Below are positions 1 to 64,000 of a DNA stretch of 64,000 nucleotides, piece by piece. The position numbers and the translations under genes are program-made. The DNA is from Cloeon dipterum (lineage: Eukaryota > Arthropoda > Insecta > Ephemeroptera > Baetidae): assembly GCF_949628265.1 (NCBI RefSeq), contig NC_088786.1, forward strand, positions 16,120,001 through 16,184,000, read 5' to 3'. Numbering within the stretch: the first letter of the stretch is position 1; each line of letters begins with the position of its first letter. The notes beneath the pieces are model-generated. The model was given only the letters and a program-made list of their open reading frames with translations, did not search any database and was not told the origin of the DNA.

Positions 1-1706
1 AGTGCGAGTCCATGCCCATAATTATAATACAACAAGGTATTATATGCGCTCGACGCGAACAGTAATTCAGATTCGCGAGGATAGAGGTGCAGATTTACAA
101 TAGCGGTTCTCTTCATGGGTGGGCGCCTCGCACTTTTGTTCAGCGCTAGACCGATTGCAAGCACGGAGAGAAAATTAATCACACCTTGTGCTTTGTACCG
201 AGAATTCATGCCTGACAACCACACAATAAAAATTAATACGGAATCGAAAGGAAGATTAGTCTTCATATCGTATACATATCAATTTTTATTTGAATGAATT
301 AATTTATAACATAAATGCGTAGTTGCTTTTAAATCATTGAAATTTGCTTGATGGTTGATAAAGCCAAGAACTGCAATATCATAATTCCGAATGTGGATTT
401 AATTGTCAATCTCATTGATCCATCTGGAGGGCTGAGAAACTCAGATGTCATTTATTATCAGAAAATATATGACCACGTGCAATGCAGAGACTTCGGTCAA
501 TAAAAACAGTTTTAAACCATATTTATAATCGAAATCAATTTTATGCCCTATAATATTTATATATTTCATCGACACTAATAGGGGCAACACGTGTCTCTTC
601 TGGTTTCACCTCGAAAAAAATGAGCTTACAATTAGTAAAAGCTATATAATCAACAAGAGAAAAAAATTGTCAAAACAAATTACTGAAGATGGGAGCAGCA
701 TCAATTTTTATTGAAATGTATGGTTATTTATATACAGTTAAACAGCTCGCAATTGCATTATGTTTCGTGTTTATTTACTGTTCTTCTAGAAAGTGGACAC
801 TCTGAAAAATGTTAGTCGATCTTTAAAATTCCACAGCGCTATAGTTAGCTATACTTTGAAAGTTTGGTTTGGACTGAGATTGGTTTTGGTTCAGTGAAAT
901 TCTGCATCCAGTTTCACATTAAAATTTACCTGCATTTAAATATTTATCACAAAAAGTTCAGAAAATCTGGAAAATCCCTATTATTTAGTTATAAGACGAT
1001 ATACTATGGGATGAATTCCCTCTTCCAGGAGTTTTTTCTTTAATATTGTTTTAAATAAAGTAATATAAAATTAGCAAATTTCAATTTATTTTATTATATA
1101 ACAAAAGGTAAACAAATTTCTCATAGCGGTTAAGAGAAGGAAAAATATTAAAAGCATCTGGGTCCAGATCCACGGTTAAAAAGTAAGAGGGGATATTGAG
1201 GTTGGTTAGTATCACATCCAGCAAAGAATCAACTCTCAAGCCATCTAGTGTGCGCTCGCGCTACGACTTATCATGTATTTCTTGCCTGATTTGCTCTTTT
1301 ATTAGTTATGAAAACGATGAAAACATGAATATCAGATGATAAATTTTTATAATCTTTATGGCCAATTGTAACCTTTGGTTGTGGTAAAATAATAACATTT
1401 TTTTCACTTTGCTGCTCCTCTTTTAAGAATGCCATTTAATCCATTGATAATATTTTATGCAGCACGCTTAACTATGAAGCACGGCCGGTTGCATAACAAG
1501 TGATATGGTTTTGGTCCTCCACCGAAAATTCGTGTCTGTACCGTACGTACCATACTAAAACGGAGATTGAAAATGGTTATATAAGCATGGTTTATAGAGA
1601 AAAATTAGGTACTAAATAATATGACTGGCATACAATTTTTGTTGTGTTGTACATCTAGAATAGTTTCACAGAGTGGAGTTGTATTTTGTTGGAATCTATT
1701 TTCGAA
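1..1706. other. AT-rich stretch, no recognised gene
   Basis: I see no splice-linked coding exons here. The only frame of note is a short plus-strand open frame at 351-503 (50 codons from ATG to TAA), which I cannot match to any family and which may be chance. Confidence 0.5.
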
Positions 1707-1999
1707 CAACTATAATAATTGTTATCGTTTATTCTCTTTGTGTTCGTCGACACAAAGTTATGATCTTTTTTAAACAGAGGATTTCTCTAATGATTATATA
1801 GGTTCAAGAGGAACTTGAAAGGAATTTGTCATCATAATTATGCTGTGCGAACTGTTTAGATGCTGTGATTTTTGTTATTGTGCCAACAAACGGCCACTAA
1901 AGAAAAACTAATTACCTTGCTCTTTTTTACTGAGCACAATTGTGTGTCTAAATATATGATATACCAATTAATAAAATTCAAGTTTTGGCTATATTTTGC

Positions 2000-2005
2000 T
2001 TTATT
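2000..2005 (-). terminator. Poly(A) signal of the cuticular protein gene
   Basis: AATAAA on the minus strand, about 105 nt past the stop codon at 2109-2111. The same block is conserved in the second duplication unit near 4278. Confidence 0.55.
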
Positions 2006-2108
2006 TAATCATTTGGAGGACTACAATTTCAACAAAGGCCTGGGAGCTGGGGATCTCATAGAGATAAGTCATACATTCGTATTCAGTCGGTCGTCATAGA
2101 GAGCTCGC

Positions 2109-2894
2109 TTAGTAGGCATAGGTCACGGGAGCGGCGGCACCAGCGTAGGGATAGCTGTAGGCGGCGGTGTTGTAGTAGGCTCCTCCGTAGACGTAGGGAG
2201 CGGCAGCGTAGGGGGCGGCGTAGGAGGCGGTGTAGGGGTAGGCGGCAGCGGTGTAGGGGGCAACAACAGCGGGAGCGGCACGAGCGTAGACCAGAGGGGT
2301 GGTGGAGGCAGGGGTCTGCACTTCACGCTTGTGACGGCGGCTCTCGACAGCGACCACAGGGGTGCCCACAACGGGGGAGCTCACGTAGGCGGCTCCGGCG
2401 TAGGGGTAGGTCACCACAGGGGAAGCGACAGCAGCACGGGCGGCGGTACGGTAGTACTCGGCGGCAAAGTTAGCCTTGGCAGCCTTGACCTGCGTGGGGA
2501 AAAATAGGGGATAGAGCGATTAGAAATGTAATTTTTGGGGTGAGGATTTTGAGTTTGACGGGGCTCGGTGGGCATATTTACCTCAGCGGTGTCTTCAACG
2601 GGCTGAGGAAGACCACGAGAGGTGTCCTGGGAGGGGACAGCGACGGTTGGGTAGTAGACGCTCTTAGCAACGAAGGGGCTGCTGCCAGCAACATAGCCAC
2701 CCGCATAGGGGTAAGCTCCATACACACCCGGGTACACTCCAGCGGTGTAACCATACCCGAAGGGGGTAACCTGGGGGTCAGCCAGGGCGGCGACGACGAG
2801 GAGGGAGAAGGCGACCTGCGGAACAGAGAGCGACAAGGGTCAGTCAGGGGCCAGCCGGGCGTTGGGCGGCGGGGCAACTCACCAGGGACTGCAT
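2109..2894 (-). CDS. Secreted Ala/Tyr/Pro-rich cuticular protein, three exons
   Basis: A structural protein probably secreted by epidermis into the cuticle. Exons are 2894-2883 (four codons, M-Q-S-L), 2815-2582 and 2489-2109, all joined in phase 0 at GT/AG sites, giving 208 residues. A start exon of only a few signal-peptide codons is typical of insect cuticular protein genes. Residues 1-16 (MQSLVAFSLLVVAALA) form a signal peptide with likely cleavage before DPQ. Residues 17-78 are rich in Gly, Tyr, Val and Pro. Residues 79-100 (DTAEVKAAKANFAAEYYRTA) resemble the DTPEVAAAKAAHFAA-type helical motif of several arthropod cuticle proteins. The C-terminal half is low-complexity AAPY/YPYA sequence. 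There is a basic RRHKRE stretch near residue 124. I see no Rebers-Riddiford chitin-binding consensus, so it is a low-complexity class and the exact subfamily is open. A poly(A) signal lies at 2000-2005. Confidence 0.88.
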
Positions 2895-3755
2895 GGTTGT
2901 TGCTTGTCGAGTGTTGCTGAGGTACTCTGCGAATTGTCCCTCGACGCCCTGACTTTTTATACTCTGGACCAGGTGCTGAGATTCGGCAGGACGCCAGCCC
3001 CCACCTGATGGCCTTGGTGGGCTCCCTGACAGAGAAGCCGGTCGGCCGGCAGGTTGCTTCTCCGCTTGGGCGTGGTTTCTTTGTCATCCCCGGCCGCCGA
3101 GGTGCCCATCTCCGCAAAACCAGCTGCTGTTGCTAACCGACGCTAGCTCTGACCCGCGGGGTCGTCACTCAGGTCTAGTTCGCGTTTTTATATACCTGAT
3201 TGCGAGAGGCACGCATCGGTTGTGGGTGTCCTAGCGCGCTGTGTGATTATAATTTTGATAGCTCTCTCGCTCAAGGTTACGGTCATTTCCTTCGATTCGC
3301 GTTTCTTCACCTCTCGTCGGCGCGGCTCCTAATTTATGGCTACACTTTTTTGCGTGATTTTATCTTTTCCAGCGGCACTCAACATTTTTCTCATGCATAA
3401 TAAGCGTGGTTCTTAAGTACCGAATTTTAAAGCGTCAATTTTTGTAAATTTCTGGAAAAGGATTTTCAGAAGAAAAAAATAAGCAATTATGAAAAATAAA
3501 TACAATAAACTTTATTGAGGCTGTTAAATTCTTGTTATAGTGGCTGAACGAAGGGTGAAATAAAAATCACAATTATGATTCATTATGCGGCAGACGCACA
3601 TATATATGTCACACCAGGCTTGCACTTCGCTTCGCCTTTTTGTGTAGATCTTATTTTGTCTCACTCTCCTTTTGCGCCTGCCCTTTAAATTACTTTTGAA
3701 TTCATAGTTGAAGTAAAAAATTCTTACGAGACCCCGTTGAAATTACGAGCCTGGC
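2895..3755. other. Upstream flank of the cuticular gene
   Basis: This is the promoter-proximal region of the cuticle gene followed by duplicated flank. About 400 bp (roughly 3080-3490) have no counterpart in the second unit. The 3490-3755 part does reappear near 5255-5540. I see no second gene here. Confidence 0.5.
2953..2961 (-). promoter_or_regulatory. TATA box of the cuticular protein gene
   Basis: On the minus strand the sequence reads TATAAAAAG about 60 bp upstream of the ATG at 2894. That leaves room for a start site about 30 bp downstream and a 5'UTR of about 30 nt ending in ACAAGCAACAACC. Strong TATA boxes are usual for stage-regulated cuticle genes. Confidence 0.75.
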
Positions 3756-4384
3756 GTTGCTTCTTAGAAAGTAGAAAATTTCTAAATTTTACGATCTTTA
3801 TTTTATTTGAAGAATTTAATTTTGCACATTCATACTAAAAGCTATGAGCCGTCAGACTTTCGATTATATATTTTTTTATTTCATGAGCTACAAAAATTCC
3901 CTACTTAAATTTGATTGAAATCTGACTGCCACCAACATTTGTGCAACAGTCGACTATAGGTTGAACAGTAATTGTTGTCATTTATTCTTATTGTGTTGGT
4001 CGACACAAAGTTATGATCTTTTTTAAACATATATAGATACATACTCGTTCAGAAGATTTCTTTAATGATTAGGTTCAAGAGGAAACTTGATAGGAATTTT
4101 TCATCATATTCAGGCTGTGAGAACTGTTTAGAAGCTGTGATTTATATTATTTTGCCAACAAACGGCCAGTATAGAAAAACTAATTACCCGCCTGCTCTTT
4201 CTTTATCGAGTGAGCACATTTTCGTGTCCAAATATATGATTTACCGATCAATAAAATTCAAGTTTTGGCTATATTTTGCTTTATTTAATCATTTGGAGGA
4301 CTAAAATTTCATCAAATTCCTGAAGCTGGGAATCTCAAAGAGATAAGTCATACATTCGTATTCAGTCGGTCATCGTAGAGAGCA

Positions 4385-4845
4385 CAAGCGAAGGCAAAGT
4401 TTGTACTAAGCTCCTCCGTAGACCTAGTAGGCGCGTAAGCGTAGGGGTGGGGGCGTAGGCGTAGGGGTTGGTGGCAGCAGGTTACGGGGCAACATTAGCA
4501 GGAGCGTAGACCAGACTTGATAGCGCTCAGGTCACGCTTGTGACGGCAAACGACAGCGACCCCGTAGGCAGCTCCGCCGTAGGGGTAGGTCACCACAGGG
4601 GAAGCGACAGCAGCACGGGCAGCGGTACGGTAGTACTCGCTGGCAAAGTTAGCCTTGGCAGCCTTGACCTGCGTGGGGATAAATAGGGGATAGAGTGATT
4701 AGAAATGCATTTTTGGGGTGAGGATTTTGAGTTTGACGGGGCTTGGTGGGCATATTTACCTCAGCGGTGTCTTCAACGGGCTGAGAAAGACCACGAGAGG
4801 TGTCCTGGGAGGGGACAGCGACGGTTGGGTGTTAGTAGACGCTCC
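4385..4845 (-). pseudogene. Broken cuticular protein copy: exon 3 and end of exon 2
   Basis: On the minus strand this piece keeps the last part of exon 2, the intron and the exon 3 acceptor (exon start 4668). Exon 3 begins like the intact gene (VKAAKANFASEYYRTAARAA) but is cut by several deletions and frame changes. It reaches TAA at 4497-4495 after 57 codons, whereas the intact exon has 126. The rest of exon 3 is degraded to about 4385. No promoter or start exon precedes it in this orientation, because those parts were inverted (4866-5223). It is a decaying duplicate of the gene at 2109-2894. Confidence 0.85.
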
Positions 4846-4956
4846 CTATTTAAATTGAGCGGAAAAGCAAGCTGCCGGCCGGGTTCTCTGTAAGGGATCC
4901 CCCAGGCCCTCATGCGGGGGTTGGCGTCCTGCAGAATCTCAGCACCTGGTCCAGAG

Positions 4957-4966
4957 CATAAAAAGG
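4957..4966 (+). promoter_or_regulatory. TATA-like box on the inverted promoter copy
   Basis: CATAAAAAGG stands where the intact gene has TATAAAAAG, so the first T is changed to C. The surrounding promoter (CAGCACCTGGTCCAGAG) and 5'UTR (CAACACTCGACAAGCAACAA) are otherwise well conserved. The box now points to the plus strand. Confidence 0.5.
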
Positions 4967-5023
4967 CATTGCATCGAGGGATAATTCGCAGAGAACTGCA
5001 GCAACACTCGACAAGCAACAAAC

Positions 5024-5223
5024 ATGCAGTCCCTGGTGAGTTGCCCCGCCGCCAAACGCCCGGCTGGCCCCTGACTGACCCTTGTCGCTCTCTGTTTCGC
5101 AGGTCGCAGGTCGCCTACTCCCTCCTCGTCGTCGCCGCCCTGGCTGATCCCCAGGTTAACCACTTCGGGTATGGTTACACCGCTGGAATGTACCCGGGTG
5201 TGTATGGAGATTACCCCATTTAA
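5024..5223 (+). pseudogene. Inverted 5' half of cuticular gene; 41-residue open frame
   Basis: Exon 1 (5024-5035, M-Q-S-L) is followed by a GTGAGT donor. Exon 2 runs from 5110 to TAA at 5221-5223. Spliced, it encodes 41 residues: the intact signal peptide with one change (MQSLVAYSLLVVAALA), then 25 residues starting DPQVNHFGYGYTAG and ending GDYPI. The stop comes from ATTTAAATA at the inversion breakpoint, so everything downstream of the breakpoint is missing. A 7-bp duplication at the acceptor gives two AG sites (5101-5102 and 5108-5109), and only the second keeps the frame. It is most simply a truncated pseudogene. A short secreted peptide is possible because promoter, splice donor and frame are all preserved. 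Confidence 0.7.
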
Positions 5224-5540
5224 ATAATTTTCTAGAAAGGGAGTCTCAGTTGAAGAAATAAGGAATAAAGAAAAACAATTCAGTAAATTTTGTTGAGGCT
5301 TTTATGCCCTTGTTATGGTGGCTGAAAAGAGGGTTAAACAAAAACACTCAATTATATTGCATTATGCGGCAGACGCTCATTATCTTGCACCAGGCTTGCG
5401 CTTCGCTTTGCCTTTATTTTGCAAATAATCTTATTTTGTCTCACTCACCTTTTGCGCCTGCCCTTTAAATTATTTTGAAGGCGCATGTTGCTGTAGCAAA
5501 AAATAATTTCTTACGAGACCCTGTTGTATTTATGAGCGTG

Positions 5541-8500
5541 GAACGGAAAAAGAATGTGACAAATTCCCAATGTAAGCGATTCTGCGAGTTAAAATATATT
5601 TATCTTCACATCAAGTTATGCTTCAGAACCTTGAGACTCCCGAAAAATAAATCCCTTTCAGATTTTCAGAGGCCATTGAAATATCAGAATTGGAAAATTG
5701 GAGATTTAATAAATTTGTCTGTTGGTCGCAATTACAAATTAGCGAGCACGACGTGGAAGGTTAACAACAGAGAGTGGTTGGCTGCAAATATAAATTATCG
5801 AAAAGAGAGCATAACTGTATCATGCCGTTCCTGGACGTTTCCAAGCAATGAGTTTTCTGTATCGTAAAAATACCGAGCTAAATATCCACTTGACGACGCC
5901 TCTTCCTTCATAATAGACGGTTCCAGAAATCCAGTTCAAGTTGCTCGAGTAATAGGCAGACAGCAATTTTGCGTTGCCAACGCAACTCTGTCGATAGTCG
6001 CAAATTCATTGACCCTAAACCGAAAAGAGTTTACAACCACGTGTGTATAATGTAACATAAAAGCCACAATATTTTTCGAGGAAATTTTATCTCTGCGGAG
6101 CTTACGCAGATTAACCTGTTGTCAATCTGGCAACAAAACGCCAAGTTAATTGATTTGGCATTGAAACCTCTGTCTCTTATTCCGAGTGCGACCAAAAGGG
6201 AAAAGCGTTCCGCTTCATTTTTGCACATGTATGTCATTCCGATTTATATGTATTGTCTCCAGGCCTGGTTAATTTCTAATTGTTAAAAAGACTGGCTGAA
6301 TAACCAGTTTGGTATCACGTGCGAGAAAAATGCAAGGCCCTCCTTTGTGTTCTGACGAACAGTCCAAACACCCGTGTTGAATTTTTCTCCTGCGTTATAG
6401 TTTGGAGAGACGCTTCGCACAAAAAATGTTTGATAACATGACTTCGTGGAATCGGCTTACATGAGAATACCATTATAATTTGTCGAATTGCTATAGTATC
6501 ATTTCGCATGTTCCTCGATCAAGTTTTTTTTTCAAAGAGTTGTTTTTAACCTTCCATCAACTTTTCACTAAATTTTATCGAAATCACATTTTAAGGAATT
6601 CAAAATGACTTTGTATAACCTTTTTTCTTAAAACAGTCGCAAACTGAGCTGTTTTTTGTATGTAAAAAAGTTTGATTTTACCGATTTTAAATGTTTTTGA
6701 GCTTGGAAATAAATATACTAGAAAAACGAAAGCATTTTACTATAAGACAATGGGTTACAAAGCAATATATCCAGCAATAAATATTGTGTGGTATTTTTAT
6801 TGTAAAAAGGGAACCATGCACAAATTTTTAATGCTAATTTTTTTCAGATAAGTTGATTCAGACAGATTGCTCAGTGTGACATTCACAAGGGCAATGCTTC
6901 TGGAGGCCCACACAAAAATTTAAGCTGCCATACGAGCAGCTGTGAGACGCTCTGGTTTTATGAACGTGCAAATCTATACCCGATCTCACCGTCTGGTCTC
7001 CAAGTGCCCTGTTGCTATGCCATGAAGAGGCACAAGTTGCAATTCAGAATTCTACATCGGCTGAAGGGAGGGGCCCGATTTGAAATTTTTATTGCTTTTC
7101 CTGTACTTTTGCTTGCGGCAAGATGATTCGCACAATAAATATCATATACTGGACAACATTCTGGTTTTATAAGTCGATCATGAATCTTCAGGTTTAATGG
7201 TTTTATCTATTTTTATCAGGAGCTTTATTTATCGACTGAAGAAAAAAAGCGTGTCTATGTTTTTTTACTTTCAAGTGCATTGATCGCTTTATTCACTAAA
7301 TGCACAGCGTTTTCATTACTTTGAAATAATTCCTGCAAAAGTATTTCCTAATTAAGTCTGCAGAATTATGGGTAAGGGCAAGGTGTTGCAAAAAACCTGA
7401 CACCAAGGGTTCAGGTCCAGCTCTTCGCACCTATACGTGGCAAGACCGAGAATCGGAATAAATAGTGTGTATTTTAGAATGAAATCTGTCAGTCCACTTC
7501 TAAAATGGAAATCGGCAAAAGATCGTTCCCTTTATCCATGACGGCGCAAGCTGCATGACAAATGAATGTCAATATTGTCGGCTTCTGTTTATACGGTGCG
7601 TGATTTCGCAAGTTAATTACGTTACCAGGCACCGATCTCATTATAAGGTTTGTTATGAAGTTGAATTCTCGTGTATTTTTCATTTACGCAGAAGTGGCAA
7701 TGTGAACTCTACAACTTTCCTGGAGCTTAAGGATTTTTTTGTCAAACTCTTTTTGACAGGCTATACATGCATCAAAATTTTGTGATTTGGTCTTAACTCG
7801 AAATCTTGATAGACACTATATTGTAATTTCTTTGATGTATTTCTCGCAAACCTAATTTCATAGTACACCAAACGAATCACGGACTGAAAAAGAGCTCTTG
7901 TATAGGCAAAGAGCGGCAAAGAGTTAGAAAGAACAAAAACGAACTGAACCAGTTCCCATTCGTGCGCTTTGATAGAAGTTAAAAAACTCTTTACCGAGCA
8001 GGTTCCTTTTATTAAGTTCACTCTTAAAGATCTGTTTTAAATGCATCAGTCAGCACCAACAGCTACAGCTGAAACATAATTTACTTACCCGCCAGTCACT
8101 TATAAATTTGCCGACGTCTACAGAGACATTAATTCAATAATTAATGCAATTAACCACAGGTTTTGTTTCAAAATGTATTACAAATATTTTGCTGGAGGCA
8201 TAAATGAGGTCAAGAATCACTTTCAGTGATGAAATATCTTTACAAGTTGAACGAATTAATTGGTATATTATTTAATATTTAGAAGCAGCATATATTTTTA
8301 AATATCTAGCTATTCGTCAATGCTATATTTTATCATGTTATAATTTGAATGATAGAATGGTGTCACGTGAAGAGAGGAAAGTTTGTTATGTCTAAGAATT
8401 CACTTTGCAACATATCAATTCATGTTCAAGAGTGTTGTTTGCCAACATCCTGCTGTAGATTAGCACTGTTCCAGTCAGCGCGTATACGCATGTCACCCTC

Positions 8501-10690
8501 TCAGCATCTGCGGGCGAGTGGTTCCCCAGTGTGATCGGCGATTCCCACAGATTGCCTCCAACCGCTCGCAGCACCCCAGTGACACATTGTGTTGATTAGG
8601 TGAGTGTAATAAAATCTAATTTTTATTCTGCTTTGGTCCAGTGGCATAGATAAATAGTTAACCAATTACAGTCAATTGAAACACGCTCCTACTTTAACAT
8701 TAAATTGTTTCAATCACCTAGAATGTTTTTCGACTATGTCATGTGAGGGAAATTTTTTTCAATCATTAACCAAAGTTTTATGAGTTTTAGCTCATATTTT
8801 AAAATTAGTGCGCTTTCCATTATAATGTGATTAAATGCTCAAAATTGAAGGATACGTGTTCTCCTTATATTTAAGAGTTAAGTTGAATCAAGTTTCACAT
8901 CGAATATGGGCTTCCTCCGATGTCTACGAAATCCATTCCCAGAATTAATAATTTGTATTATTGGTCGTGCGGAAGAGTTTAAAATTATCGTGATTGCTAT
9001 GCTATCATGCATTTCACATGGAATTTTGCATTAAGTGTAAAATACTTGCGAATAATCTAATAAGAATCAATGGTAAAAATGCCTATAGACAAGAGGCGCT
9101 GGGAGAATTTTCAGCCAATGCTCAGACGTAAAAGTTTTCTGGTATCGTAACAAATTGTTCTGGATATAAGGATAATTTATTGAAGGCGCTAGGCATACAA
9201 CAATAAATTTATAAAAGATAAATTTTTACAGCTTTTTGCACCTTTGTCCAAGAAAATTTTGAGTCCGTATATGTTTTGAATAAGATACTTTTCACAGCAA
9301 TCGCAGCAGAATACAATTTTCATTTGGTTCATGATGAAAAAGAAAATGGATATCCAATGCAGAAAATTCGAATGAAATCATGTTTCTCTGGAAAATGAAG
9401 TATACCAGTCTTCACTCAATTTTATTTCGCAGTCTTACATAAAATTAAGCACAGAAAAATTTCCTCTTCTATTTCTTTGCGTAACATCAACTCAAACACT
9501 GTACTTTTTAAATAAAATCACGCCAAATTAGATCTCGTTCTAGCATATTTCACTCGTATTTTAACTCTATTTTTTCTAACAAAGTCATGTTGAGGTAAAT
9601 TTTCTAGTGCAAGCTCCTATAATGGTGGCGGGTAAAAATGTTTGTGCGCTCCGCAGACAGGGTAAATCAATCAGCGCGAGGCAGACGAAGGCAGCACACT
9701 ACATTAAATTACATCGAAAGGTGCTCAGTCAAGAGGAGCAAGCCATGAAAATCAATCAGATCGTGAGAGACGGTGCACAAATTAAATCACAGCCCCTGAT
9801 CGAGGATGACATATTTAAATGAGGCTGCAGAGCGGCCACAGGACAAAATGCCGCGTCAAGTGAGACGGGCTGTGTATGCGGGCGTAAATAATGTGCAAAA
9901 GTCAGTGAACCATGCATGCGGAGGGTCGAATGTCATTATCTCTTGCATGTCCTTGCCTTGATTGCATCCCCGTGGGACTATGTCAGGGCACACAGCGAAA
10001 TGAGCTGAAAAGTGACGAAATTTAATATGGACGCATTGCTGCGGCACCCTAATTGAGCTATTCAGGGCGGTCAAGGGTGGCAAACTTATTGGTTTAATTT
10101 TGAAACTCATTGTAAGTCAGAGGGGAGAACTCTTGTGTGTCTAAACTCTCCAACTAAAATCAGCCTCGCGCATCTGTTTGATAACACGGCATCGGCGAGA
10201 TGTTATGCAGCCTGTGTAGCGTATATGTGACGCGGGCTGCACGAGTCACCGTGGCAGGCGCTATCACAGTCTCCGCAAATGATGCTAACAATAAATTCGC
10301 CGATCTTTTATCAAACAATTCATGTAAATTTTAAATGTGCGTGGGTTAGCATAGAAAGTTTTCTAAATTTTGATCAATTTTCTGTTTTTCTGAACCGTTT
10401 ACAAAACAGCAAGGGTTGAATAGGATAGATCTTTCCAATCCTTTAAACTATATTTTTTTCTCTGGTATATATGATAAGTCTGTTATTTAATTAATTGCAA
10501 CAAAAACAAACTCAAAGATGCAGGATAAGACCGACAAGATAAGCAAATAACTTTAGAAATAAGCACTTATTCAAACCACAATAATCCCAAATTATTATTA
10601 TTTTTAGTTGTCTCTTGGAGGGCTGTGAAATTTATATTCTAAAAATCATTGCAAACTTTTGACTTTGTTGCTCAACATAATTTTGTCGAA
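5541..10690. other. Intergenic region, no recognised gene
   Basis: Mostly AT-rich. The longest open frames (for example 5475-5867 plus, 7761-8021 minus and 9607-9822 plus) match nothing I recognise and have no convincing splice partners. 9600-10270 is somewhat richer in GC and could be a promoter or enhancer for the GPCR gene that follows. Confidence 0.5.
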
Positions 10691-10712
10691 ATTAAATTTT
10701 TAGCTCGCAAGC

Positions 10713-13617
10713 ATGGCGAACTCGTCGTACTGCGGCGACTTTGACTACCTTGTCACGGCTTACAAGAATCTGCACGGGTACGTGAGCTTGTCAGTGTGCA
10801 TGGCAGGGACCGTGAGCACCGGCCTCAGCATGGCGGTGCTCTCAAGACCAGAGCTGGCTGCACCCACCTCCTCCCTCCTGTCCGCGTTGGCTGCTGCGGA
10901 TGCCCTTGTCATGTTGGAGTACATTCCGTTTGCTTTGCACCAGTACGTGATGGTCGATCGGCCGCCGACCGAGAGGTTTTCCTACGCCTGGGCTGTATAC
11001 GTCCTTTTCCATGCAATCTTCACTCAGGTATTTCATTAATTATGGGCATGGGTGCAAAATATTTAAAAAGAGTAATGATTTTAACAGCGCATTGACAAAT
11101 AGTTTGAGCTTAAGTCTCTATGGAGAAGATAATTTTTTTAAGAAGAGATGTAGTTGCAGTTTTTATGTAAAAATATTTATAGCAACAAGTTTTAAAATAT
11201 TTCACTTCTCCCGTAATATGTGAAGAAAGAAACGTTAAGATTAAAAGGATATTTCAAAACCAAAATTTTGTTGCTAATCAATTTTTAAAGAACGTAATTA
11301 ACTCCCACTGGCTACGTTTTAGCGGATGTCCGCTTTTGAAAATTGCAGGAAGTGTGTGAAAAAAGGGGGCACACAATCCCAAATAATAAATAAAACGAAC
11401 CCTTAAAATGTTTTGGGTAGTATGCCTTTTCTGCACTGTCAATAAGGGCACAGGCACTGACTGACAAGACCTATTAGTCTTGGTCTGTCCAAAAAATGTG
11501 AAAAAAGGGCAATTAATTACTACATATTTACTTGCAATGAGAGAAAGCGCTATACTAGATCTCATTCTTAATCGGTCCAGGCATCTTTCCTTAATTAAAT
11601 TCCCGCATGAACGGGCATTAAAAGATGGAATATTAGCATAGCGTGACTCTTTCGTTTCAACCTTTTAATAGCTCCAGTGAAAGTTAAACCGCGTTTATGA
11701 TGATTTTTAAAAGCAATTTGCAAGTTCATTGCAGGGAATTATTATGAGATTTTCTGTTGTTTTCCTGCCGCGTTTATTTATTCCAGAATAGTTTATTAGA
11801 TAATATAAGCTGAGTGGTCGACCCATACGACACAATTCAGAAAAAACCGGACGTAAAAAGGTTGGCGCGCAGAAAGGAAATTGAATGTCTCTGTAATTAG
11901 ATCTTAATCCAGCTTTGTCACCTCCTGGCTGGAATTGGCAGAGGAGCGCCCTAGATTATTGTGTTGCACGGTAACATAAATCAATGAAAATATTATGCAA
12001 TCTTGTCAATACTGCGAGAAAGGAAAAATGTTCTGCTCAAAATTATAGGGTTGGGATTTTAGCCGAGAATCGACTATTTTTTCTGTGCGTTCACTTTTTA
12101 CATTTAGACATCAAATGAGCACGAATCCACGAATCATGAAATTTCAAGACTTTGGAGCCACAATTAAAACCATCTTTTTAGACCAAAACCATCTAAAACA
12201 GTCTTTTGATCATAAATGTACTACAATTTTGTTTAATTATTTAAATAATCATCATCACATCGTCAAAATTAATTTCCCTAAATATTACATGCATAAATAT
12301 CAACTTTTAAGATAAACCGTTCATAAAATTCTCAAGCATATTTGGCAATATAAGGTTGCGTATAGTGAAAGTGAGTTTTGCAATGTTGCCCTCTAAACTA
12401 AATGATAAAATTCTGATTCATATATAAAGCAGGCTAAAAATTCTCGAAATTCTCAAAGACACATATCAAAAAGACACATACGTTACTTGGCTTTGAGAAA
12501 CTGGCTTCATTGGAGCCAAACACCGCCAAATTGAGTTCCAAAACCGTCTAAACAGTCGTCTTTTTTGTCAAAAAACCATCTAAAAATCCCAAAACTTATC
12601 AAATCGTTTTTTGGCTATGCCATAAAAGTCTTTGTCTAATCCTATAAAAAATTTATTCAATTATAATACCAAAAAAGCTGACATGACATTTGGAGCAAAA
12701 TAATGAAAAAATAAAAATAAAACAGCATTCAATTATTTTTAAAATATTTCCAGGTTTTTCACACAATCAGCATCTGGTTGACCGTGACTTTGGCTGTGTG
12801 GCGATATTTAGTGGTACGGTACCCGACTCAAAGTAGAGAATGGTGCTCAGAAAAGGGCACAAGATACGCTATTTTAGCAGCGTACGTTGGATCTTCAATC
12901 ATTTGCATTCCTCTATACTTGTCATTCTCTGTATCGCCATTCGAAGGTGGAACCGTCTACTATGTAAGTACACGCTTTACTGTTTTATAAATATTTACTC
13001 AAGATATTGCACACTTGAATTAATTAATTAACCCCCTCCCCGTGAAGGTCAGACTAAGCAAGCTTGGCGGCGCTGGAGGCCAGTTGTTAATCTACATTAA
13101 TTTCTGGATCTATTCGGTCCTAATAAAACTGCTGCCCTGCGTCATTCTGAGCTTCTTGAGCCAAAGACTTCTGGCTGCTCTGTGGGAAAACAAACAGCGT
13201 CGTAGATCGTTACTCAATAAAGATGACAAAGATGGTAAACAAGGAACTGCTAATTACCCTGCGCTCTCTGGTAACTAACCTAATAATATGATTAAAGGCG
13301 ACAGGACGAGCCGGCTCCTACTCGCCGTTCTCATTCTCTTCCTGGTCACAGAGCTGCCCCAGGGAATTTTGGGCCTGTTGACCGTTTTCCTTGGCGACAA
13401 CTTCTTTGCCCAGTGCTACACGAGCATGGGCGAGTTGATGGACCTCCTTGCCCTCACTTCCAGTACCCTGAACTTTCCCCTCTACTGTCTCATGAGCAGA
13501 CAATTTCGTGCTTCATTTGCTGCTATTGGCAAGGCTATGTTCAACAAAATCTTCCACAGAGACAATCCCCAGCAAGCAGTTAACAAGGGCAGAAATACTA
13601 GATCGTCACAGTTGTAG
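10713..13617 (+). CDS. Class A peptide GPCR, myosuppressin/DMSR/sex-peptide-receptor type
   Basis: Seven-helix neuropeptide receptor of the plasma membrane. Exons are 10713-11027, 12754-12963, 13048-13234 and 13298-13617 (phases 0, 0, 1), giving 343 residues. A 5'UTR intron probably ends at TTTTTAG just before the start. The family assignment rests on: TM3 with HTISIWLTVTLAVWRYLVV, where WRY replaces DRY; TM5 with YINFWIYSVLIKLLPC; TM6 with RTSRLLLAVLILFLVTELPQGILGLL; and TM7 with MDLLALTSSTLNFPLYCLMSRQFR. The ELPQGI and NFPLYCLMSRQFR segments are typical of myosuppressin, FMRFamide-like and sex-peptide receptors in arthropods and of nematode DMSR receptors. The N-terminus is short (about 20 residues) and there is no Cys at position 3.25. 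The basic third loop ends in NKDDKDGDRTSR across the last intron. The ligand cannot be told from the sequence; an RFamide-type peptide is an inference from the family. Poly(A) signals lie at 13766-13782. Confidence 0.9.
11028..12753 (+). other. First coding intron of the GPCR gene (1.7 kb)
   Basis: Donor CAG|GTATTT, acceptor TATTTCCAG|GTTTTT. AT-rich, with the short motif AACCATCTAAAA at 12187-12198 and 12574-12585. I see no nested gene. Confidence 0.8.
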
Positions 13618-13765
13618 ACTCTCTTTCTGATTTCAAGAGTTTTATTGGTCACAAGGATGCAATTTTTAGAATTTCATGCTTTAATTATTTCTTAAGACTT
13701 GAAGAAGCCCGTAGGATGTAACATATTTATTGGGTTTTTCTGTTGTACAGAAATCATTGTGTAGA

Positions 13766-13782
13766 AATAAATGGCGAATAAA
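13766..13782 (+). terminator. Poly(A) signals of the GPCR gene
   Basis: Two AATAAA hexamers (13766-13771 and 13777-13782), about 150 nt past the stop. Confidence 0.55.
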
Positions 13783-13915
13783 TAAATTAAGTAATTAAGA
13801 ATGGTGATATCTCAAAATATCAAATAAAAAACACTTTTTGTCCTAAATAAAAATCTTATTTTCAAGAGGCTTATCAAAATTATTAAAAGACAGCGTTAAG
13901 TGCGTTGCCGCCAAT

Positions 13916-13921
13916 TTTATT
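13916..13921 (-). terminator. Poly(A) signal of HINT1
   Basis: AATAAA on the minus strand, 62 nt past the HINT1 stop. The GPCR and HINT1 transcripts therefore end tail-to-tail within about 150 bp of each other. Confidence 0.6.
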
Positions 13922-13982
13922 GACGAAAAGTCTCCAATTAGTTTCCAAAGGATGGAATTAGGTATTATCAAGTGTCTATGAA

Positions 13983-14733
<751 letters not shown>

Positions 14734-15822
14734 AGTCGTCTTGCAACGCGGAGTGAACCTGATAAGAAATTTAAAATTTATTATTTGCTCTGGTCTAGTG
14801 ACATGGAAACGAAATAAAATGTATTGTCTACTGTAGCAATGCGCTAAAAATTCGTTATCACTGGTACATTGTACTATACACGATTAAAAAATAGTAACGG
14901 CGCAAGCGCTATTAGCAAAACAATCGGCTAGAAAATTTAGAATGAGATGAGTGATGATTACTAGCATTTAATTCCGGAAAACATACTGTTATAACATCAC
15001 CAAGAGTAATAAAACTTGCAATGAGAGTTAAATAAAATTAATGAACAACCTCCACTGTACAGGGCGAGATGCAGATGATAGTCCTGCAGGGCCTGTGATC
15101 AGCCGGTACGTCTGTAGTAGCAGGCGCATGGCACGCATGCGTACTCCAAGGAGGTTGTACGCACAAGGGGGCGTAACACGTCAAGCAGTGAATGAAGGGT
15201 TGCAGCTCTCCAGTGCGGATTGTAAATGGCGTACGTCAGCATGAGATATGAAAGAACCTTTTTGTTTGACGTAGCACCCGTGTAATTTGTTGTCAAAATT
15301 TCTGGTGTGGCAGTGAAAACGTTTGTGAAACTCTAGCCCATCTACTGGAAAGTCTCAGCGAAAAAGCAGGGCCGCAACGCCCAGCTTTAAGCCTAGTCTT
15401 CGATCGTCTGTTGCTTAAAAATTTATTGGCAAATTTTAAAATTCAGATTTTACTTTATTTCGAGAAGGAGAGCAAAGCTGCAAATTTGTTTTGCTGATCA
15501 ACAATATAGCATTTCAAGGTGAGACCTCAACCTGCAGTCGAGAGTGATTTTCCAACCCTATGGACTTAAAAAGCACGATGCATTTTACCCATCATGATGA
15601 TGCCACAGTAGGAAAATTCCGAAAATTCAATACATATGATAGATGTTTTGAATGTGGAAAAAATTATTCATGTTAAAATATTTTTCGTTTCAATATTTTA
15701 TTAATCCCTGTAGATACTATGTATACGAAAAAATCGGAAAATTTTATTTTGACTTTTGAAAAAATGAGTTTTATAGCAATGAATTAACTCACACATCTTC
15801 TCTTTTTTGGCTGTAATTGCAG
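14734..15822. promoter_or_regulatory. Shared upstream region of HINT1 and TM9SF4
   Basis: The two genes are head-to-head with about 1.1 kb between start codons. TM9SF4 has a 5'UTR exon ending at 15518 (TTTCAAG|GTGAGA) and a UTR intron ending directly at its ATG (TTGCAG|ATG). HINT1 has a UTR acceptor near 14759. The transcription starts therefore probably lie within about 15040-15480, which is also the most GC-rich part. ACAACCTCC near 15045 and GGAGGTTGT near 15150 form an inverted pair about 100 bp apart. Confidence 0.6.
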
Positions 15823-18578
15823 ATGTTGTCGCCTAGATATAAAGTTGTCGTACTTGTGGTATCTGCATATCTAAGTTGCTGCCATGCATTCTACGTGCCC
15901 GGCGTGGCGCCTGTTGAATTTCACAAAGGATCAAAAATTGAAGTGAGGGCTGTCAAGATGACCAGCACACACACTCAACTTCCTTATGAATACTATTCAC
16001 TGCCTTTCTGCCTGCCAAAGAATGGGACGTTTATCTACAAGTCTGAAAATCTTGGTGAGGACTCTATTCAGAATATCAATCGGTATTTCAGCAAAATAAC
16101 TGGCACTTAACCTTCTAGGCGAAGTTTTGAGGGGCGATCGCATTGTCAATACTCCTTATGAACTTCGAATGGCTGAAAACATTCCTTGCAGGCTTCTCTG
16201 CCATTCGCCTGGAAACCCCATGACCTGGGGAGACGAATCCTCCCAATCTGTCATAAATAGAATTCAGCATGAATACTTTGTCCACCTGTAAGCCATGCAA
16301 AATTGTAATCATATCCTGTACTCATCTTTTATTGTGTTTTAAAGCCTTGTCGACAATCTTCCTGTGGCCACAAGAGTGACTGATCCAGACACAGGAGAAG
16401 TTCGGTTTGAGCACGGCTACAGACTTGGCATGACAATTGATTCAAAGAGCTACGTGAACAACCATTTGAAACTTAAACTTCTGTACCACACAGAAAACAA
16501 GTAAGCTGCTCCTCTTGACGTCTTTTCTTTTTATAAAATTAAATCGTGTCTATAACTAATGCAATTTTCCCCCTTTGTCATTTTTGCGCAGTGACACATT
16601 CCGAGTTGTTGGTTTTGAAGTCGAAACCTACAGTATTGACCAAAGCCAGATGACCTTTGACAAAGCTAAAGGAGGGTCAGACTGGCAGTGCACCTTCCCG
16701 AGCCAACACAAGCAGCAGTTGGTCAATCCACATGGAGGCACACGGCTGTTCTTCACGTATAGCGTCGAGTGGCACCCCTCCCCCATCAGCTGGGCTTCTC
16801 GGTGGGACATTTACCTCCGCATGTCTGACGTGCAGATCCACTGGTTTTCCATTGTCAATTCACTGGTTGTAGTTTTCTTCCTGTCAGGTAAGGAAGTTTT
16901 TAATTGTTTAAAGTTTGGTTCCAATTTAAAAGTTTTCAGGTATATTGACCATGATCATGGTCAGAACTCTTCGCCGAGACATTGCTCGCTACAACCAAGA
17001 TGAGGGCCCTGATGAGGCGGTGGAGGAGACAGGATGGAAGTTGGTCCATGGAGACGTGTTCAGACCCCCTAGACACCCGCGACTTTTTGCTGCCGTGCTC
17101 GGGAGCGGAATTCAAATCTTTTTGATGGCCCTGATCACCATTTGTAAGTGTTTAATTCGAGTTGAGACTTGGAACTTTAAAAGACACAATACATATTTCT
17201 GCAATTTGAACACACATCATCCTTCAAATAATTAAAATTAAATAGCATTTTGAAGAAATGGAATTCAGCTTAAATTTCTTCTGACTGAAAATTATGACGA
17301 CTCTGCTTTCATTGGAATTTATTAAGGACAGTAATTCAATGTTGTGAAATTTTCAGTCTTTGCAATGCTGGGCATGCTGTCTCCTGCATCTCGTGGTGCT
17401 CTTGCTACTGCTGCCATTTTCCTCTACGTGTTCATGGGACTGATTGCTGGTTACTTCTCTGCAAGAGTTTACAAAACCATGAAGGGCAAGGAGTGGAAAC
17501 GTGCTGCATTTTTGGTTTGTGCTTAACTCCTGAGAGAGAGAGAGAGAAATATGCAGCAACAAAATCTTCTCTTCTGCAGACAGCCACGTTGTACCCTGGA
17601 ATAATCTTCTGCAACTGCTTCTTCCTCAACTTTTTCATCTGGGGCAAGCACTCGAGCGGAGCTGTTCCCTTCACCACCATGCTGGCTCTCTTGTGTCTCT
17701 GGTTCTGCATTTCTCTGCCTCTGGTCTACCTGGGATACTACTTTGGATTCCGCAAACAACCCTTCCAGCATCCAGTCCGCACTAATCAGATCCCGCGACA
17801 GGTGCCAGAGCAGCTTTGGTATATGAACACTTTCCTCTGGTAAGTTGATATGTGCACACTGAAACATGGCCTCATTTAATTTGTATTTTAGCACCCTAAT
17901 GGCTGGTGTTCTACCGTTTGGAGCCGTATTCATCGAGCTCTTCTTCGTATTCACTGCTATTTGGGAGAACCAGTTCTACTATCTCTTTGGGTTCCTTTTC
18001 CTTGTCTTTTTGATCTTAGTCGTGTCTTGCTCGCAAATTTCTATTGTGATGGTGTACTTCCAGCTTTGTGGAGAGGTAATTTACCAATTTAAATTGTGGC
18101 ATAGTCCAAACCTGCCAGTATTTTCATGGAATTTCTAATTTTAATTCCAGATAGAATTTAATAACAAAGAAAGAAATTCTAGTAGATTGAAAATAGCTTT
18201 GTTAAAAAAAAATGTACATTTAAAAAGCGTTTATGCTACTCCTTGTTTTATGAGGAAGAACTTTTATTTCTTAATAATTTTGGCAGATTAGGATAATTGA
18301 ACAGTTAATAGTTTTTTTAACTATCTTATTTCCGACAGGACTATCGTTGGTGGTGGCGAAGTTTCATCGTTTCTGGAGGCTCCGCGGTGTATGTGTTTGC
18401 ATACTCTGTGTTCTACTTTGCCACAAAACTTGAAATCTCCGAGTTCATCCCTACATTGCTGTACTTTGGCTACACAGGCATCATGGTGCTCACTTTCTGG
18501 TTGTTGACTGGCACCATTGGCTTTTTCGCCGCCTACGCCTTCATAAGGAAAATTTACGGTGCTGTCAAGATTGACTAA
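15823..18578 (+). CDS. TM9SF4: TM9SF4, nonaspanin
   Basis: Nine-span membrane protein of Golgi and endosomes; the family acts in membrane-protein sorting, adhesion and phagocytosis. Nine coding exons: 15823-16054, 16119-16287, 16345-16500, 16592-16887, 16940-17143, 17357-17514, 17580-17839, 17892-18075 and 18339-18578, giving 632 residues (human TM9SF4 has about 640). There is a signal peptide to about residue 23 ([11 protein letters not shown]). The lumenal domain has [35 protein letters not shown] and [10 protein letters not shown]. The first membrane helix starts at [21 protein letters not shown] (about 265-285), followed by [13 protein letters not shown] and eight helices, including [25 protein letters not shown] and DYRWWWRSF. 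The C-terminus AVKID matches the KxD/E Golgi-retention signal of the family. The start exon begins exactly at the ATG after a UTR intron. A poly(A) signal AATAAA lies at 18793-18798. Confidence 0.97.
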
Positions 18579-18876
18579 ACATTGAACTGTGATACAAGCA
18601 GCCCACTTCTTACCAAGTTGATTGAAGTGTAGTTTGATCTTATCAAGTGGATGTATTTTATGTGAAGAGTATTTCATGCCAGTCACTTGTGAATTCTTCA
18701 AATCTTTTTATTTTAACTGTAGTGCACATACTAAAGAGTTTTGGAGTCTGCTGAATTTACATGTAAGGCTATAAAAATTGACTTAAAAACTCAATAAATC
18801 ATTAAGATTTGCTTTCCATAATATTTGCTTTTCAATGAATACAAATGAAAAAAATCTCTTACAATTAGAGAAATAA
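18579..18876. other. Tail-to-tail gap between TM9SF4 and NOL11
   Basis: 298 bp between the two stop codons. It holds the TM9SF4 poly(A) signal AATAAA at 18793-18798 and, on the minus strand, AATAAA within the T-rich run near 18705-18712 for NOL11. The 3'UTRs therefore probably overlap antisense. Confidence 0.6.
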
Positions 18877-21242
18877 CTATTTATTGACAATGTTCATCCA
18901 GTTTGGATCTGTCATAGGAAATACAGATTTCTTGAATATAAATGGTTTTGATTCGCATTCAAACTTTTTGACAACATGTTCAATTAGTGGCCTCAGTTTC
19001 CCCAGTTCCTTGGTGTGCGCGATCTGTAATAAAAAATAAGTCTATCATCAGCAATTACATCATTACATGATATGATTATTAGAGCATTTAAACATTATTT
19101 CATGTTTGACTAATTTAACCATAAATTCAAGGGCTTATTACAATGAAAAACAATTCACTCACCTGCATGTCGATAACTGCGAGAACGAAATTCAGAACAG
19201 TGGTGACCTGTTGATCACACGTCAAAAGGCAGTACTGATAGTGTGCGTCCAAGAGAACAGAAATCCACTGGACCATTTGATTCTGGAAATCAAAAAGCGT
19301 GCTATTTATTAGGTTAAATACACAATTATTCAACATACCATGATGAATTCCGAGTCAGTCACCAGATCAGACCCGTCGCAGAGCTGTGCGGCTGTGTGCT
19401 GAATGAAGAGCATGGCGTCTGGAGGGGAGATGTACCTTCTGGCCTCTGGCAACAGTTTGATGGCACTGAACGGTTTCGATAGGACAAGGTGCAGCAATCG
19501 TTTTCTCCCGCCCATAAGTGGCGACTCAGGTGGAAGAGAGGCAGAGCAGTCGTCAACGTCTGAGTGGCCGTCTGAGAAGTCCTGGTCTTCGCCCCGCAAG
19601 CAGTACGAAACCAACTTTGCCAACACGGCTTCAGACACTTTCTTCATGCTTTGTAGCAAATGCGTTATAGACGCGACGTCTTTCTTCTCCATAAGGGCTG
19701 GTAACAAAATATCGCTGATCCTGATCACCAAGAAAATTTCATCACGCATCTGTTGGCACTCATTTCTAGGGCACTTACTTGTTTTCAGGGAGTCCCTGGC
19801 TAAGAAGTTCGCTAAAAGTGGCTTCTAAGTTTTGTGGGACAGATAGCTGGGTCACTTCTGATGGCGTATCTTCCCACTCCAAAACCTCAACCGTGTTATC
19901 TGCAATAAAAAAAATGAATGCGTTATGTTTTAATATTAGTTTAACTTCACTCACCAACGCAATTGGACGTGCCAAGCAAGGCAGACAGCTGTGTGCCTCC
20001 ACTGTTGATTGGTGCAGCGAAAATTTGGCTCTCCGAGAATATGAACAAATTGGAAGAGAACGGCCCAAACACAAGAGGAGAACTTTCTTTGCTTTTAATT
20101 TTTCTCGTCACTTGAATTGCCTTGAAATTGAGGTTGAAGACTCCAATCACTCCAGCTAGAGGTATATAAGTTTTTATCAACAAATTCAACAGCAAAGCTT
20201 AATTAATATAGTAAATTTTTAACAGAGGGCAAAATACTACTAACCTGAGTCAGTCAAATTAGTCCCAAACAATGCAACACTTCTTGTTGTCATCGGAGTC
20301 ATGCTAACTTTACTGCAGCCATTCAAACTTTGGATCTTCCCAAGGCACTTGCCAGGAAACTCTTCACTGTTGAAGAAGTCGAGCATGAAGATTTGCTTGT
20401 CACTCCCTACAAATGCAGTTTTGTTATTATAGGAAAAACTCTTGAATAATGTATGCATACACAAAGTGACCATCAAATTTTCTACAAATGAAACGTCAAG
20501 CAGCTGGAAACCTTTCCTGCGTGTGTCGATTTCTCTAATCGGTATTCCATCATCCACTGTCCAGCATTTCGAGCAATCCTGTTGATACAAAATTTTAGGT
20601 CAAAGTTAAAATTTTGAACTATACATATAGGCACTCACGGATGAGATAAACACGGCAATTTCTTTGAGTTTGTCTTTCTCAAAAAAGACCCGTGATGCTT
20701 TCCCTGGCAGCACGTCTGGAACTTTCAGTTTTTTGTTTGACAGAGCATCCTCAACTGACATGATGGCTCCATTTTGGAAGACGATACTAGCATTGCCATT
20801 TATAATACAGACTTTCAAAATTGGAGACTGGACCTGAGGACATGTTAAATATAATAGATTTTTCTTTCGGCATGAAATTCAAGCTAACCGTGTTTTTCTT
20901 AATTTTCTCAAGGCTGGTAGCACTCTCCTCCCAAGAGAGGATTTTGTTACTTTTCGTCACTGCAATGTAGACCGAGTTTTTCTCGTCATACACTGCAGCA
21001 CATGAGAAGCCTTCATTCAAATTCCAACTGCAAATTGGTCTCTGGTCGATAACCTAAAACAATATGACAAAATTATTTTGATTGCTCTCATCGTTTTTGG
21101 TACAGGGACAAACCTTAAACTTGGTGACAGATTTGTTGAATGTTACCAAAATAAATTCATCGTCAATCTGTTCAATTCCTTGAAGTCCGTTTTGATTCTG
21201 GGTAGTGCAAAACTCAAACAGATTTCCCAGCTCTTCTGACAT
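18877..21242 (-). CDS. NOL11: NOL11, nucleolar protein 11 (t-UTP/SSU processome)
   Basis: In vertebrates NOL11 belongs to the t-UTP complex, needed for rDNA transcription and early 18S pre-rRNA processing in the nucleolus. Nine exons: 21242-21114, 21053-20889, 20833-20639, 20578-20245, 20155-19955, 19899-19779, 19720-19339, 19282-19163 and 19023-18877, with most introns near 60 nt, giving 597 residues (human about 719). The N-terminus has MSEELGNLFEF and the family-like GLQGIEQIDDEFILVT. A beta-propeller-like region with repeated hydrophobic strands follows (for example SWNLNEGFSCAAVYDEKNS). The helical C-terminus has KKDVASITHLLQSMKKVSEA, LLPEARRYISPPDAMLFIQH and NQMVQWISVLLDAHYQYCLL, which correspond to the NOL11 C-terminal domain. 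Similarity is distributed rather than concentrated in one motif, so the name is likely but not certain. Confidence 0.82.
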
Positions 21243-24050
21243 TTTCACACAGGGAAATTAAAGTTCTTAAAAGCGTTGATCTGCTGAAACAATGATAAAA
21301 TCGTTAAATTTGCAATGGTTTCAAATCGAAAAGGACTTGATTATTAAATATCATATATTTCGAGGTTTCCTACCTTTGCTAATGTTTTAACTAACTCAGT
21401 AAAGATGTGCCAAATGAATAAATTACACGTGTTTGTGTTTCAGGATTTTATTTGATATTTATGTCGCACACCGCACGGCACATCCACATGAGGGTGAACA
21501 ACAATTCGGTTTGGATTCGCGAGTCTCCTGCCACCTAGTGAGTGCCAGAATAACTTGAACCTCAAAAGCGCGCAACTCTACCTAATCGCAACTCTACCTA
21601 ATAATAATAATAATTATTGTTAAAATTGGAATAATTTTTGTTTCTCTTTCTAATTTGTGTAACATAACAATGATGAGATGGGTTAGGAAAGGAAATACAT
21701 TTTAGTAGCTTTGAAGCGCATTTAAACAAATCAATAAAAGAGGTTTTTTTATTTTTATTATTTATTTATTTATTTTATTATTTTTTTAGTTTCCAATTAC
21801 GCATGTGTCTTCTCAAAATCATTTAGCATGAATCGCATAAAATTGCAGAAGATTCCACTGATTTGCTTTAAAATATCATAAATAATTTAAAATTTTAATT
21901 TTCTTTCGGAGAGCGACACGATCATTTCCCTGATCTGACCTTTTTATAAGAAGTGAATAAATAATAATTAATATACACGTGTTTTTGCAATGGGAAAGAG
22001 AATTAACCACATTTCAAAAGATTCTCAGCCCTCATTAATAACAGCAAAACAATCAAACATAATCAATAAGGTACCTGGTCTAAAAATGACTTAAGTGGGA
22101 AATGGGAACTTCATGTATTTTTCTACCACGTTTTTGTAAACAGCAATTTTTCCATAAATGTTATTATACTTTCGAAAATTTATGAAATTTCCAATCTTTA
22201 AAACCTTGTTTCAATGTGTTTGGCCGCTTAACTTAATTTCTCTGTGCGCAGCATGCACATTGCCAGAAAAAATCGGAACCTGGAAAAAATATCTAAAAAA
22301 AATTAAACCTGCCGTTTTTGCATGTCGTTGCGAAACCTGTATAAATTAATTTTTTCTCAATCGCAGGTATCATTTCTTTTTTGCACCACGCATCACGGGG
22401 TTGCGCCGTGGCAGGGTGTAGGATGCATGACAATAAAAAGCGGTTGGTAAAAATAGGGAAGCAAAAAGGACTCGCAGCAGAAAGAGGCGGAAAATAGGCT
22501 GGCAGAAAGCGGCGGCAGAGAGCAGGTATAAGGTTATTCCGTGTGACATGTTAATTTAAAATTCATATTTCCCTACTTTGTCTTTTTATGTCCTCGTTTT
22601 GAATTTGAAATTTTTCAATCTTCTCGGTTTTGTGTTTAGCTTTTTAAGGGTGGCTGCATACATTATATTGTCTTCCATTTGCTGCGCCGTATATTTTACT
22701 GCACACAGTGCTTCTATTTCGCTTGAGGTATTCCCCGGGGCGTCATATAAATCATCCTGAAGCTTGTGAAATAGCTGTACGCCATCATAACTTTTATTCT
22801 TCGCTTGCTGCCATACCACCGCACTCGGGCGGGCATACACACACTCCGCCGGCACTGCCACCGAGACCAATTGATTCATGGCACCTCGCCTGCTCCCGAG
22901 AAATTTAATTTAGTGTTTCATTTCTTCCATATTTATAAAGCCCACCATAAAACACGAATATGAATTTCGCTTTTCCGTCACTCGCTGCCGCGCGCGCTGG
23001 ATTGGTGCAAAAAGTTGCGGATTATTGTGCTTCGGGGTGCACTCGGGTATTGCCGCTGCCGTCTTTTTGATTATTGCACCCCCTAAGGGAAATTGCGTGA
23101 ATACGTTGCTCTGCCAGGTTCTTTCAAATCATATCCATTGAGATCTTCGCAAACTATTGACGCAAAGTGCGACAAAGAATTATAAAGAGGATAAAATCAC
23201 GTTTGTAAAATTAAATATTAATCAAAGTAATTAAATTATTAATGAAAAGCTCAATTTTTTTATAAATTTACGTCAATTTTAATTTAAAAAATTATAAATG
23301 ACAATGTGTATTTTGCATTTTGTCATATTTAAGTTTTGATCCAACATAATTATTTAAAAATATTATTTGCATCTATATATTATTTATATTTTTAAATAGC
23401 TACTAAACCTTTTAGCAATATTTTCCAAAAATTATCGGTATTTCCATGATAAAAATGATTTGATATTTTGTAGTATAGATTGATAAAAGTAGTGTGTAGT
23501 TTTTAAATTATAGTTTCAATACCATCATGATATTTTGTTATATTTTTAGGGTGCTATTGAGGTGTTGAAATAACCAAGTTTTTAGGAATTTTCCAAATAT
23601 GAGTAATCATTGAGTTAGTTTTTAATGTTTGAATAACTCAAAAATGTACTTCCTTGTATGGGATATTTCGCCTTAAAAGTGTGTAGCATAACTATAAATT
23701 TTCAGGCATGTAGTTTTCGAGAAACAAATGGTAATGAAAGATTGCAAAATTGTGTTTTTGTGTTCATGTGAAAGTGAGATATTGCACAAGCGATCAATAT
23801 TATTTAATAATTTAAATGTGAATAAGGTACTTTAACGACTCCAAATGTTTTACTCTTGCAGGTTTATTTTTTGCATTCTAATTGATATCAAATTTGAAAA
23901 TTATGCATCTTCACCTGAAAAGAGCTTTATGGTTGATTTAATTGAAATTTTTGTTCTGCTGTGTTGAAATTAAGTCTAATTTAAAATCCAACTGCTCTCT
24001 AATAGATAATGGAATTAAGAGCTAATCAATTATTTCAGTCTCATTAAATA
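21243..24050. other. NOL11 upstream region and AT-rich intergenic DNA
   Basis: The NOL11 5'UTR and promoter should lie in the first few hundred bases. A low-complexity TTTATT/TTATTT run sits at 21743-21788. A moderately GC-rich patch lies at 22370-23110, and very AT-rich DNA at 23150-24050. No coding exon is recognised. Confidence 0.5.
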
Positions 24051-27000
24051 GAGCGCGAAATTGAATTTGACAATCCGATCAAGACGTTGGGATTTTGGCA
24101 GCAAGTACGCCGTCGAATTGGTGCTGACGCGCGCGCGTTTACTCTGGCGGCTGGCGTTGCTTCGTCAAAAATTCAATTAACTGGTCGGAATCATTTGCCC
24201 CAGCGGTGTTGCTGCTGATACATCAGAGGCAACACACGCGCCGGGCAAAAATTGTGATCGACTCCTGCTAACGTCTTGCTATTACCCCAGGGTCTTAAAA
24301 GCAGTTAGTTCCAACCCGTAGAAATAACATTAGTCTCTCTGCTCTTGCACACACAGAGCTCTGTTCATCCAATATTTAAATGCGAATTTTTAACTGCCGA
24401 GTGGGGAAAGCGACCGAAACTCGCGCTGAGTGAAAAGCGAAGGAGAGCGAGAGTGGAATAAGAGAGCAGCCCTTGACGGGAATTTCTCCTCGGCTGCATA
24501 ATTACAGGGCAGTGTCTGTTATTTTTGCGTTTGGCCCTCGTGCTGTGCCGCGGGGGTGCACACATATATATCGGCCGGGCGGGCGGGTGGGCGAGACACA
24601 CTCGGCGAGCCAAGTGAGCCGAGCGTGCGATAATTTGGAATTCTACCCCTGGGCACGGCAGGAATTTGTCTTTGAGAAAGTATCTGGCGGTTGATTTAAG
24701 AGTGCCGGCCATGCCTCGCATGCACAATGAAGGAATCAATCAAGTGCGCGAGCATTCATTACTCGCCGGTTAATAATGTCACAAAGCGGGGATGGTGATA
24801 AACGACCCTTTCGCCGCAGCGTCCTTTTCCACTCAATTGCTGCCGCGTGAGAGAACAAATCGACTCGAGATCCACTCCGTCGCAGGCACAGATAGAGATG
24901 CGCAAAGTGAAGATTTAATTAATTCCAAGATGCTATTGGTCCGCACCGAAAACAAACTAATTCTGGTAGTGCTCTCCTATAGCACATTCTATTTTAAATT
25001 TACTGTACCTGCTTGCTTCTTTGAATTTCGAAATTTTGAAAAATCATCTTGAAACCATCTAAAACCATAAAAAGCACCTAAATTTTCATTCAGAATTTGA
25101 AAATATCGTTTCAAACAACCTCAATTACAGGCTCAAGAAGCGTTTCATAGATATATAACAAATTTTTGCTAAAATATTCTACGAGTCAAACGAATCTTTG
25201 GTTTCACTTTAAAGAATTTTTACTAAATATGCAGAGCTATTAAGAAAATTTTCAATTATTTCCATAAAAAGAGACAAAAAATCTGTCATACCTGGCTATG
25301 TATACATCTACGCATAATATATCTTTTTTAAGTTTACTCTCCCTAATATCTCATGTTCTAAAAAGTGTATTTTTATACTACCCATTAACACGATTGATAT
25401 GGATGTGGTATCCACGTTCCGACATAGCTGTAAATTTTTAGGACGCATAATTAAATGATGTAAAATTTTGTCTGGTACTCATGGTGGATGAGCTCCGGGT
25501 GTGTGTTGAATGCATTGAAATTTATTTGCGCGCCAGAGTGTGTTATATTCGTCAAATCTCATGACAATTGCGCTCTTTTCCGAATTAATGACCGACGGCC
25601 GAGCGGTTCGCGCATTAACGAGTGAAATCATCAACATGGCGGGATTTTGTAGCGCTGCTGCATAATTCATGGCTGGAGCGCACTCGTTTCAATTACATTG
25701 GCCGCTTTTTCGCGCATTATGGAGAGCGAGGGAATATTTTTGCCGGCGCGGAATTACACTACAGCTGGTGTGCGGAGAATCTCAATTGTCATTTACAATG
25801 ATAATGAGTGCCACACCGGGCCTTCGTTTTAATCAAATTCGCAATCAAATATTCATAAAAGCCGAAAGTATATGTGCGGCGCGAGCGAGCGAGCGCACCG
25901 CGTTTGTACTGTTCTGGCCGTTCCGCTCAATTTATTGCCGCAATAAATTTCGCCCCCAGTGTGTTATTTAAATTCATAGCGAAAAATCAAGCCCCGATCT
26001 GATTCCACGTGACCCTAATTAACCTAGCGGCCTTTTTGTGATGCGCTAATTAAAATTTGATCCGCGCACGCTTTGCATACAATCACTGTCTCTTTTTATA
26101 ACGTGAAATGAGATTTTTCTGCCTGTATTGAAAACAGCAATGTTGACCTTTATATTAGTTCAACTTTGTTTATTGTTATGAGCCATGGAAGGTAACTTTG
26201 TCTCATTCTTTCCCACATCCAAAACCAAAATATAAAACAAATTGTTTTGAAAGAGAGTTTTGTTAAGTAATTCTTGTGGTCGTTTTTTTTTAATTTTCAG
26301 GTTTGAAGTTGATTACAACAAAATGGTGCTGATTGAAAATCGCCTAAATCAGCTCAAGGAATGGTTGGTTTTATTTTAATTAGCAAACTCGTCTCAGCTG
26401 GCGAGGTTCAGACCAGAAAAGGACCACTATTCATGTTGCCTCCACACTGAGGTCTTTTATTGAGATTCCAAGCATTCAGAAAAGGTGCAAATAATATGCA
26501 AGTAGCGAATTGGAATGCTTTTGCATTCCTCTAAAATCAAAATAGACTCGTCATTGCAATGCAAAAGAGTGCGAAACTTATTGTTAGGTGTTCAGCCCGA
26601 CGAGTTTAGCCCCTTGCATCGCTCATTAACGCGAGAAATCGACAAAGAAATAGATTTGGCCAATATATTGTGTTAATTTATCTTTTTTCCCTAGACTTTA
26701 ACTAAATTGAAATACTTAAGTTAGTAAAACTGTGAAGCTTTTCCATTTGGGCAATTTGTTCGTCACAAATGTAGTGCAGGTTGCATACTTAAAATTTACG
26801 CACAATAAGGTGTTTTTGTTTGCAAATAAATCGGGGGGCTTTAAGATTTTGTTGTTTTTTCTTACAAAAAAAGAAAATAAAATTAAAATAAATAAATAAA
26901 TAAACAGCAGAATTTTAAGGCTTGTTTGTAAGTTTAGGTTTTTGAACAAATTTAGTGATCATCAAAACAAATATTTTGGCTGTGCAGCATCTACTTGATT

Positions 27001-28250
27001 GAAAAATCAATCAATTTCGTGATTATGACGGTATTTTAAACACTACCTCAATAACACCTTAATATTTTGACTCAAAATCCTTTCAAATCATTTTAAAAAC
27101 CTAAAAAATCTGCTAGAGAACATTCTAATCTGCCTCTTACTCTGGTTTAATCATGCAGTAATTGTTTTACAAACGCAAGGAGTGAAATGCTGGTTCATTA
27201 GTTGTGCGAAGCCGTGGAAGAATGCTCGAAGTGGAATTTCATTCGCAATCAGAAGAAAGTGGCTCTTACCGCTCGTATAAATTGTAATCAGTTAGAAATG
27301 TGTCTGGGGAAGAGGCGCGCGACTGCGACTTTCCCTCTCCATCTGCATAATTTGGATTTTCCTCCTCAATCTAATCCCACTTTTTACATCTCGCATTCGG
27401 CACCTCGGTGCGCACCGTGAGAGCTGGCGGGCGAGCAATATAAAGCTCCCAGCAGCCACTGGCTGCGCGCATCACTCGGAATTGAACCGGATGGCTGCAC
27501 TGCTACTTTTGCCATTCTGTGAAATTGAAGCTTTTTGCCGGTGGCGGGCGCAAAAGTATGCAAGCAGCAAGCAGCCAGCTATAGCGAGCGAGCGAGAGAT
27601 GAGATAAGGTCTGCGCGCATAAGGGCGGCGGAGGGCGTATTTAAGTCATAAAAACATAACCAAGCGTATGGGACGGTAGCAGGTAGTCTAATATCACATG
27701 ATGCTGCCACTTTGTTCCTCTGCGAGAGCAAAAAGTATACACGCGGACGGGCTCTCTACAGCAAGCGAGCAGGGAGGAAAAAGTTGGTCCGTCGGCCAGG
27801 TATAATACACAGCAGCAACACGCGCGCGGCAAACCGTGTTGTTTGCTAAACTTGTGCGAGTGTAGCGGCGCAGGAAAAAACCTATTAACTTAACTCTACA
27901 GTAATAATGCGAGCAGCTTCTTTCATAACAATATTTGCATGCGCGCGAGCCCTTAAAACTTTATTGTTTGCGAAATATGAACGTGCATGTAGATAAAAAT
28001 GTATATGCAAAAGAGGCAGACGAGAAGAGAAACACACGCTCTCCTCCGCCCTCAAACCCGCTCTCTGCTCGCTTCAACTTTGCAAATGTGTATGCATAAT
28101 CTGTCTAGCATTATGGCCTTTGAGAATACTCGGGTTAGAGCGGAGAAGAGCAGCGAGAGGCCGCCTCGAGGTTTTTGTTGCCGAGCGCAGCTACCGAGAA
28201 ATTGATTTCAATTTGCCTTGCTTGCGTCAAATGTAAACTCTCCTGCATCC
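24050..28250. other. Gene-poor block with GC-rich islands (24-28 kb)
   Basis: GC-rich patches at about 24110-24900, 25480-26060 and 27290-28200 alternate with AT-rich DNA. The patches carry GAGAG runs, GCGCGC runs and AATTA/TAAT motifs. I see no splice-linked exons. They look like regulatory elements, by inference only. Confidence 0.45.
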
Positions 28251-31200
28251 ATTATTGTTTTTTGAAGATTGCACAGAACTTGCCATTGAGGGTTGAATAA
28301 AAGATTTTATTGATGTAGGAATTGATCACAGAGAAGAGAGGTGTTCTCTTTTCCGATCGGTTTGAAATTAATTTTGATGTACTTTACTGAAAATTTAATA
28401 TTGTTTTTGTGTGTGTAATTATTTATGTTTCTGTTGAGTTGAGAAATTGAGAGATTAAGTTTCGAGACCATTTTCCGAAAAATATTATATAATTATTTAA
28501 TCGAGCTATAAATGAAGTTTATAGAATCCTCACATTTTCCTCTTAAAAAATAGCTTAAGAACCGATGAATGTTTGGCTTTTGAATTTTTAGAAGAGGAAT
28601 TAAAGCCGCTGGTGAGTGACAGATTTTCACAAGATTTATTTCCCTGTCATTCTTCCACATTGAGCTCAAAAATTTGTTCCTCCAATCTCCCAGTTGTTTC
28701 CAATCCCCTTCGTGTTTAAAGTAACCAATAAATGGCGCCAGCGGTTACTTCAGATTTTAAGGAACTTCCGCTACGATTTAAGACTCAATCCTACTGCTTT
28801 TTGCATTTTGCTCTTAAAATTTATTACTTTTGATGTGCTAAAAAAAAATTGCAGTCCAGCCAGTCACCATAGAAACGCCGGGAAAGTTTTTTTTACAAAT
28901 GTTATTCACGTTTATACGGCGATTGGTAGAACCGATTTTGGTTTCCAGCGCTTCAAAAGAAACAATTTTAAGGGCTGAATTCACAGTAGCAGGAATGAGT
29001 GCTAAATCACAACGGAAGGGCCTTAAAATATGAATTATACGGTGGCGCCATCTGTTGATCTTCCCAAAATTGTGAATTTGCGCTTTTGCTTCCGCTTGAT
29101 CTTATTTCAAAACACCTGGAAGCCTTTTTTAGGTTGGGTTAGGTCGAATTAGAAACTTCCAAAATCTGACCAAAGATTGCATTCATCATAACGATTTTTA
29201 AGTTTCAATCAAAGCGGAACATTAAAATTTTTGCAACAGAATCCCGAACTGTCTTATGTTTAATGCTGCAACAAAATAAATTGACGGCGGCGGCTGTTAA
29301 TCTTCCCGCCCCTTTCAAAACTCCGGGCTTGAGCGGAATGGAATAAAAGCTAATTTCGGCAAAAACGTGGAACTTGGCCGGACACAGGAGCTTTGTAATA
29401 TGCTAACGAGAGAGTGCAGAACAGACGAGAATAATATACCCTCTATATCCAGTCTCTTTCTCTCGCCACAATGGCGGCTTAAAACAACAGCAAGAACTGC
29501 CCTCAAGACGCTAATTGAAAGCGCTAAGCTGAGCACTCATCACCATATTATAAACTCAGGAGCCTAATTACATCTTATAGCAGAGTAGAGAGCGAGCGAG
29601 CGAGCTGGTTGGCAGGGCGGCGGCGGGTGTATTAAGTTTGCAGAGAGCCGACCACCGCCATAAAGGAAGCGCGCGCGCGAGTGCCGAGAAAAAGGATTTT
29701 TAACTGCTCGAGCTATGCAAATGTTTTTTCACGGAGAGCGCAGCTCCGACCGACAAGGAGGGACAAAAAGAATTAGTATTGCGCTTCTCTCTCGCTCTCG
29801 GTACTTTTATTTTCTTGTCGTCGCGCGGCAAATTGCAGTTGTTGTTTTGTCGGCGCTCTGTGCCGCTCGCTTCTTCCCCTAATCATTAGTTTTTGCTTTC
29901 CGCCCCGCAGCTCTCGCCAGCAAGGATTAAACAGTTTTTAGAGCGACTTGAGTGTGCAGAGATAAAAGGCAGCGCGGCGTGTAAGCGCTGGAGAAAAAGT
30001 TGATTACGAAAGATAGTCTGGCGTCTGGCTTTGTTCCGGAGAGAAAGAGAGGAGCGAAAGAAATTTTCATTATATGTGCACTTCTAAACGTGTAGCAAGG
30101 ATAATCCTGGCGAATTATTAATGCACTAGCCTGCTTCCATATGTACTTGATTCGGCTTCCTCTCTTTGAGAGTATTTCTTGAACAAGAACAATGTTAAAA
30201 TCCTGAAATCCAGTTTGGTATTGCAATTCCACATACATTTTTTGCCTTTATAAAAAATAAATTATACACAAAATTCCTTATCGGTGTACTGTTTCATTTT
30301 ATTTTCTACAATTCTAGATAACAATAATTTCATGTCCCAACCAAGATGAATATGAAAATATCTTCAGATCGATTAAATTATAAATTAGCCTAAGAATGTT
30401 TTCTGGCCGACAAAAAGTAAAAAATGTCCAGGTCGGAATATGCGAAAAATTATTAATTTTACTAGTTCCATATTAATAATAAACAATGCTGATTTTCGCA
30501 AAATAATACGAGACAGTATTTTCATCTCAGAAAATTATCGAGAAAAATAGCAAAAAAGGACAAAATTATCAGGAAAATACCCAAAATTATTAAGGACACA
30601 CTCTGCGACTTTTTCCATCGCAATCACTACTTTTTCGAGTTTTTTTTTATTCGCCAAAAAGGCAGAGATCATGCACTCAGTGCCGAAATTGGTTCTCTGC
30701 TAAAATCGAGCCTTGGCGTGGATTGCCACTTGAAGTGGCTCACAAGTATTTGGACAAGCAGACACAAGGGGTGGCAGCGCAGTGGAGGAGGAATATTCAA
30801 TTTTCCCTCACAATTTGATCGGGCAACACTCGTCGTCTAACAGAGAGAGCAGAGCAGAGCCAGGCCGGGGGATAACGACAATCCATTTGCAGGTGCTGGG
30901 AATAACTTTGCATCTCTGCTTGCCGATCGAGGCAGAGTGGCAGGCTCGACGGCAGAGCAGGTGCCAGAGCGCCTTCCTCCCGGGAATTGGTTTGTGATAT
31001 GCAATTCTGCCGAATATGCCAATCCATAAAGATAGAGGCAAGTTGCTCCAGCCACGCGATCATCTCATCAGCGGCTTCGTAAACAGAGCCCGTCCGCCCG
31101 CCCTTTTATAGCGCTGCCAATCGAGCGTTCGTATTTATCAGTTGTATTTTTGACAATGCATAAAACCAACAGCGAGAGCGAGGCAGTTTTGGCAAAACAC

Positions 31201-31908
31201 CAGTCGATTGTTCGCAGGTTGGACGATCTCTCCGCAGGGAGTAGAGTCAGGAGATTGGCGCAGAGGAGAGGGCGAGGATGAATTTTAATCATAAAAATTC
31301 ATGAGCAGCCGCGCGTCACGGCTTGAATTAAATCGTTAAATTTCCCCGAACGTAGCTCCTGTAATGCGGGAAGAGGCGGCGAATTAAGAATTCGTGCGAA
31401 TGTGCGTACGCGACGAAAATCAAATTTGCAGTGTTTGGTCTGAAGTAAGCCAGACCCGCGGAGCACGTTTTCCGCGAGTGGAGTGGTCGAGGCGGCGGCA
31501 CAAAAAACTGATGCCGACCGCCGAGCTGAATGAAGACAGAAAACCCGGACGCGAGTTTTTGCGCACGGAAAGAGGGATTAGCAAAGAAGATGGAAGTCAG
31601 CTCTTGCCGCATTAATGCACGAATGAATAATCCGGCGGTGCTGGCTCACGCCTAGTGTTGGATTCTCTTGAGTTTTTTTCGCCCTCGCCTCCATCAGCGG
31701 CGGTAGCAAGGCATTGCTGAAAATAGCTTTTTTGTGTTTATGAGTCGGGTTCATTATTCATAATATGCGCGAATTCCGAGAGGAGCAAGAACTTTGCCGC
31801 TTTCTCCCGCTGCCGCTGCTGGGGAATATACACAAATCCGCATCATGGCTCCATTGAGGGTCACAATGAATAATAAATAAGAAACAAGGCGGGACCACCA
31901 GCGCCGTT

Positions 31909-31910
<2 letters not shown>
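28250..31910. other. Gene-poor block (28-32 kb), CTCF-like site included
   Basis: AT-rich to about 29280, then GC-rich patches at 29280-29930 and 30660-31900 with many GAGCGAGCGAG runs. A CTCF-like sequence lies at 29045-29058. No gene is recognised. Confidence 0.45.
29045..29058 (-). promoter_or_regulatory. CTCF-like binding site
   Basis: The minus strand reads TCAACAGATGGCGC, followed by CACC. This fits the general CTCF core (CCASYAGRKGGCRS) at 12 of 14 positions by hand. A single motif match is weak evidence of binding. Confidence 0.35.
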
Positions 31911-31970
<60 letters not shown>

Positions 31971-31978
31971 TCGCTCTC
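31911..31978 (+). repeat. (CT)n microsatellite
   Basis: Uninterrupted CT repeat to about 31962, then imperfect CT/TTC sequence to 31978. Confidence 0.97.
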
Positions 31979-34900
31979 ATCTCGTGAGAGAGCTTTTCTT
32001 CCTAGGCGAATGAGGCACTATACTCGATAAAATGGAAATCATTCACATTTAATGCCACTGCATAGAATTCAATCTTCTCGTGGAATTTCTTCACGACGAG
32101 TTGCGAATCGATGAGTGGATGGTAAGACTTTCAGCGCAGTTTCAGATTGATAATACAGGAAGTTGATTTATAATTAAATGGAATCATACATATTTACCTT
32201 GATATATACATATATTTTTTCTAACATTGCGGTTACAAACTCAAATTTTCCTTGGCTGCTGAGTGAAAAAGTATACCGAAATTACTATCTGACAGTCCTT
32301 AAGCTTGAAGAAATTATTTTGTCTTATGAGAGTGTAGTAATTCCAATTTTCGTGCCCGAAATAAAAAGAAGTAACAAATAGGATACCTTGATATAACGGG
32401 AGCCTTAAATCAAAACTTGATATTCGCCCAATTTGACCGACACGACACTCAAAGAGCAACACCACTTGGAGCAGGGAATTTCAAAAGTGCCATTCTGCGT
32501 CCGGCGCTGCAGAAGCAAGGGACTTGTATTTTTTGCAGCCCGCGTACTTATCATTCATTCTGTGCATGCAGTAATGAGAGCCGCGCTGAAAAAGTGCTGC
32601 AGTGGACAAAAAGCGGCGGCGCTGTTGAAATCAATTAAGAGCTACATGAGCCCAGCGGCGTGCACAGAGGTCATCAGAATTAATCTCGCTCGCAAAAAAC
32701 GAGATCTCTGCTGAAATGCCCCGTTTGTGCGAGCAGAGAGCGAAGCAGCGCGAGGGAGCGAGCGCGCGCGCGAGCCACAGTCTAGGTGCAGGGCAAAAAA
32801 TCGAGGGCGTCATCACACCGTGTGGATTCTCGTCATCATCATCATCAGGGCTTTCTGGTTTTATGGCTCACGAGATTAAATTTGTAATGTAACTCTGCAA
32901 AAAAGCCACCAGCGTGAAACTGCCGACCGGCGATGGATGTCTTTGTTAATGAAATATATAGCTGGACCGGCTTTTTGCTCAATTTTACGCCGCCTCGGTC
33001 AGCGTGTGCCAAATCCCGCAGCGGCAAAATCTATTCGATGCGATTTTTGCGATTTGGCTTCAAAAAGAAAAGAGGATTAGCTCGACTTTTTGCGCGCTAT
33101 TTTCAAATTACAAGGGCGCGGAAGCAAAAAAGGGGCGATTTGGTAATCTGTAAAAAGTGGATTTGCGAGAAAGCACGTTCTAATAAAAGGTCCGGGAGCT
33201 TTCTGACCAGACACGCAGGCAGGAATAATACAAAAAAGAACAAGCAGTACGTGCTCTTTCTGTTTTCCACGTTGGATGAGGCCTTGATTTTTACGATTTC
33301 GATCGAGATCAAAGCCGGAACCGGGCAGCGCCGGGCAAAAGGAAGAGCGGCGGCCGGGGCATTATCGCGAATTGAATCATTTCTCAGCAGGCGGCAATAT
33401 TTTTGTGCCTGCATGGAAGAGAAAAAGCTTTGCCACGGCGCCTCTGGGGAACGAGAGCGGCAGTGACCAGTGGCCAGCGTGTAGAGGGGCCGCGCTCGCC
33501 GATGACTGCCACCGCCCCTCGGGCCACGAGGGTGCGTCCGGCGCGCGCCCGCCGATTGTCTTTCCTCAGCGCGCGGGCCGCTTGATAAACCGTCGACAGA
33601 TTCTTACAGCTCGTAAATTTATAAAGAGCATCAAACGATAAAAGGATGATGACGGCAAGAAGATTTGTGGAGATTACTGCGGCCCTCGATGGCCCGTCCG
33701 CACTGCTCTCTCGCGTTTATTATTTCCGCAGCGAACATCGGCGATAAATCTCCTTCGGTAATTGAATGTTTAATGATGGCTATTGTGCCATTTATTATTT
33801 ACCTCACCAAGAATCAATATTTTATGCGCATAGCAAAGCTGTTTATGAGATTAACTTTCATCACCAGCCTTGAGTGATGTAAATCAGGAATCCTCCTGCA
33901 TTTTATTTCATCATCTCGTCCCCTCGAAATCTAGTGCAAACGAATGCAAAATGTGTGCTCTACACACAATTCAATAGTTCTACTGATTTTATAATGCTGT
34001 AACGAGTAATTGTAATCACTCGTTGAATTTCTAGTATGACTGTTATGTTTCGCCATCTAAGGGATATATTTGGAAATATTTGTAATTCACTATTGATAAT
34101 GTTTGTGAGCCGGCAAAAACGAATGCTCAAGCCTGGCATTAGGAGTGCGTGTCTGGCCGAGTGCAGCACGTAGCTCGTTGAAGGTGGAATGGCCACGACG
34201 GGCCATGTCCACGAATGACGCACGCTTTGATGCGGATCTGCGTACCTTTGTAATTTGAACTGATGTTCAAATCAATTTTTATGAGTATATTCTTCATGTG
34301 AATTTGTTCCCAAACTATTGTTATTCCTTTGTCAATTGTAAATTTACTATGGCGAACTGTATGTTTATAACGGCAACCTGGCCGATAGGCTGTAGCGTGG
34401 ACACGGACCAGCTACTAAACTTGTAATTGAAGGACGAACCAATCGGAAGTTAATGCTCCAGTCGGATTTGCACGAAGATGAGATTAGCTCCATTGAAGAT
34501 CGTCGATTAAAGACCCAAATTGTATATTTGTTGAGTATGATTGTAAATGACTAACCATGAACTGAAATTTATAATTTAATTGCCACACGTCATTTAGAAT
34601 GAAATCTGACGGTTTTTGATTGATTTTAATCAAAACAATCAGTTTATTTCTCCTCCCGCCCCAATGAAACTTCTATTCGTGACGACGCCTACGCCCACAA
34701 GCGAACAAAATCAGGTAAATGGAAGGCTGACAAATTGAAAATTTTAAAATAAATTTAATATTACACGCTCTCGCAATGTCCAACTGGTTTGGCCCTGCAG
34801 CCCTTATCAGCAGTATCTTAATTCCAAAACAAAATTCATATTAAGCTAAAGTATTAGCTGCTGAGAACATTTAAAGGCTTATTATGGTAAATTTGTTCGC

Positions 34901-37740
34901 GCGTTTTCTAAACAGTTTTAAAATCTGTCCTGCAATAGCAAATATATTCTTACCAGTTTAGTTTTCTGTAATTAATTTCGATAGAAATCTGTATATCAAT
35001 AATTTAATAATTTAAAATTCTAATATATCCAAAATTAATTATTTTAGGTATTGAAATGAACATATCAAGTCTTTTTCTGAATTTTTGAATATCCACACAA
35101 ATCTATGAGCATATTGTTTTGTGATTCATAGAAACAGCCGTAAATTTCTTTATTATTACACCTGAAACTCAGCGATTATTTTAAAGTTGATCAAACCACA
35201 CTTTTAATCACCAGTCAGTTGTTCTACCTCGAGAAAAGTCTGGAAAATCCTTCATTTAAATTTCTGGCCCTCGCTAGCTGGCGTTTTTGGTAAATCAAAA
35301 ATCAGTCCTGGCTCAATTTGCGCGAATGAAAACATTATTTATGAATGTGGAACACCTCAGAAACACACCTTGGTGTGCGGTGTTGGCTCTCTCTCTGCGG
35401 TGGAAATCTTGGCTCGCGGTGAAAATGAGTGCGTGCGTTAGACCAAATCCCGGAGGGGACCGGTGGCGCGTAGCACAAACTCGCTCGGCTGGCTGCTGGC
35501 GGCAAACAAAAAGCCATAGCGGACGGGAAATCAGCACAGGAAAAGAGAAAAGAGAGCTGCTGGCGTCGAGCCGAGGGAATTGCGTGGAAATCAAGCCTCG
35601 GCGCGGCGAAAATTTGCGCCTAGATTGCATGCAGGCTATCGATTTTGGGGCGGCCGCGCGCTGCTGCTGCGGCTGCACACTGTGTTTTGCGCTCATTTGC
35701 AGACTAAATCTCCTACTATGAATGTGTCAAGTTGGTATGCGAGTCTCAGTATTTATGGACTCACTAAAGTATGTAATAATCTGGAGCGAGCGGGCGGACG
35801 GCGAGGGCCGTGCAACTAACTGTGTGCCAGCCCGGCAGGCTCCCATAAAGAGCAGTATAAAGAGCAGGCGCTGTCAGGAATGCCCGATTTAATTTCGTGG
35901 ACTGATTTGCAGCAGTTAATCTCCTTTCGCCTCCCTCGCAGCGCCGTTCTAACTGGCTTCATAGAGCTAGTGATTAATGAGCTGCACATTCCACGCGCCG
36001 CCGGCTCAAAAATGCATAACACAAGTCTGGGCCTAAATGAAATTAAATTCTATAGGTTTCGCCCTGCGCGCCCCTTCGTCGATATTTCATCTGCAAAAGC
36101 AAAATTTCCCTACCCTGGACTTTTAATAATTGACGCGCACGCGAAAACACGTCGCGACTGCTTTATTCGATTTTTAAAAGTCGACTCGGACCGCACGTCC
36201 GATTCGGCCCGTCAGGAAAAATCATCTAATAATCATGGATGACGCATTAAATATGGTAAAAGCCCGAGGGGAAAGCAAACCGTAAAGCTGCAGAAGGGAT
36301 GAAACGTCCACTTGGACACGCCGTGCGTCGTAATTCATAATATTTTTGAGTGTTTTTGGCCGCGCATCAAATATTCAAAAACGCAAAAGCACTCGGCAGA
36401 TCAATACGTTTTTTGAGGAGTTGGTCCAAATAGATTTATATTGATGGACATCGTAAAATATGGTCGCTTTGGCATATAAAAGCGTACGTTCGCGGCCAGC
36501 GAGCGGCAGACGACGACGATCTCTTGTAACTGATCCCAAGATAGTGTTCCTAACACGTAAATGTATAAACGAATGAAATACTAGACTATAAAAATGTATG
36601 CTATGCCCGATACACACACTCTCTCATACGTGTCCGAGAGTGTCCCCGGAGACGCTCTAAAACACCAAATGTGTCCTCTGCTCTTTCTAAACTCGGCGCG
36701 CGATCACGTTTTACATTATGATAGCTTCAATAATATTGAGTTACCCACCGCTCCTGCATGGAAAATTTTACACGAAGTCGCTGAGGCTTTCCTCTCAGTC
36801 AGATTAGGGCAAGAAGAGCACGATTTGGACAAATTTCAAAACTCTTGGTCTTGGGAAAACTCATACTTTTAACGAATTTTGCTATCAGATCTTCATGATA
36901 ATATGTAATATTTAGAGTGCTTTTCCATTCATTTCATTATTTTTTTTATTATTTTTTTTGTACATTTATTCTCACAATTAGTCATAGTCACATTTGCAAC
37001 ACAGTCAAGGTTTAAATCAAAAGCATGTGAGAAAGAGAAAAACAAGTTAACCAAGATATATTCTGTTTAGGAAGACAAACTCGTGCGAGCCCAAGAGAGA
37101 AATATGCGAAGATTTTGCGATTCTAGTTGTTTACCAGCCACGAAATGAACTCTCGTAAACTTTGGCTTAAAAAAATCTGTTTTGGTGATGGATTTTGACC
37201 TTTTTCATCATTCTCTAATTCTATGCTGTCTAAAAATATTCTAAAAAGGAAACAAAATAGATAAAGTTAAGGTTGAAACATTATTATTAATAGTTTATTA
37301 AACGCAAAATATGCGTGCAACACTCTACATCTATATAAAGGTTGAAATTCGTTTAAAAAAAAAGAAATTCGTTTTACAGGTTTTTTAAATCGTGTCCTTT
37401 TTGCAATTTAGTTACCTTTGTTTTTGCGTGCTAAAACGAATTATTTGGTTTTGGATGGAATTCCAAGACACATAATTATTTGTATGAGCTTCTGTATCAA
37501 ATGCATATTTTTAAAAATAACATTTAACCATACATAAAATATTATGCCAAAATCTAGAAATAAGTAAAATGAAGACGTAAAAGCAGTAAGTTTTTTTTAT
37601 TTCTATGCGAATTGCACGCGCGTGCCTTATCAAAAGTACCAAAAATATTGCGAATTGTGTCTGAAAAGTAACCTAACCAACATTTTGAGGGCTAATCGAT
37701 TATTTCTTAACGAGACTGTCCAAAAAATGACCATCTAATC
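31979..37740. other. Gene-poor block (32-37.7 kb)
   Basis: GC-rich patches at about 32420-33650 and 35280-36300, AT-rich elsewhere. Open frames in the patches (for example 32933-33466 and 35287-35721, both plus) are rich in Arg, Cys and Ala, have no domain I recognise and overlap open frames on the other strand. I take them as composition effects. Confidence 0.5.
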
Positions 37741-37921
37741 CGTCTACCGTTTACAAATTAACCTCCGTGCTTGCACACCACACCACACAGCCCTTTGGGA
37801 AAGAAATTTTTAATCAATTTGGAAATGCGTGCAAAAGTGACAATCGACGTGCGCGCATTATCTTTGGCCGCGCGCAGGGCGTGCCAAAAGGGCAAACGCT
37901 TGTTGAGCGGCAGGTCGTCAT

Positions 37922-37947
37922 CACACACACACACACACACACACACA
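37922..37947 (+). repeat. (CA)n microsatellite
   Basis: Thirteen CA units. Confidence 0.97.
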
Positions 37948-38201
37948 TCCGCGAGCATGCGGACACGCTCTTGAAATAATAACAATAATAATCGTCGCAC
38001 GCGGCTTAATTATTGTAGCACCGCAGGGTGTAATGCGGCATAACGGCCGGCGCGCACTTGAAAGCACACCGTCACATTGCCTATTCACTTTATTCGCGGC
38101 GGCTTTAGCGCCGTCGATAACAATTAAACAGCAAATACATCTCGGTGAATGGCTGATTGTATTTTATATCGGGGCATTATGTATCAAAGCCAGTTGCCTT
38201 G

Positions 38202-38203
<2 letters not shown>

Positions 38204-38294
<91 letters not shown>
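38204..38294 (+). repeat. (CT)n microsatellite, 91 bp
   Basis: Perfect CT repeat over 91 bases. It creates long Ser-Leu and Arg-Glu dipeptide open frames on both strands, which are not genes. Confidence 0.98.
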
Positions 38295-38297
<3 letters not shown>

Positions 38298-41200
38298 CTC
38301 CGCCGTGTTTTTGCCCGTGCTTCTCGTGCGACGCGCTAATCCCGCGCCCGGGTGGCCAATTCCCAGCAGATCTCCGTGTCCGGCCTCGATGGACGCACGC
38401 CTGCTGGCCTTTATTTATTATATCGGCTGCACGCAGCCACTCTGCTCTTTCCAACCCACTGTTTTGCGAATTTTAATTTGCACCCTCGCCACAAAGGAGA
38501 GGATTTTATTGCGCGCACACCGAATTGATGAAAAACATCAGCGGCTGCGGTGGCGGCCTGTGCTACACCTGAATCTGCATGTGCTTGTGCGTTAAAAAAA
38601 TAAAACCATGCTCCGCCATCGTCAGCTTCAATATCCGAATAATATATCGCTTGTCACGAATTAGTCACCAACCAAAAGCTCGATATTTATGTGAATTTTC
38701 CGCGTGAGCTCAGCTCTTTTTGAAGGCATTTCTCCCCAAAATTGAATGTTTAATTTATCGCTATGGGCCTGGCTTGAAAATTTCAATCTATCGACTCTTA
38801 AGCTCGGTAGAAAATAAATTGTATGTGGATCGTGTCTTTTACTCAATCTTGGTAATCTGATCAAAATTAACATTTTTAGTAATTTCTTAGTAAATTTGGT
38901 AAAATTAAAACTTCACATTTATTCAAATAAAAAGATGTACTCACTAAAAACGTACCTATTTGATTAACCAACAGAAAGAAAACAGTAGCTTTTCTGAAGA
39001 TTTTAGCTTGAACACAAGCTCAAAAGCAATCTATATTTTCGGCAGAACAAGAACATTTTTCCAGCAAATTTAAATTTACAACATTCGTTAAACTGAAATT
39101 ATAAAAATCTCTCACAGAAAAAAGGTTTGCTTTGCTTGTAAAACAAATATATCCTAAATCCAAATTTTTTAACTAGCTAAACATATTTTCATTTTAATTA
39201 TTTCCCAGTCAAAATTAAATTTAAAAAATTTTACATTTGAAAAATGCCATCAAATCGTTTATTTTTTTAGCATGAATTTTTACGACGTTTGTTTACCGAA
39301 TTCTGCGGCTGCTGCTTGACTGCCACTTAACTGCATTTCGAAGAACACACAGCGGAATGCGCCTAATCCTGTGACGAACGCACTGCTTATTGCGTAGATC
39401 GAGGGCATTTTTCAGCCGCGTGTCGGCCAGCCGTCAGGGAGAGTTTTGCGCTGCATCACAAATTTCCTTCCCCCGTACTCACCCTCAAGAGTGGTCCAGA
39501 TGGGGGAGGAGGGGACATTTAGCATTTTGCATGTGTACACACTCGGCGAGCGGCGAGTTAGGTAATACGCACACACACACAATGCACAGCGCGCAGTGAC
39601 ACGCGGGGGGTGCAATATCATTTCTCTTCCCGGCGACCCCTCATCACACAAACTAAAGCGTAATGCATTCATGACCATTTGTTATTAGTTTTGTGCTACA
39701 AATTGAAATTTTTATCGCCCATGTTTCGTTTTGTTGTGACAAATTGATGGGCAGTGCGCTCTCGGCTAACGAGCCGTGAACACGCGAATGGATTCTGAAA
39801 TCGAGCTGACGATGATTAGGACCAAAACGGATTCTATCCTATACAAAAGAGGAGAATTACGACTTCAGCAACCAAAAGTTAGCTCTATTTAATGTCTTAT
39901 AGTATAGGGAATTGATGCAATCTGACTTTAGGATATAGAAGACCAAATTCACGGCTATATGTTGTAGGAATATGACGTGTAGTCGAAAGCGAGGAGGAAA
40001 CATAATTAAAATTTCAAAAGACATTCTAAGAGCAGCATTTGTTTATTTATTTGTAAAAATATTATGTTATACGATATCATTAGTATTTCCCATAGGCAGT
40101 CATACTTATAAATTGGGAAACAAATTTGGAGCTCCTTTGGTTTTTGATACCTATAGCTTTTCTTGGAATTTTTATTACATCTGTATATACCAATGTATTG
40201 TAGATTGAGAAATGAAAAACTTGTAGATTCAAATGAAAAACTAAGACAACCTCGTGTGCTTCTGCCTTCATTGGTATCTATCAAAAATGATTTATAATTA
40301 ATTTAACTCTAGATTAAAAAAGAAATTCGAGTGGCCCGAAAGGTCAAGTCGTCTGTCGTTTGCGTAATTTGATTGAAAATGATGAAATCAAATTTTTGCT
40401 GTCATCAGGATTATAGACAACTTCAGGGACCTATTTATTTCTCAAAAGAGTTTTAGTCTGACTATTTGAGAAAGCGAATAAGAACATTGATGATTAATAT
40501 TTAAGATTTGAATAGACAGTTGATTTTTGAATGATGTCTAATTTATTGATAATATTGTCATATTTTTTATAAATTTCTGAACCCACCAAAAGACTCGTGA
40601 AATACATGTGAAATCGTGATGTGCGTTAACCTCAATACATGTGTTAGAAATAAAAACAACCTACTGATAATTTTTTACACCTTTTGCAGTATAGAATTCA
40701 TGTCAAGTCCCTCGACTAACATTTCGAACATTTCAACCTTCTCTTTTCACTCTGGCAAACGACAGAGACACAATCGAGTATAGCTCGTAGACTAGTGATG
40801 ATATCTCAGTTTGAACAGCTAATTAAATTAAAAAATAATTAATTTAGCACGCGGCGAGTAGCGTCTATGATGCGTGCATGCGCAAATTCGAGGGCGTGGA
40901 TTTAGTTTGTTATGCTCTGGGTACATAATGCGAACTGAGCATGGCATTAGAATTAAATTAACCACTCACGTTCGACTCTTTACGGGCAAAAGCGGAGGAC
41001 AAGCCCAAGTTAATTCCATTAAAGTTTACGCGGCGGGGTGCGCACATTAAAATAATGACGATAATCGCGCTCGCGCAATGTTGAAATTATGATTACAATA
41101 GTGCGGGCGGGCGACGGTTTTAAGCCCAGCCTGTCGTTTTGCGTGGTGTTTGCCCGCGCATTAGCACACAGTGCGTGCGGCATGTGTGTGCGCGCAAAGT

Positions 41201-41300
41201 GAGCATGTCAATTAATGATCGTGTTGTGCAAATGTAAAGAGAGCAGCCACCGCGCGCCCGCGCCCGCCGCGCTCGTGAATATCCCTTATGCCACAACAAT

Positions 41301-44300
41301 AAAGTATTATTGACACCTTGTAATCTCGTCAGAAGGGATTACATTAACTATTTGCGCGCACACACGCTCGCGTAGAAATGGCAAACAGCAGCTCTCTGAG
41401 CCTCAAGCCGACCATAGACACCAGCGGGGTTTATGGCTGTTCGTTTGATCAAACGACCTGTGCAGCGAGACTTGACGCCAATGTTTTGCAATTGCCAAGA
41501 TATTCAACAATTTTGCAGAAGCGCCTATACTGCCACTGATGAATTTGTTCAACGTTGCACACACAGATAAAAATTGACATTTCATCCAAATTCAAAAGTG
41601 AAGTAAATGGAGAAAAATTAATATTTATCAAGGGGCCAGGAATGCTACAGGGCAACAATTGAAAATCGTTTGAATCCGTTGCGACAATATGCGTTCTATT
41701 TGTTTGTCTTCAACAATAAAACACAAAACAGTGGAAAGAGGACCAAGCTACACTAAAAAATTAAGAGATTTGACCAATTTTTATGTTATTTTCGGGTTGT
41801 GCTCCAAGCTAGGATAACAAGACTTAGACACAGAGACAGTACATAATAATCAAGGACTTTTTCAAGCTATAGCTAACAAATTTTTCTGAATTTTGAAGGA
41901 TCGTCATTTCTTAAACAATTTTTATGATTTTATTTTGTTAACCAGTATCTATATAGTCTTAGAATTTGGTTAGCTGGGGACGCGTTACTTTGTCCAAAAG
42001 GAATTTGGCCGAAATAGGTGTTTCGGAATTTTTTGAAAGGAATTTGTCCGAATTGAGAATTTGCAGTAGGAAACATTTTCCCAAAATTGTTTTTCATAGC
42101 AATTTTATCCAATTTCATGCATATAGATATTATCACTGTATTTTGTTGTGTTCAACCTGAAAAAGTTACTTAATACTACAACTGCTAGGGCACCAATGTA
42201 TTTTTGCTTGTTAATTGAAATTAATCATTTAACTAAAGCTAAGCAATAAAATTGTAAAATTATATAACCATTATCGGTATTAAGATTCGCAGGGACTTTT
42301 GAATTCAGCTGCTTTTAGGCTTTAAAAATAATTTGCATCAAGTTTTTAGAATTATGCAAAATGCCACCACCTTGATTAATTCAAAAACTACTTTTTGTTA
42401 TCTTTGTAAACTTTTTTCGGATTTTGACAGAAAGTCTGAAAATTTAATAAATACACATAACAATTCTTGGCATCATATGGAATTAATATTGGGTCTCTTC
42501 CAAGGTACTTTTATTCATGCTACATTTTTGCTTGTAAATCATGATGATTTTTTTAATTCAAATTGCCTTTCCCGTCACATATTTCACAGGATTGAATCAG
42601 AAATGTGTCGTGCAAAGCTTGTGTGATTGCTCCACATTCACATATCATTATCGTGCAGGCCAGTGCTTTTTGTCGAATGAGTTTGCAAGTAGGGCGGCCG
42701 CCAGCGCGCGGGTGACTGATGTCAGTTTATACGTTTTGTGATGCGTATTCTGGTGGCTTGATGGAATTGTATAATCTGAATGTCCACTACCGCACTGCCC
42801 GTTACGGGTTTGCGTGCTTCGGCTGATATCACGCAACCAAGAGAGCGTCTCTTTAAAAATTAATGTGCACACAGCCCTGTCATCAGTCAAATACTCACAC
42901 TGTCATTGTGTTGCGGGACGCGGTGGCGTTCCACGAAAACGAAATTTGAGTGAGTGCATTGGCGTTTCGTGATGTGACTTTTGACGGCGTGGGAAATCTG
43001 TTGCATATTGCATTCCGTGAGCGGCGCTTAAACATATTTTTGTGTATGTACATAAGTGAATAAGTGTTGGCTGTTGAGAAAACATAACATTATGAGAGTG
43101 AATAGACCAAAAAATTATGCTTGAATTTTATCGCTACAGTCAATTTGTAGAGTTAAATTCATTTTTGAGCCTTTGCGAGGGTAAAAATGTATAGAAAGTG
43201 CAGGAACAAAAAAAATGATCAAAGTTTAATGGTTTTCTTATTATTATAAGTTTATTTTTTCAGATTTATGAGCCCAGTTCATTTTAGGGCGTCAGAATTT
43301 TGTAATTTATAAAATAAAACTGTAAATTTTTTAACTACATAAATATGAGAAAAAGTTAAACAACTGAAATTCCTAAGCCGTACATGAGCAACGTCTGATT
43401 CAACCCCCAGCTTTCAATTTCGAACACTTGCCACAGGTGATATTTGTAGAGTAAAAGGAAATTTCTCTGCGTTATGCCCTCTTCTTCCTCGGCGAAATCC
43501 GCCAACTGTCAAATTTCGACCGGCTCGGGTTGTTGTGCGCGCACTTTGGATTCCAATTCAGCACGAACCGACGAACTCTTGGCGCGCACGGGTGGGCGGA
43601 AATCCATTTTGCATCAGGCCGGAGATCGGGAACAATGAGATTATGCATGCAGAAGACACGCTGGAAACAGAGAGCGAAAGGCGCGACCCGCTCAGCATTC
43701 TCCCCAAGTACGGTGCAAACTTTTGATTGATTTACACAGAGCGAGCGAACGAGAGCTAGCGAGCGCGCGGCGGAGAACGAGATACAGCCGCCGAATTTGA
43801 ATATAATTTGATCGGCACACACACACGCGTGTATTTAGCATGCCGAGAGACGCGCGGCTCCGTTCCAGCAAGATTCGACCCGGGCCCAATGCGCGCCGAG
43901 CAATGCAAATTGATTGAAACGTCTCACTTACCAATCAACGAGGATAGAGAGAGATAGAAGGAGAGCGAGCGGCGACGCCAGCTGCGGAGGAATAATGCAA
44001 ATGCGTGAGCTGTGGTGCGGCCGGCGGGCCGACGGGCGGAAATAATTGTCTTTCGATTAATATGATAATTATTCTGTGATGTCAACCCTTGTACGTGCTG
44101 CATAAAATTGTGATTTCCAGCGCGATGCCTGACTAATACGGCGCAATGCTCTTTTCGTCGCGCCCCTCCCCCTCGGCACGACCCGAATCGGCCGTCACTC
44201 GTTTTGTCATCTTATTTACAATCTGCCCCGGGGGTAAACTGGGCCTCAAATTATTTCAAATTGCTGCGGGGCTTTGAAATGCAGCAAGTGCAACTCCTGG

Positions 44301-46840
44301 GGGGACGGACCGGCGATGATTCGAATTTGCTCAATATGCTAAACACATCTCGAATGCATGGAAAAGAGAGCTGGGGTGCGAGTAGCTAGACGTATAAATT
44401 CAGCCTCCACCGCCGGTGCTGTTGGCAAGTGCTGCAATTATTTTCAATCTGCATCGATACTTTGACCTCTTTCCTAATAGCTGGAACCTAATAGTTTTCC
44501 CTCCCATAATAATTGATGCAGCAAACAAATTTTGAATCACTACTTATTCTTAAAAATTGGTTTAATCTAAGGAATTTCTTTAGCTGAAAAAAATTAGAAT
44601 TAAAAATAAAATTAAAGTAGATCATTTGCATTTAAAACGTAATTATCTGTACCAATCTCAGGAACTATTGATAGAAATTTGCGGTGATGAATAAAAAAAT
44701 ATATTATATTTTTAACAAATGTAATTCTGAAAATTGAAATTTTATTTTTCACTTGAAACGATTTTTAAATGTTGCTATTAAAATTTAAATTATCTGCTTG
44801 TACGTAATTTTACCTTAGACATTTTTATTTGTTTTGAACGTATGCAAATGCTTCGGTAAGTTGCTACTAAATAGTTCTGCTGGTGAGACAACATTTTTTT
44901 ATGTTTCACAATTTCAGTAAAAATATAATTTTAGGAAGATAAATATAAAATTAATATTATTCAAAAGTTATTTGTATCATTGAATAATATTTAACATTTG
45001 AAGCCGTGAGTGAGTTTGCATGTCAGGGAGCGAGTGTGAGCGATTGTTTGGAGGTGGGGGGTGGGAGCAGAAGGGCCGAGAGTGTAACACAACAAAAGAC
45101 GTGGCGGCGGCGGCAGCGGGCGCAGTGCTAATTGCCCGAGTGCGATCCTATTTAGCGACTTTGGCTGCTGCGCTGCACCCCTGCCTCCCTGGAGATGACG
45201 ATAATAATCAGTGAGCCCCTACTCGGCTCATCGACACCTTCTGTGGATGCGTTTAGCGTATAATAAATAATTGAATCTGCCTCGCCGCCGCCCGGCTAAT
45301 TCTCTCTTGTGCAGTCTCGGCTCCCGCGGGAGTGCTGCGCGATAATGTTCTTAATAATCACAGTGCATGCAAGCCTCAATCAAGCAAATGAACGAAACCT
45401 GATATTTATGTTCTGTGACGCTGGAATTGCGCGCTGGCAAATCCAATTTGAGCTCATTGCCAGAGCCGCGCATCAGGACGGATTTCCAACGGGTTGACGA
45501 AATGACTGCCACACTTTTGATCGTAGAATAATTTATTCCTTTTTTTATCGTATATTTTTAACAATGAACTTTGTCAAAAAGTGCCTTTGGTTTTACAAAA
45601 TACTGCAATGAACCTTCGGAAACAGCCAACAGAACACCCATAATGATTAATGCGGTATAATAATAATAATCAATAAAACAAATCGAAGTAGGCATCATAT
45701 TGACAGTATAGCCTGTATCCACAGTTTTACATCCAAGTGCTATAAACAGGAATGATGTTAGCTCAAATCATATAATTCACTCTAAAGACCTATAATGTAA
45801 CCTTGCAATCACGTGTAACAACAAACACATTTTAAAAAAACAGAGGCGAGTAATGACAGTTAGTTAGCGTTTTGCGTGCTGAAATGCGCGATCGCGGCAA
45901 ATGTGTGAATTTACAATGAGAAATCATATCATTACCGTCCGTCGATCGAATTACATCCACCATCAATCCTGATTGCGTTTAATTATTACCGATGCCATTA
46001 CAACCCTTCCCGGTGCACCACTAGAGCGAATAGTTTTAGGAGTATTAATTTCAACACAACATGTCTGACGCACATTGAACATCGATATGAGAGAGAGATA
46101 ATCAAAAATGACTTATCCGCGACAACTCATTCGTATTTACACACTATGAAGAGCGAGGCGGCGATTCGCTCGTCACAACAATAAGCAGACTTGGCAATTT
46201 TAGTCGGTCGACTATCGATTTTTTCCTAGCTCCGTGGATGACAACTAACAACAAATCCTCTCGAATCATGGAAATGTGATATAAATTGAATGCATTTTCT
46301 TACAGAAAACAATACTTTAAATCACCCTATAGGCAATTTTCAAGAATAATGCTGAGTGTTCAAACTCGCCTACAGATTGCACCAGTCCATTTCACTCAAA
46401 ATTCAGATTTCTAGACCTGAACCGCATTTATTTAATGTGCTGAAAACCATAACTGGTTAAGAAATCACATTAAGAAAATATTTTAAATCTTGAAAACCTA
46501 ACTGTCGGTTCTGCAGCGATTGGCAAATAATTTATAAATATTTCCACGGCGATTGGATGAACCAATTTTTGTATTTAATTAAATCATTTAATTTAATCCT
46601 TCCACGTCAAGAAAGCTAACAAAATTGAAACTCAGATAACATAATGGCAGCTGGTGATTAAACATGAATTGTGGCGAAATCTGTAGGCAGTTTTGAACAC
46701 CAATTGCAGGATACTCTGGAATGCGAAACAGCCACTTGAGATTTATATAAATAAAAATCAGGTCCTCATTCCATTTAGAAATTTTATTAGACAAAAAATG
46801 AAGAGGGGAATGTGTGTGTTTTCCTAATAATCAAAGTGGT
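41301..46840. other. Gene-poor block (41.3-46.8 kb)
   Basis: GC-rich patches at about 42690-43060, 43440-44440 and 45000-45500, the rest AT-rich. A short repeated motif GGAATTTGKCCGAA occurs twice near 41999-42056. No gene is recognised. The right end adjoins the 3'UTR of the zinc-finger gene. Confidence 0.5.
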
Positions 46841-46841
46841 G

Positions 46842-46847
46842 TTTATT
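46842..46847 (-). terminator. Candidate poly(A) signal of the zinc-finger gene
   Basis: AATAAA on the minus strand, about 525 nt past the TAG at 47372 and about 300 nt past the second stop at 47144. Confidence 0.45.
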
Positions 46848-47143
46848 CTCACTTATTGAAATACATAATAAATTAGTTTTTGAAATGTCAACTTCAGGCA
46901 AAATAAAAAAAAACGACTAAATTGCCAAGTCCAACGATCAGGAATGAACAATTGAGAATTTCCGGGCGAGCGAAGCCTCCCCGTCTTGAGTTTGCTATTA
47001 AATAGCGCTAGACATTACATGGCGATAGCGATAGTATATTACAATCGTATAATAATAATAACTCTTTGGTTTGCGTTGCGCGTGCAGTCCCAAAGGGCCC
47101 TCGGCCCGAATCAACCGAACTGGTTCTAGTCAGTTTGTATCAC

Positions 47144-47371
47144 TTAGGCAGAGGACCAGGGGTCCCTCTGGGGTCCGGCGGGGCGGCCAGCGTCGGCCTG
47201 GAAGGGGCCGGCGGGGGCCGGCCACGGCATGCGGCTCGGGATGGGCCCCCATGCGGAGAGGGCCCTTGGCGCGGGCCACTGCGGCGCCGACGGGCTCCAC
47301 GTCGGCTGGCTCGAGGGCTGCACGGGCGCCCTCGTGGCCGCGGGGACGGTGGCCGCCCCCGCTGCGCTCTG
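47144..47371 (-). other. In-frame open extension past the zinc-finger stop codon
   Basis: After TAG (47374-47372, followed by CAG) the same frame stays open for 75 codons to TAA at 47146-47144. By hand count, 69 of 75 third positions are G or C, against 61 of 75 second and 52 of 75 first positions. This follows the same strong GC3 habit as the finger-coding exon. The product would be Pro/Ala/Ser/Trp-rich. GC content drops abruptly right after the TAA. It may be a readthrough extension or simply GC-rich 3'UTR. Confidence 0.5.
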
Positions 47372-48325
47372 CTATGGCCGCAGCTCCGTGTGCTGCGTCT
47401 CCTTGTGACGCCGCAGGTCCACTTTGCGCTGGAAGGCGCGCCCGCACAGGTCGCACGCGAACGGCTTGAAGCCCGTGTGTTTTCTGCTGTGCGTGATCAG
47501 GTTCGACGACTGGCTGAACGCCTTGCCGCACACGGTGCACTTGTGCGGCTTCTCGCCTGAAATCACAGAATAAAACGGTTTTCGTTAGAAATGGTGGTAG
47601 TGATTTTTAATGTTATTTTTATGCTATTACAAATATTTTTTTTTAATTTTCCTATTAATCAATATTAGTTAAAGTTTTTATTAATTTCAGATCAACAGGA
47701 CTATACTGCATCAATCCCAATCCAACAGTAAAAATAGAATTTTAAAACGAGGGTAGATCAGTTCAATAGTTGCAATTTTTATTTTTTTCTGTAATTAAAA
47801 TTTAAAATCATGCACAAAAAATATGACCAAACTGGTCGTTTTCTCTTATTATCTTGCGGAACAGCGGTTGATTTTTTTTAAACAAATTTGAAATTTGTCA
47901 GAATTTCTCCTAATTCAAAGCTTTTTCAATCGAGTTAGTCCGCACGCTGAACAACAACGACAAGCGGGTTGCATAGCCCGTCTTCTCGCAGGCACTAACA
48001 CACTCCAGAAATCACTCTCTCGTCTCAGGACATAAATTTCACGCAACTTAACGGCAGGCTGCAAAATAATTTAGAGCGTGGGGGCGGGCGCCGGGGCATT
48101 ATGTATTAAGACAAAAAAGGAACCTTAGTGTCGCTGTTTCGTGTCACCCCACCGTGAAAAGCAGCTCGTGTGTAATGAGAGCATTCCTGCATAATGCACG
48201 TCATCCGAGAGCGCGCGCGGCACGGCACCTTGCGCCACTAGGGGCCAGGGGGTGCATCTGGCGCTCGCTCGGCGGGTGCATTCCCGACCAGATCCGACCA
48301 TGCTGGCGTGTACAAAGCGAGAGAG

Positions 48326-48366
<41 letters not shown>

Positions 48367-51300
48367 ATTAGCCGCGCGGTGCCGCGTTTCCATGGTTACA
48401 ACCTCAGCACTTGCAGTGCAGGGCACGGAAAAATCTTTTACTGGGATTGATTGGCGCCATTGCCTGGCCGCAAGCCGCATTTTGAAGGGGAGGAGTCAGC
48501 CGGCGTCTACCAATCCAGCAGCCGTACAAAGCGCGAAAGGCCGCGTCTTACGTGCGTGCTAATCTGCATGCAGTGATTTGCCGCTTTAATTGCGGGGCCG
48601 GTCGCCGCGGCCGCAGAGACTTCACCTCTCGGACGCGGTGGGTCGGCTGGCTGCGTGAGGAAAAAAGGGCTCGCTCGCGGCCGGCTGGCTGGCTGGCTCG
48701 GCGGGATTGGGTGCTGAGTGGATATTGATCGGGAATCGGCGTGCTTAAAGCGCGGCGCGGTGCGAGAGAGCAAATCGTAAAAATCGGAGCAGCGCTTCTC
48801 TTTTACAGCAATAAATGCCACGGTGAAATGAGACCGAAGAAACAAGGCAGAGGAAATCGCACCCCGTTTGTGTGAGGAAAAACGAGCAGACAAAGCTGCC
48901 GGCTTACCGAGCGAGAGAGCGAGCGAGCGAAATCTTCGTGTGAGAGCGTCGACATGTGTGACAGTCGTAAACTCGCACCATTTCCTTTATTCCCTAACTC
49001 GCAGCCGAGACGTTTTGCACACCGAGATTCGCCATCTCGCTTTAAATGTGTGCGCCGTGCGGCTCGAGCCGTGAGTGCGGATGAAATTTATTTTCCCGCC
49101 GGCCGATATAATCACGATTCCGGCAGTCGGTCTCACCGGGCAGCTGCTACAGATTTTGACAAAATTGAGCGGCAGCAATATTTCCCGGCTCTCCAGAGAC
49201 AGCTCCTTCTTCTTCTACTTCTCCACCGAGCCGACTCTCGGTCGGAATCTCAGGTTTTATAAGTGACCAGTAATATCGCGCGAGATTTTTCGCTGACCGG
49301 AATACTAATGCTTTGGCGATAAAAGCGCTCGATTTTTATTATTAATAACGCGCGCACCGTGCGAGCGAGCGGGCGGGCGAGAGCAGCCGCCGTTCGCCCG
49401 CCCGCTCGCTCACTCGCTTGCCCTCTTGAGTGCATTTTTTATGCCCACATAAATACTTATTATCCAATCAATATTTCCCAATCTCGCACTTTCATTACTG
49501 CTTGCGCTACAATATTGTACTGCCGATACTGAAAGCTCCGAAGAACACTTTTAAAGCTCAGCAGAATCGAAACGAGCGCGCTGTAGTGGCGTTCCTGCTA
49601 TTCTGCTTTTTAAATCTGATATTTTAGCCAGTTAATATTGAACTTTACGCACGTTTTCTTCGTCATGCAAAACTGATATTCTTTAATAAAAATGAAGCAG
49701 TACTAAAATTAAACTCATATTTTTTCATCAAAATGTCTTTGATTAAAATATTGATATAAAATAAATTTTTATTAATTTTTTATAGCTTTTTTTAACAGTT
49801 CAATTATTGCATGCATGAAAAAATAATGACATGTATTTGATTTAAATTTTGTAAAATTTAATTTTAAGCGATGGTTGAATCTACCGCATAATTCAACAGA
49901 TATTTAATGAATGTTAATGATAGGTATTTTAAGTATTTAATGTAGTTCTTTGGGTTCCAATGCACGATAAGCTTTCATCCATGGCTGGCTATACGCAGCA
50001 CCGCAGTTATAAAAGAGAAAACTTACTAAAAACATGGCCTCCGTGACCTTAAAATACAAAAGTATAGATATACTATACATTGCACTCTTATTATAAACAG
50101 TACTATTTTTTAATCAGAAAATTTAGGCCTGGCGGATTGAACCACGAATTTCAAAGTTAAAATCAAGTCCCATCAAGCCTCAAGCATTTTCAAAGGTCAG
50201 GACCGGCGGCTGGCTGAACAAGAATCCCAGTGATTGCAACACTGAACTGCCCCAGTCCGGCAAAAAGAAGCTATCTACGCGAAGGGCGCGCGTCGACGAA
50301 CGGTCGGCAAGAGGGATGCTCTCGCTTTATAACTACACCAGAGAGTTTTTATGATCATGTGCTTCGAATTCTTAACAACGACACCAGTATACGCTTCTGG
50401 AAAGTGTGGAGCTATGCAGAGATAGCAAGAGGGAAGAGAGAGAGATATCCGAGAGAGTTGCGCGCTCTGTGCTCTAAAAAGGAAAAGAGTATAAAAATCT
50501 CTACGGAATCTGGGTTCTATGTTTAAAGCTCTGAGGACTATATATATGATTCCACTCTGGCGGCGGCGGCGGCAGCAGCAGCAGCAGCTCCACTATATTT
50601 ATACACTCTGGCTGCTGATATACCCGGCACTTATCTCTTTACGAGTTTCTGAAAATCTCCTGGCCAGGCATCTCCCTCATCTCAATCACCTTCTGTCATA
50701 TAACGACCGAGGGCTGCGCGCTCTCCCAACTACATTACGCCGCTGCTTTTTCCCTGATGAGTTTTCTAAAGATTTCTCCTTTGCACCGTGAGAGAGATTT
50801 CAGCTTGGGCATCTGCAGCCCGCCGTTGCTGCCGCGCCGTTGCCGCCGTCGACGATTTTTACCGTGCCGCTGACCATATCAGCCCCGCTGTTGCCCGGAG
50901 ATATAATAATCTTTATGCCAACTTGACACCGCACATTTATCATTTCCTCACTCGCTCGCTCGGCTCTTCTCTCGCGCTCGCTTGAGCGGCGCACATGTGC
51001 TGCAATGCGTGGGTGGGATTTTCGCAAAAGTGCTGCTAGATTTCCACTGCCGAGCGCTGAGCCAAATTTATGAAGCATGGGTGCCTGCTTGAAATTTATG
51101 AACACGCCCGCTCATACCCGGTACTGCCTGCGCCGCCACCAAGTTTTTGTCGCCGTTTTTCAGGCGAAGGGATCAGGTTCAAAATCACAGGCTGCAGAGC
51201 AAATTTTTTCATTGAAGAAATAGCGTAATAAAAAGGTTGCGCAATCGTACAAATAATGGAATGGAGCGCTCACTATAAAAAGGCTCTTGTTTGTGAGAAG

Positions 51301-54300
51301 CTACAATAGGTATAGAGGCAATTATTAAATTTTTGCATTAAATTATAATTTATTTATTTAAAATGCATTATGCCCACATACGTTGGTCCCAAGTCACGTG
51401 CTACTGTCTGTGGAACAATCTGTCTTTGTATGAATGTGAATTCAAACAACACGTAAGACAAATTATTTTCTCAGAATGCTCAACTGACAGACTGATTTAT
51501 CCCTCTGTTCCCAAATTATATATTTGTTGTTTCTTTTTGGATATGGGGATATATCGGGTAAAGTTACCCTGCTGATATGCAATATAATCAAATTTTGAAT
51601 GTAAAACGATCTTCTTGGTGAGCTGCTTCAACAATTTGATTTAATTTAAAATTTGTTTACTTAATGTATGATGCCTACATATAGTGGCGATAAGAATAAC
51701 TTAAATTAGCTAAGAATTTAATTTTCCATGACATTTGCGCTCTATTATGCAAAGTTCTAAATTCCTTCACCAGTTCTTAACATTTAAAAACAATTCTATT
51801 AAAAAACAGAAATACCTATAGCTCACATTTAATATACATAATTAATAATGATATTGATTTTTGTTAAAATTGGACGATGAGGGTTAAAATAAAAATAAAA
51901 TTAATTAAACAATTAATAAAAATGTTATTTATTGAATTCATAATGCAAATCTATCTTGTTTTAACTGTAATTTTCTGTGCATTTCATGTCTAATAAACAA
52001 CGATACACACAGAAATTGTGTTAAACATATTGGTCATTTTATCGCCTACAAATATCATGAGCATAGAAATTTTTTTAAAGAAAAATCTAGAGCTGCAAGC
52101 GACAGTATATAAAGATTTTACCAATTACATGGCTTTATTGTAACAACAAACAAGTACATTCTTCTCAATCTAGGTTAGTGCACACATAGAAATAGCGTGC
52201 AACTTAACACTTTATCTGTTGCACCTGGGTGAAGGAGCAAGATTGAGTTATACTGTCCGCTGTACACGAAAATCGTGCAGGTTGCCTAAGCGTTAAAGCT
52301 CTCCTCGAACGATCACACACGTCTCCAGCTAATCGTCGGAGCAAGAAAGTGCATTGCAGCCTGGAGTCCATTAAAGTTATTGGATTGTGATTTGGAGCGG
52401 CGGCGGCGGCGCAGCACAACTGTGGCGTCGTTTTCGCAGCACAGATATACGCAATCTGCTATTAAAACGGCGTGGCTGCTCCGGAGAGAGCGGGGAATTC
52501 CTTTATGTTATTACAATAACCGCATCTGAGCTCAAAGATTTTCCCTTATTGAATTATCAGCGGCATGTGCGGGCGCGATTGCGTCGGGCGCCGGCCGGGC
52601 CAATGCAAAAGTGGCCGGATTTTTACTGCGAGAACCGCGCTCGCTTCTGCGCGCCGCAACCAGCCATCATTTTTCATTAGCGTCAAATGTTTGCGTCCAA
52701 TATTTGATTTGGATAATGTTTTATTGGCCGCGTCGCAGCCTCTGCCGATGCACATGTGCCAGATCTCTCTCTATCTCTCTCTTGCTACTTTTGGTGATTG
52801 CAGCTTCGCTACACACGAGGGGTGCGCGCAGCCACCGGGGGGAGCGGAAAAAGTAGCTAGGTAATTTAATTACGGGGTGAAATTTAATGCGAGTCTTTTT
52901 CACGACGAGGCCACTTTCGGCGGTAATTATCGCGTGCAAAACACTTTCCCACGCAACAATGACGACTTTAAATTATTATCGCGCGCGCACGCTGCGCAGC
53001 GTCTGCCGCGGCTGAGCAAATATAATTAGGGTAGTTATGACGGTTGCGGGTGGATTTCAGGGCGTCGGCGGAATCTGCTTCAAATCAAGTAAGCGGAGTT
53101 GTTCATTAAATTTTGTACTCGCGCTTGATTAAAAACAGAGCGGCTACATATGAAAATTTTTTTGCACTGCCAGACGCAGAAATTTTGCACTAATTTAATT
53201 GAACAAAAAAATTAAATAAAAATGAAGTTGGTTAGTGAAAAAAATTGTTATGACAAAGATATATGTGTTCGAAAGACTCGGGGAAGGAAGGAAAGTTTCC
53301 ATTCCATCTGTCTTGTTTGGTGACGGTTGCTTCTGCGAATTCCCAAAGTCGCTTGGCAATCAAGTGCGAAACTTGAGATTTCGCTTTTTAGTTGAGTGGC
53401 AGAGCTTTTTAACTGATTATATGAGAGTGTGGCGTGTAAAATAGTGGATGGGCTCTAAAAATGAGGTTTGTACAAGGGGGTGAGTGTTATGTTTATATTT
53501 CCAGAGAGCAGTGGTGGCGGCGGGAGGCCAGGGGGAGGGAGAGTGAAAAGAGCAGCCGAAGAGGAGGGTGGTTTTGTGCATGTACGAGTTTGCATGCGGC
53601 GGTGTATAATCCACTTACATCATCAAACATTCATAAACCATAATCCACTTAGCTCGAGTAATGATTCATAAGTGAAGTTGTGCCTTTGTGTGGCCACCGA
53701 AAGCTAATATCAATAAAGAATGGATTTCCGCGCGTCTTTCCGTTGAACTTTGAAACAAAACGTCCGAATTCCGCCCGTAAAATGTTTAATCAAAACCTTG
53801 CTCTCCGTCTCTCTCGTGAGTATGTTTGGGTGAGCGTGTAGCGAACGCTGTTGATTTGTTATTTTAATTACAAATTCTGCGGTGCCTCGCAACAATAACA
53901 ACAAGCCTGATGTGCCCGCCGCCTGCCTGCTGCCGCGCTCGCTCACTCGCTCGGCTCTCGACGCATCACTAATGTAATTATTAATTTATTAATCTGATTA
54001 CGTCAGCCGATTCATTGTTTGCTGCTGAAATATTCGCAGAGCGGGTGAATCAAATTACCATTAACTGCGGTTTTGCTTGCTCAAAGTGTGCCGAATTCAA
54101 GCTGGCCGACACGCACGACAGCTTGCAAATAGATTTGAGCCTCGGCCGAATTGCAAATTGAACAACGCGAACGCTGTTGATGCTGCGCAAATGTGGTTTT
54201 GATTGGCGAATGTTGCGAGGAAAAATGTTGACAAACTCGGCCGTGATCGCTAATTTGTCGGCGCAGAGCGTGTTTGTCGTACGCGCGTATTTACTCAACA

Positions 54301-57300
54301 AATGGACGCCCGGCAGGAATAATAATTGCCCAGGCAAAACACTTGACCAACAAAGTGAAGCAAATGAAAACGAAAAGGGTCGAGATGTTATTGCTCTGCA
54401 GTGTTTGCATTCTAATTAATAGTGCGTGGCCAGCAAGCAAGCCCTTTCAGTTTGCTTTGCCATTAGGTGCGGCCCGAAAATACAAGCCGACGCGAAAAAT
54501 TATTCCTCCAGCCGTGTTTTTTTTCGTGTCTTGTGCGAAATGTCTCAGGAAGAGAGAGAAAATTGCAACCGGCAACAACATCGGACGCCGCACTCTCTGA
54601 TTTTTGTCTCCGGCGGCAGCACTTCTTTGATTTCATTTTCTCGGGTTGCTTTCTTTTTCCGTTCTTTTCTCGGGTTCGAGATGCGTGAGGATAAGAAGGC
54701 GAGTGCGTCCCTCTTCTCTCCGTCTCCGTCGGTAGGTGCTGGATTGATCGACGCTCTCCGGCAATAGGACCGAATTACTTGCCGCCAAGGAAGAATAATA
54801 TTTGGACTGTGGATTGAGGGCTCGAGCTATTCAATCTGCAAACACAGCTGCAATCTAAATTTCGCATTGCTTTACTTTTTCCATCATCCCATCGGAACAC
54901 TCGGGCCCTCCTCAATCACACTCGAAAACAATTATTCCCAGTCGTGGAGTGTGACGCAAGTCGCGCCGGAATGGCGGCAATATTCGAGAGAGCAAAAGCA
55001 GCGAGAGAGGCAACGGCATTAGCAGATTTGCCGTAAAACACGCGCGCAGAACTCGCCGAGCTTTTTATCGCCCGGCACAAGTCACACAAACAACACTTAA
55101 GTAGAAATCTTTAAAGCCCTGCCCGTGCAGCTTCAAAGGCTGCGGCGCTGGATAATAAAAGGAAAGGGAGGCGCGGCATTCGCACGGGAAATGAAATTTA
55201 AAATTTAATCTGTCATGAATTACAATGCCGAGTGTGAAAAAATGCAATCCTCAGCGAAGACGGCGAGCCGGCAGCCTTCTCCTGCTCCTCCTCCTCGCCT
55301 CTCATTCCCTGACTCGCTGGCAGTTTAATATCCACAAGGAGTTTTTTTATACATATAATTTGTCATGTCACGTACTTAAGCTGTAAAAATCTTCATGCAG
55401 TGGAGAAATTACTCGGCGAGCTTTCTCTTTAATTAACATTTTTCTCGTGTAATCCTCACGCTGCCGAGCGGCGCGGCCCCTCGCCAAGTTTGCTCTTTTA
55501 TTCTCATCCGCACCGCCCTCTTATCTCCCCTGCACTCTTTTCCGAGGGCGCCAACGAGTTGAGTCGAGTTGAGATGGGAGAGAAAAAGCATAGAACGCGT
55601 TAAGTGTTGGGTTAGCAATAATTGAATTCGCCGCTGCCGCTTCTTTCCTCGCCGAGAGTAAGGGATGAGGCCCTCATTTCCCTGCCGCTTGTCCGGCAGT
55701 TTCAGCAGATATAAATAATAACTCCCCCGTTTTAAAGTATTATCAGCGTGGACTTTGTACTTCAAACGCAATATTTTTACCCTTTGGTCGTTAATACTTA
55801 GAGTGCAGCGCTGAAAATCAGAAAGAATCTAGCGGAGGAGCGGAAATTCTGCGCCGAGAGTAATTAAAATTCTTGGAGAAATCCACTCAGCGCGTGAAGA
55901 GGCAGTTGTTGATGCAAATTATCCAGGCGCGCGCGTATTAATTACCAACTAATTAGTAATTTATCTTTTAGTCAACCCCGCCGCCAAGATCTAAAGGGTT
56001 GAGTTTCAGACACGTTCGCGCGGCGGAGGGAAGGAGCGCTAGGCGTCGGAAGACGCGCTGCCACTGCCGCCGCCGCCGTTACTTTTGCCGACGTTGATTA
56101 ATCTGCCTTGTCGGTGTTATTAATACCAGAGCTTGGGAGGCCACTTATTGCCGGCTGGCTACATTACCGGCTATGAATTATGCACAAATTAGCAGGCAGC
56201 AGCCGAGGCCGCGTAGAGCAGAGCCAGCCACTCCTGCAGACTTGCTTTACCGGTGGAGAGGGGGCTGCTTGATTGCTAACAAGATGAAGGAGCGCTATCA
56301 TGTTCAGCAACAATAAAAATCCAAAGCAAACTCGGTATCAATTACAGGCCGGCCGCAACTTGTGCAAATAGCATTAGGCGGGTGCCACGCGGTGGTAAAT
56401 TTGAGAGGCCAAAATCCCTCGTCGCGTGACCGCAGAGAGAGCGCGTGAGTGACAAACTTTTCCCTCCGTCTCCTTTCGCAAAGCTCGGGCCTCGCGTGAT
56501 CGCGTGTAATCTGCATTTATTGTGTTTGTGTGCGTCGCATGTGCAAATATCAGCCGCCGGCAGATGCCTTCCTGTTGCTCACGACCCCATCAAAAATTCA
56601 TCCGGGCTTGACAAAGCGTTAGACGAGGAAGATTATATCATTTCCGACTAGGCTATTTGCTGGGCACGTCTGTCCAGCGGGCTGCATAGCTCGGCCTTCT
56701 GACGCAACTGGGCTGCTCGCCCACCAGGGATTATGCCGCGCGGCTGCTCTACGATTGGACCGCACATTCTTATTTAATTATGCAGCCGTCAAACACCGCT
56801 CGGCAAGGTTTCACTGAGATGGGCCAAAAAAGAAAGCTTGGGAGTTGAAGATTTTAATGATTTTCAAGTAAAAATTGAAAAGTCTAATTGGCTTTTTGAT
56901 TTACTATATTACTTATGAGCATGCTTCAACTGCAGGTTTAAAATAAGAACTCCTGAATTTTGGCAGCTAACGAGACTTCTCCTTCAGGGGTTCGTCCTGA
57001 GCTAGCACTGAGATTTAATTTTCCACCCTCTGTTAAAATACCTTCGGTTTATTACAAATCAGTCATTTGCGGTTCAAAGTTGTGAGGGATTATAATTTGT
57101 GAAATTTATTGTTTTTGCAGACTCTCCTCATGATGTTTTTTCACGGACTTCTTTTTTGTATTTATAATTACCATTTTTACTTCAATTCATGTTATCGACA
57201 AAAAGTAAATAATGACATTTTTAAGTACTCGTTAGCTTTAAATATTTCCTCGTTTTGTTAATTTCAAGTAAAAATGTAAGAGTACATTCTTCCCGTTAAA

Positions 57301-60300
57301 AACAGCATCTATATGAAATTTGTTTATCGAGTTTTTTTTACTAAATTCGTGGTATGTATATGTAAAGGAGAAGTAAATATTATAATATAGCAATCAAATT
57401 AATTAAATATATGTATGTTTTGGGGTAGCTTACGTACGTGTCTCCCTAATCTGTAAAATCACTCTTGTCCATATTTTGGATTCGCCCCATCCCTAAGGGA
57501 CTGCCACGCCCTTGCTGGCTCCAGCTAATTTAGGCCTCGCTCGTCAAACGCAGTAAAATGAATCAAACTTGATGTGAACGTTGCAAAATCCACGTGCTCG
57601 CGATTATGTGCTTGAAATCGGGGTAAATCGATAATTTTAGGTTGCACGCACGATTGCGGTGCAAAATTACACATTGGAATTGAGCAAACAATAAACTTCA
57701 CCAGTCGCGCTGAGTTAATATTTACCATGCCGCCAGCCTATTTCAACAAACGGCTCAGTCAGAGACGTAATATTATAGCGTGCGCGGTTGGATTTAATTG
57801 ACCTTTTTAAATTAAAACAATATTGACAGTGAAATGTGTGTCAGCAGCACGCCGAGAGGGACGTAATCCATTCATCAATCTTGTCTGCTGGACTTACGGA
57901 TCGAATTTCATCAATGTAAAGCAAGCAGCCCCGAATAACTGGCCGGTTCAATCTCGAATTCTCCTACCTGTGTGAATGTAGGTGTGCTTTTTCATGTCCG
58001 ACTTCTGGTGGAAACGCTTCCCGCAGTACTGGCAGGGGTAGGGCCGCGTGTCCGAGTGGATCAGCAGGTGTGTGGACAGCGTGGACGACCGCTTGAACGT
58101 CTTTCCGCATTGCTTGCACTCGAAAATCTTCTCCACGCTGTGCACAGCCCTACAACAAGACCTAAATTTTCAGGTAAATCCGCATTCAACAAAGCTGGCA
58201 AACAAAAAATACAAGTGCGGTTGAGGTGCGAGACTGGTGCCGTGAAATTTTAACAACCGCACGCGCAAAATATATTTATAAGGGTTGACCGCTGGCCGGC
58301 TGGCGCGAGAGGGCGTGCAGGCAGGTTTGAAATGAAAAAGCAGCACAAATATCAGTTGCAGACAGTATTAGAGATGATATGAAAGTGTCCCTGGTGGATT
58401 GCGCTCGGCGCTGTTTCACACACACTGCGTGTAAAAGGGGTGTAGGCGCGTTGCATATTTAAAGGCGCCGCATCTCGAGGGACAATGCGAGCGCGTGTGT
58501 GCTGCCCGAAACATCAGGCCAAGTAACAACTCTGACCATCAAATCTCTCGGACCTAACTGTAAACATACACACACACACCCGCCAGCGGCAGCATTTGCG
58601 ATGCCTTTTCACTTTTTACTTGACGCACACTCGGCGGCCCTCTTGACAGCCCCTTTCCGCCTCCTCTCCGATGCCTGCGTGCGCTTTTTATGCTAATTTG
58701 CCTCGACTGCCTCACTTGCACGCGGCCGGGTACAGTCTGCTTTTGAATTTAATTATTATCTTGCAATTTGTTAATTGTCAAAATGAATAATTTGGAGTGA
58801 ACTCGATGGTAAATTTGAATATTATGTAATGAGTCTTTTTATAACTAACAAATTCTGATCTGATCTGATTTAAAAAAATCGTGTTTTAAAATTGAAACAA
58901 ATAAATCACAAATGTTTCTCACTCATGCTGCATGTTTAAAAAAACGCAAAAAAATTGTCCAGTTGTACACTGTTGGTTTCGAATGAATAAATGTATCTAA
59001 AATGAAAATTATGGCTTTGCTCTGTGTGTATATCTTCACATTTAGCCGCCCATCCTGGATTGACTCAAACTTTGCCATGGTGTTATTATTTCAGTTTATT
59101 TTTAATAAATGCCCCGTGTTTAAAAAAACTAGTTAGAAAATTTATGGTTTAAGTAATATAATAAATAAAATTTCATAAAAACACAGGTACTTTCTTTATT
59201 CATGTGAGGAAGGATGTTAGTCGAGATCAATATAATTAATGTGCTATTTATTTATTTATTTAAATATGATTACACTTCCTTGTGCAGCAATTTTTCAATT
59301 CAAATCTATGCTCGAACTTTTAAAAATCACACTTAGTTTTATTGCAATAATTTTGAGTTCATCTATTTGAATTTAAGTTTTCTTTAAATGCATATACATG
59401 AGTAAAATTTGCATCTGTTCCAAAGGTTTTTCGTCAAGTCAATTGCTTCTCTACCCTTTCCTTGAATTTCTCACGAGACGCCCATTTAGGCAGCATAAAT
59501 TTTACACCGGGCGTCCCAAATCGCAATTGCTTGCTTAAAAATAGATGCGGCGATAAATATTAAATCAGCCGCGTTGAAAAATGCTGCAGTATTCATGACG
59601 GTGGGCAAATAATACAGTGCCACTGACAGCAGGGTGAAAACCCACATGCCTCGCAATCTCATTGTGCTGAGCAGGATTGGTGTCAACCTTTCATGCAGCT
59701 TTTCCAAACACGGAACGCCACAAATTTCTGCTTGAATATTTGAGCAGGCGTGTGTGCACTGGAATGAGCTTCAGCTTTCAGTTCTAGTTTATTTTCGGAA
59801 TGCCGAGCACGAACGGCGAAATTCAACACGGCTTTCCGCGTGGAAAGCTTTTGAAAGATACGAGCAGCAATTGGAAATTACTTTACACCGTGACAGAATT
59901 ATTTGATATCTCTACGTCAGCGCCGCATGATAAAATTTTCAGTCGGAAATAATTTTGATTTAAATTTATGGAGGGGCTGGGTTGCCGCAGGTCGGAAGGG
60001 CAACCCACAAGTGAGTCATCAGGAGCGGAGTTGTTTTGCGCGTGTCACGTAGCTCGAGCAGAAAGGCAAGACACTTGACATACAAATCGCCTGCTTACCT
60101 GTGCTGGCTGAGGCTGATCTCGTGTCCAAACGTCTTGTTGCATAACTCGCAGGCGAAGGGCCGCTTGCCGTTGTGGGAGCGGCGGGCGTGCACCTCGAGG
60201 CCGTGCGGCGTCGAGAACATCTTCTCGCACTTGATGCACGAATACACGTCCCCCAGGGGCCCGACGGGCCGCAGCAGCCCCGACGCCGACTCTTGCGCTT

Positions 60301-60954
60301 TGGACGCGCCTGACATGCCCGGCCCGTTGGCCATTGCGGCGGCCGCGGCGGCCACGGCAGCGTGCTGCATCGCGTGGTGGAAGTGGTGCCGCAGCCGGAA
60401 TAGCTCCTCGTGGTAGGGGGCGGCCGCCCCCGCCTCCGGGGGCGAGTTGGACGACGCTGTCGAGTTTGGCGAGGCCGTCGAGTTGGGCGACGTGACGGCC
60501 GGCTGCGAGGCGGCCGCGGCCGCCGCCGCCAGGCTGAAGTAGAGCGAGCCGAAGTGCGGCGGGGCCTGGCCGCCCCCGCCGTCCCGCTCGTAGAGGCCCA
60601 GGCCCAGCAGGGGGAAGTGCCGCGGGATGAACTGCTCTTTCAGGTCCAATCCAGGGTAGAAAAAGGGCCGAGCCACATCGGGCAGCACCCTGCGCGCGGG
60701 GTCGGGCCGGCTCAGAAGGGCGCTCACGCTGAACGTCTCCGAGTGCTTGGCCGCCGGTTGTACCGCGTTGGGCTTCGAGTCCGGCGTGTCCCGGCCACCG
60801 AGCCACACGCGGGTTTTGTTGCTGTTGGTGGTGCTGCTTGAGTCGGCTTTGTTCGTCGGGGGAGGTGGAGATGGCGACGACGGTTTCTCTTCCTCAAACG
60901 GTGAAGGGTTCTTCCGCGAGTCCACCAAGCGACTCACTCCAAAGGTAATGCGAT
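47372..60954 (-). CDS. sens-2: Gfi1/Senseless-family six-zinc-finger transcription factor, 5' partial
   Basis: Nuclear DNA-binding repressor/activator of the Gfi1/Senseless family, which acts in sensory-organ, neural or endocrine cell fate. Exons seen are 60954-60099, 58149-57968 and 47556-47372, joined in phases 2 and 1; at least 406 residues. The first visible exon opens after an acceptor (GTTTCAG) in phase 1 with [13 protein letters not shown] and has no in-frame ATG. The start, and probably the SNAG repressor motif, therefore lie on an unseen upstream exon. This exon has Pro/Ser-rich sequence, poly-Ala tracts and His-rich [14 protein letters not shown]. Six C2H2 fingers follow: [80 protein letters not shown] and [20 protein letters not shown]. 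The long intron splits the Gly codon of the TGEKP linker between fingers 4 and 5. Fingers 3-6 are near-identical to Gfi1 and Senseless. The sens-2 symbol is tentative: six fingers fit Gfi1/Sens-2 better than four-finger Senseless. Confidence 0.95.
48319..48365 (+). repeat. (GA)n microsatellite
   Basis: GA repeat with one GC interruption. It lies in the large intron and is a potential GAGA-factor platform. Confidence 0.96.
49363..49411. repeat. GC-rich inverted repeat (18-bp stem, 13-nt loop)
   Basis: The arm GAGCGAGCGGGCGGGCGA at 49363-49380 is the perfect reverse complement of 49394-49411. It lies inside the large zinc-finger intron. Confidence 0.9.
50559..50588 (+). repeat. GGC/AGC trinucleotide repeat
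   Basis: About four GGC units followed by about six AGC units, within the large intron. It lies in an open frame, but no coding context is recognised. Confidence 0.9.
58150..60098 (-). other. 1.9-kb intron of the zinc-finger gene
   Basis: Donor CAGCACAG|GTAAGC, acceptor CTTGTTGTAG|GGCTG, between fingers 2 and 3. GC-rich near both ends, AT-rich at 58740-59400. No nested gene is seen. Confidence 0.85.
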
Positions 60955-61873
60955 CTGAAACGATATAATTTAGGATATTATAAATATTATTATCCTATTA
61001 TATTTAAGTTGAAACAGGCTTTCATTTAAAATTGCCAGTAATTTTTAAGCCTTGTTGTAACATTTTTAAAACTATAAATATGGTAGACATCACAAAAATT
61101 AATAAATGTAATGTCTGCCTTTGTCAAAACTACTTCATTTTTTAAATTATTATTAAAATTTATTTTTAATTATTCATGTATCATTGAGTTATTTTGTTAT
61201 ATACAGACAAAATGTATATTTTGTAGCTGATATTTTAACTATAAATTTTGCACTTTCAACAATGATTATCCAATTGAAAAATTAATTTACAAGTTGTTCT
61301 TAAAATATTTTTCTGAAATAAAGACATTGCTTAAGAGCAAAGGAAGGCAAAATACAATAACTTGAAAGTTAAAGCTATGAAAATTTGGCAGTATTGCACT
61401 TTTTAATGATTACGATGCAACCTTTTCTCTTTGATTTTCAGGGGTGAAGGAGTGTGAAATACTTAATACTTGTCTGGAATTACAATGCTCATTACTCTAT
61501 GCGATGCGCGCTTCCCGATTTAGACACAGACAGCAGAGCGTGGCGGATCGGAAGAGAGGGAGGCGATGTAGCGGAATCGCCGCACTCAGGGGTGTTGCGC
61601 GCGCGTTGACGAGTCATTGTTGTGTTCATTATTGCTTTCGCTCGCTAGCTCAAAACTATCAATCACGCCTAAGCCCAACTTGGGAAACAAAACACGTGTG
61701 CCGTGGAAACAGCAAATCTGCCGGCAATGACGCTCCAACACAATTATTGTTCCACGCCGCCGTCGTCGTTTTGTTTGTGCTCGCGCGTTTCATGCTGTGT
61801 CGACGTTCCGACCACCATGGTTGACACTGCACAATGCTAATGAGAGGTTGTGGCGCCAGCCGAGCAAATGTGT

Positions 61874-61899
61874 GCCGAGAGGAACATGTTCCTCTCGGC
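61874..61899. repeat. 26-bp perfect palindrome
   Basis: The half-arm GCCGAGAGGAACA (61874-61886) is followed without spacer by its exact reverse complement (61887-61899). The centre GAACATGTTC fits the p53-family half-site pattern RRRCWWGYYY. Confidence 0.95.
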
Positions 61900-63796
61900 G
61901 CTGTGCAACTAAATCGCTAAGTGCTTGAGTCTTTATTCACTGTGTTTTTTTAAATACTGCAGTTGTTTCCAACAAATCTAAAAGTTTTTGTATCAGTCAT
62001 GATAAATTCAAAAATGTTTTGGGATTCGATAATTTTATTTTTTTTAGTTTTTGGTTGTGTTAGTCAAATTGTCAAGTAAAAACTATTTAAAGCAAATCAC
62101 TCAAGATCTCAAGCTTGTTTTGTAAACCACTACATATTTAATCACGTCGGAATGAAATATAAAATTTCCCACACTGCTGTAGCTGATTTTGGAAGCAAAA
62201 CAAAATTATAAAAATTGCCCTCTTTAAATGAGAAGCACGTATGCCTGCGAAACCCATTTCTTATTGTTTGACCTTGGAAGAAATAATTTTAAACTCGATT
62301 TTACATAGAAAAAATAGGCATTATCTTTTGATAACCTTAAAATGGATATTAAAAATAAATTATCTTGCTTTGTGGATTGTTTACTATACACCGAGGAAGC
62401 TGTCTTCTAATTTTAACTTGAAAATTATATTAATTAAAGTCTAACCCAATAAAGCTAATGTGAAGCTACAATTATTCCTCTCAATTAAACTCAATGCTTC
62501 GAAATTTCAAGTCCAAATGCAAATTTTCTTAAATATATTCGAAATGGTAATTTTCATAATGCAATGACATAATTCTCATAACCATTAAGAAAGAGAAAGA
62601 TGGCCAAAAAGATTGAGGAAACAAAATTTACGGGAATATTAGTTATAAAATTTGGTCAATGAACTTAAAAATTCTAGAAAAACCTGCCTGCAATTTGTAT
62701 CAAACTTTACAACCTTTTGGGTTCAAGAAACGAAAAAAATTTATCAAGTCGCTAACCTAAATTCGCCAGCGGAGAATGAGCAGAGCAAATTGTTCATTTT
62801 GCGCAAAGCGAGTACCTTTCTCTCATATTTTTAGCAACGAGGGGCAATAATTTTGTCGAGATATGAGTTCCTCCGCCGATTTTAATTAATCTGCCGACGG
62901 CAGAGTGCTCGTTCGCTCGTTATTAAATTATTTTACAGCCTCTCGCTCACTCGCTCGGGCGTAAAGCATAGGCAGTTAAAAATTTTTCGCCGACACTACC
63001 TAAAACCTTGGCGAATTATCACCGACAAGGCGCGCTAATAACCCAATCTTATCGGAGGCAATAATAAGAGGGGCAAATAAACCGGTAAAAGTGTAATTTA
63101 CGACGGTATCGTAAAATATTCTTCAATTTTCATCATCATCGTCATGACGAGAGCCTCTTTGCATATGCACGCCGCTCTGATGGGGTATTATGACAGGCTG
63201 GCAGTAAAAATAAATCAATTTCGGGCGTGATGAGCGCACAATAGAGGCGAGAAGCGCGCCGCCGCCGCCGCCGTGGCTTCCGCCCCAATGAATATATTAC
63301 GCGCCGGCCAATTTGATATCCGTAAATTACAAGTTCATCTTCTCCTCTTCCTCCTCCGTATTTATCACCGAGTTTAATTATTGCCATGAGAGGGTGAAAA
63401 AATATATTATGAACTCGAGCGGATTCGCAGTCATGCTTGCGTGCCTCATAGGGGTGTGAAATTCGGGGGTCGAACATCTGCTCGGCAAGGGGTCGCATGA
63501 ATCCGAATGAGTCGAGGGCATATGTTGCTCTTTCGCAGGCCGGACTCTCGGCTTCTCTTTTCTCAATGGCTTAATTGCCCGGCAATTTTTATTGCCGGGG
63601 AATTTTACTGTTTGTTGCATCCACGCACCGAGTGAGAGAGCTGATAGCGCGCACCAGATGATAATTTCCCGAATTTATAAGGACATATCATAATGTTTAT
63701 ACTATTTACCGAAACCCCTGCTATAATGTTTGTCGACTGAGCGCCAGGATTAGAGCTTGATCGCGGATATAGCACACACAAGACACCGCGCAATTT

Positions 63797-63819
63797 ACAC
63801 ACACACACACACACACACA
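63797..63819 (+). repeat. (CA)n microsatellite
   Basis: About eleven CA units. Confidence 0.96.
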
Positions 63820-64000
63820 TACGAAGGCAGGAGATAAAAAAGTTGGCCGAGTGATTTATGCCAGTTAAATGTTATCAGGACCACAATATAAACCACGTCA
63901 CTGTTCAATACCGAGAGGTAATCCAATATTAAATCCCAGTCACAATAAAATACCAAGCTGAGAAATCCTTGTGCCACTCCTCGTGCCGAGAGATTATTTT

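Follow-up and report, generated by a model that had tools for sequence, protein, structure and literature searches.

Several insect genes are known in which ribosomes continue past the annotated stop codon. In the cited portions of one comparative study, functional readthrough is estimated at more than 600 cases in the mosquito and 900 in the fly, and an analysis of Anopheles put the share of annotated stops that are read through at more than 4% (PMC5100048). The same source reports that 9-10% of readthrough candidates, compared with less than 1% of other transcripts, have RNA structure on the 3' side of the stop, and puts the number of recent nonsense changes in D. melanogaster at an estimated 17 (PMC5100048). 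Among fly transcription factors, readthrough is predicted for 75 of 703, or about 10%, and for one of them, dfr/vvl, it was demonstrated by antibodies, by mass spectrometry, which identified Gln at the UAG, and by mutants, according to the text cited from PMC8417969. The most frequent readthrough context is UGA-C, as stated in the cited part of PMC6655844. The word 'senseless' is absent from the main texts of PMC5100048 and PMC3840789 (the supplements lay outside this search), and our literature search found no report of readthrough for a Senseless/Gfi1-type gene.

Here we describe a gene of this type in a 64-kb stretch of DNA (hereafter the window, meaning the whole stretch analysed) from a genome of 190 Mb. 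Its TAG stop codon is followed by a second open reading frame (ORF) in the same frame, by GC periodicity in phase with the preceding exon and by a predicted hairpin. We suspect that the TAG is read through. On the basis of the sequence this is plausible but unproven, and we consider it the best single explanation, with chances that we judge to be about even.

Results

The fingers of a Gfi1/Senseless-type protein are carried by three open frames on the minus strand. The frame with the N-terminal coding exon (60098..60994, delimited from stop to stop, so that the exon ends are approximate) encodes a region rich in Pro, Ala and Ser together with finger 1 and the first part of finger 2, and the frame with the middle exon (57951..58169, exon ends again approximate) encodes fingers 3 and 4. 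Fingers 5 and 6 lie in the last coding exon (47375..47556), directly upstream of which a tttcag acceptor is visible by eye. For its first codon this exon presumably depends on a G contributed by the exon before it, and the adjoining intron appears AT-rich by eye. A C2H2 pattern search gave five full matches in the three frames in addition to the start of the split finger 2, and two further regex matches to C2H2 in these frames are spurious. With six C2H2 fingers that have the finger sequences of the family, the gene is of the Gfi1/Senseless type. The Gfi-1 structure PDB 2kmk is among the 257 sequences that match the fingers, without being the top match, and beyond this match we take the finger sequences to be those of the Gfi1/Senseless family.

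Vertebrate Gfi1 has an N-terminal SNAG repressor motif. A search for a SNAG-like motif in the 64-kb window, continued over the following 10 kb of the minus strand, found none, and a short 5' exon with SNAG could lie further away. Profile searches of the genome gave five matches to 7tm_6, a family not known outside insects, and one weak match to PBP_GOBP that has stops inside; the 7tm_6 matches make an insect the most likely source. A 10-bp stem closed by a loop of 5 nt lies within the last coding exon itself. There are long (AG)n/(CT)n repeats near the gene, at ~38200-38400 and 48320-48365, within long spurious open frames. Elsewhere in the window, frames for an Ala/Tyr/Pro-rich cuticle-like protein lie at 2109-2839 (minus strand) and 4894-5223 (plus strand). 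The second copy is partial, diverged and inverted, has in common with the first LLVVAALADPQV...FGYGYTAG...YPGVYG, and is perhaps a gene fragment.

The last coding exon runs into a TAG (47372..47374, minus strand) in the context CCA-TAG-CAG-AGC. This first stop comes just after the last finger, which we take to be where proteins of the Gfi1/Senseless family normally end. It is followed in the same frame by 75 sense codons (47147..47371, minus strand; 81% GC), whose translation is rich in Pro, Ala, Ser and Trp, and then by a TAA (47144..47146, minus strand), and these coordinates agree exactly with those given by the first-pass annotation.

At 75 codons, the second in-frame ORF is well above the minimum of 10 set for functional insect readthrough genes, yet this carries no information in favour of readthrough, because the extension frame also stays open in 67% of 5000 dinucleotide shuffles. 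The annotation had itself warned that such GC-rich DNA is open in other frames, and indeed almost the entire block is open in all six frames. The openness speaks for a GC-rich, structured and non-coding start of the 3'UTR, or an element acting at the DNA level, that is open by chance, with translation stopping at the TAG. This is the main rival explanation, and we regard it as a serious contender, held at somewhat less than even confidence. The GC-rich stretch does end at the second stop, as had been remarked, but all three minus frames stop there (at 47146, 47142 and 47132), each within about 15 nt of the GC edge, so the edge does not favour the extension frame.

The context of the first stop had been described as leaky. 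The TAG with C at +4 belongs to the leaky contexts (TGA or TAG followed by C), whereas the most frequent of them, UGA-C, is absent here. CAR-YYA is a readthrough motif after the stop, and the second part of the earlier description, the CAG codon, falls short of it, because the sequence reads CAG-AGC. The CAGCAGCA 8-mer, which is enriched near readthrough stops and not required for them, has no copy at 47144-47624 and 10 copies in the window, both strands counted. Within the extension, Trp is in excess (5 of 75 residues, a count reached by 0.12% of 5000 shuffles) and there is a W-anchored repeat (reached by 1.8% of 20,000 residue shuffles). Both observations were made post hoc and are given little weight. 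The two W-anchored WPAP copies in the tail differ in their DNA at synonymous positions only.

Our recount of GC by codon position in the extension (52, 61 and 69 of 75 at positions 1, 2 and 3) agrees with the annotation. The further statement that this is the same bias as in the coding exon does not hold. The order is GC3>GC2>GC1 in the extension and GC3>GC1>GC2 in the exons, with 34, 29 and 56 of 61 in the finger exon and 183, 159 and 249 of 300 in the N-terminal exon frame. GC2 exceeds GC1 in 33 of 183 overlapping coding chunks of the genome, so the order seen in the extension is uncommon in coding sequence without excluding it, and it would fit a Pro/Ala/Ser-rich tail.

The GC periodicity of the extension shares its phase with that of the finger exon, and this counts against a non-coding 3'UTR. 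Equal strength with position 3 highest is found in 0.1% of 5000 shuffles, by a statistic that was chosen after the fact, and position 3 is the GC-richest whichever third of the block is taken. The periodicity also holds, less strongly, against a control made of real sequence of this genome (loci L011-L031): the same strength, in any phase, is reached by 26 of 2125 windows without an open frame, as against 60 of 130 windows in frames of at least 200 codons. When the windows without an open frame are restricted to those with GC of at least 55%, 11 of 150 (overlapping) reach it, which speaks for the non-coding explanation. It is these counts, rather than the shuffle value, that set the likelihood ratio for coding, which lies between about 6 and 40 if phase is left out of account.

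GC of at least 72% over 225 nt occurs in 7 groups in 296,164 sampled bases, and the six groups other than the extension all lie in frames of at least 280 codons. This is a further point against a non-coding block, from a sample biased to zinc-finger loci, as five of the six groups come from loci chosen as zinc-finger matches. At a GC threshold of 70% the sample contains one block, L017:761-1037, whose best 225 nt are interrupted by stops in every frame.

A codon model was trained on 15 of 50 collected ORFs, each of at least 200 codons, with the minus shadow frame of L005 and L021 dropped. It ranks the extension frame (frame 0) best of the six, with a score of -0.478, a value that 1.2% of 1500 shuffles attain. 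The margin of frame 0, 0.068, falls between the 5th and 25th percentiles of 64 coding chunks and is reached by 9.7% of 1500 shuffles. The score itself lies below those of all 15 GC-richest coding chunks listed (lowest -0.185). This low score, like the atypical order of the codon positions, speaks for the start of a non-coding 3'UTR.

The coding-like signals, periodicity above all, would be the same if the extension were ordinary coding sequence, now or until recently, and the TAG either a fresh nonsense change, a variant of the individual or a mistake in the assembly. The position of the stop, at the presumed usual end of the family's proteins, argues against this. So does the rarity of such events: with an estimated 17 recent nonsense changes in D. 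melanogaster against more than 4% of Anopheles stops read through (figures from the cited portions of PMC5100048), readthrough is by far the commoner of the two, and a new nonsense mutation is therefore an unlikely account of a coding extension. We consider this explanation highly improbable.

The block may also be coding in some other way, either through alternative splicing around the TAG or as part of an antisense gene on the plus strand. One plus frame has its third positions in common with the extension frame, and its GC by codon position (.81/.68/.92) follows the more usual order, GC3>GC1>GC2. Against an antisense gene, this frame has a codon-model score of -0.558, compared with -0.478 for the sense frame, and a Pfam search with two of the three plus frames gave no match. 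The extension itself has no Pfam match either, a point against readthrough. Against alternative splicing, no convincing splice sites were seen by eye around the TAG. Coding of either kind seems to us improbable.

Three hairpins are predicted downstream of the TAG on the minus strand. The first (47340..47362) starts 10 nt after the stop, leaving a 9-nt spacer, and has 10 uninterrupted pairs (one of them G-U) closed by a 3-nt loop; fold prediction places the second at 47308..47339 and the third at 47286..47306. A 10-pair hairpin starting no more than 15 nt from the stop arises in 0.7% of 4000 shuffles, and one anywhere in the block in 7.5%. Against this, the last coding exon has its own 10-bp stem, and 34 GC-rich ones were counted in 292,990 sampled bases. 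In sliding 80-nt windows the fold signal peaks around the stop codon and is absent from the preceding exon, and the segment 47301-47380 (minus strand) has the 6th strongest fold z-score of 3566 such windows and the strongest of the 52 whose GC is 70% or higher.

The strength of this signal depends on where the measurement begins and ends. For 50 to 120 nt starting directly after the TAG, the fold z-score ranges from -1.3 to -3.4 according to window length, with about -1.6 for exactly 80 nt. For 100 nt, the window used in the readthrough literature, it is about -2.7 as computed from a single sequence, and among 1496 genomic windows there are 25 with z<=-2.8 and 37 with z<=-2.5. When the 80 nt following 48 in-frame ends were compared (target and paralogue included), the target ranked second by fold, so that this single window is not strong evidence. 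Many of the 48 mark the end of an ORF that is not a proven end of a gene, the 'matchframe' rows of L003 and L004 were read from the incorrect strand and do not represent gene ends, the stop of L007 was entered twice, and ends with less than 80 nt left were skipped. Taken as predicted structure, the fold signal near the TAG lends support to a readthrough stimulator, short of proof.

The last exon of a paralogue lies beyond the window, about 67 kb away on the opposite strand (C1:16234180-16234353), with 83% identity over 58 residues, and the two genes are a local duplicate pair. The paralogue ends in ...QHPAVAQTPLPPPPSTYSLTAL at TGA-G, 20 residues past the matching QH. That its translation stops so soon after the fingers, and that the TAG stands just past the last finger, where we take family proteins to end, are both in line with the non-coding 3'UTR explanation. 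Neither a GC-rich continuation nor a stable fold follows the paralogue's stop (the next 80 nt have 45% GC and a z-score of 0.26). As the paralogue is without it, a genuine extension would be confined to one of the two copies or to the lineage of that copy. Protein and DNA searches of the genome for a second copy of the extension, in which the best candidates were scored and simple repeats skipped, returned only the extension itself, and two scans of viral contigs found no relatives of the extension or of the finger exon.

Discussion

The proposal that the TAG is read through, first made in the annotation, keeps one of its supports, the periodicity beyond that of shuffles, and gains a new one in the predicted hairpin 3' of the stop. 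It loses two others, as neither the GC edge nor the fact that the frame is open carries weight. Given that the statistics were picked post hoc and that the evidence comes from a single genome, we hold our confidence at about even.

In the readthrough scenario, the gene would encode an insect Senseless/Gfi1-type regulator whose main product stops directly behind finger 6, at the UAG, where a fraction of ribosomes probably fails to terminate. The leaky UAG-C would be decoded by a near-cognate tRNA, probably one for Gln as at the dfr UAG, and the GC-rich predicted hairpin starting 10 nt downstream may stimulate this decoding. Translation would then run on for 75 codons to the UAA. This would produce a minor isoform in which the DNA-binding fingers are followed by a tail rich in Pro, Ala and Trp and probably disordered, and this tail could alter cofactor binding, localisation or stability. 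More tentatively, hairpin-stimulated readthrough of the UAG might yield two isoforms in a controlled ratio, one of them with a Trp/Pro-rich tail, and so constitute a lineage-specific switch in a proneural factor whose nearby paralogue is without it; we find this possible, on the doubtful side.

If the TAG is indeed read through, a regulator of neural development joins the insect readthrough genes, a known class, and the gene and its paralogue become a natural pair for timing the origin of a readthrough tail after duplication. The combined signal of structure and context at the TAG is within reach of a simple reporter assay. If it is not read through, the locus usefully cautions that a 3'UTR block rich in GC can look like a coding extension whichever frame is read.

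It is interesting to compare the locus with readthrough cases described elsewhere, so far as the cited portions of those papers describe them. Like the candidates from Pancrustacea, it has a second ORF in frame, C after the stop and, as a prediction, RNA structure within 100 nt (seen in about 9-10% of candidates there); unlike them, as they rest on multi-species PhyloCSF, it is known from one genome (PMC5100048). The PC isoform of Drosophila glass is likewise a C2H2 zinc-finger regulator with 75 extra residues after the fingers, gained by readthrough. This case has UGA-C as its stop, is conserved within higher Diptera and is reported to be dispensable for eye development, and we claim no sequence relation between the two (PMC6655844). 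Drosophila dfr/vvl, a POU gene, differs in that it belongs to an unrelated gene family, has an extension of 286 aa and has been shown experimentally to be read through, whereas the present case is built from sequence alone (PMC8417969). In its arrangement, however, the Senseless/Gfi1-type gene resembles dfr/vvl, since both are developmental transcription factors with UAG-C at the stop, a predicted stem-loop immediately downstream and a long extension in frame (PMC8417969).
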